Positions 1-63,780 of a stretch of 63,780 nucleotides of DNA are shown here, in pieces (positions within the stretch are counted from its first letter, which is position 1; every line of letters starts with the position of its first letter). A program made the translations under genes and the position numbers. The stretch lies in assembly GCA_016869595.1 (NCBI GenBank), contig VGDT01000014.1:1-63780 (forward strand), in the 5' to 3' direction. The DNA comes from Alphaproteobacteria bacterium (lineage in GTDB: Bacteria; Pseudomonadota; Alphaproteobacteria; Rhizobiales; Beijerinckiaceae). The notes beneath the pieces are model-generated. The model did not search any database, was not told the DNA's origin, and saw only the letters and a list, made by a program, of their open reading frames with translations.

Positions 1-809
<809 letters not shown>

Positions 810-1047
810 TTAAGGCCTCTATGGTGCGGCGCGGGCGGGCGCGACTTCTTAGACCGATTGCGCCTTCCGGAAAAGCCTCAGCCGCAAAAAGCTTCTGCGT
901 CAGTCTCGGGTTTTGAGGCGACTATGCTGCGCCGCGGCGATGGCGCAGCCGACAATTCAATTGACTGATAAGAGCCCCAACCTATCCTTGAGCTTGATCA
1001 ATGGAGCGGGCATTCGCCGCTATGCGCGGCAGGAGCGGGAGGTTCGG

Positions 1048-1836
1048 ATGTACCTCATCGATAGGCCATTCGCGCACATTGTCGCCGCCGCCGCTCTGAG
1101 TCTTTGCTTAGGCCTTTGCGTCCCGACCCTCGCGCCAGCTCAGTCGCCGGAGCATGTCGCCGCCGCCAAAGCGTTTTTGGAAAAATCGCCGGTACGAGGC
1201 GATTGCACAGCGGCGCAGGAAGATTTTCTCGGCTGGCCGGCGAAACTTGTTCAAAGATGCGAATATCAGCGCGAAGACATGCCGGGCCTCGCCTATGTGC
1301 TCGACGTCCCGCCGGAAATACTGGCGCGCTGGGTCGAAACCGGCTGCAGCGCGCATATGGCCAGCGCCGCCGCGCGTTGTTTCGATCAGCTGTTAAAATG
1401 CGCGCTCGGCGGCACGGGGAGCGCCTTTGTCGTCGTCGGCGATCTGATCGCAGCCGTGAAGGGTGTTAAGCAGAATCGCTTCTATCGCAACGGCGTCGCC
1501 ATCGTCGCGCCGAAGAGCGACATGCCGGGCGCCGTGCCGATCGCAGAGCAGGAGCCGATTGCGCACATTCCGGAGAAGGATGTGTCTGGAATGCTCGACC
1601 GAGGCGGCGTCGCCTTCTGGAGCACCATGCCTTATCAGTTCGCGGTGAAGGCCATCGACCTTGGCGTGCCGGCGGAGATGAACACGCCGGACAGGCGTGA
1701 GAAATGGCTTGAGATTGTGCGCGTCGAGATGCTCAAGGCGCTGGAGAGCCCGGAGAACCGCTTTCTCTCGGGCTGGATGTCGGCGCATCCGATCACCCTG
1801 CGCGCCGGCGAATGCCCCGACGAACGGGATCCCTAG
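1048..1836 (+). CDS. Secreted protein of unknown function
   Basis: 262 residues. The ATG at 1048 is preferred because AGGAGCGGGAGG lies just upstream and it puts a clean signal peptide first (hydrophobic run at about residues 10-28, cleavage probably after APAQ). The mature part has several cysteines (RGDCTAA, QRCEY, ETGCSAH, ARCFDQ, LKCALG) that could form disulfides in the periplasm. I recognise no family. The TAG stop is completed by the first bases of a dispersed repeat. The gene stands alone between eno (opposite strand) and the DUF892 gene. Confidence 0.75.
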   Translation: MYLIDRPFAHIVAAAALSLCLGLCVPTLAPAQSPEHVAAAKAFLEKSPVRGDCTAAQEDFLGWPAKLVQRCEYQREDMPGLAYVLDVPPEILARWVETGCSAHMASAAARCFDQLLKCALGGTGSAFVVVGDLIAAVKGVKQNRFYRNGVAIVAPKSDMPGAVPIAEQEPIAHIPEKDVSGMLDRGGVAFWSTMPYQFAVKAIDLGVPAEMNTPDRREKWLEIVRVEMLKALESPENRFLSGWMSAHPITLRAGECPDERDP

Positions 1837-1948
1837 AGCGCTTCCCGATCACATGGAATCATGTGATCGATAAGGAATCGCTCAAAATCAAAATGTTGGA
1901 GCAGGTTCTCATCGAAAAAGTCTGTCAACTTTTTCGGAACCTGCTCTA
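1835..1948. repeat. Dispersed ~114-bp repeat, copy 1
   Basis: Near-identical to 29708-29822. It starts AGAGCGCTTCCCGATC, contains the hairpin GATCACATGGAATCATGTGATC and ends AACCTGCTCTA, with an internal AAAAAGTCTGTCAACTTTTT-type hairpin. Elements of this kind are common in Hyphomicrobiales genomes. This copy begins inside the stop codon of the upstream gene. Confidence 0.9.
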
Positions 1949-1985
1949 ACGCTCGCGAGCCTTGTCGGTTCTTCCCCCGAACGCG

Positions 1986-2519
1986 TCACTCCGCGGCGAT
2001 CTCGCCCTCGGCGACCTTGTTGGCGCGATCCTCGGCGATCTTGGTCAGCATCTGGTCTGCGGCGTATTCTTGATCGAGCAGTTCCGACAAGATGCGGGCG
2101 GCGTCCATCCGTCCAAGCTCGCGCGCCCATTCGCGCAACGTGCCATAGCGGGTGATCTCGTAATGCTTGATCGCCTGACAGCAGAAAATCGCCGCCGCGT
2201 CGGCGGCTTCGGTGTCGCCGAACTGATCCAGGACGTTGGAGCTTTCCTCCAATATTCCCTTGATCGCTTCGCAGGAAATTGCTTTCGGCTTTGCTTCGAA
2301 AATCTCGAAGACTTTTTCGAGTCGTTCGGTCTGATCCTTCGTTTCTTCGCAATGCGCCGTCAGCGCCGCCTGCAGGCTCGGGAGCTTTGCGTTTCGAGCC
2401 ACGTCGACGAAAGCCTTGTGAATGGCGCCTTCTGCGAAATACATGTCCTTCAGGGCATGGAGAAAGAGCCTTTCCAGTGCGCTTCTATCGTTCTTTTTCG
2501 CCGTTTCCTTCTTCGTCAT
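1986..2519 (-). CDS. DUF892 / YciE-YciF family ferritin-like protein
   Basis: 177 residues, all-helical. The family is a ferritin-like four-helix bundle induced by stress in many bacteria; its precise role is unknown. Features seen are the opening LERLFLHALKDMYFAE, HCEETKDQTERLEKVFE, and carboxylate/His-rich helices such as QAIKHYEITRYGTL and LLDQEYAADQMLTKIA that could supply a di-metal site. The ATG at 2519 follows AGGAGCAGGAC, so an upstream in-frame start at 2561 was rejected. It is a single-gene unit divergent from queF. Confidence 0.88.
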   Translation of the reverse strand: MTKKETAKKNDRSALERLFLHALKDMYFAEGAIHKAFVDVARNAKLPSLQAALTAHCEETKDQTERLEKVFEIFEAKPKAISCEAIKGILEESSNVLDQFGDTEAADAAAIFCCQAIKHYEITRYGTLREWARELGRMDAARILSELLDQEYAADQMLTKIAEDRANKVAEGEIAAE

Positions 2520-2600
2520 GTCCTGCTCCTGTGCTCGGCGGGCTACGCCGCCGCAGTTCAAGGTTAAGCGTAAGTAAAGAGGAGGGCGGGCGGCGCTTTC

Positions 2601-2642
2601 GGAAACGGATAAATGTCGCGCCGGCGAAACGGATCAATGTCG
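2601..2642. repeat. Two direct 18-bp repeats upstream of queF
   Basis: GAAACGGATAAATGTCGC at 2601-2618 and GAAACGGATCAATGTCGC at 2625-2642 differ at one base and are 24 bp apart. They lie between the divergent DUF892 and queF starts, just upstream of a candidate queF promoter. They could be tandem operators or a chance duplication. Confidence 0.55.
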
Positions 2643-2650
2643 CCATTCGC

Positions 2651-2679
2651 TTGACGCGAGACGAAAGTCGCGATTGTTA
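2651..2679 (+). promoter_or_regulatory. Candidate queF promoter (possibly leaderless)
   Basis: TTGACG (2651-2656), a 17-bp spacer, then TTGTTA (2674-2679). The queF ATG is at 2685, so transcription would start at or next to the first codon. No Shine-Dalgarno sequence is visible before the ATG, which fits a leaderless message. The -10 match is weak. Confidence 0.35.
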
Positions 2680-2684
2680 CGCGC

Positions 2685-3146
2685 ATGGCCAAGACGCATA
2701 AGGGCCCCGCGCTGCTCGGCCGGCAGGCCGCGCTTCCGGCTTCGCCGGACGAGGCCGAACTCGACCTAGTGCAAAACCCGCACAAGGACGCGACTTATCT
2801 CGTGCGCTTCACCGCGCCGGAGTTCACGTCGCTTTGTCCGGTGACGGGACAGCCGGATTTCGCCCATATCGTCATCGATTACGTGCCCGCCGAATGGCTG
2901 GTCGAGTCGAAGGCTTTGAAGCTTTATCTCGGGAGCTATAGAAACCACGGCGCGTTTCACGAGGACTGCACCGTGCGGATCGCGCGCGATCTCGTTGCGG
3001 CGATGGCGCCGAAATGGCTGCGCATCGGCGGCTATTGGTATCCGCGCGGCGGCATTCCGATCGATGTGTTTTGGCAAACCGGCGCGCCGCCGGAGGGGCT
3101 TTGGCTCCCTGACCAAGGGGTGCCGCCCTATCGCGGACGAGGCTAA
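2685..3146 (+). CDS. queF: NADPH-dependent 7-cyano-7-deazaguanine reductase
   Basis: Reduces preQ0 to preQ1 in queuosine tRNA-modification precursor synthesis, using two NADPH. 153 residues, the length of the single-domain (YkvM-type) form. The active-site Cys is C51 in [12 protein letters not shown] and the catalytic Asp is D58, seven residues on as in the characterised enzyme. The QueF signature [20 protein letters not shown] follows. The partner gene queC lies 4 kb away on the same strand. The 3' end overlaps the convergent Ni/Co permease gene by four bases. Confidence 0.96.
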
Positions 3147-4210
3147 CGCCGGGGCGGATAGGCCCGGACTGCGCTTGGATAGACCTCTATCGGCCCCTTG
3201 GCTCGATAGACGAGCAGGGAAACGAGCCAGCTGGCGATCAGAATTCCGGCGATCGCTATGCCGAAATCAGCGAGATTGTCGTTCAGGCTCTGAACGAGGC
3301 GCCAAAGGCCGCCTTCGAAGCCGAGCTTGTCTGCGATGAGACCGAGCGCTTCCATCCCGCCAACAAAGATCGCGACGACCACCGACATCGCCGTCATGAC
3401 CAAATTGTACCAGAGTTTCCTTAGCGGATCATCGAAGGCCCAGCCGTAAGCGCCGGTCATTACGACGCTGTCTGTCGTATCCATCAGAGACATGCCGGCG
3501 GTGAACAGTGCCGGGAACACCAGCAAGGTCGAAAATGACATGCCTTGCAAGGCCTGCTCTGCGGAAATTCCAAGTAGGCCAATTTCAGTCGCGGTGTCGA
3601 AGCCAAGGCCGAACAGAAAACCGACGACGTACATGTGCCATGACCGCGAGACGAAGCGAAACAGAGGCCGGAAGACCCGCGCCAATAAGCCCCGACCGTT
3701 GAGCAGATGATCGAAATCTTCCTCAAGCGCCGGCTCGCCACGTCGGGCGCGGTTGTAGGCGGACCATATGCCTCTGAGCAGAAGCAAATTCGCGAGGCCG
3801 ATGCCAATCAGAAACAACGCGGAGACGATCGTGCCGATGGCGCCGCTTAGCGTTTTCAACTCATCCTGGCCTTGCATGGCCACGGCCGTGGCGACCATCG
3901 CGACGGAAGCGAGGGCGACGAAAGTGGAGTGGCCGAGCGAGAAGAAAAATCCGACCGAATAGGGCGTCTTGCCGTCCTGCATCAACTTACGAACGACATT
4001 GTCGATGGCGGCGATGTGATCGGCGTCGAAGGCGTGCCGGAGACCGAACATGAAAGCCAGAACGGCGGCTCCCATCAGACCCGGACGATCGGCGAAGGCC
4101 GTCCAGGCCCATGTCCAGGCGAAGACATTGGCCGCAATGATGAAAACAAAGGTCGCCGCGGCCTTGGCGCTGACGTTCTCTCTTCGGTCGTCGAAAGGGT
4201 TGAGCGCCAT
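3143..4210 (-). CDS. Nickel/cobalt permease, NiCoT (HoxN/NixA) family
   Basis: Inner-membrane high-affinity Ni2+ or Co2+ importer. 355 residues with about eight hydrophobic segments. The metal-selectivity motif HX4DH is intact ([14 protein letters not shown], residues 58-71), as are the family motifs [10 protein letters not shown] and LLGISAEQA near [15 protein letters not shown] at 4210 with GGCGGGATC just before it. Whether it carries Ni or Co cannot be read from the sequence. The cobalamin genes at 20.8-24.0 kb make cobalt plausible, but no regulatory RNA is seen upstream. Confidence 0.93.
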
Positions 4211-4304
4211 GATCCCGCCCGGCTGAGCAATATAGATATTAACCGTAATCGCTTAACTAGGAAAGTTCATACTCCTGACCAGCGCGAGACGGGCCGATTG
4301 ACTA

Positions 4305-4324
4305 AGTGGCTACCAGTAGCCACT
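4305..4324. promoter_or_regulatory. Palindromic operator of the toxin-antitoxin operon
   Basis: AGTGGCTAC-CA-GTAGCCACT, a perfect inverted repeat with 9-bp arms and a 2-bp centre, ending 8 bp before the antitoxin ATG. Antitoxins of this class bind such palindromes to autorepress. A GTG at 4306 lies inside it, which argues for the ATG at 4333 as the true start. Confidence 0.7.
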
Positions 4325-4332
4325 ATCAACTC

Positions 4333-4602
4333 ATGACGATTGTTTCGATAAAGGAAGCAAAAAATCGCCTAACCGAACTCGCCCGGCTGGTCGAGAAAGG
4401 CGAGACAATTGTTGTAACACGCAATGGAAAGCCGGTGTTCGATCTCGTTCCGCATCGACGAAAACGCGGTTTGCGGCTCGAAGCCGTCGATGAATTCAAA
4501 AAGCGGTACGGTCTCCAGTCCATCGTTACATTTGTTGCTGAGGATTTTGATGCGCCTCTGCCAGAGGACTTCCTGCTACGGCCGCTGCCGAAAGACGCAT
4601 GA
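4333..4602 (+). CDS. Phd/YefM-type antitoxin
   Basis: 89 residues. Opening MTIVSIKEAKNRLTELARLV followed by GETIVVTRNGKPVFDLVP is the classic Phd/YefM N-terminal DNA-binding fold. The C-terminal tail (FVAEDFDAPLPEDFLL) is the toxin-binding part, acidic as usual. It overlaps the toxin gene by four bases (ATGA), so the two are translationally coupled. The ATG at 4333 is preferred over the GTG at 4306 because the latter sits within the operator palindrome. It probably represses its own operon through that palindrome. Confidence 0.92.
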   Translation: MTIVSIKEAKNRLTELARLVEKGETIVVTRNGKPVFDLVPHRRKRGLRLEAVDEFKKRYGLQSIVTFVAEDFDAPLPEDFLLRPLPKDA

Positions 4603-4988
4603 GGCTGCTGCTCGACACACATATTCTGCTGGCTTTAATTGAAAATCGTGTCGCCGACTTCGGATCGCATGTGCGGTCGTTGCTGGAAAATGAAGATTCG
4701 GAATTTGTTGCGAGCGTCGCGAGTCTCTGGGAAATCGCCATAAAGTGGCGGCTTGGAAAACTCGAACTTTCGACAACTCTTGAAGCGTTTCCAGAACTAC
4801 TGGAAGCGATGGGTATCGAGATTATTTCAATCAGTGCGCGGTACGCGGTCGCCGCGGTCGAACCCGAACCACGCACCCGCGACCCCTTTGATCGACTGTT
4901 GCTGGCGCAATGCAAAATCGAGGCGTTGCGCTTGGTGACGGTAGACCACGCACTTCTCGATCATCCTTTGGCTGCGCGCAAGGCTTAG
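4599..4988 (+). CDS. PIN-domain toxin (VapC-type ribonuclease)
   Basis: 129 residues. The PIN acidic site is complete: D6 ([11 protein letters not shown]), E45 ([10 protein letters not shown]), D95/D98 ([11 protein letters not shown]) and D116 (TVDHALL). The LWEIAIK and RDPFDRLL motifs identify the subgroup usually paired with Phd/YefM antitoxins, as here. Predicted Mg-dependent RNase whose activity is held off by the upstream antitoxin. It ends four bases inside the convergent kdsA gene. All catalytic residues are present, so the toxin looks functional. Confidence 0.93.
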
Positions 4989-5839
4989 CGGACCGGCTTC
5001 ACCAGCCGATCAAACGCCATCAGCTCCTTGATCATTGTTTCGAGTTCTCCGAGCGGCACTTGCGTCGCGCGGTCCGAGATCGCTGCGTCGGGGTTAGGAT
5101 GCGTCTCGACGAAAAGCGCGGCGACGCCCACAGCGACGGCGGCGCGGGCGAGCGTCGCAACGAAACGCCGCTCGCCGCCCGATGACGCCCCTTGCCCGCC
5201 GGGCTGCTGCACGGCATGCGTGGCGTCGAAGACGACAGGCGCGCCGGTCGTCTCTTTCAGGATCGGCAGCGCGCGCATATCCGCGATGAGGGCGTTATAG
5301 CCGAAGCTCGTTCCCCGCTCGGTGACGAGCACGCCAGAGGCGCCTGCGTCGCGCGCTTTCTTGACGGCGTGGATCATGTCCCAGGGCGCGAGAAACTGCC
5401 CCTTCTTGATATTGACCGGCAGTCCCGTTTTCGCCGCGGCGACGATGAGATCGGTCTGCCGGCAGAGAAAGGCGGGGATCTGCAAGAGGTCGACGACTTC
5501 GGCGACTCGCGCGCATTGCCATGTTTCATGCACGTCGGTCGTCACCGGCAGCCCGGTCTTTTCTTTGATCTCAGCAAAGATCGGTAAAGCGGCGTCGAGG
5601 CCGACGCCGCGCGGCGCGTCGCCGCTCGTGCGGTTCGCCTTGTCGAAGGACGCCTTGAAGACGACGCCGATCTTGAGCCGCTCGCCGAGGCGGGCGAGTT
5701 CTTCTGCGATCTCCAACGCCATGTCCGCGCTTTCGAGCGCGCAAGGGCCGGCGACGAGCGCTAAAGGCAAGTCGTCGCCAATCTCAACCCGGCGCAGACC
5801 ATCTCCGATGAGAACTCTCGTCACGCGGCCTTGTCTCAC
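4985..5839 (-). CDS. kdsA: 3-deoxy-8-phosphooctulonate (KDO-8-P) synthase
   Basis: Condenses phosphoenolpyruvate with arabinose 5-phosphate to KDO-8-P for the LPS inner core. 284 residues with [29 protein letters not shown] and [18 protein letters not shown]. The Cys of GPCALES (C33) occupies the position that is Cys in the metal-dependent class and Asn in the metal-independent E. coli class, so a metalloenzyme is inferred. The start is GTG at 5839, overlapping the stop of the upstream glycosylase gene (GTGA). Last gene of a three-gene operon with UDG and GST. Confidence 0.96.
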
Positions 5840-6480
5840 GTTTTCATGAGCCGCGCGACTTCTGCGCGAAGCGCCGGCAGGACCTCGGCTTCGAACCAGG
5901 GATTGCGCTTCAGCCAGCCAGTATTGCGCCAGGACGGATGGGGGAGGGGAAAAATCAGCGGCCGGGCGTTCTGGAATTCGCGCCAGCGCGCAACGATTTC
6001 AGAAACGCTTGCGCCTCGCGGCAAGGCGTGGCCGAGCCGTTCGAAATGATAATCCTGCGCATAGCGCCCGATCGCGATGACGGTCTCGATCTGCGGCAAC
6101 GCCGCGAATAATGAATCGTGCCAGCGGGCGCGGCACTCGGGGCGTGGCGGCAGGTCGCCGCCCGCCGCGTCATTGCCCGGAAAGCAAAAGCCCATTGGCG
6201 CGATGGCGATGCGCGAAACGTCATAGAATGTCTCGCGATCGACGCCCATCCAGTCGCGCAGACGATTGCCGGAAGGATCGTTGAACGGAACGCCGGTCTG
6301 ATTGACGAGATTGCCGGGTGCCTGGCTCGCCAGAAGAAGCCGCGCGGTCGGCGAGACGCGCAACACCGGGCGAGGCTCATGCGGCAGCTTTGCGCCTTCG
6401 GGCGTTTCGGCGCAGAACCGGCAGGCGCGGATTCGCGCCGTGATCTCCTCAAGTTTCTTACCGGATGCTGATCGCCTCAT
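5836..6480 (-). CDS. Uracil-DNA glycosylase superfamily protein
   Basis: 214 residues. An N-terminal [12 protein letters not shown] segment resembles the Cys-containing start of family 4-like glycosylases. It is followed by LLLASQAPG (equivalent of the GxAPG motif), [10 protein letters not shown], a FCFPG segment and the C-terminal LPHPSWRN, which supplies the HPS catalytic loop. Predicted to excise uracil or a related damaged base. The exact family within the superfamily is not settled. Its start overlaps the GST stop (ATGA) and its stop overlaps the kdsA start, so the three genes are co-translated. Confidence 0.85.
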
Positions 6481-7091
6481 CAGGGAACGACGCTCGGCCG
6501 CGCTGAGACTTCCGTGCGCCAGCGCGAGAGATGCGGTAGATCATCAGGAATATCGACCCCTGCGAACTTTGTCAGATCCATCGCGACGATGGCGGTGATG
6601 TCTGCGATAGTGAAGTCGTCCGAGGCGATGAAGCGCCGCGAGGCGAGTTCGCTATCAAGGAAACGCATCATCTGTTGCGCGCGCGGCCGCTGATACTCGG
6701 CCAATTGCGGCAGCTGCGGCGACTCGAGTTTCGCGAGCGCCGGATGGCTGTGACGAAACGCGAGCGCGACCGGAATAAACAGGCGGAATTCGACCCGACG
6801 CTGCCACATCTCGACGAAGGCCTGTTCGCGCGCGTTTCGTCCGAAGAGCGGGGGAGCCGGGTAGAGCGATTCGATGTAGCGGCAGATGGCGACAGACTCG
6901 GTAAGCGTCGCGCCATCGTCGAGAACGAGCGCCGGCACCTCCTCAAGCGCATTGATGGCCGAATAGGACTCCTGCTTGTGCTCCTGCTCCAACAGGTTGA
7001 CGTCGCGAACTGGAATCGTGACGTTTTTCTCAGCCAGAAAAATGCGGACGCGTCTTGGATTGGGCGCGAGCGGCGTGTTGTAAAGCAGCAT
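6480..7091 (-). CDS. Glutathione S-transferase family protein
   Basis: 203 residues. N-terminal thioredoxin-like domain (MLLYNTPLAPNPRRVRIFLAEK; cis-Pro region EVPALVLDDGATLTESVAI with the ES glutathione-binding pair) and an all-helical C-terminal domain ending with the conserved N-capping stretch FTIADITAIVAMD. Substrate unknown. First gene of the GST-UDG-kdsA operon. ATG at 7091, with an A-rich leader but no strong Shine-Dalgarno sequence. Confidence 0.92.
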   Translation of the reverse strand: MLLYNTPLAPNPRRVRIFLAEKNVTIPVRDVNLLEQEHKQESYSAINALEEVPALVLDDGATLTESVAICRYIESLYPAPPLFGRNAREQAFVEMWQRRVEFRLFIPVALAFRHSHPALAKLESPQLPQLAEYQRPRAQQMMRFLDSELASRRFIASDDFTIADITAIVAMDLTKFAGVDIPDDLPHLSRWRTEVSARPSVVP

Positions 7092-7187
7092 CTTGGTCTT
7101 TGCTCCGAATATGGGGAATTCGCAACAATTGGCGAGGCGCGTTGGCGATGGCTCGCAGTTTCGCGGCCATGACTTAAGTTAGGCGCG

Positions 7188-7922
7188 ATGACGAACAACC
7201 TTAAGACCCAATCGCCCGCCGCGCTCGTGCTGTTTTCCGGCGGGCAGGATTCCACGACTTGTCTCGCTTGGGCGCTGTCGCGCTTCGAACGTGTCGAAAC
7301 GGTTGGATTCGATTATGGCCAGCGCCATCGCGTCGAACTCTCGCGCCGGGCGTCGCTGCGCGAGGGGCTTGCGCGGCTCTCGCCGCTCTGGGCGAAGCGG
7401 CTTGGCGAAGATCGCATGATTTCGATCGAGGCGCTCGGCGCGATTTCTGAGACCGCGCTGACGCGCGACGCCGAGATCGCCTTCGCCGCCGACGGACTTC
7501 CCAACACTTTCGTTCCAGGGCGCAATCTTCTGTTTCTGACCTTCGCCGCGGCGCTCGCCTATCGTCGCGGGATAACCGATCTCGTCGGCGGCATGTGCGA
7601 GACCGACTATTCGGGCTATCCCGACTGCCGCGACCAGACGATCCGCGCGATGGCGCAGGCGCTTACTCTCGGCATGGACCGGCCTATCAACATCCATACG
7701 CCGCTGATGTGGATCGACAAGACGGAGACCTGGGGACTGGCGGAATCGCTCGGCGGCGAGCCGCTGGTGCGGCTCATCATCGAAGAAACCCACACCTGCT
7801 ATCTCGGCGAGAGGGGCCGGCGCTTCGACTGGGGCTATGGCTGCGGCGAATGCCCCGCCTGCAAGCTGCGCGCGGCCGGCTGGGAGAAATATCGCGCCGG
7901 ACAGACGCGCCCGATGGGCTGA
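7188..7922 (+). CDS. queC: 7-cyano-7-deazaguanine synthase
   Basis: ATP-dependent conversion of 7-carboxy-7-deazaguanine to preQ0, the step before QueF. 244 residues. PP-loop ATP site [13 protein letters not shown] (residues 14-24), [24 protein letters not shown], and a C-terminal zinc-binding cluster of four cysteines in CYLGERG...[17 protein letters not shown] at 7188 divergent from the GST operon. The queE and queD genes are not in this window. Confidence 0.96.
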
Positions 7923-8005
7923 GACGCATTCCGGTCGATCCGCTCGCCGGTTGCGTCAGCGCCAGCAGGCTGAAGGCCTGACGAGGATTGCCGCGCCATG
8001 TGGCT

Positions 8006-8091
8006 CGTCATTGCGAGCGAAGCGAAGCAATCCAGAAAAGCGCGCGGCGAATGCTGGATTGCTTCGTCGGCTACGCCTCCTCGCAATGACG
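8006..8091. repeat. Palindromic intergenic repeat (REP-like)
   Basis: Long imperfect inverted repeat: CGTCATTGCGAG...GCAATCCAG on the left mirrors CTGGATTGC...CTCGCAATGACG on the right. It lies in the 358-bp gap between queC and the TonB receptor gene and probably folds into a stable hairpin downstream of queC. The rest of the gap holds only the receptor promoter region. Confidence 0.85.
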
Positions 8092-8217
8092 TCCGAAGGT
8101 CGGCGATTGCGCAAAAACCAATCAGTAAGCGACTCAAGATCGCTCAAGTCTTTGATGCCTTGATGTGGCCTCTCGGCCACAGGGGCAGCCGAACTGCGCC
8201 CTTCGACCTTCTGCGCA

Positions 8218-8248
8218 TTGACAGGCTTCAGCCAGCTCAGGATATGTT
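8218..8248 (+). promoter_or_regulatory. Candidate promoter of the TonB receptor gene
   Basis: Consensus -35 TTGACA at 8218-8223. Possible -10 hexamers are GATATG after 17 bp or TATGTT after 19 bp (8243-8248). The -10 region overlaps the Zur-like palindrome, as expected for a repressed promoter. Confidence 0.55.
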
Positions 8249-8262
8249 ATGTTATAACATTA
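8247..8262. promoter_or_regulatory. Zur-like operator
   Basis: ATGTTATAACAT (8249-8260) is a perfect 12-bp palindrome, extended by a flanking T/A match. It resembles the AATGTTATAACATT-type Zur boxes I recall for Hyphomicrobiales. It overlaps the promoter and lies about 20 bp before the receptor ATG. The regulator assignment is inference. Confidence 0.6.
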
Positions 8263-8280
8263 TTGCGGAGACCGGCGGCC

Positions 8281-10572
8281 ATGAGGAAGAGCGTTTTCGC
8301 CTGCGCGGCGGTCGGCGGCGGCGCAGCCATCGGATTGTTTGGTGACGTAACGAGCGCCATGGCTCAGCAGGCCTTGCCGACAATTCAAGTCGGCGCGGCG
8401 AGTCCGATCGCGCGAAGCAAGACTATCGCCGCTCCGCAGTCCCCCCACGCGCCCGGCGGGCGCAGCCGCAGTGTTGCGCGCCCGAGCGGACCCGAGCCGC
8501 GCGACACGGAGGTGGCGCCGCAAGGCGTCCTCCCTATCGTCGCCGATCAGTTCGCGACGGTGACGGTCGTCACCAATAAGGAGCTGCGGCGCTCGCCGGG
8601 CGCGACGCTCGGCGACGTGCTCTTCGCCAAACCAGGCGTCACCGGGTCGAGTTTCGCGCCCGGCGCGGCGAGCCGCCCGATCGTGCGCGGTCTCGATAAT
8701 TACCGCGTGCGAATCCAGGAAAATGGGATCAGCAACAGCGGGGTGTCGGAGCTTGGCGAGGACCACGCCGTTCCGCTTGATCCCGTGGCGGCGAGCCAGG
8801 TCGAGGTGGTGCGCGGCCCCGCCACGCTGCGCTGGGGGTCGCAAGCGATCGGCGGCGTCGTTAACGTCGAGAACAACCGCATCCCCACAGCCTTGCCCTG
8901 CCGTCTTGCGCTTATCCCCACGGCCGAGACTGAGGGCTGCTCGCTCGTCGAGTCTCGCGGGGCTGTGATGACCGTCGACAATGGGCTGGAGAACGCGACG
9001 CTGCTCGATGCCGGCCGCGGCAATGTCGCCGTCCACGTCGACGTGCATGGCCGGCGCGGCAGCGACTATCTGATACCCGGCTATCCCTATCTTTTTCCGC
9101 CCGATCCGCCGCCCCCGGTATTCGGACGGCAGCCCAATTCGTCGATGCGCTCGGCCGGCGGTTCGGTCGGCGCCTCCTATTTCTTTGACGGCGGCTTTGT
9201 CGGCTTCGCGGTGACGCAGTTCAACTCGCGCTATCACATCCCCGGCATCGAGCCGACGGAGACGAATACGCGCATTGAGCTTCGCCAGACGCGCGCGACG
9301 ACTAAGGGCGAGTTCCGTCCGCCGTCGGCCTATATCGAAGCGATCCGCTTCTGGGCGGGGCTGACCGATTACAAGCACCACGAACTCGCCAATGAGGAGG
9401 GCTTCAACGGCGTTCAGCAGACCTTCACCAACAAGGATCTCGAGGCGCGGGTCGAAACGCAGCTTCGTCCGGTCGACTTGTCCTTCGCGACTCTGACAAG
9501 CGCCTTCGGCGTGCAGGGCATGCATCAGATCCTAACCTCGCCAGGACGTGAGGGCGGGCTCTTCGACCCCAATCGGACGCGAAGCGTCGCCGGCTATTGG
9601 TTCAATGAATTCAGACTGACCGACACATCGAGAATGCAGCTTGCGGGACGCATAGAACATGCGACCGTCTCCGGCGCGTTTCCCGAACTCCTCGTCTCCG
9701 GCGAATCTCCCGAATTCCTGATTGAGCCCGGACCGCAAGTCGCTCGCGCGCGAAATTTCACGCCAAAGAGCGGGGCTTTCGGGTTTCTCCAGGATTTGCC
9801 GGAAGGCGTCGTCGCGAGTCTGACTGCGCAATATGTCGAACGCGCGCCGCGCGCTCCGGAGCTCTTTTCGCGCGGCGCCCATGAGGCGACGGGAACTTTC
9901 GACATTGGCAACCCCAATCTTGGAATCGAAGCGGCGAAGACGATCGAGATCGGCCTGCGCCGTCCCTTAGGCCCGTTCCGCTTTGAAGCGACCGCCTATC
10001 TCACGCGCTTCGACGGATTCATCTTCCGCAATCTGACCGGCGCAGTCTGCGAGAGCGATATTGCGAGCTGCGCTTTCGAAGGGGAGGGCGGTCTCCGCCA
10101 GGCGTTCTATGCGCAGCGCAATGCGCTCTTTCGCGGCGCCGAATTTCAGAGCCAGCTCGACGTCGCGCCGCTGGCGGGCGGCGTTTTTGGCGTGGAGCAG
10201 CAATTCGACGTGGTGCGCGCGACATTCGTAGGCGGCGGCAACGTCCCCCGAATCCCGCCCGTCCGCCTCGGCGGCGGAATGTTCTGGCGCGACATGAACT
10301 GGTTGGCGCGCATCAACCTTCTGCACGCTTTCGCGCAGCGCAACATCGACCCGACCAATGAAACGCCGACGAAGGGCTATAATTTGCTGAGGGCCGAAAT
10401 CAGCTACCGCATGCTGTTCGATCCGGGCGACCCGCGCGGCCGCGAACTGACCCTGGGACTTGTCGGCGACAACCTCCTCAACGACGACATCCGCAACAGC
10501 GTCTCTTTCAGGAAGGACGAGGTGCTGCTGCCTGGAGCCAATCTGCGAGTCTTCGTTAATGCGCGCTTTTGA
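8281..10572 (+). CDS. TonB-dependent outer-membrane receptor, ZnuD-like
   Basis: 763 residues from the ATG at 8281, which opens a signal peptide ending around TSAMAQ. An upstream in-frame start at 8218 would begin inside the promoter. The plug domain (residues about 80-200) has TVVTNKELRRSPGATLGDVL, RPIVRGLDNYRVRIQENG and VEVVRGPATLRWGSQAIGGVVN. The segment SELGEDHAVPLDPVAA matches the (S/D)xDHAVxxDP feature I associate with ZnuD zinc receptors. The barrel ends with Phe (VFVNARF), the usual outer-membrane signature. With the Zur-like box, zinc uptake is the best inference; heme or another metal complex is the alternative. Confidence 0.85.
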   Translation: MRKSVFACAAVGGGAAIGLFGDVTSAMAQQALPTIQVGAASPIARSKTIAAPQSPHAPGGRSRSVARPSGPEPRDTEVAPQGVLPIVADQFATVTVVTNKELRRSPGATLGDVLFAKPGVTGSSFAPGAASRPIVRGLDNYRVRIQENGISNSGVSELGEDHAVPLDPVAASQVEVVRGPATLRWGSQAIGGVVNVENNRIPTALPCRLALIPTAETEGCSLVESRGAVMTVDNGLENATLLDAGRGNVAVHVDVHGRRGSDYLIPGYPYLFPPDPPPPVFGRQPNSSMRSAGGSVGASYFFDGGFVGFAVTQFNSRYHIPGIEPTETNTRIELRQTRATTKGEFRPPSAYIEAIRFWAGLTDYKHHELANEEGFNGVQQTFTNKDLEARVETQLRPVDLSFATLTSAFGVQGMHQILTSPGREGGLFDPNRTRSVAGYWFNEFRLTDTSRMQLAGRIEHATVSGAFPELLVSGESPEFLIEPGPQVARARNFTPKSGAFGFLQDLPEGVVASLTAQYVERAPRAPELFSRGAHEATGTFDIGNPNLGIEAAKTIEIGLRRPLGPFRFEATAYLTRFDGFIFRNLTGAVCESDIASCAFEGEGGLRQAFYAQRNALFRGAEFQSQLDVAPLAGGVFGVEQQFDVVRATFVGGGNVPRIPPVRLGGGMFWRDMNWLARINLLHAFAQRNIDPTNETPTKGYNLLRAEISYRMLFDPGDPRGRELTLGLVGDNLLNDDIRNSVSFRKDEVLLPGANLRVFVNARF

Positions 10573-10587
10573 GCGCGCGAGAGGGCA

Positions 10588-10677
10588 GGGCGATCGGGTG
10601 AAGGGTTTCCTCATCCTGAGGAGGCCTCGAAGAGGCCGTCTCGAAGGGCGAGGAAAACAATTCTTCACCGATCGCCC
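10588..10677. repeat. Nested palindromic repeat downstream of the receptor gene
   Basis: Outer arms GGGCGATCGG(G)TGAAG / CTTCACCGATCGCCC enclose TTTCCTC...GAGGAAA and the CTCATCCTGAGGAGGCC...GGCCGTCTCGAAGG core. The same core recurs at 25.2, 31.8 and 39.1 kb. It probably acts as a 3'-end hairpin for the receptor mRNA. Confidence 0.8.
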
Positions 10678-10787
10678 TTGTTAAAGGGGCGTGTTCGGCT
10701 TGATCGCCGGCGCGAAATAGGGCATAGGCGGGGCCAACGAGCCGCTGGGCGTATCCCGGCTAATTCACTATTGCCGGGGTGAGACCG

Positions 10788-10913
10788 ATGAAAGTCCGTA
10801 ACTCTTTGAAAACATTGCGTTCGCGCCATCGCGCCAATCAGATCGTGCGCCGCAAGGGCCGCGTCTATGTGATCAACAAGGTGCAGCGGCGCTACAAGGC
10901 GCGCCAGGGCTGA
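10788..10913 (+). CDS. rpmJ: 50S ribosomal protein L36
   Basis: 41 residues, [14 protein letters not shown]... ending RRYKARQG. Highly basic. It lacks the CXXC...C...H zinc ribbon of the other L36 type, so it is the zinc-independent form usual in Alphaproteobacteria. This is of interest beside a probable zinc-regulated receptor, although the form is normal for this class. A monocistronic gene followed by an intrinsic terminator. Below the usual ORF length cutoff, but identity is clear. Confidence 0.95.
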
Positions 10914-10945
10914 GTTGCTCCGCCCGAGAGGCGACTGCTGCAAAG

Positions 10946-10975
10946 AGGGCCGGAGCGTAAGCTCGCGGCCCTTTT
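10946..10975 (+). terminator. Intrinsic terminator of rpmJ
   Basis: AGGGCC-G-GAGC-GTAA-GCTC-GC-GGCCCT followed by TTT. GC-rich stem with a GTAA loop, 33 bp after the rpmJ stop. Confidence 0.85.
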
Positions 10976-10997
10976 GATTTTCCGCGAGTCAGCCGCG

Positions 10998-11945
10998 CTA
11001 AGTGTTGGCGTCTCCCGAAACGCCCATCAGCGCGAGCACATGGGCGTTCACCGAGCGGCTGAGGGCGTCGACGTCATAGCCGCCTTCCAGCATCGAGACG
11101 ATTCGCCCGCCGCAGCGCCGGTCTGCGATCTCCATCAGCCGTTTGGTCGCGTCGCCAAAATCTGCCTCGCGCAGCCGCAATCCGCCGAGCGGGTCGCGCT
11201 CATGGGCGTCAAAGCCCGCTGAAATCAGGATCAGGTCGGGCGCGAAATCGCGCACGCGCGGCAGGATTCGATCGACAAGCGCCTCCTGAAAGGCTTCGCC
11301 GGTCGAGCCGGCGAGAAGCGGCGCGTTGACGATCGTGTCGTGAACGCCCGTCTCGTTGCGTCCGCCGGTGCCGGGATAGAACGGCGCCTGATGGGTCGAG
11401 CAGAACAGCGTCGTCTCGTCGGCCCAGAAAATCTCTTGCGTGCCGTTGCCATGATGAACGTCGAAATCGACGATCGCGACCCTTTCGGTCCCATGCGCCG
11501 TCTGGGCGTGGCGGGCGGCGACGGCGATATTGTTGAAAAAGCAAAACCCCATCGGATTGTGCGCGCCGGCGTGGTGCCCAGGGGGGCGCACGGCGACGAA
11601 GGCGTTGTCGGCTCGACCCGACATGACCTCGTCAACAGCGGCGACGGCCCCGCCGGCGGCGCGCCAGGCGGCTTCGAGCGTCTTCGGACACATCAGCGTA
11701 TCGGCGTCGAGCGCAGCATAGCCTTCGCGTGGCGCGGCGCGCTCAAGGGCCGAGAGATAGGACTGGGGGTGGACGCGCTGCAGAGCTTCCGGCTCCGCCC
11801 TGGGCGCGCTCAAGCGAATCAGAGGGGCGAATCGCGCCTGCTCCAAGCCGCGCTCGATCGCTCGTAATCGTTCAGGGCGCTCAGGATGGCCGGGACCCAT
11901 CTCGTGATCGAGCCCGCTCTCATGAGTGACGAAAAGGGTTTTCAC
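10998..11945 (-). CDS. Histone deacetylase / acetoin-utilisation family deacetylase
   Basis: Zn-dependent deacylase of the HDAC/AcuC/acetylpolyamine amidohydrolase family. From the GTG at 11945 it is 315 residues, starting KTLFVTHESGLDHEMGPGHPERPERL. Active-site motifs are RPPGHHAG, the tandem-His/Asp charge relay DFDVHHGNG, the Asp of LISAGFDAHERDPLGGL and the C-terminal LEGGYD. The open frame continues upstream to 12149, but that extension shows no family similarity to me. An ATG at 12023 is the other possible start. The substrate (polyamine, acetoin-related or protein) is unknown. Divergent from the L,D-transpeptidase gene. Confidence 0.92.
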   Translation of the reverse strand: MKTLFVTHESGLDHEMGPGHPERPERLRAIERGLEQARFAPLIRLSAPRAEPEALQRVHPQSYLSALERAAPREGYAALDADTLMCPKTLEAAWRAAGGAVAAVDEVMSGRADNAFVAVRPPGHHAGAHNPMGFCFFNNIAVAARHAQTAHGTERVAIVDFDVHHGNGTQEIFWADETTLFCSTHQAPFYPGTGGRNETGVHDTIVNAPLLAGSTGEAFQEALVDRILPRVRDFAPDLILISAGFDAHERDPLGGLRLREADFGDATKRLMEIADRRCGGRIVSMLEGGYDVDALSRSVNAHVLALMGVSGDANT

Positions 11946-12178
11946 TGCTGCGAGGCAATCCGGGCGAGCGGCGCTACGCCAGTCAACGTCCTGATTTTCC
12001 GCCCTCTGGGACTGTCTGTCCATGAAAAAGAAATTGCAAAGTTCAAGCGCGGCCCCCCGTGGCTTTGCGTGGCGCCGGCGCAACAGTAGGGGAATAATTC
12101 CGAAGACGTGATCACAGCCCCAAAGTTCATGATAAGAAAATCGTAACAACTGTTTTGCGGCGGAAAGGAGTGCCGGAA

Positions 12179-12790
12179 ATGAGTTTCAGATATGTGACGG
12201 CGGCAGCGCTTCTCGCTGTCTCTCTCGCGGGTTGCAACGTCGCGGGGACGCCTCTTCCCGATCCGAGGATGAGCGGTCGCGACGCCGAATTCATGGCGCT
12301 CGCGCCGAAGGCTGGAGTCAGCTCGCAATACGAACGTTACCTGGTCGATTACAGGACCAACGAACCCGTTGGCTCGATCATCGTCGATAACCGCTCGAAA
12401 TTCCTCTATTATGTCATGCCGGGCGGCAAGGCGGTGCGCTACGGCGTCGCCACCGGCCAGGACGCGATGGCCTTCACTGGCCGCGCCTATGTCGGCGGCA
12501 TGCAGGAATGGCCGCGCTGGATTCCGCCGAAGGACATGCTTGCGCGCTGGCCGCATCTGCAGCCTACGGCGGACGCGGGCGGTCTGCCCGGCGGTCCCGA
12601 CAACCCGCTCGGCTCGCGCGCCCTCTACCTCTATCAGAACGGTAGGGACACGCTCTATCGCATCCACGGCACCAATGAGCCCGACAAGATCGGACAGGCC
12701 GTGTCCTCGGGCTGCATTCGCATGCGCGACATTGACGCGATCGATCTTTACAACCGCGTGAAGGTCGGCACGAAAGTCGTCGTGCTCTAA
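12179..12790 (+). CDS. L,D-transpeptidase lipoprotein (YkuD domain)
   Basis: 203 residues. Lipoprotein signal peptide with lipobox LAGC, so the mature protein is lipid-anchored. The YkuD domain has the catalytic signature HGTNEPDKIGQAVSSGCIRM (His and Cys nucleophile). Expected to make 3-3 peptidoglycan crosslinks or attach proteins to peptidoglycan. The ATG at 12179 is 8 bp after AAAGGAG, preferred over an upstream in-frame codon at 12155. A second YkuD protein is encoded at 63072-63599. Confidence 0.94.
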   Translation: MSFRYVTAAALLAVSLAGCNVAGTPLPDPRMSGRDAEFMALAPKAGVSSQYERYLVDYRTNEPVGSIIVDNRSKFLYYVMPGGKAVRYGVATGQDAMAFTGRAYVGGMQEWPRWIPPKDMLARWPHLQPTADAGGLPGGPDNPLGSRALYLYQNGRDTLYRIHGTNEPDKIGQAVSSGCIRMRDIDAIDLYNRVKVGTKVVVL

Positions 12791-12819
12791 GTCCGCAGAC
12801 TTTCAGCAAAGTTTTATGG

Positions 12820-12855
12820 CGCCCTCCGCTCATGCGAGAGGGCGTCATCCGTTTT
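12820..12855 (+). terminator. Probable terminator of the L,D-transpeptidase gene
   Basis: CGCCCTC...GAGGGCG stem (12820-12826 / 12838-12844) with an 11-nt loop, then TCATCCGTTTT. The T-run is short and offset. Confidence 0.5.
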
Positions 12856-13018
12856 GATGAAGCTATTTTACGCGCGCGGCGCCACTCCCTAACGCCATAG
12901 CCAAAGCAGAGCCCAGTCGCTTGACGCGCGGGTGCGCTGTCGCACTGCGTCTTGGCGACGCGACTCCTAAGGTCGCGATGCTCGCAAGATGCGGGTGACG
13001 GAAGAGGGGGAAACGATC

Positions 13019-13159
13019 ATGCGTCCGACGAACAACATCAGCTGCCTCGTCTTGGTTGTTTGCGTTCTTTTGCTGGAAGTCGCGGGCGCTGGCGCTTACC
13101 TCGCGTCAGCAAAGGCGAATCCCTCTGACGCTTGCTACGGCTATGCGATTTGCCAATAA
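13019..13159 (+). CDS. Small secreted peptide with CX5C tail, paralogue A
   Basis: 46 residues, below usual gene-calling size. The ATG is preceded by GAAGAGGGGGAAACGATC, a good ribosome-binding site. Residues 8-31 form a hydrophobic signal peptide or anchor ending LASA. The remaining tail is KANPSDACYGYAICQ. The tail motif D-x-C-[YF]-G-Y-A-I-C-[QE] recurs at the extreme C-terminus of the peptide encoded at 13333-13464. Between the two, the codons for the second Tyr, Ala and Ile differ only at third positions, which supports selection on the protein. Function unknown: the two Cys could form a small disulfide loop, bind a metal or be a modification site. Confidence 0.7.
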   Translation: MRPTNNISCLVLVVCVLLLEVAGAGAYLASAKANPSDACYGYAICQ

Positions 13160-13332
13160 ATTTTTATGTGCTCTGCAAAGTTTCATGGAACGCGCGTCCC
13201 GCTCCTGCGTTTTATTTTGCGAAAGGCCGGCGCGCCCAGAAATCTCGATGCTCGAAAGAGCGGAGACGAGGAGCGCCGCGCCTTTCAAAAATTTTGACAA
13301 CGGTTGAGCGAAAGGCGGAGGCGGGGCCCGTC

Positions 13333-13464
13333 ATGCGCAATTTGGCTTTGTATGCGATGCTTCTATTTATGTTCGCGGCGAGCGTTGCGAGCGCCGCGAC
13401 CTTTCTTACGCGCTCGTCGCCAAACGGCGACGATTTTTGCTTCGGCTACGCAATCTGCGAATAA
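13333..13464 (+). CDS. Small secreted peptide with CX5C tail, paralogue B
   Basis: 43 residues: signal peptide MRNLALYAMLLFMFAASVAS, cut probably after ASA, then a 22-residue mature peptide ending SSPNGDDFCFGYAICE. It shares CxGYAIC with paralogue A but has a different signal sequence, so it is not a recent exact duplication. The ATG follows GGCGGAGGCGGGGCCCGTC. A longer open frame reaches back to 13132 but would destroy the signal peptide and run through A-rich non-coding-like sequence. It is convergent with the membrane-protein gene at 13491-14057. Confidence 0.72.
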   Translation: MRNLALYAMLLFMFAASVASAATFLTRSSPNGDDFCFGYAICE

Positions 13465-13490
13465 TCACGCTCCAATAACCGCGTTTTGGT

Positions 13491-14057
13491 TCATGCCGAA
13501 CGCTTTTGGCGTGCGAGTTCGCGTAAGCGTTCGACGCTTCGCATAAGCGCGCCGGCCTCGATGCCGATGAATCCTTCAATTCGCCGGCACAGGGCATCCG
13601 CCATCGCATAAACGCGTTGCTTATAAGGCGCGACGAGTTTGCTCGCCCATGCGCGAATGGCGAGGATGACGGTATAGAGTTGGCGAAAGCGCTCCATCTG
13701 CATCAGCTTGTCGCGACAGATATCGAAAAGAAACGACATGAAGCCGAGCGCCACGGTCTTGGCGAACAGGATCGTGAGAAGCCCGCTCAGGAAACGTCCG
13801 TGCGCGATGAGTTCGAAGCCCACCAGTTTTGCCGGCAGAATGGCGAAGAACGGAGCGATAAACACGCCGAGCGTCTTCATCGGCGTCAGAGTCGCAACGA
13901 AATCCTTAAGCCGCTGCACATAATGTTCGAGCTTGAGCGCGCGTCCGAGCGCATGGAGCCATTCGCTGAAATGGTCCCACAGCCAGGTTTCAATCAAGAA
14001 GAGGACGGCAAGCGCGAACCAGAAGCCGTCCTTTAGACGCCGCTTCCAATTTTCCAT
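13491..14057 (-). CDS. Membrane protein of unknown function
   Basis: 188 residues from the ATG at 14057, which has an excellent AAGGAGGAAGCG ribosome-binding site. One hydrophobic segment near the N-terminus (GFWFALAVLFLIETWLW), two more around residues 60-105 (LGVFIAPFFAILPAKLVGF, FLSGLLTILFAKTVALGF), then a long charged helical tail. I know no functional family for it. It is convergent with the CX5C peptide genes, with stops only 27 bp apart, but no functional link can be shown. Confidence 0.75.
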   Translation of the reverse strand: MENWKRRLKDGFWFALAVLFLIETWLWDHFSEWLHALGRALKLEHYVQRLKDFVATLTPMKTLGVFIAPFFAILPAKLVGFELIAHGRFLSGLLTILFAKTVALGFMSFLFDICRDKLMQMERFRQLYTVILAIRAWASKLVAPYKQRVYAMADALCRRIEGFIGIEAGALMRSVERLRELARQKRSA

Positions 14058-14115
14058 CGCTTCCTCCTTCCACATGCCACGCGCCTCGCGCCGGCGTGCG
14101 CGGTCATAATCAAGC

Positions 14116-15540
14116 TCAGATGTGAATGGCGCGCTTGGCGACGGCGAAAGCCGCCTCGCGCATCGCCTCGGAGAGGGTTGGATGCGCGTGGCAGGTGCGC
14201 GCGAGATCTTCCGACGAGCCGGAAAATTCCATCAGCACGGCGGCTTCGGCGATCATTTCTCCAGCCCCTGCGCCGAGAATATGAACGCCGATCACCCGGT
14301 CGGTCGCGGCGTCGGCGATGATCTTCACGAAACCGTCGGTCGCGCGCATTGCGCGCGCGCGGCCATTAGCGGTGAAGGGAAATTTGCCAATCGCGACTTC
14401 GGTCCCCTTGGATTTCGCCTCTTCCTCGGTGACGCCCACCGCGGCGACTTCCGGCATCGTGTAGACGACGCTCGGAATGACGTCGTAATTCACGTGACCA
14501 GCCTCTCCGGCGAGGATTTCGGCGATGGCGATACCTTCGTCCTCAGCCTTATGCGCGAGCATCGGTCCGCGCACGACGTCGCCGATGGCGTAGACGCCCG
14601 GAACATTCGTCGCGAAACCTTTGTCGATGACGATGCGCCCGCGCTCTAAGGCGATCCCGGCGTCTTCCAGCCCAAGACCTTGCGTGAAGGGAATGCGTCC
14701 GGTCGCAATGAGCAAGGCGTCGGCCTCGATCTTGTCCGACGTTGCGCCGTCGACCGACGAAAAGGAGACGATGGCGCGCTCGTCCTTGCTCGTCCCTGCG
14801 CGCTCGACGCCTGTGACCTTGGAGGCGAGACGGAAGTCGAAGCCCTGCTTTTCGAGAATCTTCTGGAAGCGCGTCGCGATTTCGAGATCGAAGCCCGGCA
14901 GAATGCGGTCGAGAAATTCGATCGCGATCACTTCGGCGCCCAGCCGACGCCAGACCGACCCAAGCTCGAGTCCAATGACGCCCGCGCCCACCACGACGAG
15001 CCGCTTCGGCGGCTTGGCGAGGACTAAGGCGCCGGTCGAAGAAAGAATGAGCTTTTCGTCGATCGCGATCTCTTCGCCGGAAGCGCCGCGCAACGGCGCG
15101 ACGGTCGAGCCGGTGGCGATGACGATGTTTTTCGTTTCAAGCGTCTGGACGCCGCCGTCGGCGCCCTGCACTTCGACTCGCCCGGCGCTCTTCAGCCGTC
15201 CGACGCCGCGGAACGAGTCGATCTTGTGCTTCCTGAAGAGAAAAGCGACGCCGTTGACGTTCGCGCCGACGGTGTCGTTCTTATGTTTCATCATCGCCGA
15301 AAGATCGAGCCGCGGCGGATCGACGATGACGCCAAGCGGCGCTAATCCATGCGCCGCCTCCTCGAACATATGCGAAGCGTGAAGCAGCGCCTTCGACGGG
15401 ATGCAGCCGACGTTGAGGCAGGTGCCGCCGAATGTCGGGTCTTTCTCGACGACGGCCGTCTTCAATCCGAGTTGCGCCGCGCGGATCGCGCAAACGTATC
15501 CCCCCGGACCGGATCCGATCACGATAAGATCGTAGGTCAT
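14116..15540 (-). CDS. lpd: Dihydrolipoyl dehydrogenase (E3)
   Basis: FAD flavoprotein that reoxidises lipoyl groups of 2-oxoacid dehydrogenase complexes with NAD+. 474 residues. FAD motif VIGSGPGGYVCAIRAAQLG, redox disulfide GGTCLNVGCIPSK (about residues 39-51), NAD motif VVGAGVIGLELGSVW, the second FAD motif VYAIGDVVRGPMLAHKAEDEG and the C-terminal catalytic CHAHPTLSEA. The start at 15540 is the common family N-terminus. No other complex subunit is in the window, so it sits as a single gene here. Confidence 0.96.
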   Translation of the reverse strand: MTYDLIVIGSGPGGYVCAIRAAQLGLKTAVVEKDPTFGGTCLNVGCIPSKALLHASHMFEEAAHGLAPLGVIVDPPRLDLSAMMKHKNDTVGANVNGVAFLFRKHKIDSFRGVGRLKSAGRVEVQGADGGVQTLETKNIVIATGSTVAPLRGASGEEIAIDEKLILSSTGALVLAKPPKRLVVVGAGVIGLELGSVWRRLGAEVIAIEFLDRILPGFDLEIATRFQKILEKQGFDFRLASKVTGVERAGTSKDERAIVSFSSVDGATSDKIEADALLIATGRIPFTQGLGLEDAGIALERGRIVIDKGFATNVPGVYAIGDVVRGPMLAHKAEDEGIAIAEILAGEAGHVNYDVIPSVVYTMPEVAAVGVTEEEAKSKGTEVAIGKFPFTANGRARAMRATDGFVKIIADAATDRVIGVHILGAGAGEMIAEAAVLMEFSGSSEDLARTCHAHPTLSEAMREAAFAVAKRAIHI

Positions 15541-15614
15541 GTCATCCGCAACTCAAAAATGGCGCCGGTTCTCTCAGATAAGCTCTCTCGAGATGAACTC
15601 TGGATAAACGGCGC

Positions 15615-16043
15615 TTAGCCGGCGGCCCAGACGTAAATGAACGTCGCCACGACGCCGAGCGCAGTTTGACCGAGTTCCAGACGGCCCCAGAGGTCGATGA
15701 CTTTGCGCGCCTCATGCGCCGCATCGGCTTCGATGAGCGCCAGGATGCGATTGTTGAGCGGCACGATGGCGAGATAGGTGTAGGGCCAGGTCGCAATGGC
15801 GACGAGCGCGCCGAAAAGCCATCTGACGTCATCGAGCTCACGAAAAGCGATGAAGCCAAAAAGGGCGGCGAGAAACGCAAGACTCGCGAGCACGATGAAG
15901 CCGCGGTGGTCGGATGGCTCCCATTCCTCGATGAGCGCGTCATCACTGAGCGCCAGCCGCGCGGGCTGCTCAACGTAATTGACATAAAGCGACGCGCCGG
16001 TGAAAGCGCCAGCCGCCGCGAGCGCGAGCGAACCAATGATCAT
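15615..16043 (-). CDS. DUF1772-like membrane protein
   Basis: 142 residues with four hydrophobic segments. The features PARLALSDDALIEEWEPSDHRGF, AIATWPYTYLAIVPLNNRIL and LWGRLELGQTALG match the DUF1772 family (anthrone oxygenase-like fold), whose bacterial members are uncharacterised. ATG at 16043. A lone gene upstream of lpd on the same strand, with a 74-bp gap. Confidence 0.75.
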   Translation of the reverse strand: MIIGSLALAAAGAFTGASLYVNYVEQPARLALSDDALIEEWEPSDHRGFIVLASLAFLAALFGFIAFRELDDVRWLFGALVAIATWPYTYLAIVPLNNRILALIEADAAHEARKVIDLWGRLELGQTALGVVATFIYVWAAG

Positions 16044-16121
16044 TCAAACAGTCCTTTGACGGTCGGCAGGCGCATCGACGTTTGCGGCAAATCATCGCCG
16101 CCGCCGACGCGCCAAGCTTCT

Positions 16122-17186
16122 TTAAGCTGATTCGATCGCTTCTTCGTCACAGACGACGCGCGCGTTGTCTTCGGCTTCCGCGGCGATGTCGATCTTCACC
16201 GCCTTGACCGCTTCTTTCTCTTTTTGGCGATCCGTGAAGTGATCGAAGAAGATCTGCATCGCGCGATCTACGCCGTAAGGATTAATCCGGCGCGTGTCCT
16301 CGCGATAGAACATCGACACGTTGGGCGAGACCGTCGCGAGATCGTAGGACGGGAAATAGGCGATGTTCGGCCGCGCGCGCACCACTTCGTCCGCGGCCGC
16401 GCGAAGAATGGCCTTTACGGCGCTGTTCGATTCGATAACGTGCCGGTCCTCATAGGTTGCGATGATTCCCACGGGCGATACGCTCAGCACGATGCGAACA
16501 CTAGGATTGACTTCTCGAATGCGGTCAATAGCCGCCAAGAAGTCGCGGACCACTTCGCTGACCGTCATATTATAAAATTCGAAGACGTTCGGATCCCATT
16601 CGCCGCCGGCGACGCCCGGCGCAAGCTGCAGGATCGCGCCATCTGGCTTATGACGCCACGTCTCGGTATGGCCGAAAGTGAAGACGAAAACGTCCATCGT
16701 TTCCAGCATGTGCCGGACAGCGGCGAAATGCCGCTCGCGATCGGCGCGCATCTCCTCCAGGGTGGCGTATCCATCGGGTTCGATGCGCGGCCGGAACGGA
16801 TCGACGAAGCGGCCGTCCTCGGGGCGATTCCAGTAGTCGAGTTGCGGCTTGAAACGCCCATAGACACGCTCGATCAACTGCAAAAATTGCGCGGTTGTGT
16901 AGAGATTGCCGTAGCGGCAGGAATACATCGAGTAATTGCGATGAAGCGCCTCGCTCGCCGACATGCCGGCCGGGGGCTGCTCGGCGAGATAATAATGGAA
17001 TCCGCTCGCTTGCAGGCGCATGGCGATTTCCTGCGCGAAGCAGCTGCCGCCGGTCGCGACCTTGTCATCCGGCGAGATTTTGAAAGGCGTGCGAATGATC
17101 GGATCAAGCGCGAAAGGCGGCAGAGACGTCACCGCCTTGCGCCAAAAGCGATGGTCGGGTAGGGAGCTATAGGGGTTCTCCGCCAT
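16122..17186 (-). CDS. GSCFA-domain protein
   Basis: 354 residues. Carries the name-giving motif ATGGSCFAQEIA (GSCFA at 47-51), then RNYSMYSCRYGNLYTTAQFLQL, FTFGHTETW and LSVSPVGIIATYED. The family is an SGNH-like esterase/transferase fold found near surface-polysaccharide genes: the Ser of GS and a late Asp-x-x-His are likely catalytic. Its divergent neighbour is a WcbI-like gene, another family of the same kind, which supports a role in modifying surface carbohydrate. ATG at 17186. Confidence 0.9.
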   Translation of the reverse strand: MAENPYSSLPDHRFWRKAVTSLPPFALDPIIRTPFKISPDDKVATGGSCFAQEIAMRLQASGFHYYLAEQPPAGMSASEALHRNYSMYSCRYGNLYTTAQFLQLIERVYGRFKPQLDYWNRPEDGRFVDPFRPRIEPDGYATLEEMRADRERHFAAVRHMLETMDVFVFTFGHTETWRHKPDGAILQLAPGVAGGEWDPNVFEFYNMTVSEVVRDFLAAIDRIREVNPSVRIVLSVSPVGIIATYEDRHVIESNSAVKAILRAAADEVVRARPNIAYFPSYDLATVSPNVSMFYREDTRRINPYGVDRAMQIFFDHFTDRQKEKEAVKAVKIDIAAEAEDNARVVCDEEAIESA

Positions 17187-17353
17187 GGTCGCACTCCTTT
17201 CTGATCCGGTCGATTGTCTCGCGGATCGAGCTTTCGCCCGCGCCGTTCGCGAGCCGCCTTCTGGCGGCGCAACATAGACGGCGCCCGCCCGCTTGTCACC
17301 CGGCCGCGCGCGCCATACAGCGCCGACGCCATCGCCAATCCGGTGAAAGACGC

Positions 17354-18403
17354 ATGCTATCGCAGGTTGATAGACAAATTCTCAAATCCTGGCGGGAATA
17401 CGCCATCGAGCCGCGCATCGCGAAATTCACCGGCCGCGTCATGCGCAATACCGGGCCCCGCATCGCCATCGTCGGCAATTGCCAAAGTTTCGGCATCGCC
17501 TATGCGATGAAAGTTCTCGATCCGAGCGCGACAGTGGATCATTTCTCGATGGTCGCGCGCGCGCGCTCGACGATGAGCATCTTCGCCAAAACGCTCGAGA
17601 CCTATGACTACGTCTTTTCGCACAATTTCCTTGACGGCCATGTGCGCGGGGGCGGATCGGGGGAATTATGCGAACGTCTGCCGAAGACGATGATCTTTCC
17701 CGCCATCACCTTTGCGGCCTTTCATCCTGATCTCGTCTATATCCACGATTTGTCGCAGATGCACGGCTTCGTCTGCGGGCCGATCGGACCCTATCACTCC
17801 GCTCTCGGACTTTTTGCTTACCGCAAGGGCCTATCGCTTGAGATGGCCAATGCGCTGTTCAACGAAAATGTCTTCGATGCGCTCGGTTATTTCGACATTT
17901 GGAACGAGGCGTCGCGTGAGTTGCTCGACAATACGCTTGGGCTCTATGGCATGGACCTTTCGACCGAGCTGATGAACTGGTCGCGCCGCGGCGTCTTCAT
18001 GTACAGCACCGTGCACCCGATGAGCTTCGTGCTGTTCGATCTCTCAAAGAAGCTTTTCGAGAAGGTCGGTCTCAAGCCGCGTCAGGTGAATTTCAATTAC
18101 TACGACATTCACGATCTCTCTCGCAGCGAGATCTTCCCGGTCTATCCGCCGATCGCGAAGCGTTTCGGCGCCCAGGGCGGCTATATGTTCAAGCTGCAAA
18201 ATCACCATATTTCGACGACGGTAGGCGACTTCCTGACTCTGCCGCAGTTTCTCGCATCCTGCTACAATATATACAGCCGTCATGACGCGTCGAAGATCAG
18301 CAATCCGCGCGTCGACGCCTGGCTTGCCGATGAGACGACGACTGGATTGCTGATGAGGCTGGCGCGCGAGAATTTCGCGGCGGGGCTGACGCCGAAGCTA
18401 TAA
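17354..18403 (+). CDS. WcbI-like polysaccharide biosynthesis acetyltransferase
   Basis: 349 residues. PRIAIVGNCQSFGIAYAM (GNCQ at 41-44) is the WcbI signature loop, followed by YDYVFSHNFLDGH, FPAITFAAFHPDLVYIH, GPYHSALGLFAY and the downstream MYSTVHPMSFVLFDL. WcbI of Burkholderia capsule synthesis binds CoA and is thought to acetylate polysaccharide. About 30 residues precede the domain. ATG at 17354, divergent from the GSCFA gene and convergent with a methyltransferase gene 5 bp beyond its stop. Confidence 0.82.
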   Translation: MLSQVDRQILKSWREYAIEPRIAKFTGRVMRNTGPRIAIVGNCQSFGIAYAMKVLDPSATVDHFSMVARARSTMSIFAKTLETYDYVFSHNFLDGHVRGGGSGELCERLPKTMIFPAITFAAFHPDLVYIHDLSQMHGFVCGPIGPYHSALGLFAYRKGLSLEMANALFNENVFDALGYFDIWNEASRELLDNTLGLYGMDLSTELMNWSRRGVFMYSTVHPMSFVLFDLSKKLFEKVGLKPRQVNFNYYDIHDLSRSEIFPVYPPIAKRFGAQGGYMFKLQNHHISTTVGDFLTLPQFLASCYNIYSRHDASKISNPRVDAWLADETTTGLLMRLARENFAAGLTPKL

Positions 18404-18408
18404 GCGTT

Positions 18409-19248
18409 CTATTTCCAACGCGTGTCGAATTTCGCGAGGTTGAACGGCGGCTTATAAGCGTGCAGCGGATTCTCGCCGCTATATGGCTTCACCACGGTAA
18501 GAATGCGCTCGCGATGTTTCAGCGGCGCAAAACCGGACGGGTCCAGCGCTCCGGTTAAGCCGACAAGATGCGCCGGATCGACATTCACCTTGAAGGCCGG
18601 CGGCGGACGCATCCAGCTCTGCGTGACGACATCCATATAGGCTGTCTTCAGCATGTGGTTGAGGCCCCATTGCGTCGGCACGAAGCAAGACTTCGACGAA
18701 TCCGACATGTCCCAATAATAAGTATCGGGCCGCAATTCGAGCGTGCCGTCGCCTTCGAAAATGGCGATGGAATTGTCGTGCATCAGATGCCGCACCTCGG
18801 CGAAGCCCGCGAAAGGATCGACGAGATGGTAATAGACGCCAAGGCATATGACGATGTCGAAGGTCTGATTGAGCTTGGAGGCTTCGTAAATCGAAACGCT
18901 CTGATTGATTTCGACGTTCGATTTTAGAAGCTTCTTGGCGAGGCGCAGACCGGCGCCGCTCGCCCAGTTCTGGCTCACGTCGTCAGTGGCGAGAACATGC
19001 TTGGCGCCGCGCCGCTCGGCGTAAAAGCTCCAGAAACCGTCCCAGCAGCCGATTTCGAGCACGCTCTTTCCGGTAAAATCGATCTTGTCGAGCTCGCCCT
19101 CGATGAAGCGCCAGATACGGCGGTGATCCTCGGCCTGCGAGACGCTGACGGCGCGCAGCCCGTCGCCGAAATCAAACTCATGATACCAGTGGATGGCGTC
19201 AATTTCTTTTTGCAGCGCTTCGCGCGAAGCTGCGTCCTGCACGTCCAT
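18409..19248 (-). CDS. SAM-dependent methyltransferase, CmoB-like
   Basis: 279 residues. Opening segment IDAIHWYHEFDFGDGLRAVS resembles the CmoB/DUF1698 lead-in. The SAM site is SVLEIGCWDGFWSFYAERRGA (motif I at about 62-71), then VLATDDVS, FDIVICLGVYYHLVDPFAGF and a carboxylate-rich VRHLMHDNSIAIFEGDG. Despite this resemblance to tRNA U34 carboxymethyltransferases, proteins of this shape often act in glycan or small-molecule pathways. The neighbouring GSCFA and WcbI-like genes favour that. Substrate unknown. Confidence 0.8.
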   Translation of the reverse strand: MDVQDAASREALQKEIDAIHWYHEFDFGDGLRAVSVSQAEDHRRIWRFIEGELDKIDFTGKSVLEIGCWDGFWSFYAERRGAKHVLATDDVSQNWASGAGLRLAKKLLKSNVEINQSVSIYEASKLNQTFDIVICLGVYYHLVDPFAGFAEVRHLMHDNSIAIFEGDGTLELRPDTYYWDMSDSSKSCFVPTQWGLNHMLKTAYMDVVTQSWMRPPPAFKVNVDPAHLVGLTGALDPSGFAPLKHRERILTVVKPYSGENPLHAYKPPFNLAKFDTRWK

Positions 19249-19323
19249 CGAATGTTCCCTGGAGATTGCGTCAGGCGCGCGAAAGCGCCCGCTCTAGTCG
19301 CGGCGACGGTGCGGAGTTTGCCT

Positions 19324-20625
19324 TTATTCCGCGCTCCATGCAAGGCGAGGGCCTGACGCGGCTATTCCGTCGAGGCGCTCCATCTCCGCTGCGAATTCGC
19401 GAATGCGCGGCGCGATCTCCTCGCGGAATCGCGAGCCGTTGAAGACGCCGTAATGGCCAACGCCCTTTTGCACATGATGGCTCTTGCGGGCGGCGGGAAT
19501 GTTGGCGCAAAGCTCCAGCGCCGCTTCGGTCTGGCCGACGCCGGAAATGTCGTCCTTTTCGCCTTCGACGGCGAAGAGCGCCGTGCGCCGGATCGCTTTG
19601 AGATCGATGAGATTGCCACGGTGACGGAACAGGCCCAGCGGCACCTGGTGACGAACGAACACGCGGTCCACGGTCTGTAAATAGAACTCAGCGGTCAAAT
19701 CCATCACCGCGAGATACTCGTCATAAAAGTCGCGGTGCTTCTCGGCGGAGTCGCCGTCGCCCTCGACGAGATGGTTGAACATTTCGAGATGGGCCGAGAT
19801 ATGCCGCTCGAAGTTCATCGACATAAAGCCGGAGAGCTGCAGGAACCCGGGATAGACCTTGCGCCCCATGCCGGCGTGCGGGAAAGGCACCGTATGAATG
19901 CAGTGGCTGCGGAACCAATCGATGCCGCGCTGCTGCGCGAGTTTGTTGACCGCGGTTGGATTGACGCGCGTGTCGATGGGTCCGCCGATCAGCACCATTG
20001 ACTGCGGGACGTCGGGATCATCTTCCGCTTCCATCGCGGCGATAGCGCAGATCAGCGGCACCGAGGCCTGGCAGACGCCTAGCGTATGCAGGGGCGTTTC
20101 GGTCGCGCTTGGCGCGAGGAAGCGCATCATTTCGCGAAGATAGTCGACGTAATCGTCAAGATCGAAGGCGCCGTCGGCGTGCGGCACGGTACGCGCGTCG
20201 CTCCAGTCGGTGATGTAGACGTCGTGAGTCGGCAGGAATGCTTCGACCGTGCCGCGCAACAGCGTCGCGTAATGGCCTGACATCGGAGCGACGATCAGCA
20301 GCTTTGACTGCTTTGGCGCCGGACCGGGGAACTGGCGATTAAAATGCAGCAGGCCGCAAAAGGGCTTGCTCCAGACGGCCTCTTCAACGATCTCGACCTC
20401 GGTTCCGTCGACGACCGTCGTATCCAAGCCGAACAGCGGCTTTCCGTAACGGCGCGTCATGCGCTCGAACAGCTCCGCGGATGCGGCGATGCTGCGGCCG
20501 AGCGAGGTATGATGCATCGGATTGAGCGGGTTCTTCATCGCGTGCAACATGGCGTCAGTCGCCGCCCGCGCTGGCGCAAAAGCCAAGTGCATCATCTCGT
20601 ATAGCTGGTACGACATCCGGTCCAT
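19324..20625 (-). CDS. phaZ: Intracellular polyhydroxyalkanoate depolymerase
   Basis: 433 residues. Degrades native PHB granules in the cytoplasm. Starts MDRMSYQLYEMMHLAFAPARA, a family hallmark. The nucleophile motif LGVCQASVPL carries the catalytic Cys of this PhaZ class, and KGVGHYGVFNGSRFREEI supplies the His. No signal peptide, as expected for the intracellular form. The ATG at 20625 lies 10 nt after GGGAG; a GTG two codons upstream is the alternative. An inverted repeat overlaps the likely promoter. A second, exported depolymerase is encoded at 24.1 kb. Confidence 0.95.
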   Translation of the reverse strand: MDRMSYQLYEMMHLAFAPARAATDAMLHAMKNPLNPMHHTSLGRSIAASAELFERMTRRYGKPLFGLDTTVVDGTEVEIVEEAVWSKPFCGLLHFNRQFPGPAPKQSKLLIVAPMSGHYATLLRGTVEAFLPTHDVYITDWSDARTVPHADGAFDLDDYVDYLREMMRFLAPSATETPLHTLGVCQASVPLICAIAAMEAEDDPDVPQSMVLIGGPIDTRVNPTAVNKLAQQRGIDWFRSHCIHTVPFPHAGMGRKVYPGFLQLSGFMSMNFERHISAHLEMFNHLVEGDGDSAEKHRDFYDEYLAVMDLTAEFYLQTVDRVFVRHQVPLGLFRHRGNLIDLKAIRRTALFAVEGEKDDISGVGQTEAALELCANIPAARKSHHVQKGVGHYGVFNGSRFREEIAPRIREFAAEMERLDGIAASGPRLAWSAE

Positions 20626-20672
20626 CTGCACGCTTCTCCCGCCACCCCCCCTCGCAGCCGCCGCGCCGCGAT

Positions 20673-20697
20673 TTCATATTGCACTGCACAATATGAA
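20673..20697. promoter_or_regulatory. Inverted repeat upstream of phaZ, possible PhaR site
   Basis: TTCATATTG-CACTGCA-CAATATGAA: 9-bp arms, 7-bp centre, 48 bp before the phaZ start. The core TTGCACTGCACAA resembles TGC/GCA-rich PhaR targets of Alphaproteobacteria as I recall them. A second palindrome, GAATAT-AAC-ATATTC, overlaps it at 20695-20709. It probably overlaps the -10 region on the minus strand. Confidence 0.45.
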
Positions 20698-20778
20698 TAT
20701 AACATATTCAAAATGGGCAAAATCCAAAATCTGACGAGCTCAGCATTGCTTCGCCCCGACCAAAAATTCGCAATTCAG

Positions 20779-21738
20779 TCATATTCGCGCAGCCAAGGCC
20801 GCGATTGCAAGCGCAAACCAGAACATGGCGGCGGCTCGACGATAAAGGGCGAGGGCGCGGCGGATATCGGCCGCATTCGCCTGGGGGCTCCCCTCGCCGA
20901 GGCTTACAGCACGCACGTTAACCCCCGCGTAAGAGCGTGAGCCGCCCAGCTTAAGGCCAAGGGCGCCTGCCATGGCAGCTTCAGGCCAGCCGGCGTTGGG
21001 CGAGGCGTGACTCGGCGCGTCCCGACGCGCGACGGCGAACGCCTTGGAGGGAGAGGTTCCACCGAGCCCCAAGGCGCCGATCGCCAGCAGGCCCGCCGTT
21101 GCGCGCGCGGGGAGGAAATTCATCAGATCGTCGCAGCGCGCCGCGACCCAGCCGAAGGCCAGGTAGCGGGGCGACTTGTGGCCGATCATGCTGTCGGCGG
21201 TGTTCACAGCCTTGTACGCGAGCGCGCCTGGCAAGCCGAAGACGGCGAGCCAAAGCGCCGGCGCCACCACGCCATCCGAGAAATTTTCGGCAAGGCTCTC
21301 GATGGCGGCGCGCGCGACGCCTGACTCGTCGAGCGCCGATACATCGCGGCCGACGATCTTCGCCACCGCTATGCGACCATCCTCGACGGAGGTCGCCAGC
21401 CGCTCGGCGACCTCGGCGACATGGGCGTGCAGGCTGCGTTGGGCCAGGAGGCTGGACGCAACGATAGCGAGAGCGATCCATCCGAAAGGCAGCGCTAGCG
21501 CGATGCGCTCGAGAAGCGCGCCAATTCCGATCGCGATGAAAAGAAGAACCGCAAGAGCGACGGCGCCTTTTAACCGCCGCAGAGCGAAGGAGTCGTCTTC
21601 ACAATTCAATTGCTGGTCTAGCGCGGCGATCAGCCAGCCCAGCCATGTCACCGGATGACCGATCTTGCGGAAAAGCGCGTTTGGATAGCCGGCGCCCGCC
21701 TCGATGGCGAGCGCCAGGAGCGCAAGTTCGCAGTTCAC
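20779..21738 (-). CDS. cbiB: Adenosylcobinamide-phosphate synthase
   Basis: Attaches the aminopropanol arm to adenosylcobyrate, in the membrane (CbiB, called CobD in the aerobic nomenclature). 319 residues, four or five hydrophobic segments. Motifs: GYPNALFRKIGHPVTWLGWLI at the start, IVGRDVSALDESGVARAAIES, AENFSDGVVAPALW, NTADSMIGHKSPRYLAFGW and PSHASPNAGWPEAAMAGALG. The start is GTG at 21738, overlapping the upstream PEBP stop (GTGA), so it is coupled to that gene. cbiD and cobU/cobP lie just beyond on the other strand. Confidence 0.95.
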   Translation of the reverse strand: MNCELALLALAIEAGAGYPNALFRKIGHPVTWLGWLIAALDQQLNCEDDSFALRRLKGAVALAVLLFIAIGIGALLERIALALPFGWIALAIVASSLLAQRSLHAHVAEVAERLATSVEDGRIAVAKIVGRDVSALDESGVARAAIESLAENFSDGVVAPALWLAVFGLPGALAYKAVNTADSMIGHKSPRYLAFGWVAARCDDLMNFLPARATAGLLAIGALGLGGTSPSKAFAVARRDAPSHASPNAGWPEAAMAGALGLKLGGSRSYAGVNVRAVSLGEGSPQANAADIRRALALYRRAAAMFWFALAIAALAARI

Positions 21739-22292
21739 CTTCCGAAGAGGGCGGTGATCGACGCCTTCGCGAGCGCATTCTGGTTGATGGTAAAGCCGGC
21801 GATGGCGGTGCGGCCATGGGCGGCGTCGCCGAGCTTGTCGGTCTTCAATGCGTAAACGGTGAAAATGTAGCGGTGCGGCTTGCCCGGCGGTGGGCAGGGA
21901 CCTCCATAGGCTTTATCGCCGAAGTCCGTCTCCAACTGATGCGCGCCGGGCGGTAGATTTTTGCCCGACGCATCGCCGGCGCCTCGCTTCAAGCTGCGAA
22001 CGTCGGCGGGAATATCGACCACGAGCCAGTGCCAGAAGCCGGCGCCGCCGGTCGGCGCATCTGGATCATGCACGGCGACGGCGAAGCTCTTCGTGCCGGC
22101 GGGTGGGTCGCTCCAATTGAGCTCCGGCGAGACGTTCTCGCCGGTGCAGCCGAAAGAATCATAGACATGCCTCATGTCGATCTTCTGGCCTTCGGCGATG
22201 TCGGGGCTTGTGAGCTCAAATGCGTGGGCGCCGCTTGAATCGGCGGCGGCCAGCGCGATAAGGCCGAGAAAGGATGATACGCTGCGCAACAT
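21735..22292 (-). CDS. YbhB/YbcL (PEBP) family exported protein
   Basis: 185 residues with a signal peptide (MLRSVSSFLGLIALAAADSS, cut before FELTSPDI). The fold is phosphatidylethanolamine-binding-protein-like: LNWSDPPAGTKSFAVAVHDPDAP, GFWHWLVVDIPADV and GGPCPPPGKPHRYIFTVYAL contain the conserved anion-pocket residues. Bacterial role unclear. The ATG at 22292 follows AAGGAG by 10 nt; a longer frame back to 22484 would cross into the cbiD region and was rejected. Coupled to cbiB. Confidence 0.9.
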   Translation of the reverse strand: MLRSVSSFLGLIALAAADSSGAHAFELTSPDIAEGQKIDMRHVYDSFGCTGENVSPELNWSDPPAGTKSFAVAVHDPDAPTGGAGFWHWLVVDIPADVRSLKRGAGDASGKNLPPGAHQLETDFGDKAYGGPCPPPGKPHRYIFTVYALKTDKLGDAAHGRTAIAGFTINQNALAKASITALFGR

Positions 22293-22384
22293 GTAAGCGT
22301 GCTCCTTGATCTGAAATTCGCTGCATCTTTTAGCGGATTGGCGCGCCGGTGTCGCGCGTCCTTGCTTCGCGGTAAAGAGGGCGC

Positions 22385-23494
22385 ATGAGCGATGCGGGAA
22401 GTGGGCGTTCTTTGCGCCGCGGCTGGACGACGGGCGCCTGCGCGACTGCGGCTGCGCGCGCCGCCTTTGAGGCGCTGGCGACACGCGCGCCGCCCCCAGA
22501 CCCGGTCGAAATCGCGCTGCCGTCTGGAAAGCGCGTCGCCTTTGCGCTGGCGACCTTTGAACGCGGCGAGGATTACGCTCGCGCCGGCGTGGTCAAGGAC
22601 GCCGGCGACGACCCCGATGTCACCCATGGCGCTCTTATTTGCGCGCGCGTGCGGCGCGGCGCTCCGGGCGCGGGCGTGCGTTTTTCCGCGGGCGAGGGCG
22701 TCGGCACAGTGACTCGTCCAGGCCTCCCGCTGCCGCCAGGCGAGCCGGCGATCAATCCCACGCCGCGCAAGATGATGATCGAGACGATTGAGGAGGCGAG
22801 CGCAAAGATTGGCGTTGGCGCAGACGCCGACATCGAAATTTCGATCCCCGGCGGCGAGGAGCTCGCCAAACATACGCTGAACGGCCGACTGGGAATCATT
22901 GGCGGCCTTTCCATTCTCGGCACGACCGGAATCGTTACGCCATTTTCCTGCGCCGCCTGGATCGACAGCATCCATCGCGGCGTCGACGTGGCGCGGGCGA
23001 GCGGCCTGACGCACATCGCCGGCACGACAGGCTCGACATCGGAAGCCGCGGTGAAGCGCCTCTATGATCTGCCGGAGACGGCGCTCATCGAAATGGGCGA
23101 TTTCGTCGGCGGGCTTTTGAAATATCTTCGCACGCATCCGGTCGCGCGCGTGACGATCGGCGGCGGTTTCGCCAAGATGACCAAGCTCGCGCAAGGACGG
23201 CTCGATCTTCACTCAGGGCGCTCGAGCGTCGATTTTGCGCAATTGGCTCAAACCGCGCGCGAAGTCGGCGCGGGCGAAGAGATTGCGGCGCTCATCACTA
23301 ACGCCAATAGCGCGCTCGAAGCTTTGGAGATTGCGCAGGGCGCCGGCGTCGATCTCGCGGCGCCGATCGCGCGCGCCGCATGGAGAACCGCCGCCCGGGC
23401 GCTGGATGCCGCGGAGAGCGAATTGGAAATCATCATATTCGATCGCGAGGGCGCGCTGCTGGCGCGCACGCCGTTCCAAAGAGCCCGGACATGA
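22385..23494 (+). CDS. cbiD: Cobalt-precorrin-5B (C1)-methyltransferase
   Basis: Methylates C1 of the corrin ring in the anaerobic-type (cobalt-early) route. 369 residues. SLRRGWTTGACATAAARAAF is the N-terminal hallmark, then VKDAGDDPDVTHGA, GVGTVTRPGLPLPPGEPAINP, GRLGIIGGLSILGTTGIV and IAGTTGSTSE. cobU/cobP follows with a four-base ATGA overlap. Finding cbiD beside cobU/cobP and cbiB indicates corrin synthesis, with the remaining genes elsewhere. No cobalamin riboswitch is seen in the short leader. Confidence 0.96.
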   Translation: MSDAGSGRSLRRGWTTGACATAAARAAFEALATRAPPPDPVEIALPSGKRVAFALATFERGEDYARAGVVKDAGDDPDVTHGALICARVRRGAPGAGVRFSAGEGVGTVTRPGLPLPPGEPAINPTPRKMMIETIEEASAKIGVGADADIEISIPGGEELAKHTLNGRLGIIGGLSILGTTGIVTPFSCAAWIDSIHRGVDVARASGLTHIAGTTGSTSEAAVKRLYDLPETALIEMGDFVGGLLKYLRTHPVARVTIGGGFAKMTKLAQGRLDLHSGRSSVDFAQLAQTAREVGAGEEIAALITNANSALEALEIAQGAGVDLAAPIARAAWRTAARALDAAESELEIIIFDREGALLARTPFQRART

Positions 23495-24021
23495 GGGAGA
23501 ATCCGCATCTCACTCTTGTGCTCGGCGGCGCGCGCTCAGGCAAAAGCGCTTATGCGGAGAGCCTCGTCATCGCGCGTCCGGGGCCTTGGACATATATCGC
23601 CACGGCCGAAATTCTCGACGAAGAAATGCGCGCCCGCGTCGATGCGCATCGTCTAAGGCGCGGCGAAAACTGGCGCACGGTTGAAGCGGCGCAGGCGCTC
23701 GTCGAAGCGATCGCCGGAGCGCCAGCCGATCGTCCGTTGCTTATTGACTGTCTGACGTTATGGCTGAGCAATCGGCTGCTCGGCGGCGCCGATCTTTCAC
23801 TTGATCGCGCCGCGCTCGTTCATGCGTTAGCGTCCCGCTCGGCGCCGACCGTCGCCGTTTCGTCCGAAGTTGGATTATCCATCGTGCCAGACAATGCGCT
23901 GGCGCGCTCGTTTCGCGACGCGGCAGGCGAATTGCATCAGGCCGTTTCGCGGATTGCCGGCAGGGTGGCCCTCGTCGTGGCGGGCAATCCGCTGACGGTG
24001 AAAGGTTCGCTTGTCATCTAA
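23491..24021 (+). CDS. cobU: Adenosylcobinamide kinase / adenosylcobinamide-phosphate guanylyltransferase
   Basis: Bifunctional enzyme of nucleotide-loop assembly (CobU, also called CobP). 176 residues. P-loop LVLGGARSGKSAYAES at residues 8-23, YIATAEILDEEMRARVDAH RLRR region, RPLLIDCLTLWLSN (Walker B-like), VSSEVGLSIVPDNALARSFRD and GELHQAVSRIA. The ATG at 23491 overlaps the cbiD stop, so translation is coupled. A longer frame starting at 23380 overlaps cbiD extensively and was rejected. Confidence 0.95.
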   Translation: MRENPHLTLVLGGARSGKSAYAESLVIARPGPWTYIATAEILDEEMRARVDAHRLRRGENWRTVEAAQALVEAIAGAPADRPLLIDCLTLWLSNRLLGGADLSLDRAALVHALASRSAPTVAVSSEVGLSIVPDNALARSFRDAAGELHQAVSRIAGRVALVVAGNPLTVKGSLVI

Positions 24022-24075
24022 ATTGCAGCGTTTCCGCAGATAAGTTCGCAATGCAATTTTTGAAGGAGAAAATTC

Positions 24076-25128
24076 ATGTCCGGTCCTTTGCGCGCAATCA
24101 TCTTCGCCGCCGCCATGTCCGCGTTGCTCGGGACTGACCTCGCGTCGGGCGCCGAGCGCCTGCCGGCTTACGGCGCGAATCTGTCCGAGACCTCGGCGTC
24201 GGGCATCTCGTCCGGCGCCGCCATGGCTTTGCAGTTCCAAGTGGCGCATTCCGGCATTGTGAAAGGCGCCGGAATCATCGCCGGCGTTCCCTATGACTGC
24301 GCCGAGCAGAGTTCGAACCAGGCGATCAACAATTGCATGAAGCCAGACGCCGCGCATCCGGTTCCAGATCCCGAGCATCTGAAGAACATCACCGATTCGC
24401 TCGCGCGCTCGGGGGCCATAGACGACGTCGCCAATTTAAACGATGCGACGGTTTGGCTGTTTTCCGGTCGCAAGGACGAGGTGGTGCTTCCAGTCGTGAT
24501 GGACGCGACGCGCGACTATTACGCGAACTATGTGCCGCCGGACCGTCTCGTCTATCGAAACGACATCGACGCCGGCCACGCAATGGTCACCGAGGACTAT
24601 GGCGAGAAATGCCCCGCGAACAAAGCTCCATTCATCGTGAACTGTCACTTCGACGCCGCCGAAGCGCTACTCGAACAGATTTACGGCCCCCTCAATCCGC
24701 CGAGCGCGCAGCCTGCTGGAAAATATATCGAGTTCGACCAGAAGGAATTTCTGCCCGACGGCAATCCCTACAATCACAGTTTAAGCGATGTCGGTTACGC
24801 CTATGTGCCGCATGTCTGTGCTCTTGAGACATGCCGCGTGCATGTCGCGCTGCATGGCTGCAGACAGCAGGCGGCCGAGATCGGCGACGCCTTCTATAAA
24901 CACGCGGGCTACAATCGTTGGGCCGATACGAACCACATCATCGTCGTCTATCCGCAAACCATCAGCCGCTGGGGATGGGGCTGGCCGTTCTACACGTTGA
25001 ATTTCGTGTTGAACCCCAACGCCTGTTGGGACTGGTGGGGCTATGACAGCGCCGAGCACCACACGAAGAAGGGACCGCAGATCGCCGCCATTCGCGCGAT
25101 GGTGGACAGGCTCGCGACGAAGCCTTGA
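24076..25128 (+). CDS. Exported poly(3-hydroxybutyrate) depolymerase family esterase
   Basis: 350 residues with a signal peptide (cut near SGAERLPAY). Catalytic Ser45 lies in the lipase box GISSG (43-47), the Asp probably in LFSGRKDEVVLP, and the His in VALHGCRQQ or the late region. The C-terminal half has the family's Trp/Tyr-rich WGWGWPFY and CWDWWGYD stretches. Expected to hydrolyse PHB or its oligomers outside the inner membrane. The ATG follows GAAGGAG. Directly downstream of the cobU/cobP gene (54-bp gap) on the same strand, but with its own ribosome-binding site. Confidence 0.88.
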   Translation: MSGPLRAIIFAAAMSALLGTDLASGAERLPAYGANLSETSASGISSGAAMALQFQVAHSGIVKGAGIIAGVPYDCAEQSSNQAINNCMKPDAAHPVPDPEHLKNITDSLARSGAIDDVANLNDATVWLFSGRKDEVVLPVVMDATRDYYANYVPPDRLVYRNDIDAGHAMVTEDYGEKCPANKAPFIVNCHFDAAEALLEQIYGPLNPPSAQPAGKYIEFDQKEFLPDGNPYNHSLSDVGYAYVPHVCALETCRVHVALHGCRQQAAEIGDAFYKHAGYNRWADTNHIIVVYPQTISRWGWGWPFYTLNFVLNPNACWDWWGYDSAEHHTKKGPQIAAIRAMVDRLATKP

Positions 25129-25147
25129 GTTGGGCGGCTGGTCAACC

Positions 25148-25250
25148 TTCATCCTTCGAGACGCGGCCTTCGGCCGCTCTCAGGATGAGGGGGCCTCACG
25201 CAGTCCTCATGCTGAGGAGCCGCTGAAAGCGGCGTCTCGAAGCACGAGGA
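25148..25250. repeat. Palindromic dispersed repeats (two hairpins)
   Basis: CATCCTTCGAGACGCGGCC-TTCG-GGCCGCTCTCAGGATGAG, then CCTCATGCTGAGGAGCCGC...GCGGCGTCTCGAAGCACGAGG. Same family as the elements at 10.6, 31.8 and 39.1 kb. It lies between convergent genes and may serve both as 3'-end structure. Confidence 0.85.
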
Positions 25251-25300
25251 CGGCGGCGATTCTCGTGTGAGAGACAGCGTCTCGTTGCGCCATCTTCTCG

Positions 25301-26599
25301 CTACGCCCCAGCCGCTTTCAGCCCCTTTTCCAGATCGGCGATGATGTCGTCGATATGTTCGATGCCGATCGAGAGGCGAACATAGCCGGGCGTCACGCCT
25401 GATGCGAACTGCGCCTCCTCGGCAAGCTGTGAATGGGTCGTCGTCGCGGGATGGATGGCCAGACTCCGCGCATCGCCGATATTGGCGACGTGATAGAACA
25501 TCTCCAGCGCGTCGATGAAACGGCGGCCAGCTTCTAAGCCGCCTTTCAGTTCGAAGCCGAGCAGCGCGCCATAGCCGCCCTTCAGATATTTGTCCGCGCG
25601 CCGGCGCGTCTCGCCCGATTGCTGCGATGGATGAATCACCTTCGTCACTTCGCTGCGCTTGCTCAAGAAGTCGACGACCTTCTGCGTATTTTGCACATGA
25701 CGCTCCATGCGCAGCGTCACCGTCTCGATGCCCTGCAGCGTCAAAAACGCGTTGAAAGGCGAAGGCGCCGGGCCGAGATCGCGCAACAGCGTCGCGCGCG
25801 CCTTGATGATATAGGCGACCGGTCCGATGGGCTTGACCGCCTCGACCCAAAGGGCGCCGTGATAGCTGGGGTCCGGCGTATTCAGCGCCGGCTGACGCTG
25901 CGGAAATTTCTCCCAATCGAAATTGCCGGCGTCGATGATGGCGCCGCCGATCGACGTGCCGTGGCCGCCGAGATATTTCGTCGTCGAATAGACGACGATC
26001 GCCGCGCCGTGATCGATCGGCCGGCAAAGAATTGGCGCCGCCGTATTGTCCATGATCAGCGGAACGCCGAATTCGCGACCGATTGCCGCGACCTCGGCGA
26101 TCGGGAATACGGTCAGTTTAGGATTAGGCAAAGTCTCCGCGTAATAGGCGCGCGTGCGTTCGTCGGTGGCGCGGCGGAAATTTTCGGGATCCGCCGGATC
26201 GACGAAGCGCACCTCGAGACCCTGGTCCTTCAGCGTATTGGCGAAGAGGTTCCAGGTGCCGCCGTAAAGATCGGTCGAAGAGACGATATTGTCGCCAACG
26301 CGCGCGAGATTTTGGATCGAGAGCGCAGAGGCCGCTTGTCCCGAAGCCAGCGCCAGGGCCGCGACGCCGCCTTCAAGCGCCGCGAGGCGCGCCTCCAATA
26401 TGCCGGTCGTCGGATTGCCAATGCGCGTATAGATGTGACCGAGCTCTTTGAGCGCGAAAAGATTGGCGGCGTGCTCGGTGTCGCGAAACTGATAGGAAGT
26501 CGTCTGATAGATCGGCGCAGCGACGGCGCCGTTGGTTTCATCCGCGCGCCATCCGGCGTGAAGCGCAATCGTTTCGGCGTGCTTGCTGTCGACGGCCAT
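25301..26599 (-). CDS. metY: O-acetylhomoserine aminocarboxypropyltransferase (sulfhydrylase)
   Basis: PLP enzyme making homocysteine from O-acetylhomoserine and sulfide. 432 residues from the ATG at 26599 (GGAGGAAGATA before it; the in-frame 26638 start is rejected). Start LHAGWRADETNGAVAAPIYQ, IYTRIGNPTTGILEARLAALEGG, LPNPKLTVFPI, the PLP lysine in VVYSTTKYLGGHG, and C-terminal HPATTTHSQLAEEAQ. The length (>420) and the LGGHGTSIGG stretch point to MetY rather than cystathionine synthase or MetZ. A lone gene. Confidence 0.94.
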   Translation of the reverse strand: MAVDSKHAETIALHAGWRADETNGAVAAPIYQTTSYQFRDTEHAANLFALKELGHIYTRIGNPTTGILEARLAALEGGVAALALASGQAASALSIQNLARVGDNIVSSTDLYGGTWNLFANTLKDQGLEVRFVDPADPENFRRATDERTRAYYAETLPNPKLTVFPIAEVAAIGREFGVPLIMDNTAAPILCRPIDHGAAIVVYSTTKYLGGHGTSIGGAIIDAGNFDWEKFPQRQPALNTPDPSYHGALWVEAVKPIGPVAYIIKARATLLRDLGPAPSPFNAFLTLQGIETVTLRMERHVQNTQKVVDFLSKRSEVTKVIHPSQQSGETRRRADKYLKGGYGALLGFELKGGLEAGRRFIDALEMFYHVANIGDARSLAIHPATTTHSQLAEEAQFASGVTPGYVRLSIGIEHIDDIIADLEKGLKAAGA

Positions 26600-26719
26600 T
26601 ATCTTCCTCCGGGCGTGAGCGTAAGCTGAATAGAACAAAGCGAACGCGCGCGCTACACGGGCCGTCTTCCCATTGCTTGCCTTGCCGGCTCCTCCATTCG
26701 CCGGAAAAAAGGGCCAACC

Positions 26720-28849
26720 TCATAGCGTCAGTTTAGGCGCAGCGCAGGCGAGCGCGAAGGCGTATTCGAGCGCCGTGTCTTCAAGCGACTCGAAACGCCC
26801 AGAGGCGCCGGCGTGGCCGGCGCCTATATGGGTGAACAGCAAAATGGGTCCGCCGCCGCTCATTGTCGCGCGCAGCTTCGCGACCCATTTGAGCGGCTCC
26901 CAATAGGTCACCCGAGGATCGGCGACTCCGGCGACGGCGAGGATCGGCGGATAATATTGCCGGCGTATATTGTCGTATGGCGAGTATGACGCGAGGCGGT
27001 CAAAGGCCTCGATGCTGGCGATCGGGTTTCCCCATTCCAGCCATTCGGGCGGCGTCAGCGGAAGATCGTCGCGCAGCATTGTGTTGAGCGTGTCGACGAA
27101 AGGCACGCTGGCGATGATCCCGGCGAAAAGCTCCGGCGCCTCATTGGCGATAGCGCCCATTAGCAGTCCGCCTGCTGATCCGCCTTGCGCGACCACGGCG
27201 CCTTCATGCGTATAGGCGCTCGAGACGAGATGACGCGCGCAATCGATGAAGTCCGAGAAGCTATTTTGCTTTTTCTCAAGCTTGCCGTCTTCGTACCAGC
27301 GCCAGCCCTTATCCGTTCCGCCGCGAATATGGGCGCGCGCATAGACGAAGCCCCGATCGACGAGCGAGAGGACATCTTCGTTGAAACTTGCAGAGAGCGC
27401 ATAGCCATAGGCGCCATAGCCGTAGAGCAGGAGCGGCGCTCCTTCGCCGCCCGGCGAAAAGTCGGCGCGGTGCAGGAGCGTGATCGGCACGCTTTCGCCA
27501 TCGCGCGCCGGCGCGAAAAGCCGCCTTGTCACATAGTTTTTCGGATTGTGTCCGGAAGGAATCTCCTGACGTTTGCGCAGGACGCGCGTGCGCTTAGTCA
27601 TGTCGTAATCATAGGTCTCGTCGGGCGTCGTCATCGACGAATAGACGTAGCGCAGGATGTCGGTGTCGAATTCAAGTCCCGGATCAATCGACAACGCATA
27701 GGCTTCCTCTTCGAAATGGATCGCATGTTCCTCGCCGCTTGAAAGCGTGCGGACGACGAGCTTTGGCAAGGAGTTTTCACGAAGCAGCCAGACGAGATGG
27801 CGCGCGTAGACCGTAAAACTGTCGATCATGACGCCGTGGTGATGATGAACGACGTCCTTCCAGTTTTCACGACCTGGCTCGGCAAGCGGCGCGACCGAAA
27901 TACGGAAATCGTCCGCGCCGTCCGCGCTGTTGCGGATGTAAAGAAGGTCGCCATGCGGCTCGACGTCGTAGCGGAGACGCGGTTCGCGAGGCGTGACGAT
28001 GCGCGGCGTCGGATCATCCAGGCGAAGGTCGATGAGCCAGCATTCCGTGGCGTCGTGACCGTGGATCGACACGATCGCGAAGCGGCTGCAATGGCTTTCG
28101 TGCAGGCCGACAAACCAGGCGCTGTCCAATTCCTCGATGACCAGCGTATCGTCGGCGGGGTCAGTTCCGATATCGTGGCGGAAGATCTGCGAGGTGCGAT
28201 GGTTCTCGTCTACCAGAACGTAGTAATAGGCTTTTGAATCGGCGCGCCAGACGATCGTGCCGTTGCTGTCGCTCACGACGTCGTCACGGTCGAGACCGTC
28301 GCTCAGCGCCCGCGTGCGAATCTCGAAGAGTTCCGAGCCGGCGTCGTCGACGCTCCAGGCAAGCTGCGCGTGATCAGGCGCATGCGCCGCATCGCCGATG
28401 TCGAAGAAGTCGTGACCTATAGCGAGCGCATCGCCGTCGAGAAGGATTGTTTCGGCGCCGCCTTCACGCGCCGTTCGGCAGTAGCGCGGATGTTCCGCGC
28501 CGGGGTGGAAGCGCTCGTAATAGGCGAAAGGTCCGTCAGGCTCCGGAACGTCGCTGTCGTCCTCTTTGATGCGTCCGCGCATCTCGGCGACGAGCGTCTT
28601 CCGCAAATCTTTGAGCGGCGCCATGACGCGATCGCAATTGGCGTTTTCCTCTTTGATCAGTTTGGCGATGTCGGCGGGAAGAGCTTCGGGATCGCGCAGC
28701 ACTTCGCGCCAGTTTTTTGCGGCGAGCCAGTCGTACGGATCATCGAGCACGCGGCCATGGATGACTCTGCGCGTGTGGCGTTGCGCTGCGGCCGGCGGCG
28801 CCGCGCCCGCGAGATCGAATCGCCAATCCGATGGCTTGTTGCGGGCCAT
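26720..28849 (-). CDS. ptrB: Oligopeptidase B (S9A serine peptidase)
   Basis: 709 residues. N-terminal beta-propeller domain (about 70-430) and C-terminal alpha/beta-hydrolase domain. Cytosolic; cleaves short peptides after Arg/Lys. The nucleophile Ser is in QGGSAGGLLMGAIAN, the Asp in VADPRVTYWEPLKW and the His in THIGAGHAGASGR. The tandem motif YGYGAYGYALSASF and ARAHIRGGTDKGWRWYEDGK fit the family. ATG at 28849 with GGAGGATGACATG context. Single gene. Confidence 0.96.
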   Translation of the reverse strand: MARNKPSDWRFDLAGAAPPAAAQRHTRRVIHGRVLDDPYDWLAAKNWREVLRDPEALPADIAKLIKEENANCDRVMAPLKDLRKTLVAEMRGRIKEDDSDVPEPDGPFAYYERFHPGAEHPRYCRTAREGGAETILLDGDALAIGHDFFDIGDAAHAPDHAQLAWSVDDAGSELFEIRTRALSDGLDRDDVVSDSNGTIVWRADSKAYYYVLVDENHRTSQIFRHDIGTDPADDTLVIEELDSAWFVGLHESHCSRFAIVSIHGHDATECWLIDLRLDDPTPRIVTPREPRLRYDVEPHGDLLYIRNSADGADDFRISVAPLAEPGRENWKDVVHHHHGVMIDSFTVYARHLVWLLRENSLPKLVVRTLSSGEEHAIHFEEEAYALSIDPGLEFDTDILRYVYSSMTTPDETYDYDMTKRTRVLRKRQEIPSGHNPKNYVTRRLFAPARDGESVPITLLHRADFSPGGEGAPLLLYGYGAYGYALSASFNEDVLSLVDRGFVYARAHIRGGTDKGWRWYEDGKLEKKQNSFSDFIDCARHLVSSAYTHEGAVVAQGGSAGGLLMGAIANEAPELFAGIIASVPFVDTLNTMLRDDLPLTPPEWLEWGNPIASIEAFDRLASYSPYDNIRRQYYPPILAVAGVADPRVTYWEPLKWVAKLRATMSGGGPILLFTHIGAGHAGASGRFESLEDTALEYAFALACAAPKLTL

Positions 28850-29004
28850 GTCATCCTCCGCCGACTGTCGTTGAATGGTTTTATCACTGCTTGCAGCGCA
28901 GCACAGAAATCTCTCGGGAGGATTTGAATCCGAAGCAATTTGTAAATCTTTCGTGACTTAGCCTTGCGCCAAATGTGCTCTCCACTTTCTGCTGAGGAGC
29001 GATC

Positions 29005-29175
29005 ATGCGTTACTATCACGCTGCCCTCAATCCGGTTTCCGACAGCGAGCGAAGGGACTTCCGCGCCAGCGCCGTTCCTGTGCGCCGCGCGTCCACGCCG
29101 CGCCGGCTTGCATGGAAGATCGTGTATTCGAGCTTCGTCGCTGGCGTCGCGGTCTATGTCTGGTGGCGGCGTTAG
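29005..29175 (+). CDS. Very small membrane protein, unknown
   Basis: 56 residues, below usual cutoffs. The ATG is 4 nt after GAGGAGCGATC-type Shine-Dalgarno sequence. A basic N-terminal half (RRDFRASAVPVRRASTPRR) is followed by one membrane segment, IVYSSFVAGVAVYVWW, ending in two Arg. Positive-inside topology suggests the N-terminus is cytoplasmic. No family recognised. It lies divergent from ptrB. Confidence 0.5.
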   Translation: MRYYHAALNPVSDSERRDFRASAVPVRRASTPRRLAWKIVYSSFVAGVAVYVWWRR

Positions 29176-29337
29176 ACGCATTTTAGCCCTGCTGCGCTGC
29201 GTCAAAGACAAACTGTCATAAATCGCCTAAGCTTGAGGCGCGGCCCGACGGCGCACGCGCGCTCGCGCATGATGAGTCGCGCCGCGACGGACAAACGCGG
29301 GCGCTGCGGCGCGCCTCAAAACCCAGAAGAAACGTAA

Positions 29338-29667
29338 ATGTTTACGAACAGGAAATGCATTGCTGCCGGCGTTCTTTGCGCCAGCCTCTCCTTTGGCGCC
29401 GCGCTCGCGGAGCCGAAGACGTCCGCGCCAACTCCCGCCGCTTCAACGACCTGGGCGCCGCCCGCCGAGATTGCGCCGAAAGCCGCGCCCGCAGTCGCGC
29501 CAGCGCCCAGCGCTGAAGCGCCTGCCGCTGCTGCGCAGCCTGCAAGCATTGCGCCTGCGGCGAAGACGCATGCGGAGAAGGAAAAGGACTGCCGCGCGCA
29601 AGCCGACGCCAAAGGGCTTCACGGCAAAGAGCGCAAGCAGTTCAGATCGGACTGTCTGAAGGGATGA
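29338..29667 (+). CDS. PsiF-repeat protein, exported
   Basis: 109 residues. Signal peptide (MFTNRKCIAAGVLCASLSFG, cut after ALA), a 60-residue Ala/Pro-rich low-complexity linker, and a C-terminal KDCRAQADAKGLHGKERKQF followed by RSDCLKG, one PsiF repeat with its Cys pair. PsiF in E. coli is phosphate-starvation induced; its function is unknown. No strong ribosome-binding site is seen (AGAAGAAACGTAA before the ATG). The Ala/Pro region is variable in such proteins. Confidence 0.78.
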   Translation: MFTNRKCIAAGVLCASLSFGAALAEPKTSAPTPAASTTWAPPAEIAPKAAPAVAPAPSAEAPAAAAQPASIAPAAKTHAEKEKDCRAQADAKGLHGKERKQFRSDCLKG

Positions 29668-29707
29668 CGAAATCCGTCGGTCGCTTTCCAGCGGCCGGCG
29701 GCGCGTC

Positions 29708-29822
29708 AGAGCGCTTCCCGATCGCATGGAATCATGTGATCGATAAAGAATCGCTCAAAATCAAAACGTTGGAGCAGGTTCTCAGCGAAAAAGTCTGTCA
29801 ACTTTTTCGAAAACCTGCTCTA
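29708..29822. repeat. Dispersed ~115-bp repeat, copy 2
   Basis: Near-identical to 1835-1948, differing at a handful of bases. Its right end (CCTGCTCTA) runs into, and supplies, the TAG stop codon of the ispB-type gene on the minus strand. Confidence 0.9.
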
Positions 29823-30830
29823 GTAGACGCGATCGATGCAGAAGTCGACGACTTCGAGCAGCGCGCTTTTCCACTCTGAGGCCGGAAAAATCTCCATCGC
29901 GTCGCGGGCGATGGCGCCGTAATGAGCGGCGCGCTCAATCGTGTCGTCGAGCGCCTTGTGCTTCTTCATCAGTCCGCAGGCGGTCTCGACGTCGCCGTCC
30001 TTGATCTCGCCCTTCTCCAGCGTGCGCCGCCAGAACTCCCGCTCTTTCTCATTGCCGCGACGGAAGGCGAGCACCACGGGAAGCGTGATCTTTCCCTCGC
30101 GGAAGTCGTCGCCGACATTCTTGCCGAGCTTCGCTGACGAGCCGCCATAATCGAGCGCATCGTCGATGAGCTGGAACGCGATGCCGAGATTCATGCCATA
30201 GCTGCGCGCCGCGGCTTCATCGGCCTTCGGCTTGCCGCCCAGCATCACGCCGACCTCGGCCGCCGCGGCGAAGAGCTCAGCCGTCTTGCGGCGAATGACG
30301 CCCATATAGGCGTCCTCCGTCGTCGTTGTGTCTTTCGCGGCGTTGAGCTGCATGATCTCGCCCTCGGCGATCACCGCGGCCGCTTGCGAGACGACGGTGA
30401 GCGGCGCGATGACGCCGGGCTCGACCATCATCTTGAAGGCGTGGCCGAGAAGAAAGTCGCCGACGAGCACGCAGGTTTGATTGCCCCACAGCATGCGCGC
30501 GGCGATCTTGCCGCGGCGCATGTCGCTCTCATCGACGACGTCGTCATGGAGCAGCGTCGCCGTATGCATGAATTCAATGCCGGCGGCGAATTTCAAATGT
30601 CCGTCGCCCTTGTAGCCGCACATGCCCGCGGTCGCGAGAACGAGCATCGGCCGAAGGCGCTTGCCGCCGGCCGAAATGAGATGATTAGCGACTTCGGGAA
30701 TCGTCGTGACGTCGGAGCCCATGCGCTGGATGATCAGCTGATTGGTGCGCTCCAGGTCTGGCTTGATGAGTTCGAGGAGGCTGTCGAGGCCCGCGTCCTT
30801 TTTCTCCTCGAGCGGAATGACGATACCCAC
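29820..30830 (-). CDS. ispB: Polyprenyl diphosphate synthase (octaprenyl/decaprenyl type)
   Basis: 336 residues. Builds the all-trans polyprenyl tail of ubiquinone. First Asp-rich motif LLHDDVVDESDMRRG (the residues two positions upstream of DDVVD, A-T-L-L-H region, are small or medium, consistent with long-chain products), GDFLLGHAFKMM, and second Asp-rich motif FQLIDDALDYGG. Start at 30830. The TAG stop is donated by the adjacent repeat. Divergent from the trmN6-like gene. Confidence 0.94.
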   Translation of the reverse strand: MGIVIPLEEKKDAGLDSLLELIKPDLERTNQLIIQRMGSDVTTIPEVANHLISAGGKRLRPMLVLATAGMCGYKGDGHLKFAAGIEFMHTATLLHDDVVDESDMRRGKIAARMLWGNQTCVLVGDFLLGHAFKMMVEPGVIAPLTVVSQAAAVIAEGEIMQLNAAKDTTTTEDAYMGVIRRKTAELFAAAAEVGVMLGGKPKADEAAARSYGMNLGIAFQLIDDALDYGGSSAKLGKNVGDDFREGKITLPVVLAFRRGNEKEREFWRRTLEKGEIKDGDVETACGLMKKHKALDDTIERAAHYGAIARDAMEIFPASEWKSALLEVVDFCIDRVY

Positions 30831-30976
30831 GGACCCCCCTTAAGCCTTCGTTTTGCCGCGCAAACTTACGGCTTTGGGATGAAGGCGGCAAGTCGGCGAA
30901 AACGTTCGCGTTCCGTCCTTGCAATGGGATTCGCGCGTCCCGCTCTTAGACGGCTCCCCATAAGGGCGAGGCGTAA

Positions 30977-31690
30977 ATGCAGCCGGTCGTGGTAGTTCTC
31001 ATGGAAATGACGGACAGCAGCGCAGAGTTTGACGGCTTTCTCGACGGACGCTTGCGTCTGCGTCAAAGCGCCGCCGGCCACCGCGCCGGCACGGACGCCG
31101 TGCTGCTCGCCGCCGCGACGCCTCAAGATCAGCGGGGGCTCATTCTCGATATCGGCACCGGGGCCGGCGCGGTTGGGCTGATGGCGGCGCTGCGCGCGCC
31201 AGGCGCGAGCGTCGGCCTTGTGGAGATTGATCGCGAGTCTTGCGCGCTGGCGCGCGAGAATGTCGCCGCAAATCATCTCGAGGGTCGTGTGATGGCGTAT
31301 GAGGCCGACGTACTTTCAGCGAAGTCACGCCGCGCCGCTGGACTGATCGACGAAAGCGCCGCGCTCGTTCTCACCAATCCGCCATTTCATGACGCGGGCA
31401 AGGTGCGCGTGACGCCCGACGCCGCCAAGGCGCGCGCCCATGTCGCCACCGCGCCGCTTGCCGATTGGACGCGCGCCTGTCTCGCGCTGCTTGCGCCCGG
31501 CGGGACCTTCGTGATGATTCACCGCGCCGACGCGCTCGCCGAATGTCTTGCGGCGGTCGAGGGAAGGATAGGAGGCGTAACGATCGAGCCCATTCACACG
31601 CGCGCCGAGGCGCCGGCGACGCGCATTCTTTTGCGTGGCGTCAAGGGCTCGAAAGCGCCGCTGTCGATCCTGAAGGCGATAGATATCTAA
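30977..31690 (+). CDS. tRNA1(Val) adenine-37 N6-methyltransferase-like protein
   Basis: 237 residues (or 229 from an ATG at 31001). Class I SAM methyltransferase: GRLRLRQSAAGHRAGTDAVL at the start, SAM motif ILDIGTGAGAVGLMAAL, acidic VGLVEIDRESCALA, and the N6-adenine catalytic motif LVLTNPPFHDAG. The order and the RAGTDAVLLAAA lead-in match the YfiC/TrmN6 group acting on tRNA-Val. Assignment to the group is strong; substrate specificity is inferred. It commonly neighbours a polyprenyl synthase gene in this order of bacteria, as here. Confidence 0.85.
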   Translation: MQPVVVVLMEMTDSSAEFDGFLDGRLRLRQSAAGHRAGTDAVLLAAATPQDQRGLILDIGTGAGAVGLMAALRAPGASVGLVEIDRESCALARENVAANHLEGRVMAYEADVLSAKSRRAAGLIDESAALVLTNPPFHDAGKVRVTPDAAKARAHVATAPLADWTRACLALLAPGGTFVMIHRADALAECLAAVEGRIGGVTIEPIHTRAEAPATRILLRGVKGSKAPLSILKAIDI

Positions 31691-31720
31691 CGGCGTTATC
31701 AGCAGGCCACTGCGCTGCAG

Positions 31721-31900
31721 TCCTCACCCTCATCCTGAGGAGCCGTTCGCAAGTCGGGTTTTCCCGACTTGCGGACGGCGTCTCGAAGGACGAGGGTGGG
31801 AATGGCCAACAGGCTTCCTCGTCCTTCGAGACGCCTGCTCCGCAGGCTCCTCAGGATGAAGAAGCCTCAATGCGAGCTCCGCAGGCTCCTCAGGATGAGG
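31721..31900. repeat. Cluster of palindromic dispersed repeats
   Basis: Three repeat units in tandem and inverted arrangement: CTCATCCTGAGGAGCC...AAGTCGGGTTTTCCCGACTT...GGCGTCTCGAAGGACGAGG, then CCTCGTCCTTCGAGACGCC...GGCTCCTCAGGATGA, then a truncated GCTCCGCAGGCTCCTCAGGATGAGG. AAGTCGGGTTTTCCCGACTT is a hairpin on its own. Lies between convergent genes. Confidence 0.88.
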
Positions 31901-31919
31901 CAGCCAGTTGCTTGCAGGT

Positions 31920-33470
31920 CTACGCCGCGCGCTGCGGCGCGATCGGCGGGCTTGAGAGCTGCGGCTCCCAATAATTGCCCTTGTCGAACATGTGCCGCGC
32001 CTGCGCATATTGGAACATGATGCGCGCGACGATGGTGATGGTCTCGGGCTTGCGCACCGCGGCGCCCCAGACCTTGTTCCACATGCGGCCTTCCTGCTCG
32101 CCCATCTTGCGCACGTCCATGCCGACCTGCATCGCCTGCTGTTCGACCTCGCGCAGCGATTTCGGGTCGAAGGGCTGCGGCGCCGGCCCTTTGCGATGGC
32201 GTCCGAAAGTCTTGATCATGTTCAGCATGCGCTCGCCGAAGGCGGCCGGCGCGTAGAGCGCGTTGCAGAGATTCTGCATGCCGTCATGCAGCTCCTCCAT
32301 GCTCATCGTCTGGCACTGGATGTTGGAGCTCCACGGCACGGCCTGGGTCTCGACGCCGCCGGTGATCAGCCGGCCTTCGCGGGTGATGCGGTCGAAGAGC
32401 GGCGTCGCTTCCGACGCCATCAGCGCGCCGAGGCTGAAGATCGGAATCGGCGTCGCCATGGCGAAATCATACTGCTGGGCGAAGACGTTCGGTCCGTCGT
32501 GGTCGAAGCCGACGATCATGCCGCCCATCACCGACATGCCGTGATCGACGAGCTTCTGGATTTCGTCGACAAGGCTGATCTTCAAATTCTGTCGCTTGCC
32601 GGTCTCGCGCAGGCTTTCGATGTTGGGCGTCTCGATGCCGACGAAGACCTGAGTCAGTCCGGCCGCGACGCACATGTCGAGCAGCTCCTCGTCGCGCGTC
32701 GCGTCGATGGAGATTTGCGTGACGAACTCCATCGGACGATCGCGGCGCCAATGCGCCATCGCCGCAAGCAGCTCCTTGCAGTGCGCGCGATAGGCGGTGA
32801 AATTGTCGTCGGCGAGGAAGGTCGTGCGATAGCCCGCATTCCACAGCGCGTCGATTTCGGCGATGACATTTTCGATCGGCTTATGACGCTGCTTGCGACC
32901 GAGATATTGGATGACGTCGCAGAATTCGCATTCGAACGGACATCCGCGCGAAGTCTGCACGGCGCCGAGAATCGCGCGGTCGTTGCGATAGAGATCCCAC
33001 CGCGGGAGTGGCGATGAGGCGAGCGACGGCTTGTCGCCGATGTAGCTGGCCTTCGGCTTGCCGGCGCGAAGATCAGAGAAAATTTCGGCCGCGATTTCCT
33101 CAGTCTCGCCGCTCACCAGCACGTCGCAGTGATCGCGCAGCCGATCAGGGGACAGGCTCGCATAAGGCCCGCCGATAATGACCTTCTTGCCGCGGCGGCG
33201 AAATTCGTCGGCGATGGCGATCATCCGGCGGCGCTGGCTGACCTTGCCGGTGATCGCGATCCAGTCCGCGGGATGGTCGAAATTCACCGGTTCGATCTGC
33301 TCTTCGCAGAGTTCCACCTCGAAATCCTTGGGGGCGAGCGCCGCGACGGTGGCGGTGGCGAGGTCCGCCATCATGACCCCGCCCGGGACGCCCGAGGCCG
33401 CCAGGGCCTCGCCGCCGAAATAAGTCGGAAAGTCGCCGGCAGGATTGATGAGATACATCGAAACGGTCAT
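31920..33470 (-). CDS. B12-binding-domain radical SAM protein
   Basis: 516 residues. N-terminal cobalamin-binding Rossmann domain (about 1-135, e.g. DWIAITGKVSQRRRM and KKVIIGGPYASLSPDRL). The radical SAM core has the cluster motif CX3CX2C in SRGCPFECEFCDVIQYLGRK, then FLADDNFTA, QISIDATRDEELLDM and FVGIETPN. A C-terminal DUF4070-like region follows. Such proteins include hopanoid methylases and tetrapyrrole or antibiotic methyltransferases; the substrate cannot be assigned. It would need cobalamin, for which genes are present at 20.8-24.0 kb. Confidence 0.88.
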   Translation of the reverse strand: MTVSMYLINPAGDFPTYFGGEALAASGVPGGVMMADLATATVAALAPKDFEVELCEEQIEPVNFDHPADWIAITGKVSQRRRMIAIADEFRRRGKKVIIGGPYASLSPDRLRDHCDVLVSGETEEIAAEIFSDLRAGKPKASYIGDKPSLASSPLPRWDLYRNDRAILGAVQTSRGCPFECEFCDVIQYLGRKQRHKPIENVIAEIDALWNAGYRTTFLADDNFTAYRAHCKELLAAMAHWRRDRPMEFVTQISIDATRDEELLDMCVAAGLTQVFVGIETPNIESLRETGKRQNLKISLVDEIQKLVDHGMSVMGGMIVGFDHDGPNVFAQQYDFAMATPIPIFSLGALMASEATPLFDRITREGRLITGGVETQAVPWSSNIQCQTMSMEELHDGMQNLCNALYAPAAFGERMLNMIKTFGRHRKGPAPQPFDPKSLREVEQQAMQVGMDVRKMGEQEGRMWNKVWGAAVRKPETITIVARIMFQYAQARHMFDKGNYWEPQLSSPPIAPQRAA

Positions 33471-33570
33471 GCAAACCCCTCAAGCTGTAAGCGCGCACGC
33501 TAATTGATCTTCGGCGCCCCGACAAGAACTTGTCGTCATTCCAAACTGCGCGAATTTGCCCCAAGCCAAT

Positions 33571-33600
33571 AAAAAAAGCGGCCCTGCAGGGCCGCTTTTT
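33571..33600. terminator. Bidirectional intrinsic terminator
   Basis: A7-GCGGCCCTGCAGGGCCGC-T5: a perfect 18-bp palindrome flanked by A and T runs, so it works in either direction. It ends the Tlde1-like gene on the minus strand and insulates the radical SAM gene. Confidence 0.92.
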
Positions 33601-33619
33601 CGTGCGTAAGAATAAGCGC

Positions 33620-34717
33620 TTAGAGATGGGCGACGACCGCGAGCCGGCGGATTTCGCCGTTCTTATAGGCGCGCAGGAAGGCCTGATAGTCGCGGAACGA
33701 CACGCAGCCGTTCGAATCGCCGTTCGGTCCGAGCATATAGGTGTGCGCGAGAAGGCCGGCGCGGCCGAAGATGGCGCCTTCGCCGCCGATCGGCGTCAGG
33801 CGCAGCGCCTGGACGCCATGGAACAGCGCTTCGCGCGGCGAGAGATCATAGACATGCGGCGGCGTCGCGCCGCGCATGCGCAGATGGACAAAGCGCGGAT
33901 CGTCGAGATGTTCGCGCAGGCCGGAATGCGCTTCGAGTTTTTTGCCGTCGGGCAAATAAACGGTATGCGCCGAAATGTCGTAGACGGCGGTATAGCGGTC
34001 GTAGCGCGCCGCAGGTCCAACGGCCGCGCCGGCCGCGCCGCTCACGCCGCCGAGGATGCCGGATTTGAGATCTGAGAGCGTCCCGCCATCAGGCGCCGCA
34101 TAGGCGAGCGCCTGTCCCTTCGGTTGCTGCTGCTGTCGCGCCTCTTGCGCTGCGTCGCCGAGGCCAAAGACTTTATCGAAGATCGAGCGATTGTCGGACG
34201 GCGACGCCGGCACGACGCTGGTGCGAGCCATGCGCTGCAGCGAGCCTTCATAAAGGCCGCGATCGGCGACGGAGAGTTCGACCGGCCGGCGGGGCGGCAG
34301 CGGCGCGACTTCCGCCTCTTCGACGCTCTCAGTCGGCGCGGCGGCCATCTGCATCTCGTCGACGTCCTGGCGCACAGGGACCGCGGCTAACGGCGTGTGC
34401 GCCGCAGGCGCGATGCTGGCGTCGAGCGCGCCGCGCATTGTTTCTGAAAGCGCGAGAGATTGCGGGCGTCCGCCGAGGCCGACAATGGCGCCATAGGGAT
34501 TTTGCGCGCCAAAGGCGCTTTGCGCAGAGGGCGTGGCGGCAGGCGCCGCGGCGATCTCGGATTGAGGGGTCGCGCGCTGCGACAGCGCCCAGAACCCCGC
34601 CGACAAGCTCGCGACGAGCGCTATGCCGGCGACGACAAGATGAGACGAGCTTTTGTGAGAATAAATGCCGCGATCGAAAGAATTGAAATCGATTGGCGCA
34701 CCGATTCCTTGCATCAT
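33620..34717 (-). CDS. Tlde1/DUF2778 family protein with N-terminal anchor
   Basis: 365 residues. Membrane anchor at about residues 27-46 (HLVVAGIALVASLSAGFWAL), a long Ala/Pro-rich linker, then a C-terminal DUF2778/Tlde1 domain: YDISAHTVYLPDGKKLEAHSG, LLAHTYMLGPNGDSNGCVSF with the catalytic His and Cys (HTYM...SNGCVSF). The fold is L,D-transpeptidase-related; some members are type VI effectors, but anchored versions are common housekeeping-looking genes in Hyphomicrobiales. No immunity gene is adjacent, so a cell-wall role is more likely here. Confidence 0.85.
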   Translation of the reverse strand: MMQGIGAPIDFNSFDRGIYSHKSSSHLVVAGIALVASLSAGFWALSQRATPQSEIAAAPAATPSAQSAFGAQNPYGAIVGLGGRPQSLALSETMRGALDASIAPAAHTPLAAVPVRQDVDEMQMAAAPTESVEEAEVAPLPPRRPVELSVADRGLYEGSLQRMARTSVVPASPSDNRSIFDKVFGLGDAAQEARQQQQPKGQALAYAAPDGGTLSDLKSGILGGVSGAAGAAVGPAARYDRYTAVYDISAHTVYLPDGKKLEAHSGLREHLDDPRFVHLRMRGATPPHVYDLSPREALFHGVQALRLTPIGGEGAIFGRAGLLAHTYMLGPNGDSNGCVSFRDYQAFLRAYKNGEIRRLAVVAHL

Positions 34718-35070
34718 TCGCCCCTATCTCCGAACTGCACTTCCGCTTCAGGGCCCTGAACTACGCCGTCATTGCGCGAAAGCGCGCTAAACTGCGGCGA
34801 ACGCCGGAACCGTGGCGGCTGCCCCACGCATATTCTCACCAGAACTAAACGACCTTGCTTTGGCTGCTTTAGGGCGAATTCATGTCGACGCTCACGGTAA
34901 AGGCGAATAGTTAAGGCTTTGAAAATGCCGGATTTCGCGCAGCGCGGCGCGGCGGCGCGGCAAAGGTTGCCCCGGCTTTGCCGCCAAAATTGACGCGGCG
35001 CCGCAGGTCAGATCGGCGGCGAAACCTTCGCCGGTTCAAATCGTTCTAGGAGGGAAGGGAGGGCCGCAGG
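34718..35070. other. Non-coding gap upstream of the SDR remnant
   Basis: 353 bp. Presumably holds the promoter of the Tlde1-like gene at its left edge. Contains GCGCGAAAGCGCGC and GGCAAAGG...CCGGCTTTGCC short hairpins. No open frame, tRNA or known RNA is recognisable. It ends in the purine-rich AGGAGGGAAGGGAGGG leader of the pseudogene. Confidence 0.5.
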
Positions 35071-35472
35071 ATGAAGAGCGGAATAGAGGGCAAGGTCGTC
35101 GCCATCACCGGCGCGTCGAGCGACTGGAGGCCATTGCCGCCGAGCTTGCGGCTTCGGGTCAGAAAGCCAAAGCCATCGCCATGCGGCACGGTCTATAGCG
35201 GCACGAAATTCGCGGTCGCGGTGATTTCGGAAGGGCTGCGTCACGAAGTCGGCGGCAAGATTCGCACGACCGTCATCATGCCCGGCGCCGTCGACACGGA
35301 ATTGATCGACGCCGGCACAACGCACAAGGGAAGCCTGGAGTTCTTGGCGCCCTTCGCCAAGCTGGCGATCCCGGCGGATTCAATCGCTCGAGCCATCGCC
35401 TATGCGATCGAACAGCCGGCGGACGTCGACGTGAATCAGATCGTGATCAGGCCGACGGTGCAGGAGTTTTGA
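35071..35472 (+). pseudogene. Decayed short-chain dehydrogenase (SDR) remnant
   Basis: The open frame gives MKSGIEGKVVAITGASS, the first strand of the SDR NAD-binding motif, but the GxG continuation is missing. In another frame, 35121-35198 reads RLEAIAAELAASGQKAKAIA, a normal SDR helix. At about 35185 the original frame resumes at GTVYSGTKFAVAVISEGL, which contains the catalytic YxxxK, followed by an intact C-terminus (PGAVDTELID...QPADVDVNQIVIRPT). The central catalytic Ser region is absent. So there are at least two internal deletions with frame change; 133 residues remain of about 245. Probably non-functional, though it retains a good ribosome-binding site. Confidence 0.8.
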
Positions 35473-35608
35473 GGGACGGTTCGGGCAACAAGAGCGGCGC
35501 TGTGATGCGGGTACCTCTGGTATTGTACGAGGTGAATCCGGTTTACGGAGGGAATGGACGAGTTCATAAGGCGTTACGATTTAATTTCGCTCACGAATTG
35601 CATATCTG

Positions 35609-36556
35609 ATGAGCCTGACCTCGCCACGCCTATCCATTCGCGAACTAGATCCCAATCCTCCGACTGAGGAACATAAGGCGTCTATTGCCGACGGCGGTCG
35701 ACGCCGACATTTGAGTTGGGGCATGGATTTCGACACTCGGTCCATAATTCTGCGGACGGAGGTAGACGGTCATTTGGAGGAAAACGTCAAAGAGGTGTTG
35801 TTGAATAGCAAGAAAGATATTCGGGATAGTCTCGTACGAGAGTACGGTGAGTATGCGATCGAAGAAAAGGTAGGTAATTTTGTTGCTATAGATACAAAGC
35901 CGTTTTCGACGTTAGCTTACCACAACCAATTTTTTGATCAGGTGCGGCGGGCTTTTGTTATCGGTGCATACTATCCAGCCTTGGTCGGCGCATGCGCGAT
36001 GGGAGAGCGAATTCTCAACCATTTACTGCTTGATTTGCGCGGGTTTTATAAGCAAACGCCAGAATACAGGCGAGTTTTCAAAAAGGATTCCTTCGATGAT
36101 TGGCGTGTGCCTATTAATGCCCTCGAAACTTGGGGAATCCTGCTGCCGAAGGCGGTCATTGAGTTTCGACAATTAATGAGTTTGCGGCACCGCTCGATTC
36201 ATTTCAATGCGAGCACGTACAACTCGCTTCGTGATGATGCTCTTAGCGCAATATTACACATGCGAACAATCATTGAATTGCAGTTCGGTACGTTCACCGA
36301 CGCTCCGTGGTTCATTCCGGGCACAAAGGGTCATTGCTTCATCAAGAAGGAGTATGAAACTCATCCATTTGTGAAGACATATTTTTTGCCGAAGTGTCCC
36401 TTCGTCGGTCCGCTGTTTGCGATGGATTTTAATGTAGGTGGTTGGCGGTTTTTCGATATGGAGAACTATGGCGCTGGCTCGTGGACAGATGAAGAGTTCG
36501 CCAAGCAATACAATGATCGTGATCCGGAGATGGTCGTAAAGCCAACTGTCATTTGA
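35609..36556 (+). CDS. Orphan protein with a HEPN-like RX4H motif
   Basis: 315 residues, no family assigned. Base composition is visibly AT-richer than its neighbours and codon use includes many A/T-ending codons, suggesting acquisition by transfer. Middle helices read [20 protein letters not shown] and later [22 protein letters not shown] fits the RX4-6H signature of HEPN RNases, but only loosely. The C-terminal third has Trp/Phe-rich segments ([20 protein letters not shown]). ATG at 35609 has no clear ribosome-binding site; 35723 is another possible start. It lies between an SDR pseudogene and glyQ. Confidence 0.7.
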
Positions 36557-36608
36557 CCGGTCTACCCCGCGCATTTTAGAGCTTGCGCGCTACTCTCGCA
36601 GGACCCCC

Positions 36609-37541
36609 ATGTTCCCCGATCTTCCGCACCTCTCTCCGATCCGCTCTTTCCAGGGTCTCATTCTCACCCTGCAGAATTACTGGGCGGCGCAGGGCTGCGT
36701 TATACTGCAGCCCTATGACATGGAGATGGGCGCGGCGACCTTTCATCCAGCGACGACTCTACGCGCGCTCGGCCCAAAGCCCTGGCGCGCCGCCTATGCG
36801 CAGCCCTGCCGGCGCCCGAAGGACGGCCGCTATGGCGAGAATCCTAATCGCCTGCAGCACTACTATCAGTTCCAGGTGATCCTCAAACCGTCGCCGCCAG
36901 ATCTGCAGGAATTGTATCTCGCCTCTCTCGCCGCGATCGGCGTCGATCCCAAGCTCCATGACATTCGCTTCGTCGAGGATGATTGGGAAAGCCCGACGCT
37001 CGGCGCCTGGGGCCTTGGTTGGGAATGCTGGTGCGACGGCATGGAGGTCTCGCAATTCACTTACTTCCAGCAGGTCGCAGGATTCGAATGCGCGCCGGTA
37101 GCTGGCGAACTCACTTATGGTTTGGAGCGTCTCGCTTGCTATCTGCAGGGCGTCGACAGCATCATGGAATTAAATTTCAACGGCCGCGAAGGCGACGAGA
37201 AAGTCACTTACGCCGACGTCTTTCTGCAGGCCGAGCAGGAATATTCGCGCCACAATTTTGAAGCCGCCGACACGTCGAAACTTTTTGAAGATTTCAAGGA
37301 CGCCGAGGTCGAATGCGAGCGGCTCTTACATTTCGGCGCGGGCTCCGGCGACGAGATGCATCTCATGGCGCTCCCGGCCTATGACCAGTGCATCAAGGCG
37401 AGCCACGCCTTCAATCTTCTCGACGCGCGCGGCGTGATCTCGGTCACCGAGCGCCAGAGCTATATCTTGCGCGTGCGCGAACTCGCCAAAGCCTGCGGCG
37501 CCGCCTGGCTGCGCACGGCGGGCGGCGGCGCCAACGGCTAG
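36609..37541 (+). CDS. glyQ: Glycine-tRNA ligase alpha subunit
   Basis: 310 residues. Catalytic subunit of the bacterial alpha2beta2 enzyme. Start [20 protein letters not shown], then [40 protein letters not shown], motif-2-like [13 protein letters not shown] and [19 protein letters not shown]. Complete. The usual downstream partner glyS is not present: the next gene is a small unknown and glyS is nowhere in the window, so it must be encoded elsewhere. Confidence 0.97.
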
Positions 37542-37647
37542 CTGCGCTTGCGAAAACTTCAAACGGCGCCCACTTCCTAAAGGAGTAAAGCGTTCGTCAT
37601 GCGCGTTGGCGCACATCTTCCAAGATCGTAGCCATGCATAACAGTGT

Positions 37648-37669
37648 GCGAGACGGGCAACCGTCTCGC
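37648..37669. other. Stable hairpin with GCAA tetraloop
   Basis: GCGAGACGG-GCAA-CCGTCTCGC, a perfect 9-bp stem with a GNRA loop, in the 254-bp gap downstream of glyQ. No T-run follows, so it is probably an mRNA 3'-end structure or a repeat fragment rather than an intrinsic terminator. Confidence 0.5.
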
Positions 37670-37795
37670 GCCGTTGGCGAGTAGCGGCGCTGCGCGCGCC
37701 TGTCCTGTCTTTTGCCAGGAACCCAAAGGATACGGATGGGCGCGCGCAACTTGACTATGTGCCTGTTTCGTTCTAGTCATGTTCTGTGTTTGGCT

Positions 37796-38290
37796 ATGGA
37801 TGCGGCGGATCGAGTCATGTATCAGTTTCGTCACCCGACTTTCAGCGTCTCTTGCAAGACCTTCGGCGAAGCCACGGCGCGCGGCGAGGCGCTTCAATCG
37901 CTCGCGGCGACCGATTCGCTGCGTCATCGGTTTTTTGCTTGGCGTGGCGCTTCGGGCCGCCGCTATGTGTGCTCGGTGTTTCAGTCGGGCGAAGATTCTT
38001 TCATCGCCGATGTGACGAATGGCGTCATCATCGGCGTTGCGCGTGAGGGCGCGATAAGTAGGCCAGTTTGCGTATTTCTGGCGCAGGAGCGCGCGGTAGA
38101 TCACGCTGCATTTGGGCGGAATCGCCCAAATGCAGATAACGTGATCGATTCCCAAAGTTTAGAGCGCGCTCTATGCGATCGCCGCGCGCTGCGTAAGACC
38201 GCGCAGGAGCTCGGCGTCGCCGAATGGCATGTGCATTTTTGCGCCGACGCCGCGACATTGCGCGATTTATCGGCGTCGCTGCTCAACTGA
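37796..38290 (+). CDS. Small protein of unknown function interrupted in frame by a repeat
   Basis: 164 residues from the ATG at 37796, or 157 from 37817; neither has a strong ribosome-binding site. The N-terminal part (YQFRHPTFSVSC, HRFFAWRGASGRRYVCSVFQ, VIIGVAREGAISRPVCVF) and the C-terminal part (LRKTAQELGVAEWHVHFCAD, RDLSASLLN) look like a conserved small cytosolic protein. Residues about 99-125 (AVDHAAFGRNRPNADNVIDS) are encoded by a palindromic repeat at 38088-38170 that preserves the frame. An overlapping minus-strand frame is judged a shadow. Function unknown. Confidence 0.6.
   Translation: MDAADRVMYQFRHPTFSVSCKTFGEATARGEALQSLAATDSLRHRFFAWRGASGRRYVCSVFQSGEDSFIADVTNGVIIGVAREGAISRPVCVFLAQERAVDHAAFGRNRPNADNVIDSQSLERALCDRRALRKTAQELGVAEWHVHFCADAATLRDLSASLLN
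38088..38170. repeat. Palindromic repeat element inside a coding frame
   Basis: AGCGCGC...GATCACG-CTGCATTTGGGCG-GAAT-CGCCCAAATGCAG-ATAA-CGTGATC...GCGCGCT. The inner 13-bp arms are perfect with a 4-nt loop, enclosed by GATCACG/CGTGATC (38099-38146) and outer AGCGCGC/GCGCGCT. Resembles dispersed intergenic elements of this order but lies within the 37796-38290 frame. Confidence 0.8.
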
Positions 38291-38364
38291 TCCGGCGGAC
38301 CTGTCGGTGGCGTAGCGTTGCGTCGCGCGCGTATTTGCGCAGTAGCGTTGAGTAAAGCGTCGCG

Positions 38365-38958
38365 TCAAAGCGGCGTCGGCTCGTCGCCGGCGCCGCCAGT
38401 CGCCGCGGTTCTGCACGAATCATGATCGAGCCGGCGGACGATCTCGGCAAGCTCGGCGTCATGAATATCAAGCCGCAGCAGATGTTCGTATGTGTTGCGC
38501 ACATAGGCCGGGTTGTCGCCGTTAAGCCCGATGCCCTCTGCGATGAGCCGAATCATCTCGTCTTCCGGCAGCCGCCCGGCGTATTGGATATGCGTGCGGT
38601 CGACGACATAGGCGATGGCCTTGGCGCAGCCGCCGTCGGCGAATCGCACGCCGAGCGTCTTTTCGAGATAGACGGAAGTGACGAGTTCGCGTTCGCGAAG
38701 GTAGCGAATCGTTTTATCGCGGTCGCGCGCCGCGACCTTGAAGGCGACGCCTTGGCAGCAGCCGCCGCGATCCAATCCGAGCACCAGCCCCGGCCGTTCC
38801 GGCGTGCCGCGATGGACATGCGAAAAGATGCAGAGCGCGCGGTGATAGCCATGCACCCAGGCGAGCGCGCTATCCATGAAGTCGAAGCCAGGCCGCCACA
38901 TCAGCGACCCGTAGCCGAACACCCAGAAATCTTCGTTTCGCGGACTGGCTGAACCCAT
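38365..38958 (-). CDS. chaC: ChaC-type gamma-glutamylcyclotransferase
   Basis: 197 residues. Degrades glutathione to 5-oxoproline and Cys-Gly. Substrate loop WVFGYGSLMWRPGFDF near residue 12, ALCIFSHVHRGTPERPGLVLGLDRGG, CQGVAFKV, and VYLEKTLGVRF region, with later YVVDRTHIQYAGRL. The family catalytic Glu would be in the RELVTSVYLEK stretch. ATG at 38958. A monocistronic gene bounded downstream by the small unknown gene (convergent) and upstream by repeats. Confidence 0.93.
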   Translation of the reverse strand: MGSASPRNEDFWVFGYGSLMWRPGFDFMDSALAWVHGYHRALCIFSHVHRGTPERPGLVLGLDRGGCCQGVAFKVAARDRDKTIRYLRERELVTSVYLEKTLGVRFADGGCAKAIAYVVDRTHIQYAGRLPEDEMIRLIAEGIGLNGDNPAYVRNTYEHLLRLDIHDAELAEIVRRLDHDSCRTAATGGAGDEPTPL

Positions 38959-39018
38959 TCTTCGCCTTGGACCTCGCGATCCGGTTAGAGCGGCAGAATC
39001 GCAGCGCTCGATTGGGAT

Positions 39019-39205
39019 TGCTCCCTCTAACCTCGTCCTTCGAGACGCCGCCTTAAAGGCGGCTCCTCAGGATGAGGTTAGGGGAGCAATGGGTTTCCTC
39101 ATCCTGAGGAGCCTGCACCCAAGTCGGGCTTGCCCGACTTGGGCTTCAAATGCCGATCTCGGGTAAACCCGAGATCGGTGAGGCCGTCTCGAAGGACGAG
39201 GAAAC
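39019..39205. repeat. Cluster of palindromic dispersed repeats upstream of smc
   Basis: CCTCGTCCTTCGAGACGCCGCC...GGCGGCTCCTCAGGATGAGG, then CCTCATCCTGAGGAGCC with hairpins AAGTCGGGCTTGCCCGACTT and ATCTCGGGTAAACCCGAGAT, ending GGCCGTCTCGAAGGACGAGG. It fills most of the 438-bp gap between chaC and smc. The remaining 190 bp before smc contain no recognisable feature. Confidence 0.88.
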
Positions 39206-39396
39206 CTTCCCACGGCCAAGCGACTCGCGTCTCGCATCTATTTTTTCCGCCGCATTTCTGCGATGCAATCAAAAATGTGATTCGAAGGCTCCTCGCGCCG
39301 AGCTGTCTTGAGAGAGACCTTCAGCGGGGCCTTCCCACAACATATCGCGTCGGTTTTCTTGCTTTCCCCTGCAGTTTGTGGCGGTCTTCTTAAGCA

Positions 39397-42300
39397 ATGA
39401 AATTCGAGCGCCTGCGCCTTCTGGGCTTCAAGAGCTTCTGCGAACCGACCGATTTCCTCATCGAGCCGGGCCTGACCGGCGTTGTCGGCCCCAACGGCTG
39501 CGGCAAGTCGAATCTCGTCGAGGCGCTGCGCTGGGTGATGGGCGAAAACTCATACAAAAACATGCGCGCGTCGGGCATGGACGACGTGATTTTTTCGGGC
39601 GGCGGCTCGCGCCCGGCGCGCAATCTCGCCGAAGTCGGCCTTGTTCTCGACAATTCGACGCGCACCGCGCCGGCGGCGTTCAACGATTCCGATTCGATCG
39701 AAGTGACGCGCCGAATCGAGCGCGAGCAAGGCTCGACCTATCGGATCAATGGCCGCGAGGTGCGCGCTCGCGACGTGCAGATTCTCTTCGCCGACGCCGC
39801 CACTGGCGCACGCTCGCCCTCGCTCGTCCGCCAGGGCCAGATCGGCGAGATCATTTCGGCGAAGCCACAGGCGCGCCGCCGCATCCTAGAAGACGCCGCC
39901 GGCGTCGCCGGTCTGCATTCCCGCCGGCACGAGGCTGAGCTGCGCCTCAACGCGGCCTCGGAAAATCTCACGCGCCTCGAAGACGTGCTGAAGCAGGTCG
40001 ACAGCCAGGCCGACAGCTTGAAGCGCCAGGCCCGGCAGGCCGCGCGATACCGCGGTCTCGCGGCGCAGATCCGCAAGAACGAAGCGCTCGCCGCGCTCCT
40101 CGCCTATCAGCTCGCCGCCGAACATTTGCGGGCGGCGGCGGAGAAGCTCGACGCGAGCCGCGGCAGCGTGCAGGCGCGCACGCTGGAGCAGGCGGAAGCG
40201 GCGAAATTCCAGGCCGTCGCCGCGCATGAGCTGCCGCCGCTGCGAGAAAAGGAGGCGGAAGCCGGCGCGGCGCTGCATCGACTCGTCGTCGCGCGTCAGG
40301 CGCTCGAGGCCGACGAGCAGCGCGCCAAGGAGCGAATCGCTGAACTACAGCGCCACATCGAACAATTCGGCCGCGATCTCGAACGCGAACGCGCGCTGAT
40401 CGAGGATGCGGCCGAGGTCGCCGAGCGGCTTGAGGAAGAGCGGGCAGAGCTCCAGGACGACGACGCGCGCGACGCAAATCGCGAAGCCGAGGCGCAGTCG
40501 CGGCTTGCCGAGATCGAGGCGGCTCTCGCCGCGACCGAGGCCGAGCTGTCGAGCGCGCAGGAGCAGCTCGCCGGCGTCAACGCCAAGCGCGCCGCGCTTG
40601 AGGCGGCGCTGCGCGACGAAAACCAGCGCGTCGCGCGTTTCGAGGCGGAGCTGACCCGCATCGAGACGGAATTCGCGCTAATCGCCGGGCAGGGTGGCGG
40701 CGCCGAAGAAGTCGAGCGTCTCGCGCAGGCATTGGAACAGGCGGCGCAGGATGCGCGCGGCGCCGAGGAAACGGCGCATGAGGCCGAGGCCGCCTATCGC
40801 GAAGCGCGCGAGGCCGAGACGGCCGCCCGCGCGCCGCTGGAGCAGGCGGCGCTGCGCGCGCAGCGGCTTGAGACGGAGACCCGCACGCTCGACAATTTGC
40901 TGCAGACTGGCGCCGGCGGCCTCTGGGCGCCCGTGGTCGAGAGCATGACCGTCGAGAAGGGCTATGAGACCGCGCTCGGCGCGGCGCTCGGCGATGATCT
41001 CGACGCCTCGGCCGACGATTCGGCGCCGGCGCATTGGTCAGTGACATCCAGCGAGGGCGACCCAGACTTGCCGAATGGCGTGCGCGCGCTGGGCGCGCTT
41101 GTCGACGCGCCGCAGGCGTTGCGCCGTCGTCTCGCGCAGATCGGCGTCGTGCTGCGCGCCGAGGGCGAGAGCCTGCGCAGACTGTTAAAGCCCGGCCAGC
41201 GGCTCGTCTCCAAGGAGGGAGATCTCTGGCGCTGGGACGGCTTCACTCAGGCCGCCGAGGCGCCGACCGCCGCCGCGCGCCGGCTCGCCGAAAAGAACCG
41301 TCTCGCCGATCTGCGCGTCGAGGCGGCGGCCGCGCGCGAAACCGCCGATGCGCTCAGCGAAGAGCTGAACGCCGCGCGTGAGGCCGCGCGTGAGGCCGCA
41401 GAGGCCGACGTCGAGGCCCGCGACGCCCAGCGCCGCGCCCGCGCGCGCCACGAGGAAGCGCGCGAGCGCCATTCGACGGCTGAACGCCGTCAGGCGCAGA
41501 TCGCCCAGCGGCTGTCCGCGCTGCAAGAAGCGAAGGCGCAGACGCTCGCCAATCGTGACGAGGCGGCGCAAAAGCGCGCGAGCGTGACGCAGGCGCTCGA
41601 CGAACTCGAAGAGCCCGCCTTTCTCGCCGGCGCTTTGGAGAATTTGCGCGGGCGCGCGACAGCCGAACGCGCACAGGCTGGCGAGGCGCGCGCGGCGCTC
41701 GCTTCGCTTCGCCACGAAAGGGCGGCGCGCGCGGCGCGGCTCTCGGCGATCGCGCGAGAAATCGCTTCATGGGCGCAGCGCCGCGACCGCGCGCAGGACC
41801 GCATCGGCGAGCTGGAAGAGCGGCTCGCGACGGCGCAAGAAGAGCATGTGCGCTTAAGCGACGCGCCAGACGCCTTCATCGGTCAGCGCTGCGCGCTGAT
41901 GAATGCGCTCGAAGAGGCGGAAGCCGCGCGCCGCGCCGCGTCCGACGCGCGCGCCAGCGCCGAAACGCGTCTTGCAGACGCCGACCGCGCCGCCCGCGCG
42001 GCGCTTGAAGCGATGAGCGCCGCGCGCGAAGACATGGCGCGCAGCGAAGCGCAACTGGACGCGGCGCGCCAGCGCGTCGCCGATGTCGAGCGCGCCATCG
42101 CCCATGATCTCGAATCGACGCCGCAGGCGCTTGCCGAACTCGCCGGAGTCAAAGACGGCGACGATCTGCCGGAAATCGCCGACATCGAACGCCGGCTCGA
42201 AAATCTGCGCGCCGACCGCGAGCGGCTCGGCGCCGTCAATCTTCGCGCCGAGGATGAACTCATTGAAGTCGAGGCGCAGCGCGAAAAGATGATCGCCGAG

Positions 42301-42852
42301 CGCGACGACCTTTCGGAAGCGATCAAGAAATTGCGCGCCGCGATCGCCAGTCTCAACAAAGAGGGCCGCGAGCGCATGCTCGCCGCCTTCGACAAGGTCA
42401 ACGAGCATTTCAAGGAGCTGTTCACGCTGCTGTTCGACGGCGGCGCGGCGGAATTGCAGCTTGTCGAAAGCGACGACCCGCTCGAGGCCGGTCTCGACAT
42501 TCTTGCGCGTCCGCCCGGCAAGAAGCCGACGACGATGACGCTGCTCTCGGGCGGCGAACAGGCGCTGACCGCCATGTCGCTCATCTTCGCGGTCTTCCTC
42601 ACCAACCCTGCGCCGATCTGCGTGCTCGACGAGGTCGACGCGCCGCTTGACGACAACAATGTCGAGCGCTTCTGCGATCTTCTGGAAGAGATGCGCAAGA
42701 AGACCGACACGCGCTTCGTCACCATCACGCATAATCCGATCACCATGGCGCGCATGGACCGGCTCTTTGGCGTGACACAGGCGGAACGCGGCATCTCGCA
42801 ACTCGTTTCCGTCGATCTTGAGCAGGCGGAAAAATTCGCTCTGGCGAGTTGA
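39397..42852 (+). CDS. smc: Chromosome segregation ATPase SMC
   Basis: 1151 residues. Organises and segregates the nucleoid with ScpA/ScpB. N-terminal head with Walker A GVVGPNGCGKSN (about 28-38) and WVMGE; two long coiled coils rich in Ala/Glu/Arg (about 165-490 and 620-980) flanking a hinge (GLWAPVVESMTVEKGYETAL onward, about 505-610); C-terminal head with the ABC signature LLSGGEQALTAM, Walker B PICVLDEVDAPLDD and the D-loop and switch FVTITHNPITMA. The length is normal. ATG at 39397 without an obvious ribosome-binding site. Confidence 0.97.
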   Translation: MKFERLRLLGFKSFCEPTDFLIEPGLTGVVGPNGCGKSNLVEALRWVMGENSYKNMRASGMDDVIFSGGGSRPARNLAEVGLVLDNSTRTAPAAFNDSDSIEVTRRIEREQGSTYRINGREVRARDVQILFADAATGARSPSLVRQGQIGEIISAKPQARRRILEDAAGVAGLHSRRHEAELRLNAASENLTRLEDVLKQVDSQADSLKRQARQAARYRGLAAQIRKNEALAALLAYQLAAEHLRAAAEKLDASRGSVQARTLEQAEAAKFQAVAAHELPPLREKEAEAGAALHRLVVARQALEADEQRAKERIAELQRHIEQFGRDLERERALIEDAAEVAERLEEERAELQDDDARDANREAEAQSRLAEIEAALAATEAELSSAQEQLAGVNAKRAALEAALRDENQRVARFEAELTRIETEFALIAGQGGGAEEVERLAQALEQAAQDARGAEETAHEAEAAYREAREAETAARAPLEQAALRAQRLETETRTLDNLLQTGAGGLWAPVVESMTVEKGYETALGAALGDDLDASADDSAPAHWSVTSSEGDPDLPNGVRALGALVDAPQALRRRLAQIGVVLRAEGESLRRLLKPGQRLVSKEGDLWRWDGFTQAAEAPTAAARRLAEKNRLADLRVEAAAARETADALSEELNAAREAAREAAEADVEARDAQRRARARHEEARERHSTAERRQAQIAQRLSALQEAKAQTLANRDEAAQKRASVTQALDELEEPAFLAGALENLRGRATAERAQAGEARAALASLRHERAARAARLSAIAREIASWAQRRDRAQDRIGELEERLATAQEEHVRLSDAPDAFIGQRCALMNALEEAEAARRAASDARASAETRLADADRAARAALEAMSAAREDMARSEAQLDAARQRVADVERAIAHDLESTPQALAELAGVKDGDDLPEIADIERRLENLRADRERLGAVNLRAEDELIEVEAQREKMIAERDDLSEAIKKLRAAIASLNKEGRERMLAAFDKVNEHFKELFTLLFDGGAAELQLVESDDPLEAGLDILARPPGKKPTTMTLLSGGEQALTAMSLIFAVFLTNPAPICVLDEVDAPLDDNNVERFCDLLEEMRKKTDTRFVTITHNPITMARMDRLFGVTQAERGISQLVSVDLEQAEKFALAS

Positions 42853-42982
42853 CGGTTCGAGACAGGTCTCAATCTGATCTGACATACGCGAGCGCTCTGG
42901 CGCTGCATCCGCCCTAAGTGTCGCAGACGAGGACGCTTGCCCCTCCGCTGGGCGCGTCGGCGCGTAATTTGGCGAAGCTCGA

Positions 42983-43996
42983 ATGACCAGAAGCGAATTC
43001 GTTCTGCGCTCGGCGATCTTCGTCGCTATCGCCCTCGCGCCGTTTCTGATCTGGCTGCTCTTCAACGTGATCGTTCTTGCGACCGGCGCGGTGCTCGTCG
43101 CCACGCTCATTCATCTTGTCGCGACGCCGTTCATCAAGCTCCGCCTGCCGCGCGGATTGGCGCTCGCATTGTCGGGTCTACTGATCGCATCGCTGGTTGG
43201 GGCGACTTTCTATCTCTTCGGCCGCACGATGGCGTCGGAGTTTCACGACGTGCTGCGCAGCGCCGAAGAGGCGGCGGATTCCATTTCGCTCGCGATCAGC
43301 CGGTCGGGACTGTCCGACTATCTGCCGAAATCCTTCAGCGAAAATGTTTCGCTGTCAGGCGTGATCGGACGTTCGTTCACGATCAGCGTCGAGGCCGTTC
43401 TTGGCGCCCTCGTCGCCTTTTTCGCCGGCGTCTTTCTCGCGAGCGAGCCGGCGCTCTACAGCGAAGGTTTCACGCTGCTGTTTGCGCCTCGCTGGCGCGA
43501 TGAAGCACGCGAAACGCTCGGTCATGTCGCCACCGCGCTGCGACGCTGGCTGCTCGGTCAGATGATCGAAATGGTGACTGTGGGCGTCATGGCGGGAGTG
43601 GCGGTTTGGCTCATCGGCCTACCGTCGCCCTTCGCGCTTGGCGCCATATCGGGGCTTTCGGAATTCATCCCCTATATCGGGCCGATCCTGGCGATCTTTC
43701 CGTCTGTCGCGGTCGCGGCGACGATTGGACCATATGCGATGCTATGGACGATCCTCGCTTACCTCGCCATTCATCAGCTCGACGGGAACATGATCATGCC
43801 GCTCATTCAGCGGCAATTGGTGCGGGTGCCGCCGGCGCTCATGCTGATATCCATCGCAACGTTCGGAACGCTTTTCGGTCTCGGCGCCACGATCTTCGCC
43901 GCGCCGCTGACGGTTGTCATCTATGTTGCGGTGATCAAGCTATATTTGCGCGATACTTTAGGCGAGCCGACGCCGCTGCCGGGGGAGCGCGCGTAA
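42983..43996 (+). CDS. AI-2E family transporter (PerM/YdiK-like permease)
   Basis: 337 residues, seven or eight membrane segments arranged as in PF01594: two N-terminal helices (IFVAIALAPFLIWLLFNVIV), an amphipathic soluble stretch (about 75-120), and the C-terminal cluster with GLSEFIPYIGPILAIFPSVA and HQLDGNMIMPLIQRQLVRVPP, which are the family signatures. The family name derives from an AI-2 exporter, but most members are uncharacterised; some are Na+/H+ antiporters. ATG at 42983, 130 bp after smc. Confidence 0.9.
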   Translation: MTRSEFVLRSAIFVAIALAPFLIWLLFNVIVLATGAVLVATLIHLVATPFIKLRLPRGLALALSGLLIASLVGATFYLFGRTMASEFHDVLRSAEEAADSISLAISRSGLSDYLPKSFSENVSLSGVIGRSFTISVEAVLGALVAFFAGVFLASEPALYSEGFTLLFAPRWRDEARETLGHVATALRRWLLGQMIEMVTVGVMAGVAVWLIGLPSPFALGAISGLSEFIPYIGPILAIFPSVAVAATIGPYAMLWTILAYLAIHQLDGNMIMPLIQRQLVRVPPALMLISIATFGTLFGLGATIFAAPLTVVIYVAVIKLYLRDTLGEPTPLPGERA

Positions 43997-43997
43997 A

Positions 43998-44253
43998 CAC
44001 CCTCCCCTCGCTCGAGGGCAGGGAAAGCGCCCTACCTGCGGCGACGGTTGACGTCTGCTCCCCAAGCGTCATGGCCGGCCTTGAGCCGGCCATCCACGTC
44101 AAGACGTTCGGTCTTTTATGAGGCAATGCGAAGCATTGCGGCGTGGATGCCCGCGACAAGCGCGGGCATGACGGTGGGGGAGCTCCACAACGCGGGCTAG
44201 TCACCCACCCCGAAGCGCTTCGCGTTTCGACCCTCCCCGTCGAGGGGAGGGTG
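43998..44253. repeat. Nested inverted repeat region
   Basis: Outer 13-bp perfect arms CACCCTCCCCTCG / CGAGGGGAGGGTG (43998-44010, 44241-44253) enclose GTCATGGCCGGCCTTGAGCC...CATCCACG and CGTGGATGCCCGCGACAAGC...GCATGAC, plus the inner pair GGCAATGCG/CGCAATG-like. It fills the 328-bp gap before the ceramidase-like gene. It looks like a composite of two repeat families inserted one within the other. Confidence 0.8.
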
Positions 44254-44324
44254 TATACCGCGCGACGTTGACCTGTGACTTGGATCGTCGTCGCGCCGTA
44301 GCAATTGGATCGCAGGAACCGCTC

Positions 44325-45020
44325 ATGGATTGGCGCGCGCCGATTATCGATTATTGCGAGAGACAGAGCTCGGCCTTCTGGGCGGAGCCGGCGAATGCGC
44401 TGAGCAATTTCGCCTTTGTGATCGCGGCCGCGGTCGCCTTCCTCCTTTGGCGACGCCGAGCCGGAGCTGACTATCCTGCGCTGGCGCTGATCATCGTCAC
44501 GGCGACGGTCGGCGTCGGCAGCTTCATCTTCCATACAATGGCGACACGCGGCGCCATGCTGCTCGACGTCATTCCGATCGCGATCTTCATTTACGGCTAT
44601 TTCCTGCTGGCGCTTCGCCGTTACTTCGGCCTCGCGATGGTTCCGGCGACGGCGATCACGCTCGCCTTTGCTGGCGTCTCGTTTTTCGCAACGACTGTCG
44701 ACGCGCTGAACGGCTCGGTCGGCTATCTGCCGGCGCTCGCGGCGCTAACAATCTTCGCCAGGCTGCTTTGGTCACGGAGCGGACAACGCGAGACCGCCCG
44801 CACGCTCGCCGCCGCGGCGCTCCTTTTCGCAATCTCGCTCTTCTTTCGAACGATCGACCGCGCCATCTGTCCGGCCTTTCCGCTCGGCGCGCATCTCCTT
44901 TGGCACATGCTCAACGCCTGCGTGCTCTGGCTGCTGCTGCGCGCGGCGATCATCGCCGGACCTCGCCGCGACGATCAGGCGAGACCGATCCAAAAGGCGA
45001 ATGAGCCGACGGCGGCGTGA
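44325..45020 (+). CDS. Ceramidase-domain (CREST) membrane protein
   Basis: 231 residues with about seven membrane helices. Features of the alkaline ceramidase/CREST hydrolase superfamily: WAEPANALSNFAFVI, GVGSFIFHTMATRGAMLLDVIPI with Ser/His/Asp, and the late GAHLLWHMLNACVLW supplying two metal-ligand His. The Zn-binding set S, H, D, H, H is present, so activity is plausible on an amide lipid. ATG at 44325 (GGAACCGCTC before it). Its 3' end overlaps the convergent CPBP gene by 46 bp. Confidence 0.82.
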   Translation: MDWRAPIIDYCERQSSAFWAEPANALSNFAFVIAAAVAFLLWRRRAGADYPALALIIVTATVGVGSFIFHTMATRGAMLLDVIPIAIFIYGYFLLALRRYFGLAMVPATAITLAFAGVSFFATTVDALNGSVGYLPALAALTIFARLLWSRSGQRETARTLAAAALLFAISLFFRTIDRAICPAFPLGAHLLWHMLNACVLWLLLRAAIIAGPRRDDQARPIQKANEPTAA

Positions 45021-45574
45021 GAGGCGGTCAACGGCCAGACATTGCGCGTGAAGAGATAGGCCGTGCTCCACGCGACTCCAGCGAGAAAGGTGTTGGCGAG
45101 AAGAACGGGATCGCCATAGGCGGCGTGCATCAGCGAAAAAACCGCAGACGAAAACAGGACGTAATGCCGCCCGCTCATGTGCAGCCGGTCGGCGATGAGC
45201 TTGGGGATCGAGCGGCAGACGACCTCCTGGCAGGGGCTCGACACGAGCACATAGAAGGGCGCGAAGGCGATCCAATTCGGCGCCGGATGGGGACGCCTCA
45301 AAAACTGCGCCTCGACGACGATCGCCGCCAGCAGAAGGCAGGTCAGCGCGCCGCAGATCAACCAGGCGCGCACGCCTCTCGGCATGCTCAGGCCGAGTTC
45401 AGCGAAGGAATAGCCGCCGAGCACGCAGGCGGCGAGGCAAAGCGTTGAAACGATGAGCAGAGCTTCAAAGCGGAAATGAAACGACAGCGCGCCGCTGCGT
45501 ATCGCAAAGCTCGGGGCGAGCAGCAAAAACAGGAAGGCGATCAGCGGCGCCAAGGTTCGCATATTAAGCGTCAT
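44975..45574 (-). CDS. CPBP-family intramembrane protein, degenerate active site
   Basis: 199 residues, six or so membrane helices. The overall shape and motif spacing suggest the CAAX protease/bacteriocin-processing (CPBP) family: SSPCQEVVCRSIPKL in the EEXXXR position, FSSAVFSLMHAAYGDPV (FxxxH) and ASHAAVGSFAFW (HxxxN/B). The first motif has QE instead of EE and the last lacks the Asn, so proteolytic activity is doubtful. It could be a non-catalytic homologue. Convergent with the ceramidase-like gene. Confidence 0.75.
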   Translation of the reverse strand: MTLNMRTLAPLIAFLFLLLAPSFAIRSGALSFHFRFEALLIVSTLCLAACVLGGYSFAELGLSMPRGVRAWLICGALTCLLLAAIVVEAQFLRRPHPAPNWIAFAPFYVLVSSPCQEVVCRSIPKLIADRLHMSGRHYVLFSSAVFSLMHAAYGDPVLLANTFLAGVAWSTAYLFTRNVWPLTASHAAVGSFAFWIGLA

Positions 45575-45719
45575 AAAAGCGTAACAAACTTGACGCTGTC
45601 ACAGTTCCCCTCGCTCGCGCCCCTCAATTTGACGCGCCGCGGCGCCCTATCGGGCAGCAGATGGTCGCAGGCTAAAGAAACTCAAATAATCACAATGAGA
45701 TACGCTGGCGAGCCTCGCC

Positions 45720-45748
45720 TTGACTAAATGAAGGCCCGCAAATATGTT
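45720..45748 (+). promoter_or_regulatory. Candidate promoter of the F0 ATP synthase operon
   Basis: TTGACT (45720-45725), 17-bp spacer, TATGTT (45743-45748), about 137 bp before the atpI start. The 310-bp gap upstream of atpI contains nothing else recognisable. Confidence 0.55.
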
Positions 45749-45884
45749 GCGCGCGGCTCGAAAGGATTGGCCGAAAAGCCGAGAGTTTCGCGCCGTCTCC
45801 CGAACGGTTCGACTTTCCTGTCGCGCGGCGTCGCGCCATCGTTAAATTTTGCGCGTGGCGCAATATGCGAGGCGGAGAACGCCG

Positions 45885-46223
45885 ATGAGCGACGAGAACG
45901 GGGAAGACGCGGAGCGCGCAGCGCTTAACGCGCGGCTCGAAAAGCTCAATGCGGCCTTGCGTAAGGTCGATGAAGAGCAGGCCGCCGAAGCGGCGCCGCG
46001 GACGGAGGAGCGTAAAGGCTTCACGAGCGCCATGCGCGTCGGCCTCAACGCTTTCTCCGAATTCGTGGGGGCGGTATTGGTCAGCGCCGTCATCGGCTGG
46101 CAGGCGGATAAGTGGCTTGGCACGGCGCCATGGCTTCTCGTCGTCATGCTGGGACTGGGCGTCGCGGCGGGATTTTGGAACGTCTATCGCGTGGCGAAGC
46201 CAAAAGCGCCAGGCGAAGAGTAG
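45885..46223 (+). CDS. atpI: ATP synthase protein I
   Basis: 112 residues. Small membrane protein that aids c-ring assembly. N-terminal charged stretch (ERAALNARLEKLNAALRKVD), then two membrane helices: FVGAVLVSAVIGWQADKWLG and WLLVVMLGLGVAAGFWNVYR. The ATG at 45885 is preceded by GAGGCGGAGAACGCCG; the in-frame codon at 45849 is rejected. First gene of the F0 operon. Confidence 0.92.
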   Translation: MSDENGEDAERAALNARLEKLNAALRKVDEEQAAEAAPRTEERKGFTSAMRVGLNAFSEFVGAVLVSAVIGWQADKWLGTAPWLLVVMLGLGVAAGFWNVYRVAKPKAPGEE

Positions 46224-46282
46224 AACAAAGGCGCGTTGCAGCGCTTGAAGCGGGGCCGGGCGGCGACGTCCGGAAAAGAGCG

Positions 46283-47050
46283 ATGAATCCGGAAGAAGCA
46301 GCCGCAAAGCCCAATCCCATCGAGCAATTCGAGCTGCATCGGCTGTGGCCTTTCGAGATCAACGGCATCGAGACGTCCTTCACCAACGCCTCGCTGTTCA
46401 TGCTGCTCGCCGCGCTCGGCGTCGTCGCTTTGATGATCCTTGCGACATCGAAGAAGGCGATCGTGCCGGGCCGCGTCCAGGCGATGGCCGAGATGCTCTA
46501 TGAATTCGTCGCCGGCATGGTGCGTCAGACCGCCGGGACGGAAGGGATGAAGTTCTTCCCGTTCGTCTTCACCCTCTTCTCCTTCATCCTCATCGCCAAT
46601 CTGATCGGGCTCGTTCCCTACACCTATTCGGTGACGAGCCAGATCGTGGTCACCTTCGCTTTCGCGGCCGTGGTGATTTCGCTCGTGGTTTGTTACGGCC
46701 TCTATCGCCACGGCTTCGGCTTTCTCAACCTTTTCGTTCCGCATGGCGTGCCGCTGCCCGTGCTCGTCGTGCTGGTGCCGATCGAGATCATCTCCTTCCT
46801 GTCGCGGCCGGTCTCGCTCTCCGTCCGTCTCTTCGCCAATATTCTTGCGGGCCACATCACGCTCGCCGTGTTCGGCGGCTTCGTGATGATGCTGCTCGGC
46901 GCCGGCGTCTGGGCGGCGCTCGCGCCGGTGCCGCTGCTCGCGATCGTCGCGCTCTATGCGCTCGAACTGCTCGTCGCCTGTCTGCAGGCCTTCGTCTTCG
47001 CCGTTCTTACATGCGTCTATCTCAACGACGCAATTCACCCGGGCCACTGA
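46283..47050 (+). CDS. atpB: ATP synthase F0 subunit a
   Basis: 255 residues, five to six membrane helices. Provides the proton half-channels. The essential Arg is in SLSVRLFANILAGH and the conserved ALELLVACLQAFVFAVLTCVYL follows. Start LHRLWPFEINGIETSFTNAS is typical of Alphaproteobacteria. The ATG at 46283 follows GGAAAAGAGCG. An in-frame start at 46112 overlaps atpI and is rejected. Confidence 0.97.
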   Translation: MNPEEAAAKPNPIEQFELHRLWPFEINGIETSFTNASLFMLLAALGVVALMILATSKKAIVPGRVQAMAEMLYEFVAGMVRQTAGTEGMKFFPFVFTLFSFILIANLIGLVPYTYSVTSQIVVTFAFAAVVISLVVCYGLYRHGFGFLNLFVPHGVPLPVLVVLVPIEIISFLSRPVSLSVRLFANILAGHITLAVFGGFVMMLLGAGVWAALAPVPLLAIVALYALELLVACLQAFVFAVLTCVYLNDAIHPGH

Positions 47051-47097
47051 TAAAGATCGAACAATAAACGTCGCCCCATTCAGCAGGAGAAAAACTA

Positions 47098-47319
47098 ATG
47101 GCAGAAATGCAACTCGTCGGCGCCGGACTTGCGGCGATCGGCACTGGCGCGGCGGCGATCGGCGTCGGCATCATCTTTGGCAATTTCGTCAACGGCGCGC
47201 TGCGCAACCCGTCGGCGGCGGCCTCCCAGTTCACCAACGCCATCATCGGCGCGGCGCTTGCCGAAGGTCTGGGCATCTTCGCCTTTCTGATCGCAATCCT
47301 GCTGTTCCTGAAGCAGTGA
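47098..47319 (+). CDS. atpE: ATP synthase F0 subunit c
   Basis: 73 residues, two-helix hairpin. First helix with [20 protein letters not shown], polar loop [10 protein letters not shown], second helix with the proton-binding carboxylate in [36 protein letters not shown] gives a strong ribosome-binding site, fitting the high copy number needed for the ring. A terminator-like hairpin follows immediately. Confidence 0.97.
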
Positions 47320-47325
47320 CGTTAT

Positions 47326-47356
47326 GCGTCCGGCCCGCGCGGCCGGACGCTTTTTT
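47326..47356 (+). terminator. Strong hairpin plus T6 between atpE and atpF'
   Basis: GCGTCCGGCC-CGCGC-GGCCGGACGC-TTTTTT: perfect 10-bp stem, 5-nt loop and six T, 7 bp after the atpE stop and 42 bp before atpF'. It should act as a partial terminator or mRNA stabiliser that raises atpE relative to atpF'/atpF. Confidence 0.9.
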
Positions 47357-47397
47357 CCAGCGCGGCCGCCGTGCGGCCAGTCTTGAGACTTGGAACC

Positions 47398-48000
47398 ATG
47401 TCCATGGCGATCATCTCTTCCGCTTTCGCCGCCGAGGGCGAGCAGGCGACGCACGAGACCGTCGGCGCTGGCGAGGCGCATCACGAGGGCGGCTTTCCGC
47501 CCTTCCAGACGGAAAATTTCGCGCCGCAGATCTTCTGGCTCGTCGTCATCTTCGGCCTGCTTTACGCGCTGATGTCGCGCATCGCGCTTCCGCGCGTCGG
47601 CGGAATCATCGAGAATCGCGGCGCGAAGATCGCCTCCGATCTCGGCGCCGCGCGCGAGATGCAGTCGAAGGCGCAGGCCGCCGCAGCCGCAAATGACGAA
47701 AATCTTCGTCGCCGGCGCGAAGAGGCGCAAGCTATAGGCCGGGACGCGCAGCACAAGATCGCCGCGGAGACTGCGAAACAGCGCACGATCGCCGAATCGC
47801 AGGCTGCGGAGAAGATCCGCGCCGCCGACGAGCGCATTGCGAGCGCAAAGGCGAAGGCTCTGGCCAATGTCGAGCAGATCGCCGAAGAGGCCGCCGCGGC
47901 GATCGTCGAAAAGCTCACCGGCGCGAAAGTCGACATGAGCACGATCTCGGAGAATCACGCGACGTCGTCGACCGCCAAGGAGACGCTCAATGCATTTTGA
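47398..48000 (+). CDS. atpF': ATP synthase F0 subunit b'
   Basis: 200 residues. Peripheral-stalk subunit: a poorly conserved 45-residue lead, a membrane helix (IFWLVVIFGLLYALMS), then a long charged Ala-rich helix. The short SMAIISSAFAAEG start could be a signal-like sequence. The ATG at 47398 lies after the atpE hairpin. The 3' end overlaps atpF by 11 bp. Having separate b and b' subunits is typical of Alphaproteobacteria and phototrophs. Confidence 0.93.
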   Translation: MSMAIISSAFAAEGEQATHETVGAGEAHHEGGFPPFQTENFAPQIFWLVVIFGLLYALMSRIALPRVGGIIENRGAKIASDLGAAREMQSKAQAAAAANDENLRRRREEAQAIGRDAQHKIAAETAKQRTIAESQAAEKIRAADERIASAKAKALANVEQIAEEAAAAIVEKLTGAKVDMSTISENHATSSTAKETLNAF

Positions 48001-48469
48001 CGCGGAATTCTACGTCGCCGTCGGCTTTACGATCTTCGTTCTCGTGATGCTTTGGGTCGGCGCGCATTCGAAATTCGCCGCTCTCATCGACGCGCGCATC
48101 AACCGCATCAAGGGCGAGCTCGCTGAGGCTGAGCGCCTGCGCCACGAGGCTGAGGCGCTCCTCGCTTCCTTCGAGCAGAAGCGGGCTGAGGCCGAAGCCG
48201 AGGCCAAATCCATTGTCGCGCAGGCGAAGGACGAGGCGGAGCTGATCGCCGCTGAAGGCCGTCGCCGACTCGACGAATTCATGACGCGCAGCGTCAAGCA
48301 GGTAGAGCAGAAGATCGCTCAGGCGGAGGCCCAGGCCTCGGCCGAAGTGCGCGCCGCCGCCGCCGACGCTGCTGTGAAAATCGCTGAACGCGCGCTCTCG
48401 AGCGGCGCGGTCAAGGGCAAGGATTTCGTCGCCGAGGGGATCAAAGAGCTAAAGTCTCTCGCGCACTGA
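47990..48469 (+). CDS. atpF: ATP synthase F0 subunit b
   Basis: 159 residues. N-terminal membrane helix (FYVAVGFTIFVLVMLWVGAH), then coiled-coil stalk helix (LAEAERLRHEAEALLASFEQ and on). Overlaps b' by 11 bp, indicating coupling. The F1 genes are not nearby, as usual for this class. Ends just before an intrinsic terminator. Confidence 0.95.
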   Translation: MHFDAEFYVAVGFTIFVLVMLWVGAHSKFAALIDARINRIKGELAEAERLRHEAEALLASFEQKRAEAEAEAKSIVAQAKDEAELIAAEGRRRLDEFMTRSVKQVEQKIAQAEAQASAEVRAAAADAAVKIAERALSSGAVKGKDFVAEGIKELKSLAH

Positions 48470-48477
48470 TCGCGGGC

Positions 48478-48505
48478 GGGGCGGCTAGCCGCCCCGACGC
48501 TTTTT
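48478..48505 (+). terminator. Terminator of the F0 operon
   Basis: GGGGCGGCTAGCCGCCCC (perfect 18-bp palindrome) followed by GACGCTTTTT. The palindrome contains the TAG stop of the convergent gene. Confidence 0.85.
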
Positions 48506-49081
48506 CTCGGCGACCGGCTTTTCTGCGCCCTGCGTGAAGCCGACGAGGATTTCGTAATCGTCCTGCGCGCGCTGGCTCATCACCGGCACGGTGAACGGAT
48601 CGGCGATCACCTGAAATTCGCCGCGCGTTCCGCCTTTCGGAATCGACGCATTGACGCGGTAGACCTTCGAGGCGACGAGCGTGTCGTCTTTCTGGCGGCG
48701 GATCGCCACCCGCAGATCGGCGCCATAGGCGCCTGGCTGGCCAAGCGCGCCGAGCACGGCCGAACCTTCGACTCCAACGCGAATCATTAAGCGATCGCCC
48801 TCGATGACGCATTCGCGCGCCGTCTCGCCAAGCGAAAGCTGATAGCGGACGTTTGCGCCATCGGCGTCTGGCGGGGACCGCAGCATGGCTGCGCCGCTGT
48901 CGATGAAGACTTCGGGACAGTCCGGAGTCGCGCCCGGCGTCGGTTGGCCTTCCTTCTGCTCGCCGCCGCCCAAAATGCCGGGCACATGAAGCTTCGGCAA
49001 TTCGAAAGCGGCGAGGGCGACAGGCGTCAGCGCAATTGACGTCGAAAGCGCAATCGCCAGGCCACGCCGCGCGGTCTTCAT
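48485..49081 (-). CDS. Exported protein of unknown function
   Basis: 198 residues. Signal peptide (MKTARRGLAIALSTSIALTP, cut after ALA). The mature part has two Cys (TPDCPEVF, ARECVIEG) that may pair, and beta-rich segments (ADLRVAIRRQKDDTLVASKV, DDYEILVGFTQGAEKP) ending in a basic tail. I associate such proteins with Hyphomicrobiales genomes but know no function. The ATG at 49081 is preferred because the upstream in-frame start would precede the signal peptide. Overlaps the F0 terminator at its stop. Confidence 0.78.
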   Translation of the reverse strand: MKTARRGLAIALSTSIALTPVALAAFELPKLHVPGILGGGEQKEGQPTPGATPDCPEVFIDSGAAMLRSPPDADGANVRYQLSLGETARECVIEGDRLMIRVGVEGSAVLGALGQPGAYGADLRVAIRRQKDDTLVASKVYRVNASIPKGGTRGEFQVIADPFTVPVMSQRAQDDYEILVGFTQGAEKPVAEKKRRGG

Positions 49082-49112
49082 AAGACGGCTCGTCGAGCCT
49101 TCGGCGCAAATT

Positions 49113-49649
49113 TTACGGCAGTTTCGCGTATCCATCCTTGAATCCCTGCAGAGTCAGCGGCAGGCCGATGCCTTCGTCCGGAACCTGATGAATGATGAAG
49201 GTGGCGATTTTGCCGTTCTTCAATTGATCGATGAGCTTGTCATCCATCGTCACTTCTGCGACGCAGCCCGTCGGCAGGCATTTGACGAAGCCGGCGCGTC
49301 CGATGTCGGTTTGATCAATCTTCAAGCCAAGCCCGTTAGGCAACAGCACGCCGAGCGGCGCGATCACGCGCAGCAGCCGGCTCTTGCCGTCGCTCGTCTT
49401 TAAGACGACGACGACGAGGCTGACGTTGCTCTTATCCTCGGCGACGACGCTTTGGATCAGCGCGCATTGTTCCGTCGCGGCTCCCGCGGGCGTTTCGCAA
49501 CGCAGTTCCCAATCGCCGAATTTGGCTTTGGCGGCAGCGGCTTGCGCATGACCCGAGCCCGCGCTGAGCGCGAGGAAAATCGCCGATCCCGACGCCGCGA
49601 CGTGATGTCGCAACAGGCGCCTAAATTTTGCGACGCGTAGTCGATTCAT
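49113..49649 (-). CDS. Invasion-associated locus B (IalB) family protein
   Basis: 178 residues. Signal peptide ending GHAQA, then the family pattern FGDWELRCETP, CALIQSVV, APLGVLLPNGLGLKIDQ, KCLPTGCVAEVTMDDKLIDQ and FIIHQVPDEGIGLPLTLQGF. The Cys pairs are conserved and likely oxidised in the periplasm. Named after a Bartonella protein, but widespread in free-living relatives. The ATG at 49649 follows CCAGGAGACCCA. Confidence 0.93.
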   Translation of the reverse strand: MNRLRVAKFRRLLRHHVAASGSAIFLALSAGSGHAQAAAAKAKFGDWELRCETPAGAATEQCALIQSVVAEDKSNVSLVVVVLKTSDGKSRLLRVIAPLGVLLPNGLGLKIDQTDIGRAGFVKCLPTGCVAEVTMDDKLIDQLKNGKIATFIIHQVPDEGIGLPLTLQGFKDGYAKLP

Positions 49650-49971
49650 TGGGTCTCCTGGAGGCGCCGCCGCCCCGTTTCGATCAGGCTGCGCGAAGAA
49701 AGTCGCAGTCACGCCGCGCTGTCAGGCGCGACAGGCGTTTGCCTATCAAATGAACTTTAGCTGTCAAGATCGCTGACGCGCGCGCCGCATTGTTTGGCAA
49801 GGGCTTCGACGCGACGATTTGTCTGTAGAATTTGGCGTTGCAACAATTGCGCGGATCGACGGTTTGTGGTTGAACCTGCCGACTACCGAGCGGGGCGGGC
49901 TTTGGGCGGGCTGCGCGCGGAAATCACAAAAAGAACAACGCTGGCTGGCGAGGGTTCGAAAGGCGGCTTTG
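49650..49971. other. Intergenic region upstream of ctaC
   Basis: 322 bp between the divergent IalB-family and ctaC genes. It must hold both promoters; no clear -35/-10 pair, operator or hairpin could be assigned. An open frame from 49819 runs through it into ctaC but begins far from any plausible signal peptide and was discarded as a start. Confidence 0.4.
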
Positions 49972-50832
49972 ATGTTTAACGTCAATCGACTGATGACGCG
50001 CGGCGCATTGGCGGCCGCTGTGGCGGTCCCTGTAACCTTGTGCGCCGGCTTCGCCCTTGCGCAAGAAAATGGGCAGCCGGTCCCTGGCGGCCTCGGCCTT
50101 CCGAATATGGTGACGCCGGTCGGCCTGGGGACGCAGCAGCTCTACAACATGGTGCTGATGCCGATCATTTCGTTCATCGCGCTCTTCGTTCTGGGCTTAC
50201 TGATCTATGTCGCCTATCGCTTCAACGAGCACGCGAATCCCATTCCGTCGAAGCTGACGCACAATACGCCGCTCGAAATCATCTGGACGCTCATTCCGGT
50301 CCTGATCCTTCTTTTCATTTCGGTCCCCTCGCTACGGCTGCTGGCGGAGCAGGTCGAGGTGCCGGAGGCGTCGGTCACCATCAAAGTGACGGGCAACCAG
50401 TGGTATTGGTCGTATAAATATCCCGAGGATCAGGGCGGCGGCTTTGGCTTCGATCAGATGCTGAAGCCGGAATCGGAACTCCAGCCCGGCGAGCTTCGCC
50501 TGCTGACGGTCGACAATGAGGCCGTGGTGCCGATCAATGAGGTCATCGCCGTTCACATCACGTCAAACGACGTCATTCACGCCTTCGGCGTCCCCTCATT
50601 CGGCGTTCGCATGGACGCGATCCCGGGCCGTTTGAATCAGACTTGGTTCAAGATCGACAGGGAAGGCGTCTACTACGGCCAGTGCTATTTCATCTGCGGC
50701 AAGGACCACGCCTATATGCCGATCGTGATCCGCGCGGTGACTCGCGAAAAATACAATGAGTGGCTTGCGCAGGCGAAGCAGAAGTTCGCCGGCGCCGACC
50801 AGCGCGTGCGGGTCGCTTCAGAAAGCCACTGA
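49972..50832 (+). CDS. ctaC: Cytochrome c oxidase subunit II
   Basis: 286 residues. Signal peptide (MFNVNRLMTRGALAAAVAVP, cut after ALA), two membrane helices (about 62-85 and 103-122) and a periplasmic CuA domain. CuA ligands visible: His in DVIHAFGVPSFG, Cys pair and His/Met in YGQCYFICGKDHAYMPIVI. The residue between the Cys is Phe (C-Y-F-I-C) where the family normally has Glu (C-S-E-x-C), which supplies a carbonyl to CuA and a Mg ligand. Trp-rich QWYWSYKYPE is normal. First gene of the oxidase cluster. Confidence 0.96.
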   Translation: MFNVNRLMTRGALAAAVAVPVTLCAGFALAQENGQPVPGGLGLPNMVTPVGLGTQQLYNMVLMPIISFIALFVLGLLIYVAYRFNEHANPIPSKLTHNTPLEIIWTLIPVLILLFISVPSLRLLAEQVEVPEASVTIKVTGNQWYWSYKYPEDQGGGFGFDQMLKPESELQPGELRLLTVDNEAVVPINEVIAVHITSNDVIHAFGVPSFGVRMDAIPGRLNQTWFKIDREGVYYGQCYFICGKDHAYMPIVIRAVTREKYNEWLAQAKQKFAGADQRVRVASESH

Positions 50833-50882
50833 AAAGCCGCTGAAACGAGACGCAACGGAACACACTAGTCTTTCTAAGGAAC

Positions 50883-52550
50883 ATGACGATGGCGAGTTCG
50901 ACGATGGCCGGGGCGCATGATCATCCGAGGGGTTTGCGCCGCTTCCTCTTCTCAACCAATCATAAGGACATCGGCACGCTCTACATCATTCTCGGCTCGA
51001 TTGGCGGCGTCATCGGCTTCCTGCTCTCGCTCGCCATGCGGCTCGAGTTGGCGTATCCGGGCGTGCAGATCTTCCCGGGGCTTGCGGAATTCCTGAATGG
51101 CGCCGATCCGGCGATGGCGTTGGACGCGGGCAAGAATCTCTACAATGTGTTCATCACGGTGCATGGCGTGCTCATGATCTTCTTCATGGCTATGCCCATT
51201 CTAATCGGCGGCTTCGGCAATTGGTTCGTGCCGATTATGATCGGCGCGCCGGACATGGCGTTCCCGCGCCTCAACAACATCTCGTTCTGGCTACTGGTCG
51301 CCTCGCTCGTGCTCGCCGTCATTTCGATGTTCGTCGACGGGGCGCCGGGCATGAAGGGCTTTGGCGGCGGCTGGACGTTCTATCCGCCGCTTTCGTCGAA
51401 CACGGGCACGCCAGGCCCGGCGATGGATTTCGTGATCCTGGCGCTGCATCTCGCCGGCGCATCGTCGATCCTTGGCGCGATCAACTTCATCACCACGATC
51501 TTCAATATGCGCGCGCCCGGCATGACGTTGCACAAGATGCCGCTGTTCGTATGGTCGATCCTCGTGACCGCCTTCCTTCTGCTGCTCGTGCTGCCGGTGC
51601 TCGCGGGTTGCGTGACCATGTTGCTCACCGACCGCAATTTCGGCACGATGTTCTATGACCCGGCGGGCGGCGGCGATCCGCTGCTGTTCCAGCATCTGCT
51701 GTGGTTCTTCGGCCATCCGGAAGTCTATATCGTCATTCTTCCGGGCTTCGGCATCATCAGCCAGATCGTGTCGACCTTCTCGAAGAAGCCGGTGTTCGGC
51801 TATCTCGGCATGGCCTATGCCATGGTCTGCATCGGCGTGCTCGGCAGCATCGTGTGGGCGCACCACATGTATACGGTCGGCATGTCGCTCAACGCGCAGC
51901 GCTACTTCACCCTGGCGACGATGGTGATCGCGGTGCCGACCGGCATCAAGATCTTCTCCTGGATCGCGACGATGTGGGGCGGATCGCTCTCGTTCCGCGC
52001 GCCGATGGTCTGGGCGATCGGCTTCATCTTCGTGTTCACGATGGGCGGCATCACCGGCGTCGTGCTCGCCAACGCCAGCGCCGACAAGCAGTTCCACGAG
52101 GGCTACTATGTCGTCGCGCACTTCCACTACACGCTGTCGCTCGGCGCGGTCTTCGCGCTCTATGCGGGGTTCTATTACTGGTTCCCCAAGATGTGCGGCT
52201 ACATGTATTCGGAGACCTTGGCGAAGGCGAACTTCTGGCTGCTCTTCATCGGCGTCAACGTCGTCTTCTTTCCGCAGCACTTCCTCGGACTGGGCGGGAT
52301 GCCGCGCCGCTATATCGACTATCCAGACGCTTACGCGCTGTGGAACATGGTGTCGTCGTTGGGCATGATCTTCGTCACGCTCTCGCTGGTCGTCTGGTTC
52401 TACGCGATCATCGAAGCCTTCATGAAGAAGCGGCTGGCTGGCGCCAATCCTTGGGGCGCTGGCGCGACGACGCTGGAATGGACTCTGTCCTCCCCGCCGC
52501 CGTTCCATCAATTTGAGGTGCTGCCGCGCATCACCGGCGCGGGCCGGTAA
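50883..52550 (+). CDS. ctaD: Cytochrome c oxidase subunit I
   Basis: 555 residues, 12 membrane helices. Heme a, a3 and CuB ligands: [11 protein letters not shown] (heme a His), [19 protein letters not shown] (CuB His and the Tyr crosslink pair), AHHMYTVGM, and [11 protein letters not shown] (heme a3/heme a His). The K-pathway and D-pathway stretch ([20 protein letters not shown]) is intact. The start has a Met/Ser-rich lead. 50 bp after ctaC, same operon. Confidence 0.97.
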
Positions 52551-52561
52551 CGAAACGAAGC

Positions 52562-52587
52562 GCCGGCGCGGGGGAACTCGCGCCGGC
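52562..52587 (+). other. Stem-loop between ctaD and ctaB
   Basis: GCCGGCGCG-GGGGAACT-CGCGCCGGC, 9-bp perfect stem, 8-nt loop and no T-run. It may protect the ctaD 3' end or set the relative amount of ctaB message. Confidence 0.5.
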
Positions 52588-52604
52588 AGGTCTGAGTGAA
52601 CGGC

Positions 52605-53537
52605 ATGAGCGACGCATCCTATCTCCACGACGAACAGGCTCCGCGCATCTCTGTCGCGTCGCCTTCGGACTATTTCGCGCTTCTCAAGCCGCGCGTGATG
52701 TCGCTTGTCGTGTTTACTGCGCTCGCCGGCCTGTTGCTCGCGCCGACGCCGCCGCATCCGCTCATCGGCTTTGCTTCGCTGCTGGCGATCGCCGTTGGCG
52801 CTGGCGCTTCCGGCGCGCTCAACATGTGGTACGACGCCGACGTCGACGCGCTGATGACGCGCACGCGTAAGCGCCCGATTCCGGCGGGACGGCTCGATCC
52901 CGAGGCGGCGCTTGGCTTTGGTCTCGTGCTTGCGACGTTGTCGGTCTTCACGCTCGGCTATGTCGCGAACTGGTTCGCGGCGGCGCTGCTCGCCTTCACC
53001 ATCTTCTTTTACGTCGTGATCTACACGATGTGGCTGAAGCGCTGGACGCCGATGAATATCGTCATCGGCGGCGCCGCCGGCGCGTTGCCGCCAATGGTCG
53101 GCTTTGCCGCCGCGACGGGCGAGATCAATCTCGCGAGCGTCGTATTGTTTGCGATCATCTTCATGTGGACGCCGCCGCACTTCTGGTCGCTCGCGCTCCT
53201 AAAGAGCGAGGACTATGGCCGCGCCGGCGTGCCGATGCTGCCCAATGTCGCCGGCGAAGACCGGACCCGACTCGAAATCCTGATCTATGCGCTGGCGCTT
53301 GCGCCGCTTGGCGTCGCGCCATGGTTGTTGGGCTTCGCCTCGCTCGCCTATGGGCTCGTCTCGATCGGCTGCGGCATTGCGCTCGTCGCGATGGCTGCAG
53401 CGGTCTTCAAGCAGCGCGAAGGCGAAGCGGCCCGAGCGGCGGCGCGCCGAATGTTTCTGTTCTCACTCCTCTATCTTTTCCTGCTGTTCCTCGTCCTCGT
53501 CGTCGAACAGACGGCGCATATTTTCGCGTTGATCTAG
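52605..53537 (+). CDS. ctaB: Protoheme IX farnesyltransferase (heme O synthase)
   Basis: 310 residues, nine membrane helices. Makes heme O for the oxidase. Prenyltransferase motifs [20 protein letters not shown] (first Asp-rich) and [17 protein letters not shown], then the second Asp-containing region around [22 protein letters not shown] at 52605 (GTG at 52596 possible). Oxidase operon. Confidence 0.95.
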
Positions 53538-53549
53538 GCGGCCAAGCGA

Positions 53550-53759
53550 ATGGTGAACGAAATGACCGACGCAGGCGACAAGATGAAGGAGCGCGCAAAC
53601 GGCTTCGGCGGACCGGGCGTTGTCCTGACCGAGGAGCAGGCGCGCAGCCGTCGCGCCCGCAATATCGCAATCGGCGCCACGATCGCCTTACTTGCCGTGC
53701 TGTTCTACGCCGTCACGCTGGTGAAGTTCGGCGCCGCCATCATCAACCGGACGCTTTAA
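53550..53759 (+). CDS. Small membrane protein of the oxidase cluster (CoxF-like)
   Basis: 69 residues. Charged N-terminus, the segment VLTEEQARSRRARNIAIG, then one membrane helix (ATIALLAVLFYAVTLVKFGA). Short single-span proteins of this shape sit between ctaB and ctaG in Hyphomicrobiales, where they are annotated as CoxF or hypothetical. It ends 4 bp before ctaG. Function in assembly is inferred from position. Confidence 0.82.
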   Translation: MVNEMTDAGDKMKERANGFGGPGVVLTEEQARSRRARNIAIGATIALLAVLFYAVTLVKFGAAIINRTL

Positions 53760-53763
53760 GGCC

Positions 53764-54357
53764 ATGAACGCGACGGCGCCTCGTTCACGCAACCGCCCGC
53801 GACTGATCGCGGCGGCGCTGATCGTTGGCGCGACGGCGATGCTCGCCCTGTCTTTCGCTTCTGTTCCGCTCTACCGGGCCTTTTGCGCGGCGACGGGCTT
53901 CGGCGGCACGCCGAAGACAGATGCCGCCGGGCCGACAGCGCCCGGAGAGCGCGTGCTCACCGTGCGCTTCGACGCCAATGTCGCGCGCGATCTGCCCTGG
54001 CGCTTCGAGCCGGAGGTCGCGAAGATTTCGCTGCGCACTGGCGAAACGAAAACAATCTATTACAAGGTCGCCAATCTCTCCGATCGTGAGACGAGCGGGC
54101 AGGCCGCATACAATGTCACGCCTGGCCAGGCCGGCGCCTTCTTCGTGAAAGTCGCCTGCTTCTGCTTCGAGGAGAAGCGGCTCGGTCCGCATGAGGCCGA
54201 GGAATGGCCGGTCGTGTTCTATCTCGATCCGGCGCTCGAGCGCGAGGAAGGCATGCGCGGCGTTCGCGAGATCACGCTTTCCTATTCGTTCTTCGCCACG
54301 AAGGACTCCGCTCCTTCGAAGACGAGCGAGACGGCGGTCGCAAGGCCGAAGGGTTGA
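53764..54357 (+). CDS. ctaG: Cytochrome c oxidase assembly protein CtaG/Cox11
   Basis: 197 residues. Delivers copper to CuB. N-terminal membrane helix (LIAAALIVGATAMLALSFAS), then the periplasmic Cu-binding domain with the family motif VKVACFCFEEKRL (CFCF) and VVFYLDPAL. The third Cys near the start, YRAFCAATGFGGTP, is also present. Co-operonic with ctaE. Confidence 0.96.
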   Translation: MNATAPRSRNRPRLIAAALIVGATAMLALSFASVPLYRAFCAATGFGGTPKTDAAGPTAPGERVLTVRFDANVARDLPWRFEPEVAKISLRTGETKTIYYKVANLSDRETSGQAAYNVTPGQAGAFFVKVACFCFEEKRLGPHEAEEWPVVFYLDPALEREEGMRGVREITLSYSFFATKDSAPSKTSETAVARPKG

Positions 54358-54433
54358 CGCGCCGCGCGGTTTGGCGCGCGGCAAACTAAGGGGACTGGCC
54401 GGAACCGCCGGCCGATGGACGAGGAAGAGCAAG

Positions 54434-55324
54434 ATGGCGGACGGACACGCGAAACCCGAACACGACTATCATCTGGTCGATCCGAGTCCGTGGCCGATTG
54501 TGGGCGCCGTCGCGGCGCTCATCACGGCGATCGGCGCGGTCATGTGGATGGCGCAGCACAAGGGCGCGCCGATCGGGGGCATGACCTTCGGCGGCATCAT
54601 GTTTTTCGTCGGCTTCGCCGGCATTCTTCTGGTGATGTACGCCTGGTGGAGCGACATCATTCACGAAGCGACCGTCGGCGGATTCCACTCGCCGGTCGTG
54701 CGGCTGCATCACCGCTACGGGATGATTCTCTTTATCTTCTCGGAAGTAATGTTCTTCGTCGCCTGGTTCTGGGCGTTCTTCAATTCGTCGCTTTTCCCGG
54801 CTGACGCGGCGCAGGTCATGCGCACTGAACTGTTCCAGGGCGTCTGGCCGCCGAAGGGCATCGAGGTCTTGAGCCCTTGGAAGCTGCCGCTCCTCAATAC
54901 GATCATCCTGCTGAGCTCCGGCGCGACTTTGACCTGGGCCCATCACGGCCTCCTGGAAAATAACCGCGACATCTTGAAGAAGGGTCTGATCGCGACGATC
55001 GCCCTTGGCCTGCTGTTCACGACGATCCAGGGCTATGAATATATCCACGCGCCCTTTGCCTTCGCCTTCGATCCGGCGAAGCCAGCAGCGACGAATTACG
55101 GCTCGACCTTCTTCATGGCGACGGGCTTCCATGGCTTCCACGTGATCGTCGGCACGATTTTCCTCATCGTGTGCCTGCTTCGCGTCTTCAGGGGAGCTTT
55201 TACGCCGGATCAGCACCTAGGCTTTGAATTCGCCGCTTGGTACTGGCACTTCGTCGACGTCGTCTGGCTGTTTCTTTTCGCCTGCATCTATGTGTGGGGG
55301 AACTGGGGCGGGGTCATGGAATAG
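54434..55324 (+). CDS. ctaE: Cytochrome c oxidase subunit III
   Basis: 296 residues, seven membrane helices. Start HDYHLVDPSPWPIVGAVAAL, then WWSDIIHEATVGGFHSPVV, MILFIFSEVMFFVAWFWAFF, the conserved VWPPKGIEVLSPWKLPLLNT, TGFHGFHVIVGTIFL and FEFAAWYWHFVDVVWLFLFA. ATG at 54434. An in-frame region back to 54191 overlaps ctaG and is not coding for this protein. A terminator follows 29 bp after the stop. Confidence 0.97.
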   Translation: MADGHAKPEHDYHLVDPSPWPIVGAVAALITAIGAVMWMAQHKGAPIGGMTFGGIMFFVGFAGILLVMYAWWSDIIHEATVGGFHSPVVRLHHRYGMILFIFSEVMFFVAWFWAFFNSSLFPADAAQVMRTELFQGVWPPKGIEVLSPWKLPLLNTIILLSSGATLTWAHHGLLENNRDILKKGLIATIALGLLFTTIQGYEYIHAPFAFAFDPAKPAATNYGSTFFMATGFHGFHVIVGTIFLIVCLLRVFRGAFTPDQHLGFEFAAWYWHFVDVVWLFLFACIYVWGNWGGVME

Positions 55325-55352
55325 GCGCGCCGCCGCCCAATCTGAACATTGG

Positions 55353-55382
55353 ACGGTCACGGGCGCGCCCGTGACCGTTTTC
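55353..55382 (+). terminator. Terminator after ctaE
   Basis: ACGGTCACGGGCGCGCCCGTGACCGT, a perfect 26-bp palindrome, followed by TTTTC. It separates the ctaC-ctaE genes from DUF983-surf1, whose own start is only 15 bp further on, so it probably attenuates rather than fully stops transcription. Confidence 0.85.
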
Positions 55383-55396
55383 GTTGGAGGCCCAAG

Positions 55397-55774
55397 ATGT
55401 CGGAAGAGCATATTTATCCGCCACTGTCGCTCTATGTCGACGGAGCCCTCGGCAGATGTCCGCGCTGCGGCAAGGGACACATGATCAAAGGGTTGCTCAC
55501 GGTCGCGCCCAAATGCGAGGTTTGCGGACTCGATTTCTCCTTCGCCGACGCAGGCGACGCTCCCGCAATCGCCGTCATGACTGTCGTCGGCTTCGTTGCG
55601 ATCGCGGTGTTGTGGTATGTCGAGGTGACCTATCAGCCGGCTTATTGGGTGCACGCAGCGATCCTCGTGCCTCTGTCGGCTATTCTCTGCGTGGCGCTGC
55701 TGCGGCCGACAAAAGGCCTGCTGATCGCCCTGCAATATTTCAACAAGGCTGAAGAAAGCCGCCATCAATCGTGA
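55397..55774 (+). CDS. DUF983 membrane protein
   Basis: 125 residues. N-terminal zinc-ribbon-like CPRCGKGHMIKG...CEVCGLDF (CX2C x2), then two membrane helices (IAVMTVVGFVAIAVLWYVEV and VHAAILVPLSAILCVALLRP). Conserved companion of the oxidase assembly genes; role unknown. ATG at 55397 after TTGGAGGCCCAAG. Overlaps the surf1 GTG start by four bases. Confidence 0.92.
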   Translation: MSEEHIYPPLSLYVDGALGRCPRCGKGHMIKGLLTVAPKCEVCGLDFSFADAGDAPAIAVMTVVGFVAIAVLWYVEVTYQPAYWVHAAILVPLSAILCVALLRPTKGLLIALQYFNKAEESRHQS

Positions 55775-56520
55775 CATCTGCCCTTCGCGCGCTTCTGTGG
55801 CCAGCGATTGCGACGACGCTCCTCTTTGCGCTGCTGGTCAGTCTCGGATTTTGGCAGGTGCGGCGGCTTAGCGAGAAAGAGGCGCTCATCGCGCGCATCG
55901 AGCAGCGCTCGACGCAAGCGCCGCAGCCCATCCCGCCGCCCGAGCGATGGTCGACGCTTCGCGCGGAAGATTATGACTTCACGCATGTGCGCACGACCGG
56001 CCACTATATCGGCGGCCGCGACGCGCTCGTCTTCGCGCCGCCGCCGGAGGGCGCAAGCCGCGAGCCAGGCTATTCGCTGGTGACGCCTTTCGCGTTGATA
56101 AGCGGCGGCGTTGTGCTCGTGGATCGCGGTTTTCTTCCGGGTTCGAAAGTGAACGACGCCGCTCTGCGCGCGGCGTCGCCAGGCGATGTGACCCTTGTCG
56201 GACTGCTACGCGCCCCCGAGCGGCGCAATCCTTTCACGCCCGCCGACGAGCCAGAAAAGGGCGTCTTCTACGCGCGCGATCCAGCGACGATTTCTGCCGC
56301 TCTTGGACTGTCAGACGCCGCGCCTTTCGCGCTCGTCGTTGACGCCGCTCCTGCAACCGCGTCCGATTGGCCGCGGCCCGTGGGCGGCGTTCCAACAATC
56401 GTCAATAATCATTTCTCCTACGCCGTGACCTGGTTCGGCCTGTCGCTGGCGCTTCTCGTCATTTTCGGGCTCTACGCGCGCGGCGTCCTTGCGCACGGGG
56501 GCGATGGCCGCACGCCCTGA
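55771..56520 (+). CDS. SURF1 family oxidase assembly protein
   Basis: 249 residues, with the family topology of one membrane helix at each end (about 10-30 and 212-235). Aids heme a insertion or subunit I/II assembly. Motifs: LGFWQVRRLSEKEALIARIE, GREPGYSLVTPFALISGGVVLVDRGFLP, and C-terminal HFSYAVTWFGLSLAL. Start GTG at 55771 overlapping the DUF983 stop (GTGA), so coupled to it. Confidence 0.94.
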   Translation: MTSALRALLWPAIATTLLFALLVSLGFWQVRRLSEKEALIARIEQRSTQAPQPIPPPERWSTLRAEDYDFTHVRTTGHYIGGRDALVFAPPPEGASREPGYSLVTPFALISGGVVLVDRGFLPGSKVNDAALRAASPGDVTLVGLLRAPERRNPFTPADEPEKGVFYARDPATISAALGLSDAAPFALVVDAAPATASDWPRPVGGVPTIVNNHFSYAVTWFGLSLALLVIFGLYARGVLAHGGDGRTP

Positions 56521-56613
56521 CCTCGGCCTTGCAGCTGACGCGAATATGCTATGAGAAGACGCACTGACATGCGCGTCGCAAACGACGCACGCTCCGCATC
56601 AATGGACTGACGG

Positions 56614-58020
56614 TTGCGCTATCTCTCAACACGCGGCGAGGCCGCGCAGCTTGGCTTTGACGACGTTCTCCTCGCCGGTCTTGCGACCGACGGCGGACTT
56701 TACACGCCGCTTGCCTATCCGCATGTGGCGCCTTCCGACATCGCCGCGCTCGCCGGCCGGCCATATTCGCAAGCGACGGCGCAATTGATCGCGCCTTATC
56801 TCAGCGAGACTTTTTCGCCGGAGGTTCTGCGCACGCAGACGGAAAGCGCATATGCCGGTTTCCGTCACCGCGCCATCGCGCCGCTGACGCAGATCGATGA
56901 CAATCTCTTCGTTCTCGAACTTTTTCATGGGCCGACGCTCGCCTTCAAGGATCTGGCGATGCAGCTCCTCGGGCGCATGATGAATCATGTGCTCGAAAAG
57001 CGAAATCTTCGCGCGACCATTGTCGGCGCGACGTCCGGCGATACGGGCGCCGCGGCGATCGAGGCGTTCAAGGGACTCGATCGCGTCGACGTCTTCATTC
57101 TTTTTCCACACGGCCGAGTGTCGGACGTGCAGCGCAAGCAAATGACGACGGTCGCCGACGACAATGTTCATACGATTGCGCTGCAGGGATCGTTCGACGA
57201 CGCTCAGGCGATACTGAAGCGCATGTTTCGCGACGCGGCGTTTCGCACGCGCGTCGGATTGGCCGGCGTCAATTCGATCAACTGGGCGCGCGTCGTCGCG
57301 CAAACCGTCTACTACTTCACAAGCGCCGTCGCGCTTGGCGCGCCGCATCGGCATATTTCCTTCGCGGTGCCGACAGGCAATTTCGGCGACGTGCTCGCCG
57401 GCTATGTCGCTAAGCGAATGGGTCTGCCGGTCGAAAGACTTGTCGTCGCCACCAACGCCAATGACATTCTTGCGCGCGCGCTCGCGAGTGGGCGTTACGA
57501 GCCGCGAGGCGTGACGCCGACTCAGTCGCCGTCAATGGACATTCAGGTTTCATCCAATTTCGAACGCCTGCTGTTCGACGCGACGGGACGCGATCCCGCC
57601 GCGGTCCGCGCCGCTTTCGACTCACTCGATCAATCCGGCGGTTTTGACATTCCGGCTGCTGCGCTTGACGCCATCCGCGCCGAATTCGACGCGCAATCCG
57701 TCGGCGAGACCGAAACGACGGAAGAGATTCGTCGCACCTGGCGCGAGACCGGCTATATGCTCGATCCGCACACGGCGACCGGCGTCAGCGCGGCGCGCGC
57801 AAAGCTTGCGAAAGATCCGGCGACGCCCGTCATCGCGCTGTCGACCGCGCATCCGGCAAAGTTTCCAGACGCCATTGAGCGCGCCATTGGACTGCGTCCA
57901 CAGCCGCCTGAAAATATTGCGGCGCGACTTGACGCGCCGGAACGATTCACGATTCTTGAAAATGATGGCGCGCGAATCGCCGAATTCATTTTGCAGCGCG
58001 CGCGCGCGGCGAAGAACTGA
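56614..58020 (+). CDS. thrC: Threonine synthase
   Basis: 468 residues. PLP enzyme converting O-phosphohomoserine to threonine. Start MRYLSTRGEAAQLGFDDVLL is the standard N-terminus, here with a TTG codon at 56614, an unusual choice that probably keeps expression low. PLP Lys in LAFKDLAMQLLG, GATSGDTGAAAIEAFK, PTGNFGDVLAGYVAKRMG and SAHP/ALSTAHPAKFPDAIE. Downstream an acetyltransferase follows, without the M16 peptidase gene often found between. Confidence 0.95.
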   Translation: MRYLSTRGEAAQLGFDDVLLAGLATDGGLYTPLAYPHVAPSDIAALAGRPYSQATAQLIAPYLSETFSPEVLRTQTESAYAGFRHRAIAPLTQIDDNLFVLELFHGPTLAFKDLAMQLLGRMMNHVLEKRNLRATIVGATSGDTGAAAIEAFKGLDRVDVFILFPHGRVSDVQRKQMTTVADDNVHTIALQGSFDDAQAILKRMFRDAAFRTRVGLAGVNSINWARVVAQTVYYFTSAVALGAPHRHISFAVPTGNFGDVLAGYVAKRMGLPVERLVVATNANDILARALASGRYEPRGVTPTQSPSMDIQVSSNFERLLFDATGRDPAAVRAAFDSLDQSGGFDIPAAALDAIRAEFDAQSVGETETTEEIRRTWRETGYMLDPHTATGVSAARAKLAKDPATPVIALSTAHPAKFPDAIERAIGLRPQPPENIAARLDAPERFTILENDGARIAEFILQRARAAKN

Positions 58021-58041
58021 CAAGTTCTGGCAAGGAGCACG

Positions 58042-58644
58042 ATGGCGATCTTCAGCGTAATCGGACGCCGCGACCTGCCGATCAGAGGCGACGGCCTCTA
58101 TCTGCGGCCGTCCGAAATGCGCGATTACGTCGAATGGGCCGAGCTACGCGAGAAGAGCCGCTCCTTCCTGACGCCCTGGGAGCCGCTCTGGCCGATCGAC
58201 GATCTTACGCGGGCGAGCTTTCGCTATCGCGTACGCCGTCACGCCGAGGAAATGGCGCGAGACGAGGCCTATTCCTTCTTTATCTTTCGCGAAGAAGACG
58301 ATGCGCTGATGGGCGGCCTGTCCTTCGGCCATGTGCGGCGCGGCGTGTCACAGGCGGCGACGCTCGGCTATTGGATGGGCGAGGCCTATGCCGGCAAAGG
58401 TTACATGACCCGCGCCGTTCGCGCCGCTTGCGCCTATGCTTTTGAAAAGCGTGGTTTCCATCGCATCGAGGCGGCGTGTCTGCCGACAAATGAGCCTTCG
58501 AAGCGATTGCTGGAGCGCGTCGGTTTCAAGCAGGAGGGCTATGCGCGCTCCTACCTGAATATCAACGGCCAGTGGCGCGACCATTTGCTTTATGCGCTGC
58601 TGGAGACTGATCCCCAGCCCCTCAATCCGCCAGCAGCGGCTTGA
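58042..58644 (+). CDS. GNAT-family N-acetyltransferase (RimJ-like)
   Basis: 200 residues. Start GDGLYLRPSEMRDYVEWAEL, then DALMGGLSFGHVRRGVSQAA, the acetyl-CoA loop YWMGEAYAGKGYMTRAVRAA and KRGFHRIEAACLPTNEPSKR LLERVGF motif. RimJ acetylates ribosomal protein S5, but specificity is inferred from resemblance only. ATG at 58042 preceded by AAGGAG. 21 bp after thrC, probably the same message. Confidence 0.9.
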   Translation: MAIFSVIGRRDLPIRGDGLYLRPSEMRDYVEWAELREKSRSFLTPWEPLWPIDDLTRASFRYRVRRHAEEMARDEAYSFFIFREEDDALMGGLSFGHVRRGVSQAATLGYWMGEAYAGKGYMTRAVRAACAYAFEKRGFHRIEAACLPTNEPSKRLLERVGFKQEGYARSYLNINGQWRDHLLYALLETDPQPLNPPAAA

Positions 58645-58673
58645 TATATTTAGCTGGTCAGCTCGCTTTGGTT

Positions 58674-58781
58674 GTCATTCCCGACAGGCCGAAGGCCTGA
58701 TCGGGAATCCAGAGCAATGTTCGAGATTTTTGTAACGATTCTGGATTCCCGATCGCGCGCGAAGCGCGCGTCGGGAATGAC
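58674..58781. repeat. Palindromic repeat, GTCATTCCCG family
   Basis: GTCATTCCCGAC...GATCGGGAATCCAGA and TCTGGATTCCCGATCGC...CGTCGGGAATGAC: nested inverted repeats, with inner hairpins AGGCC-GAA-GGCCT and GCGCGC-GAA-GCGCGC. It sits between convergent genes and likely shapes both 3' ends. Confidence 0.88.
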
Positions 58782-58814
58782 ACTCTATGCGCCTTGAGCG
58801 GATGCGCGATATCG

Positions 58815-59531
58815 CTAGGGCGCCAGCGCCGCCTTCTGAAGATTGACGAGCTCCGCGACGCCTTGTTGAGCGAGCGTCAGCATCGCCGACAGCTCATCTT
58901 GCGAGAAAACCGCGACTTCCGCCGTCGCCTGAATTTCGACGAGACCGCCCGAACCAGTGATGACGAAATTGGCGTCGGTCTCCGCCGTGGAGTCCTCGGC
59001 GTAGTCGAGATCGATGACCGGCGTCGCGTTGAAGATGCCGCAGGACACGGCGGCGACATGATCGCGTAGCGGACTCTCTTTGACGATTGAGCGCGAACGC
59101 ATCCAATCCAGGCAATCATGCAGCGCTAGCCAAGCGCCGGTGATCGACGCCGTGCGCGTGCCGCCATCGGCCTGGATCACGTCGCAGTCGACGACGATTT
59201 GTCGCTCGCCAAGCGCCGACAGATTCGTGACGGCGCGCAGCGAGCGGCCGATGAGACGCTGAATCTCCTGCGTGCGTCCCGAAAGCCTGCCGGTTGCGGC
59301 CTCGCGCCGCGTGCGCGTATGGGTGGCGCGCGGCAGCATGGAATATTCCGCCGTCACCCAGCCTCGGCCCTGACCGCGTAGCCACGGCGGCGGCTTGTCC
59401 TCGAGCGACGCGGCGCAGAGCACCTGGGTGTTGCCGAATTTCACAAGGCAGGAGCCCTCGGCGTAGCGGGCGACGCCTCGCTCGAAACTCACCTGGCGCA
59501 TCTCATCGGGCGCGCGTTTGCTGGGGCGCAT
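58815..59531 (-). CDS. rph: Ribonuclease PH
   Basis: 238 residues. Phosphorolytic 3'-to-5' exoribonuclease that trims t[78 protein letters not shown] and [20 protein letters not shown] are all present. The ATG at 59531 is the conserved start, in preference to 59627. Divergent from the EF-G-like gene. Confidence 0.97.
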
Positions 59532-59687
59532 AACAGCTCCGTTATCGGATCGGTCGCGCCTTCTAACGCGCTTTCGACGCCCTTGGAAGCGCCGCGGGAG
59601 AACAGCGTCTTGCGCTCGCGGCCGCATGGTGGAACCATGAGCTAACGGGGCCGGTCAAACCAGGCTCCGACAGATAAGGAGGGAGTG

Positions 59688-61769
59688 ATGGCGTCGTCCC
59701 AAGGAGCGCATTCTCACGAGGCGAGAGCACAGGGTCCCCGGCTGATTGCGCTGGTGGGCCCTTTTCAATGCGGCAAGACCACTCTTTTGGAGGCTATTCT
59801 CGCCCATGCGGGCGCGATTCCGCGGCAGGGCGGCGTCGCCGCGGGCGCGAGCGTCGGCGACTCAAGTCCTGAAGCCCGCGCCCATCAAATGAGCGTCGAG
59901 TCCAATATCGCGACCGTCGACTATATGGGCGACCGCTACACTTTCGTCGATCTTCCGGGCTCCGTCGAATTCGCCCATGAATCGCGCAATATCCTGCCCG
60001 CGGTCGACGCGGCGATCGTCGTCTGCGAGGCCGAACCTCGCAAGGTTCCGGCGCTGCAGCTTATTTTGCGCCAGCTCGAAGAGCTCGGCGTGCCGCATTT
60101 CATCTTCCTCAACAAGATCGACGCGGCGACGATCGACGTGCGTGATGCGCTCGCCATTCTACAGCCTGCTTCGCGCACGCCGCTGCTGCTGCGCCAGATG
60201 CCGATCTGGAACAATGGCGTCGCCGTCGGATTCATCGATCTCGCGCTCGAACGCGCCTACGTCTACCGCGAACATGCGCCCTCCGAGGTCGTCGATATCC
60301 CTAAGGGCGACGCCGCGACCGAGAAGGAAGCGCGCTATTCGATGCTGGAGCGGCTCGCCGATTATGACGATGAGCTGATGGAGGAGCTGATTTCCGACAT
60401 CGAGCCGCCGCGCGACCAGGTCTTCGACGATCTCACCAAGGAATTGCGCGCAAGGCTCGTCGTCCCTCTGTTCATCGGCTCGGCTGAGCGGGGCGCCGGC
60501 GTGACCCGGCTGTTGAAAGCGCTGCGCCATGAAGCGCCGGGAATCGACGCCACCCGCGTGCGGCTCGGCGTCGGCGAAAACGGAGTCGCGCTCGCTCGCG
60601 TCATCCGCACGATTCATACGCCGCATGGCGGGAAAATTTCGGTCGCCCGGGTTCTGCGTGGCTCCTTTGCTGATGGGCAGACCGTCGCGTCCCTGCAGGG
60701 AGAGGATCGCATCTCTGGCATGTCATGTTTGACGGGCGCCGCGAGCAGCAAAATGACGGAGGCGAAGACCGGGGACGTCGTCGCTCTCGGGCGCCTCGAT
60801 CATGCGCAGACGGGCGACAATATCGTCACAGACGCCCGCGCCGGCGCGGCGGATTTGAAGAAGACGCGCGCCGATACTCCAGATCCTGTGCATGCGCTCG
60901 CGCTCAATGTGAAGGACCGCAAGGATGAGATGCGGCTCGCCGCGGCGGTGTCGAAGCTCATCGAAGAGGATCCTTCGCTCGTCTTCGTCCACGACCAGGA
61001 GCTTTCGCAGATCAAACTCTTCGGTCAGGGCGAGATGCATCTGCGCGTCGCCCTTGAACGCCTCGCCTCGCGCTTCAACGTCGCGGTCGAACGCTCAAAG
61101 CCGACGGTCGCTTATCGCGAAACGATCCGCCATAAGGTCACCATTCGCGGCCGCCACAAGAAGCAGTCCGGCGGACATGGCCAGTTCGGCGACGTGGTGA
61201 TGGAGATCGCGCCGCGTAGCCGCGGCGAGGGATTCGCCTTCAGCGAACGGGTGCATGGCGGCTCGGTGCCCAAGCAATATTTCTCTTCCGTCGAGGCCGG
61301 CTGTCAGGACGCTCTTCTGCATGGTCCGTTGGGCTTTCCCGTCGTCGACGTCGAGGCGGTTCTGACCGACGGCTCTTATCATTCGGTCGATTCTTCCGAT
61401 ATGGCGTTCCGCACCGCGGCGCGCATCGGCATGAGCGAAGCTTTGGAGAAGGCCGAGCCGATCCTGCTCGAGCCGGTGCTCGCGGTCGACATCTTCGTGC
61501 CGAGCGACGCCATGTCGCGCGCAACCGGCATCGTCTCGGCGCGCCGTGGCCAGATCATGGGCTTCGGCCCGCGCGAAGGATGGGAAGGCTGGGACAGGCT
61601 CGAAACTCTGATTCCCGAAGCGGAGATGGACAACCTCATTGTCGAGCTGCGCTCGGCGACGGCCGGCGCCGGCTTTTATCAGGCTCGTTTCGACCATCTC
61701 GCGGAAGTCGTCGGCAAGCAGGCGCGCGACATCGTCTCCGCTCATATGGCGAAGGCGAACGGGGGATAG
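59688..61769 (+). CDS. EF-G-like translational GTPase paralogue
   Basis: 693 residues, a full EF-G domain order: G domain (about 20-270), domain II, III, IV and V. G1 is GPFQCGKTT, G3 is DLPG (normally DTPG) and G4 is NKID. The domain IV tip region around GRHKKQSGGHGQFGDVVMEI and SSVEAGCQDALLHGP is recognisable. The true EF-G usually lies beside tuf in the ribosomal operon, so this is a divergent second copy of unproved function (EF-G-like/FusA2). ATG at 59688 after AAGGAGGGAGTG. Confidence 0.88.
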   Translation: MASSQGAHSHEARAQGPRLIALVGPFQCGKTTLLEAILAHAGAIPRQGGVAAGASVGDSSPEARAHQMSVESNIATVDYMGDRYTFVDLPGSVEFAHESRNILPAVDAAIVVCEAEPRKVPALQLILRQLEELGVPHFIFLNKIDAATIDVRDALAILQPASRTPLLLRQMPIWNNGVAVGFIDLALERAYVYREHAPSEVVDIPKGDAATEKEARYSMLERLADYDDELMEELISDIEPPRDQVFDDLTKELRARLVVPLFIGSAERGAGVTRLLKALRHEAPGIDATRVRLGVGENGVALARVIRTIHTPHGGKISVARVLRGSFADGQTVASLQGEDRISGMSCLTGAASSKMTEAKTGDVVALGRLDHAQTGDNIVTDARAGAADLKKTRADTPDPVHALALNVKDRKDEMRLAAAVSKLIEEDPSLVFVHDQELSQIKLFGQGEMHLRVALERLASRFNVAVERSKPTVAYRETIRHKVTIRGRHKKQSGGHGQFGDVVMEIAPRSRGEGFAFSERVHGGSVPKQYFSSVEAGCQDALLHGPLGFPVVDVEAVLTDGSYHSVDSSDMAFRTAARIGMSEALEKAEPILLEPVLAVDIFVPSDAMSRATGIVSARRGQIMGFGPREGWEGWDRLETLIPEAEMDNLIVELRSATAGAGFYQARFDHLAEVVGKQARDIVSAHMAKANGG

Positions 61770-61852
61770 CGGCGCGCTGTTGTGCGCGGGAGCACAGCGC
61801 CTCAAGTCGCATCGCATGATCATCGTGGCCTTCTTCGCAGGGGGACGATGAC

Positions 61853-62062
61853 ATGCGGATGTTCATATTCCTGGTCGCCGCGGCTCTCGCCGTGTCGTTC
61901 AGCCTCTATTCAAGCGCGAGCGGTTTGACGCGCGCATCGACCTCGGCGCCGCAGGCGATGAGCGTCGACGTCAATCCGACGCCGCGCTGCGTCAAGAGCA
62001 AGAAAACGCGCCAAGCGGCGAACGGCGGATGCGTCATGAAGGGCAAGCGCCGCGGCGCGTGA
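61853..62062 (+). CDS. Small exported basic protein, unknown
   Basis: 69 residues. Signal peptide MRMFIFLVAAALAVSFSLYS, then a mature part with two Cys (PTPRCVKSKK, NGGCVMKGKR) spaced about 16 apart and a basic tail. Downstream of the EF-G-like gene (83-bp gap). No family recognised; size and Cys pair suggest a periplasmic peptide. Start could also be the Met two codons later. Confidence 0.6.
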   Translation: MRMFIFLVAAALAVSFSLYSSASGLTRASTSAPQAMSVDVNPTPRCVKSKKTRQAANGGCVMKGKRRGA

Positions 62063-62132
62063 TTTGCGGCGCTTGATCCACTGGCTGGAGGTCTTAGCTA
62101 TTGCGCAGCTCTGCGCGAGAAGAGGCTCCAGC

Positions 62133-63032
62133 ATGTCTATACTTGGCGGCGCCGACACGTCGGCGAAAACCATTGAATTGCGGATTGCGCCGCGTGCGCG
62201 CGATCTCGGCGGCTTCAGCGTCAGGCGTGCGCTGCCTGACGACAGGCGGCAGATGGTCGGGCCGTTCATCTTTTACGATCATTTCGGCCCGGTTCAATTT
62301 GCGCCGGGGCAGGGGATGGACGTGCGTCCGCATCCCCATATCGGTCTTGCGACCGTCACCTATCTTCTCGACGGACGCATCTTGCATCGCGACAGTCTGG
62401 CGAATGTGCAGGAGATCGCGCCTAGCGCCATGAATTTGATGACCGCCGGGCGCGGCATCGTTCATTCCGAGCGCACGCCGCCGGGGCCGCGCGCTGCCGG
62501 CCAAAAGATGCTCGGGGTGCAAAGCTGGCTGGCGCTGCCGCTCGCGCATGAAGAAACAGAGCCGAGCTTCCAGCATTTTGGCGCCGAGGTTCTTCCTGTC
62601 GTTGAGGATCGAGGCGTGTTTGCGCGGGTGATCGCCGGCGCGGCGTTCGGCGCAAGGTCGCCGGTAGAGACCTTGTCGGAGTGGTTCTATGTCGAGCTGC
62701 GTCTTGCGGCCGGCGCCGCGGCGCCGCTCGACGCCGACTACGAGCAGCGGGCGCTCTATCTCATCGACGGCAGCGTCGAAATCGCCGATGAGCGCTTCGA
62801 GGAGCCGCAATTGCTGATCTTCAACCCCGGCGCCGCGATAACAATCCGCGCGCTTTCCGATGCGCGGATGATGCTGCTCGGCGGCGCGCCGCTCGAGGGG
62901 CGGCGCTATCTCTGGTGGAATCTCGTCGCTTCGCAAAAGGATCGGATCGAAGAGGCGAAGCGCGACTGGCGGGAAGGGCGGTTTCCATCCGTGCCGGGCG
63001 ACACGGAGTTCATTCCGCTGCCGGAAGAGTAG
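62133..63032 (+). CDS. Pirin family protein (cupin fold)
   Basis: 299 residues. Two cupin-like halves; the metal site motif of pirins is in VRPHPHIGLATVTYLLDGRI with the later HSERTP. Some pirins are quercetin dioxygenases or redox-linked regulators; function here is open. ATG at 62133 (GAGAAGAGGCTCCAGC before it); the frame back to 62064 begins in the short gap after the small exported protein and adds nothing recognisable. Confidence 0.93.
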   Translation: MSILGGADTSAKTIELRIAPRARDLGGFSVRRALPDDRRQMVGPFIFYDHFGPVQFAPGQGMDVRPHPHIGLATVTYLLDGRILHRDSLANVQEIAPSAMNLMTAGRGIVHSERTPPGPRAAGQKMLGVQSWLALPLAHEETEPSFQHFGAEVLPVVEDRGVFARVIAGAAFGARSPVETLSEWFYVELRLAAGAAAPLDADYEQRALYLIDGSVEIADERFEEPQLLIFNPGAAITIRALSDARMMLLGGAPLEGRRYLWWNLVASQKDRIEEAKRDWREGRFPSVPGDTEFIPLPEE

Positions 63033-63071
63033 GGGCGCTTTCCGCGCGCCCACCGTCCCGCGTGAGACTGC

Positions 63072-63599
63072 TTATGGAGTCATCACCACCGTGGCGCCGA
63101 CGGCGACGCGGTCGTAGAGATCGACGATATCCTCATTGAGCATGCGGATGCAGCCATAGGAGGCGGCTGAGCCGATCGACTTGCGCATCTTGTCGGTCGT
63201 GCCGTGGATCGCGACCTGACCCTCGCTCAGCGTCATGGCGCGGGCGCCCATCGGATTGTTCGGCGCGCCGCCGGGGATCACCTCGGGCAATTCCGGATGG
63301 TCATGCTTCACGTCTTCCGGGGGCGTCCAGTCGGGCGCGACATATTTGGCGTTGACCTGCACGACGCCGGTCCATTCCTTGCCGGCTTTCGGCACCGCGA
63401 CCTTGTAAGCGATGGCGTCGTCCTGATCGACGATGAGATAGAGCCTGCGCTCGTGCTCGCTGACGACAATCGAGCCGGGATCGAGCTCGGAATGATAGTG
63501 AACGAATTCGCGCGCGGCTGCGGCCTGCGGCGCAGAGGCGGCGCCGATGAGGGCGGCGGCGAAAGCGATCTGGGCGATCTTGGAAGTTTGGCGTTTCAT
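63072..63599 (-). CDS. L,D-transpeptidase (YkuD domain), exported
   Basis: 175 residues. Signal peptide (MKRQTSKIAQIAFAAALIGA, cut after AAAA). YkuD domain with VVSEHERRLYLIVDQDDAIA, and the catalytic HGTTDKMRKSIGSAASYGCI segment (His, Ser, Gly-Cys). Not a lipoprotein, unlike the YkuD gene at 12.2 kb. Makes or remodels 3-3 crosslinks in peptidoglycan. ATG at 63599; the 181 bp beyond it to the window end show no gene. Confidence 0.94.
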   Translation of the reverse strand: MKRQTSKIAQIAFAAALIGAASAPQAAAAREFVHYHSELDPGSIVVSEHERRLYLIVDQDDAIAYKVAVPKAGKEWTGVVQVNAKYVAPDWTPPEDVKHDHPELPEVIPGGAPNNPMGARAMTLSEGQVAIHGTTDKMRKSIGSAASYGCIRMLNEDIVDLYDRVAVGATVVMTP

Positions 63600-63780
63600 T
63601 TTCTTGCGCTCGATGTTCGGTGTCTCGATGAGCGCGTTGTAGAAAACGGCCGGCCCCTATTCCGTGCGGCGGCGCACGCGGGAAAACGGCGGCGCCGTTA
63701 GGCCCGACGGGAGGGTCAGATTGATCGTGAATGGCGCAGCGAGCTTTGGTGGATGTCTAGGAAATGGTCTTGCTTGTGCA

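Follow-up and report, generated by a model that had tools for sequence, protein, structure and literature searches.

A family of short peptides with a conserved C-x-G-Y-A-x-C tail in Methylocystis and a sister genus of methane oxidisers

Two short genes with a common tail

The stretch of DNA analysed here (the window, 63,780 nt) comes from a Methylocystis and contains two short genes on the plus strand, pepA (13019-13159) and pepB (13333-13464), which are separated by 173 bp. pepA encodes 46 residues comprising a hydrophobic leader with one or more AxA sites, a linker and the tail D-A-C-Y-G-Y-A-I-C-Q, and its product ends in PSDACYGYAICQ. The 43 residues encoded by pepB are arranged likewise, with a hydrophobic leader carrying an ASA site, a linker and the tail D-F-C-F-G-Y-A-I-C-E; the product ends in GDDFCFGYAICE. 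For both genes we used the start codons common to relatives; an extra in-frame ATG upstream of pepA at 12989 is absent in most of these. A preliminary description of the window had reported two short genes with matching tails 173 bp apart, and both reading frames were found at that place. A six-frame scan of the window located C-x-G-Y-A-I-C in the pepA and pepB stretches only. In its general form, a family member consists of a hydrophobic leader and, at or close to the C-terminal end, the motif D-x-C-[FYLMA]-G-Y-A-[ILV]-C.

The codons for Tyr (TAT/TAC), Ala (GCG/GCA) and Ile (ATT/ATC) in the motif differ between pepA and pepB in third positions only, as had been described for both genes. The earlier view that this pattern reflects selection on the protein tail was confirmed by substitution analysis among relatives. 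Over the last ten codons of pepB (20 loci), pS was 0.856 and pN 0.004, and the last ten codons of pepA (17 loci) gave a dN/dS of 0.076, while the leaders were looser than the tails with dN/dS values of 0.32 (pepB) and 0.38 (pepA). These figures are pairwise averages in which kin sequences are counted repeatedly; the set omitted L062, which is nearly identical to the window, and a diverged clade, and for pepA also L094. Across 21 aligned tails (alignment A3) the residues D, C, G, Y, A and C never vary and the position after the first cysteine is occupied by F, Y or L, with A and M occurring in further copies; in the diverged clade, six residues extend beyond the second tail cysteine. Thus, the tail is under extreme selection, with almost exclusively silent changes. 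pepA and pepB are genuine genes and the twin tails are not a product of chance.

Distribution and genomic context

Of 101 related genomes, 27 contained the exact DNA pattern for C[FY]G[FY]AIC, and every one of these 27 is a Methylocystis (39 of this genus were sampled); the 62 genomes from other genera had no match, and a control pattern read backwards gave no match in any of the 101. With a family profile built from 15 sequences (alignment A2), 33 of the 39 Methylocystis were recovered at E <1e-4 from 397 genomes of the bacterial family. No profile match was obtained in the Methylocystis genomes G007, G013, G015, G025, G034 and G035, among which G013 is 81% and G015 73% complete, and an inspection of G007, G025, G034 and G035 for hidden copies revealed no tail at the loci examined; the membrane-protein gene that follows pepB in the window is located elsewhere in G025 and G034. 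In a sister genus, g82, the profile matched 10 genomes, with E values between 3.5e-14 and 2.5e-4. Beyond these two genera, the best match among the 397 genomes reached E 0.0029 and covered the leader only, and the eight weak profile matches that were inspected (G155, G195, G039, G277, G343, G278, G122 and G169) did not contain C-x-G-Y-A-x-C. A contig scan with D[FAP]C[FY]GYAI yielded 33 stretches, 18 of which were confirmed relatives. When the tail alone was searched for in the order (347 genomes) and the phylum (349 genomes), positives were confined to the two Methylocystis genomes in each draw, and none of ten weak matches (E 0.0038-0.049) combined leader and tail. One of these ten, a frame in L147 ending in DFCMGYALC before the stop, was attributed to chance, because its 16 codons run across another open frame. 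Plasmid records gave eight matches at E about 7-8, and the two that were inspected sit within a dehydrogenase-like ORF.

Homologues, which the preliminary description had proposed to look for, therefore occur outside the window and keep both tail cysteines. The nearest PDB entry to the PmoA of G154, a member of g82, is 3chx, which we take to be from M. trichosporium; g82 is therefore probably Methylosinus. Judged by these sequence searches, pepA and pepB belong to a new family of methane oxidisers that, within the genomes covered, is limited to two genera.

The gene order L,D-transpeptidase, pepA, pepB, membrane protein and lpd is widely kept in Methylocystis. The membrane-protein gene (13491-14057, minus strand) had been described as lying directly opposite the peptide genes; it is indeed on the other strand and convergent with pepB, but it does not overlap and lies 26 bp away. 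In g82, peptide and membrane-protein genes are convergent in six loci. The proposed co-occurrence of this gene with the peptides did not hold up. Its relatives were found in 47 of 69 genomes and in 11 of the 22 genera searched, peptide-free genera included, and it is missing from seven peptide-positive Methylocystis (G001, G012, G018, G023, G027, G030 and G033), two of which are only 59% and 64% complete. Owing to this wider distribution and these absences we rejected the membrane protein as a partner of the peptides; by its distribution it appears to be a wider, dispensable neighbour.

Six copies of the peptide gene are dispersed and have changing neighbours. L083 (3468-5129) is accompanied by a gene for an adenylate/guanylate cyclase-domain protein, which follows 87 bp downstream of the peptide copy in the same direction, and by eye L084 is similar in having such a gene. 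L088 adjoins NDH-2. Judged by eye, L080 has recombinase-like and oxidase-like neighbours and L082 redox-like and metal-like ones. L097 lies at a glutamate-synthase-like gene, and genes for an MNIO and a Buf1 protein are found roughly 3 kb away. Neither a receptor gene nor a constant partner gene was found at the peptide loci examined.

Upstream regions of pepB and pepA

pepB is preceded by an EcfG-type promoter sequence, GGAAC-N16-CGTT (13187-13211, plus strand). In a related genus, the consensus is given as GAAC-N16,17-C/GGTT (PMC4814048). GGAAC-N16/17-CGTT was present upstream of pepB in 20 of 25 loci and in all seven further genomes. Taken together, 27 of the 32 genomes examined carry it at a similar place, and these 32 comprise all but one of the 33 Methylocystis genomes with the peptide; in the exception, G023, the sole copy is a dispersed one that lacks the site. 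Of the five loci lacking it, L071 is on a short contig with diverging upstream DNA from a genome with 9% contamination, and L081, L085, L086 and L087 form one diverged clade. The spacers of the 20 sites are of 16 distinct sequences with a mean identity of 0.51. No EcfG site was detected at any of 19 pepA loci, even with the looser GAAC-N16,17-[CG]GTT, or at any of 13 other peptide copies, and the background rate in the window was 15 in 2540 stretches of 300 nt. Genome-wide, the bare consensus was not enriched (51 places compared to 58 for a reversed control), so that the case for the promoter rests on its conserved place. On this basis, pepB carries a predicted conserved promoter of the EcfG type, recognised by general stress sigma factors. 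The likeness to the EcfG/PhyR/NepR regulon (PMC4814048) consists in this promoter at a similar place; the regulon is not a protein family, however, and pepA lacks the promoter.

NepR (PF18557) is encoded in all nine genomes searched. In the window's own genome (G000) there are six matches, five of them above the cut-off; two of the six are located 288 and 213 bp behind strict EcfG sites on the same strand, whereas the other four are not. The six NepR matches of the window's genome (G036 has seven) compare to one or two in some relatives, suggesting that this genome has several stress-sigma switches.

In one clade, a possible hairpin can be drawn between the EcfG promoter and pepB (13221-13286, plus strand) for all 14 loci, with a GC-rich stem and a GAAA loop followed by a T-rich stretch. 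No compensatory change was seen among 27 pairs, and 9 of 200 shuffled sequences folded equally well (z -1.71). If it were a terminator, this element could weaken stress-driven transcripts.

Upstream of pepA, a different element was identified, the palindrome GTGCG-N4-CGCAC (12932-12945), 87 bp from the start of the gene. In 17 of 19 loci it lies between -81 and -89, and it is also present in three of three further genomes, where it reads as -105 when counted from an internal ATG; this gives 20 of 22 Methylocystis pepA loci. The g82 copies have the exact palindrome in three of six cases. Within the window's own genome it was found at 22 places versus four for a reversed control. A palindrome regulon was not adopted, as 12 of the 15 places inspected fall inside ORFs, which had been assigned by a crude ORF caller. 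A second copy in the window (63664-63677) is located upstream of another L,D-transpeptidase-like ORF.

Relation to known families and possible function

In agreement with the earlier statement that no described family was known, Pfam gave nothing near the cut-off and NCBIfam nothing above it (best E 0.049) for 15 members, and PADLOC had no match for 16. The PDB, in a library without chains of unknown residues, held no relevant relative, and Rfam had no match in the window. Among 16 members compared to PHROG, one matched an unnamed entry at E 0.0015 and one matched another at 0.069. A full-text search for FGYAIC, YGYAIC or LGYALC found no such peptide in the paper collection covered, nor were such peptides among the matches listed for Methylocystis small or secreted proteins. 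The family is thus absent from the searched libraries; it has a very tight motif for so small a protein and is tied to the general stress response by the putative pepB promoter. This promoter, the dispersed copies and a weak resemblance to Buf1 are new relative to the preliminary description.

The Buf1 resemblance emerged from three of the weak family-profile matches outside both genera (G155, G278 and G122; E 0.005-0.04), which are PF10048 (DUF2282, Buf1) proteins. Comparison of the peptide family by hhalign with six Buf1 sequences, three of which had been found by the peptide profile itself, gave a probability of 68.3 (E 4.7e-5), and with three independently chosen Buf1 sequences a probability of 21.8 (E 0.00098), compared to 3.3 and 0.2 for controls. 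The tail alone reached 6.3, so the likeness stems partly from the leader. Scored with a tail matrix, Buf1 segments obtained -7.7 to 1.6 bits versus 30-35 for the peptides, and the PF10048 model matched none of 15 family members at E up to 1. Both groups share [DE]-x-C-[FYW]-G-x-[AS]-[IL] around the first cysteine; Buf1 proteins, however, have four cysteines and a longer core, while the peptides have two conserved ones at C-x5-C, after which they stop. The leader, putatively of the Sec type, is similar in length to those of Buf1 bufferins and other Sec-exported MNIO precursors, including a CxxxxC group (PMC12452194). Leader and C-[FYW]-G-x-A taken together resemble bufferins, which are copper-binding modified peptides, only weakly, and we treat this as a lead, not as membership. 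In Buf1, the first cysteine, that of C-[FYW]-G, is disulfide-bonded and the central ones are modified (PMC12452194), so that even this lead would fit a disulfide in the peptide tail.

With regard to form, a simple rule applied without a control placed an AxA-type site 12-15 residues ahead of the first tail cysteine in 21 of 24 members (exceptions are L097, L089 and L196), and these sites recur although leader and linker sequences vary. The AlphaFold model has a helix at residues 2-26 and a flexible remainder, the tail being of low confidence (block pLDDT about 50, pTM 0.34). We favour the reading, to which we give a probability of roughly 0.4, that pepA and pepB encode lineage-specific exported microproteins of Methylocystis and its sister methanotroph genus, one of them stress-induced, whose tail is a disulfide heptapeptide loop used for binding. 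The N-terminal helix would act as a Sec signal or signal-anchor, and cleavage by signal peptidase I at the AxA site would leave roughly 22 residues. Once in the periplasm, an oxidising compartment, the two tail cysteines (C-x5-C) would pair in an intrapeptide disulfide and hold the turn [FYL]-G-Y-A-[ILV] in a rigid loop, which may dock on an envelope protein. Expression of pepB would belong to the EcfG general stress response and that of pepA would follow another control, and this dual control might keep an identical loop at hand in growth and stress. Export, cleavage, disulfide, docking, stress induction and function are all inferred. The exported, disulfide-looped peptide of the preliminary description is a sensible inference, and its interpretation as a whole is partly supported. 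A more specific version appears rather improbable to us: that the cyclised exported loop C-[FYL]-G-Y-A-[ILV]-C derives possibly from the first-cysteine segment of a bufferin minus its copper-binding core and is an envelope or intercellular ligand of type II methanotrophs, with one general-stress isoform and one under other control. If the bufferin resemblance is true, the family would reveal what a bufferin scaffold becomes without that core. The short tail offers a testable epitope.

Other explanations draw on the same material. The peptides might be minimal bufferin-like or other RiPP precursors, in which an unlinked enzyme such as an MNIO modifies the tail cysteines or tyrosine to give an exported copper ligand, or a competitor of bufferins for that enzyme. 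MNIO (PF05114) is common, being encoded in 40 of 42 genomes examined, and MNIO precursors often carry Sec signals (PMC12452194). The Buf1 matches and the profile comparison raised our estimate for this explanation, which nevertheless stays in the unlikely range, and left that for the disulfide loop as it was. Against it stand the low scores of the tail itself, the lack of PF10048 matches and the two cysteines instead of four. Furthermore, none of the four PF05114 matches in the window's genome is on its contig, and the MNIO closest to any peptide copy is at L097, 3.3 kb away, where it is accompanied by a Buf1 gene of its own. G003 (99% complete) and G008 (98%) have the peptide and no PF05114 match, while G007, G025, G034 and G035 have MNIO and no peptide. 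An obligatory modification by MNIO is thus not supported by the distribution. Methanobactin precursors are likewise short cysteine peptides of methanotrophs; they have no Sec signal peptide (PMC12452194), unlike the putative Sec-type leader found here. The bacteria are themselves copper-dependent, and some dispersed copies share contigs with metal-transport genes (L084, CusB/HlyD domain), as might be expected if the two unmodified thiols were periplasmic ligands of Cu(I) or a different soft metal. At other dispersed copies the neighbours are different, however, and a C-x5-C pattern in which G-Y-A never varies would, to our knowledge, be unusual for a metal site; we hold this role to be quite improbable. 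Methanobactin precursor genes adjoin mbnB and mbnC.

The helix at 2-26 would also suit an uncleaved single-helix subunit, with the leader as a lasting membrane anchor and the tail as a fixed part of an envelope complex. In both of the canonical sister-genus copies tested, no AxA site stands at the usual distance and the hydrophobic stretch is longer, so a membrane anchor is as likely there. The frequent AxA sites and the lack of a matching PDB chain argue against this arrangement, and for the family we regard it as doubtful. Type II pMMO structures contain an unassigned helix. An identity of the peptide with it, as an obligate pMMO subunit, was rejected on the distribution, and neither PDB support nor, in the paper collection covered, literature on a supernumerary helix was found. 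In 25 genomes of the two genera, including 15 of the 39 Methylocystis, pmoA occurred without the peptide in G007, G025, G034 and G035 (90-100% complete) and in G013 (81%), and the peptide occurred without a PF02461 match in G003, G008, G020, G023 and G028 (the last three 66-89% complete). This mismatch in ten genomes makes an obligate part of pMMO unlikely. Hok-type small membrane toxins have about 45-50 residues, one helix and cysteines. A toxin of a type I toxin-antitoxin pair would thus agree with the size, single helix, cysteines and dispersed copies, but selection acts on the tail and not on the helix, no Pfam or PADLOC match was obtained, and two syntenic copies are retained across the genus; we judge it very improbable. 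That the frames are chance ORFs or an RNA element, for which the hairpin in the pepB leader could speak, has a negligible chance given the silent changes in the tail codons and a reading frame conserved across two genera.

Several side observations were made. The nearly complete genomes G003 and G008, one of which measures only 2.1 Mb, have no match to PF02461 (pmoA) or PF05114, and possibly represent Methylocystis that no longer oxidise methane by pMMO. L230 and L236 each contain two Buf1-like precursors in tandem. In the window's own genome, a Buf1 gene (L238:661-942) adjoins an MNIO gene.
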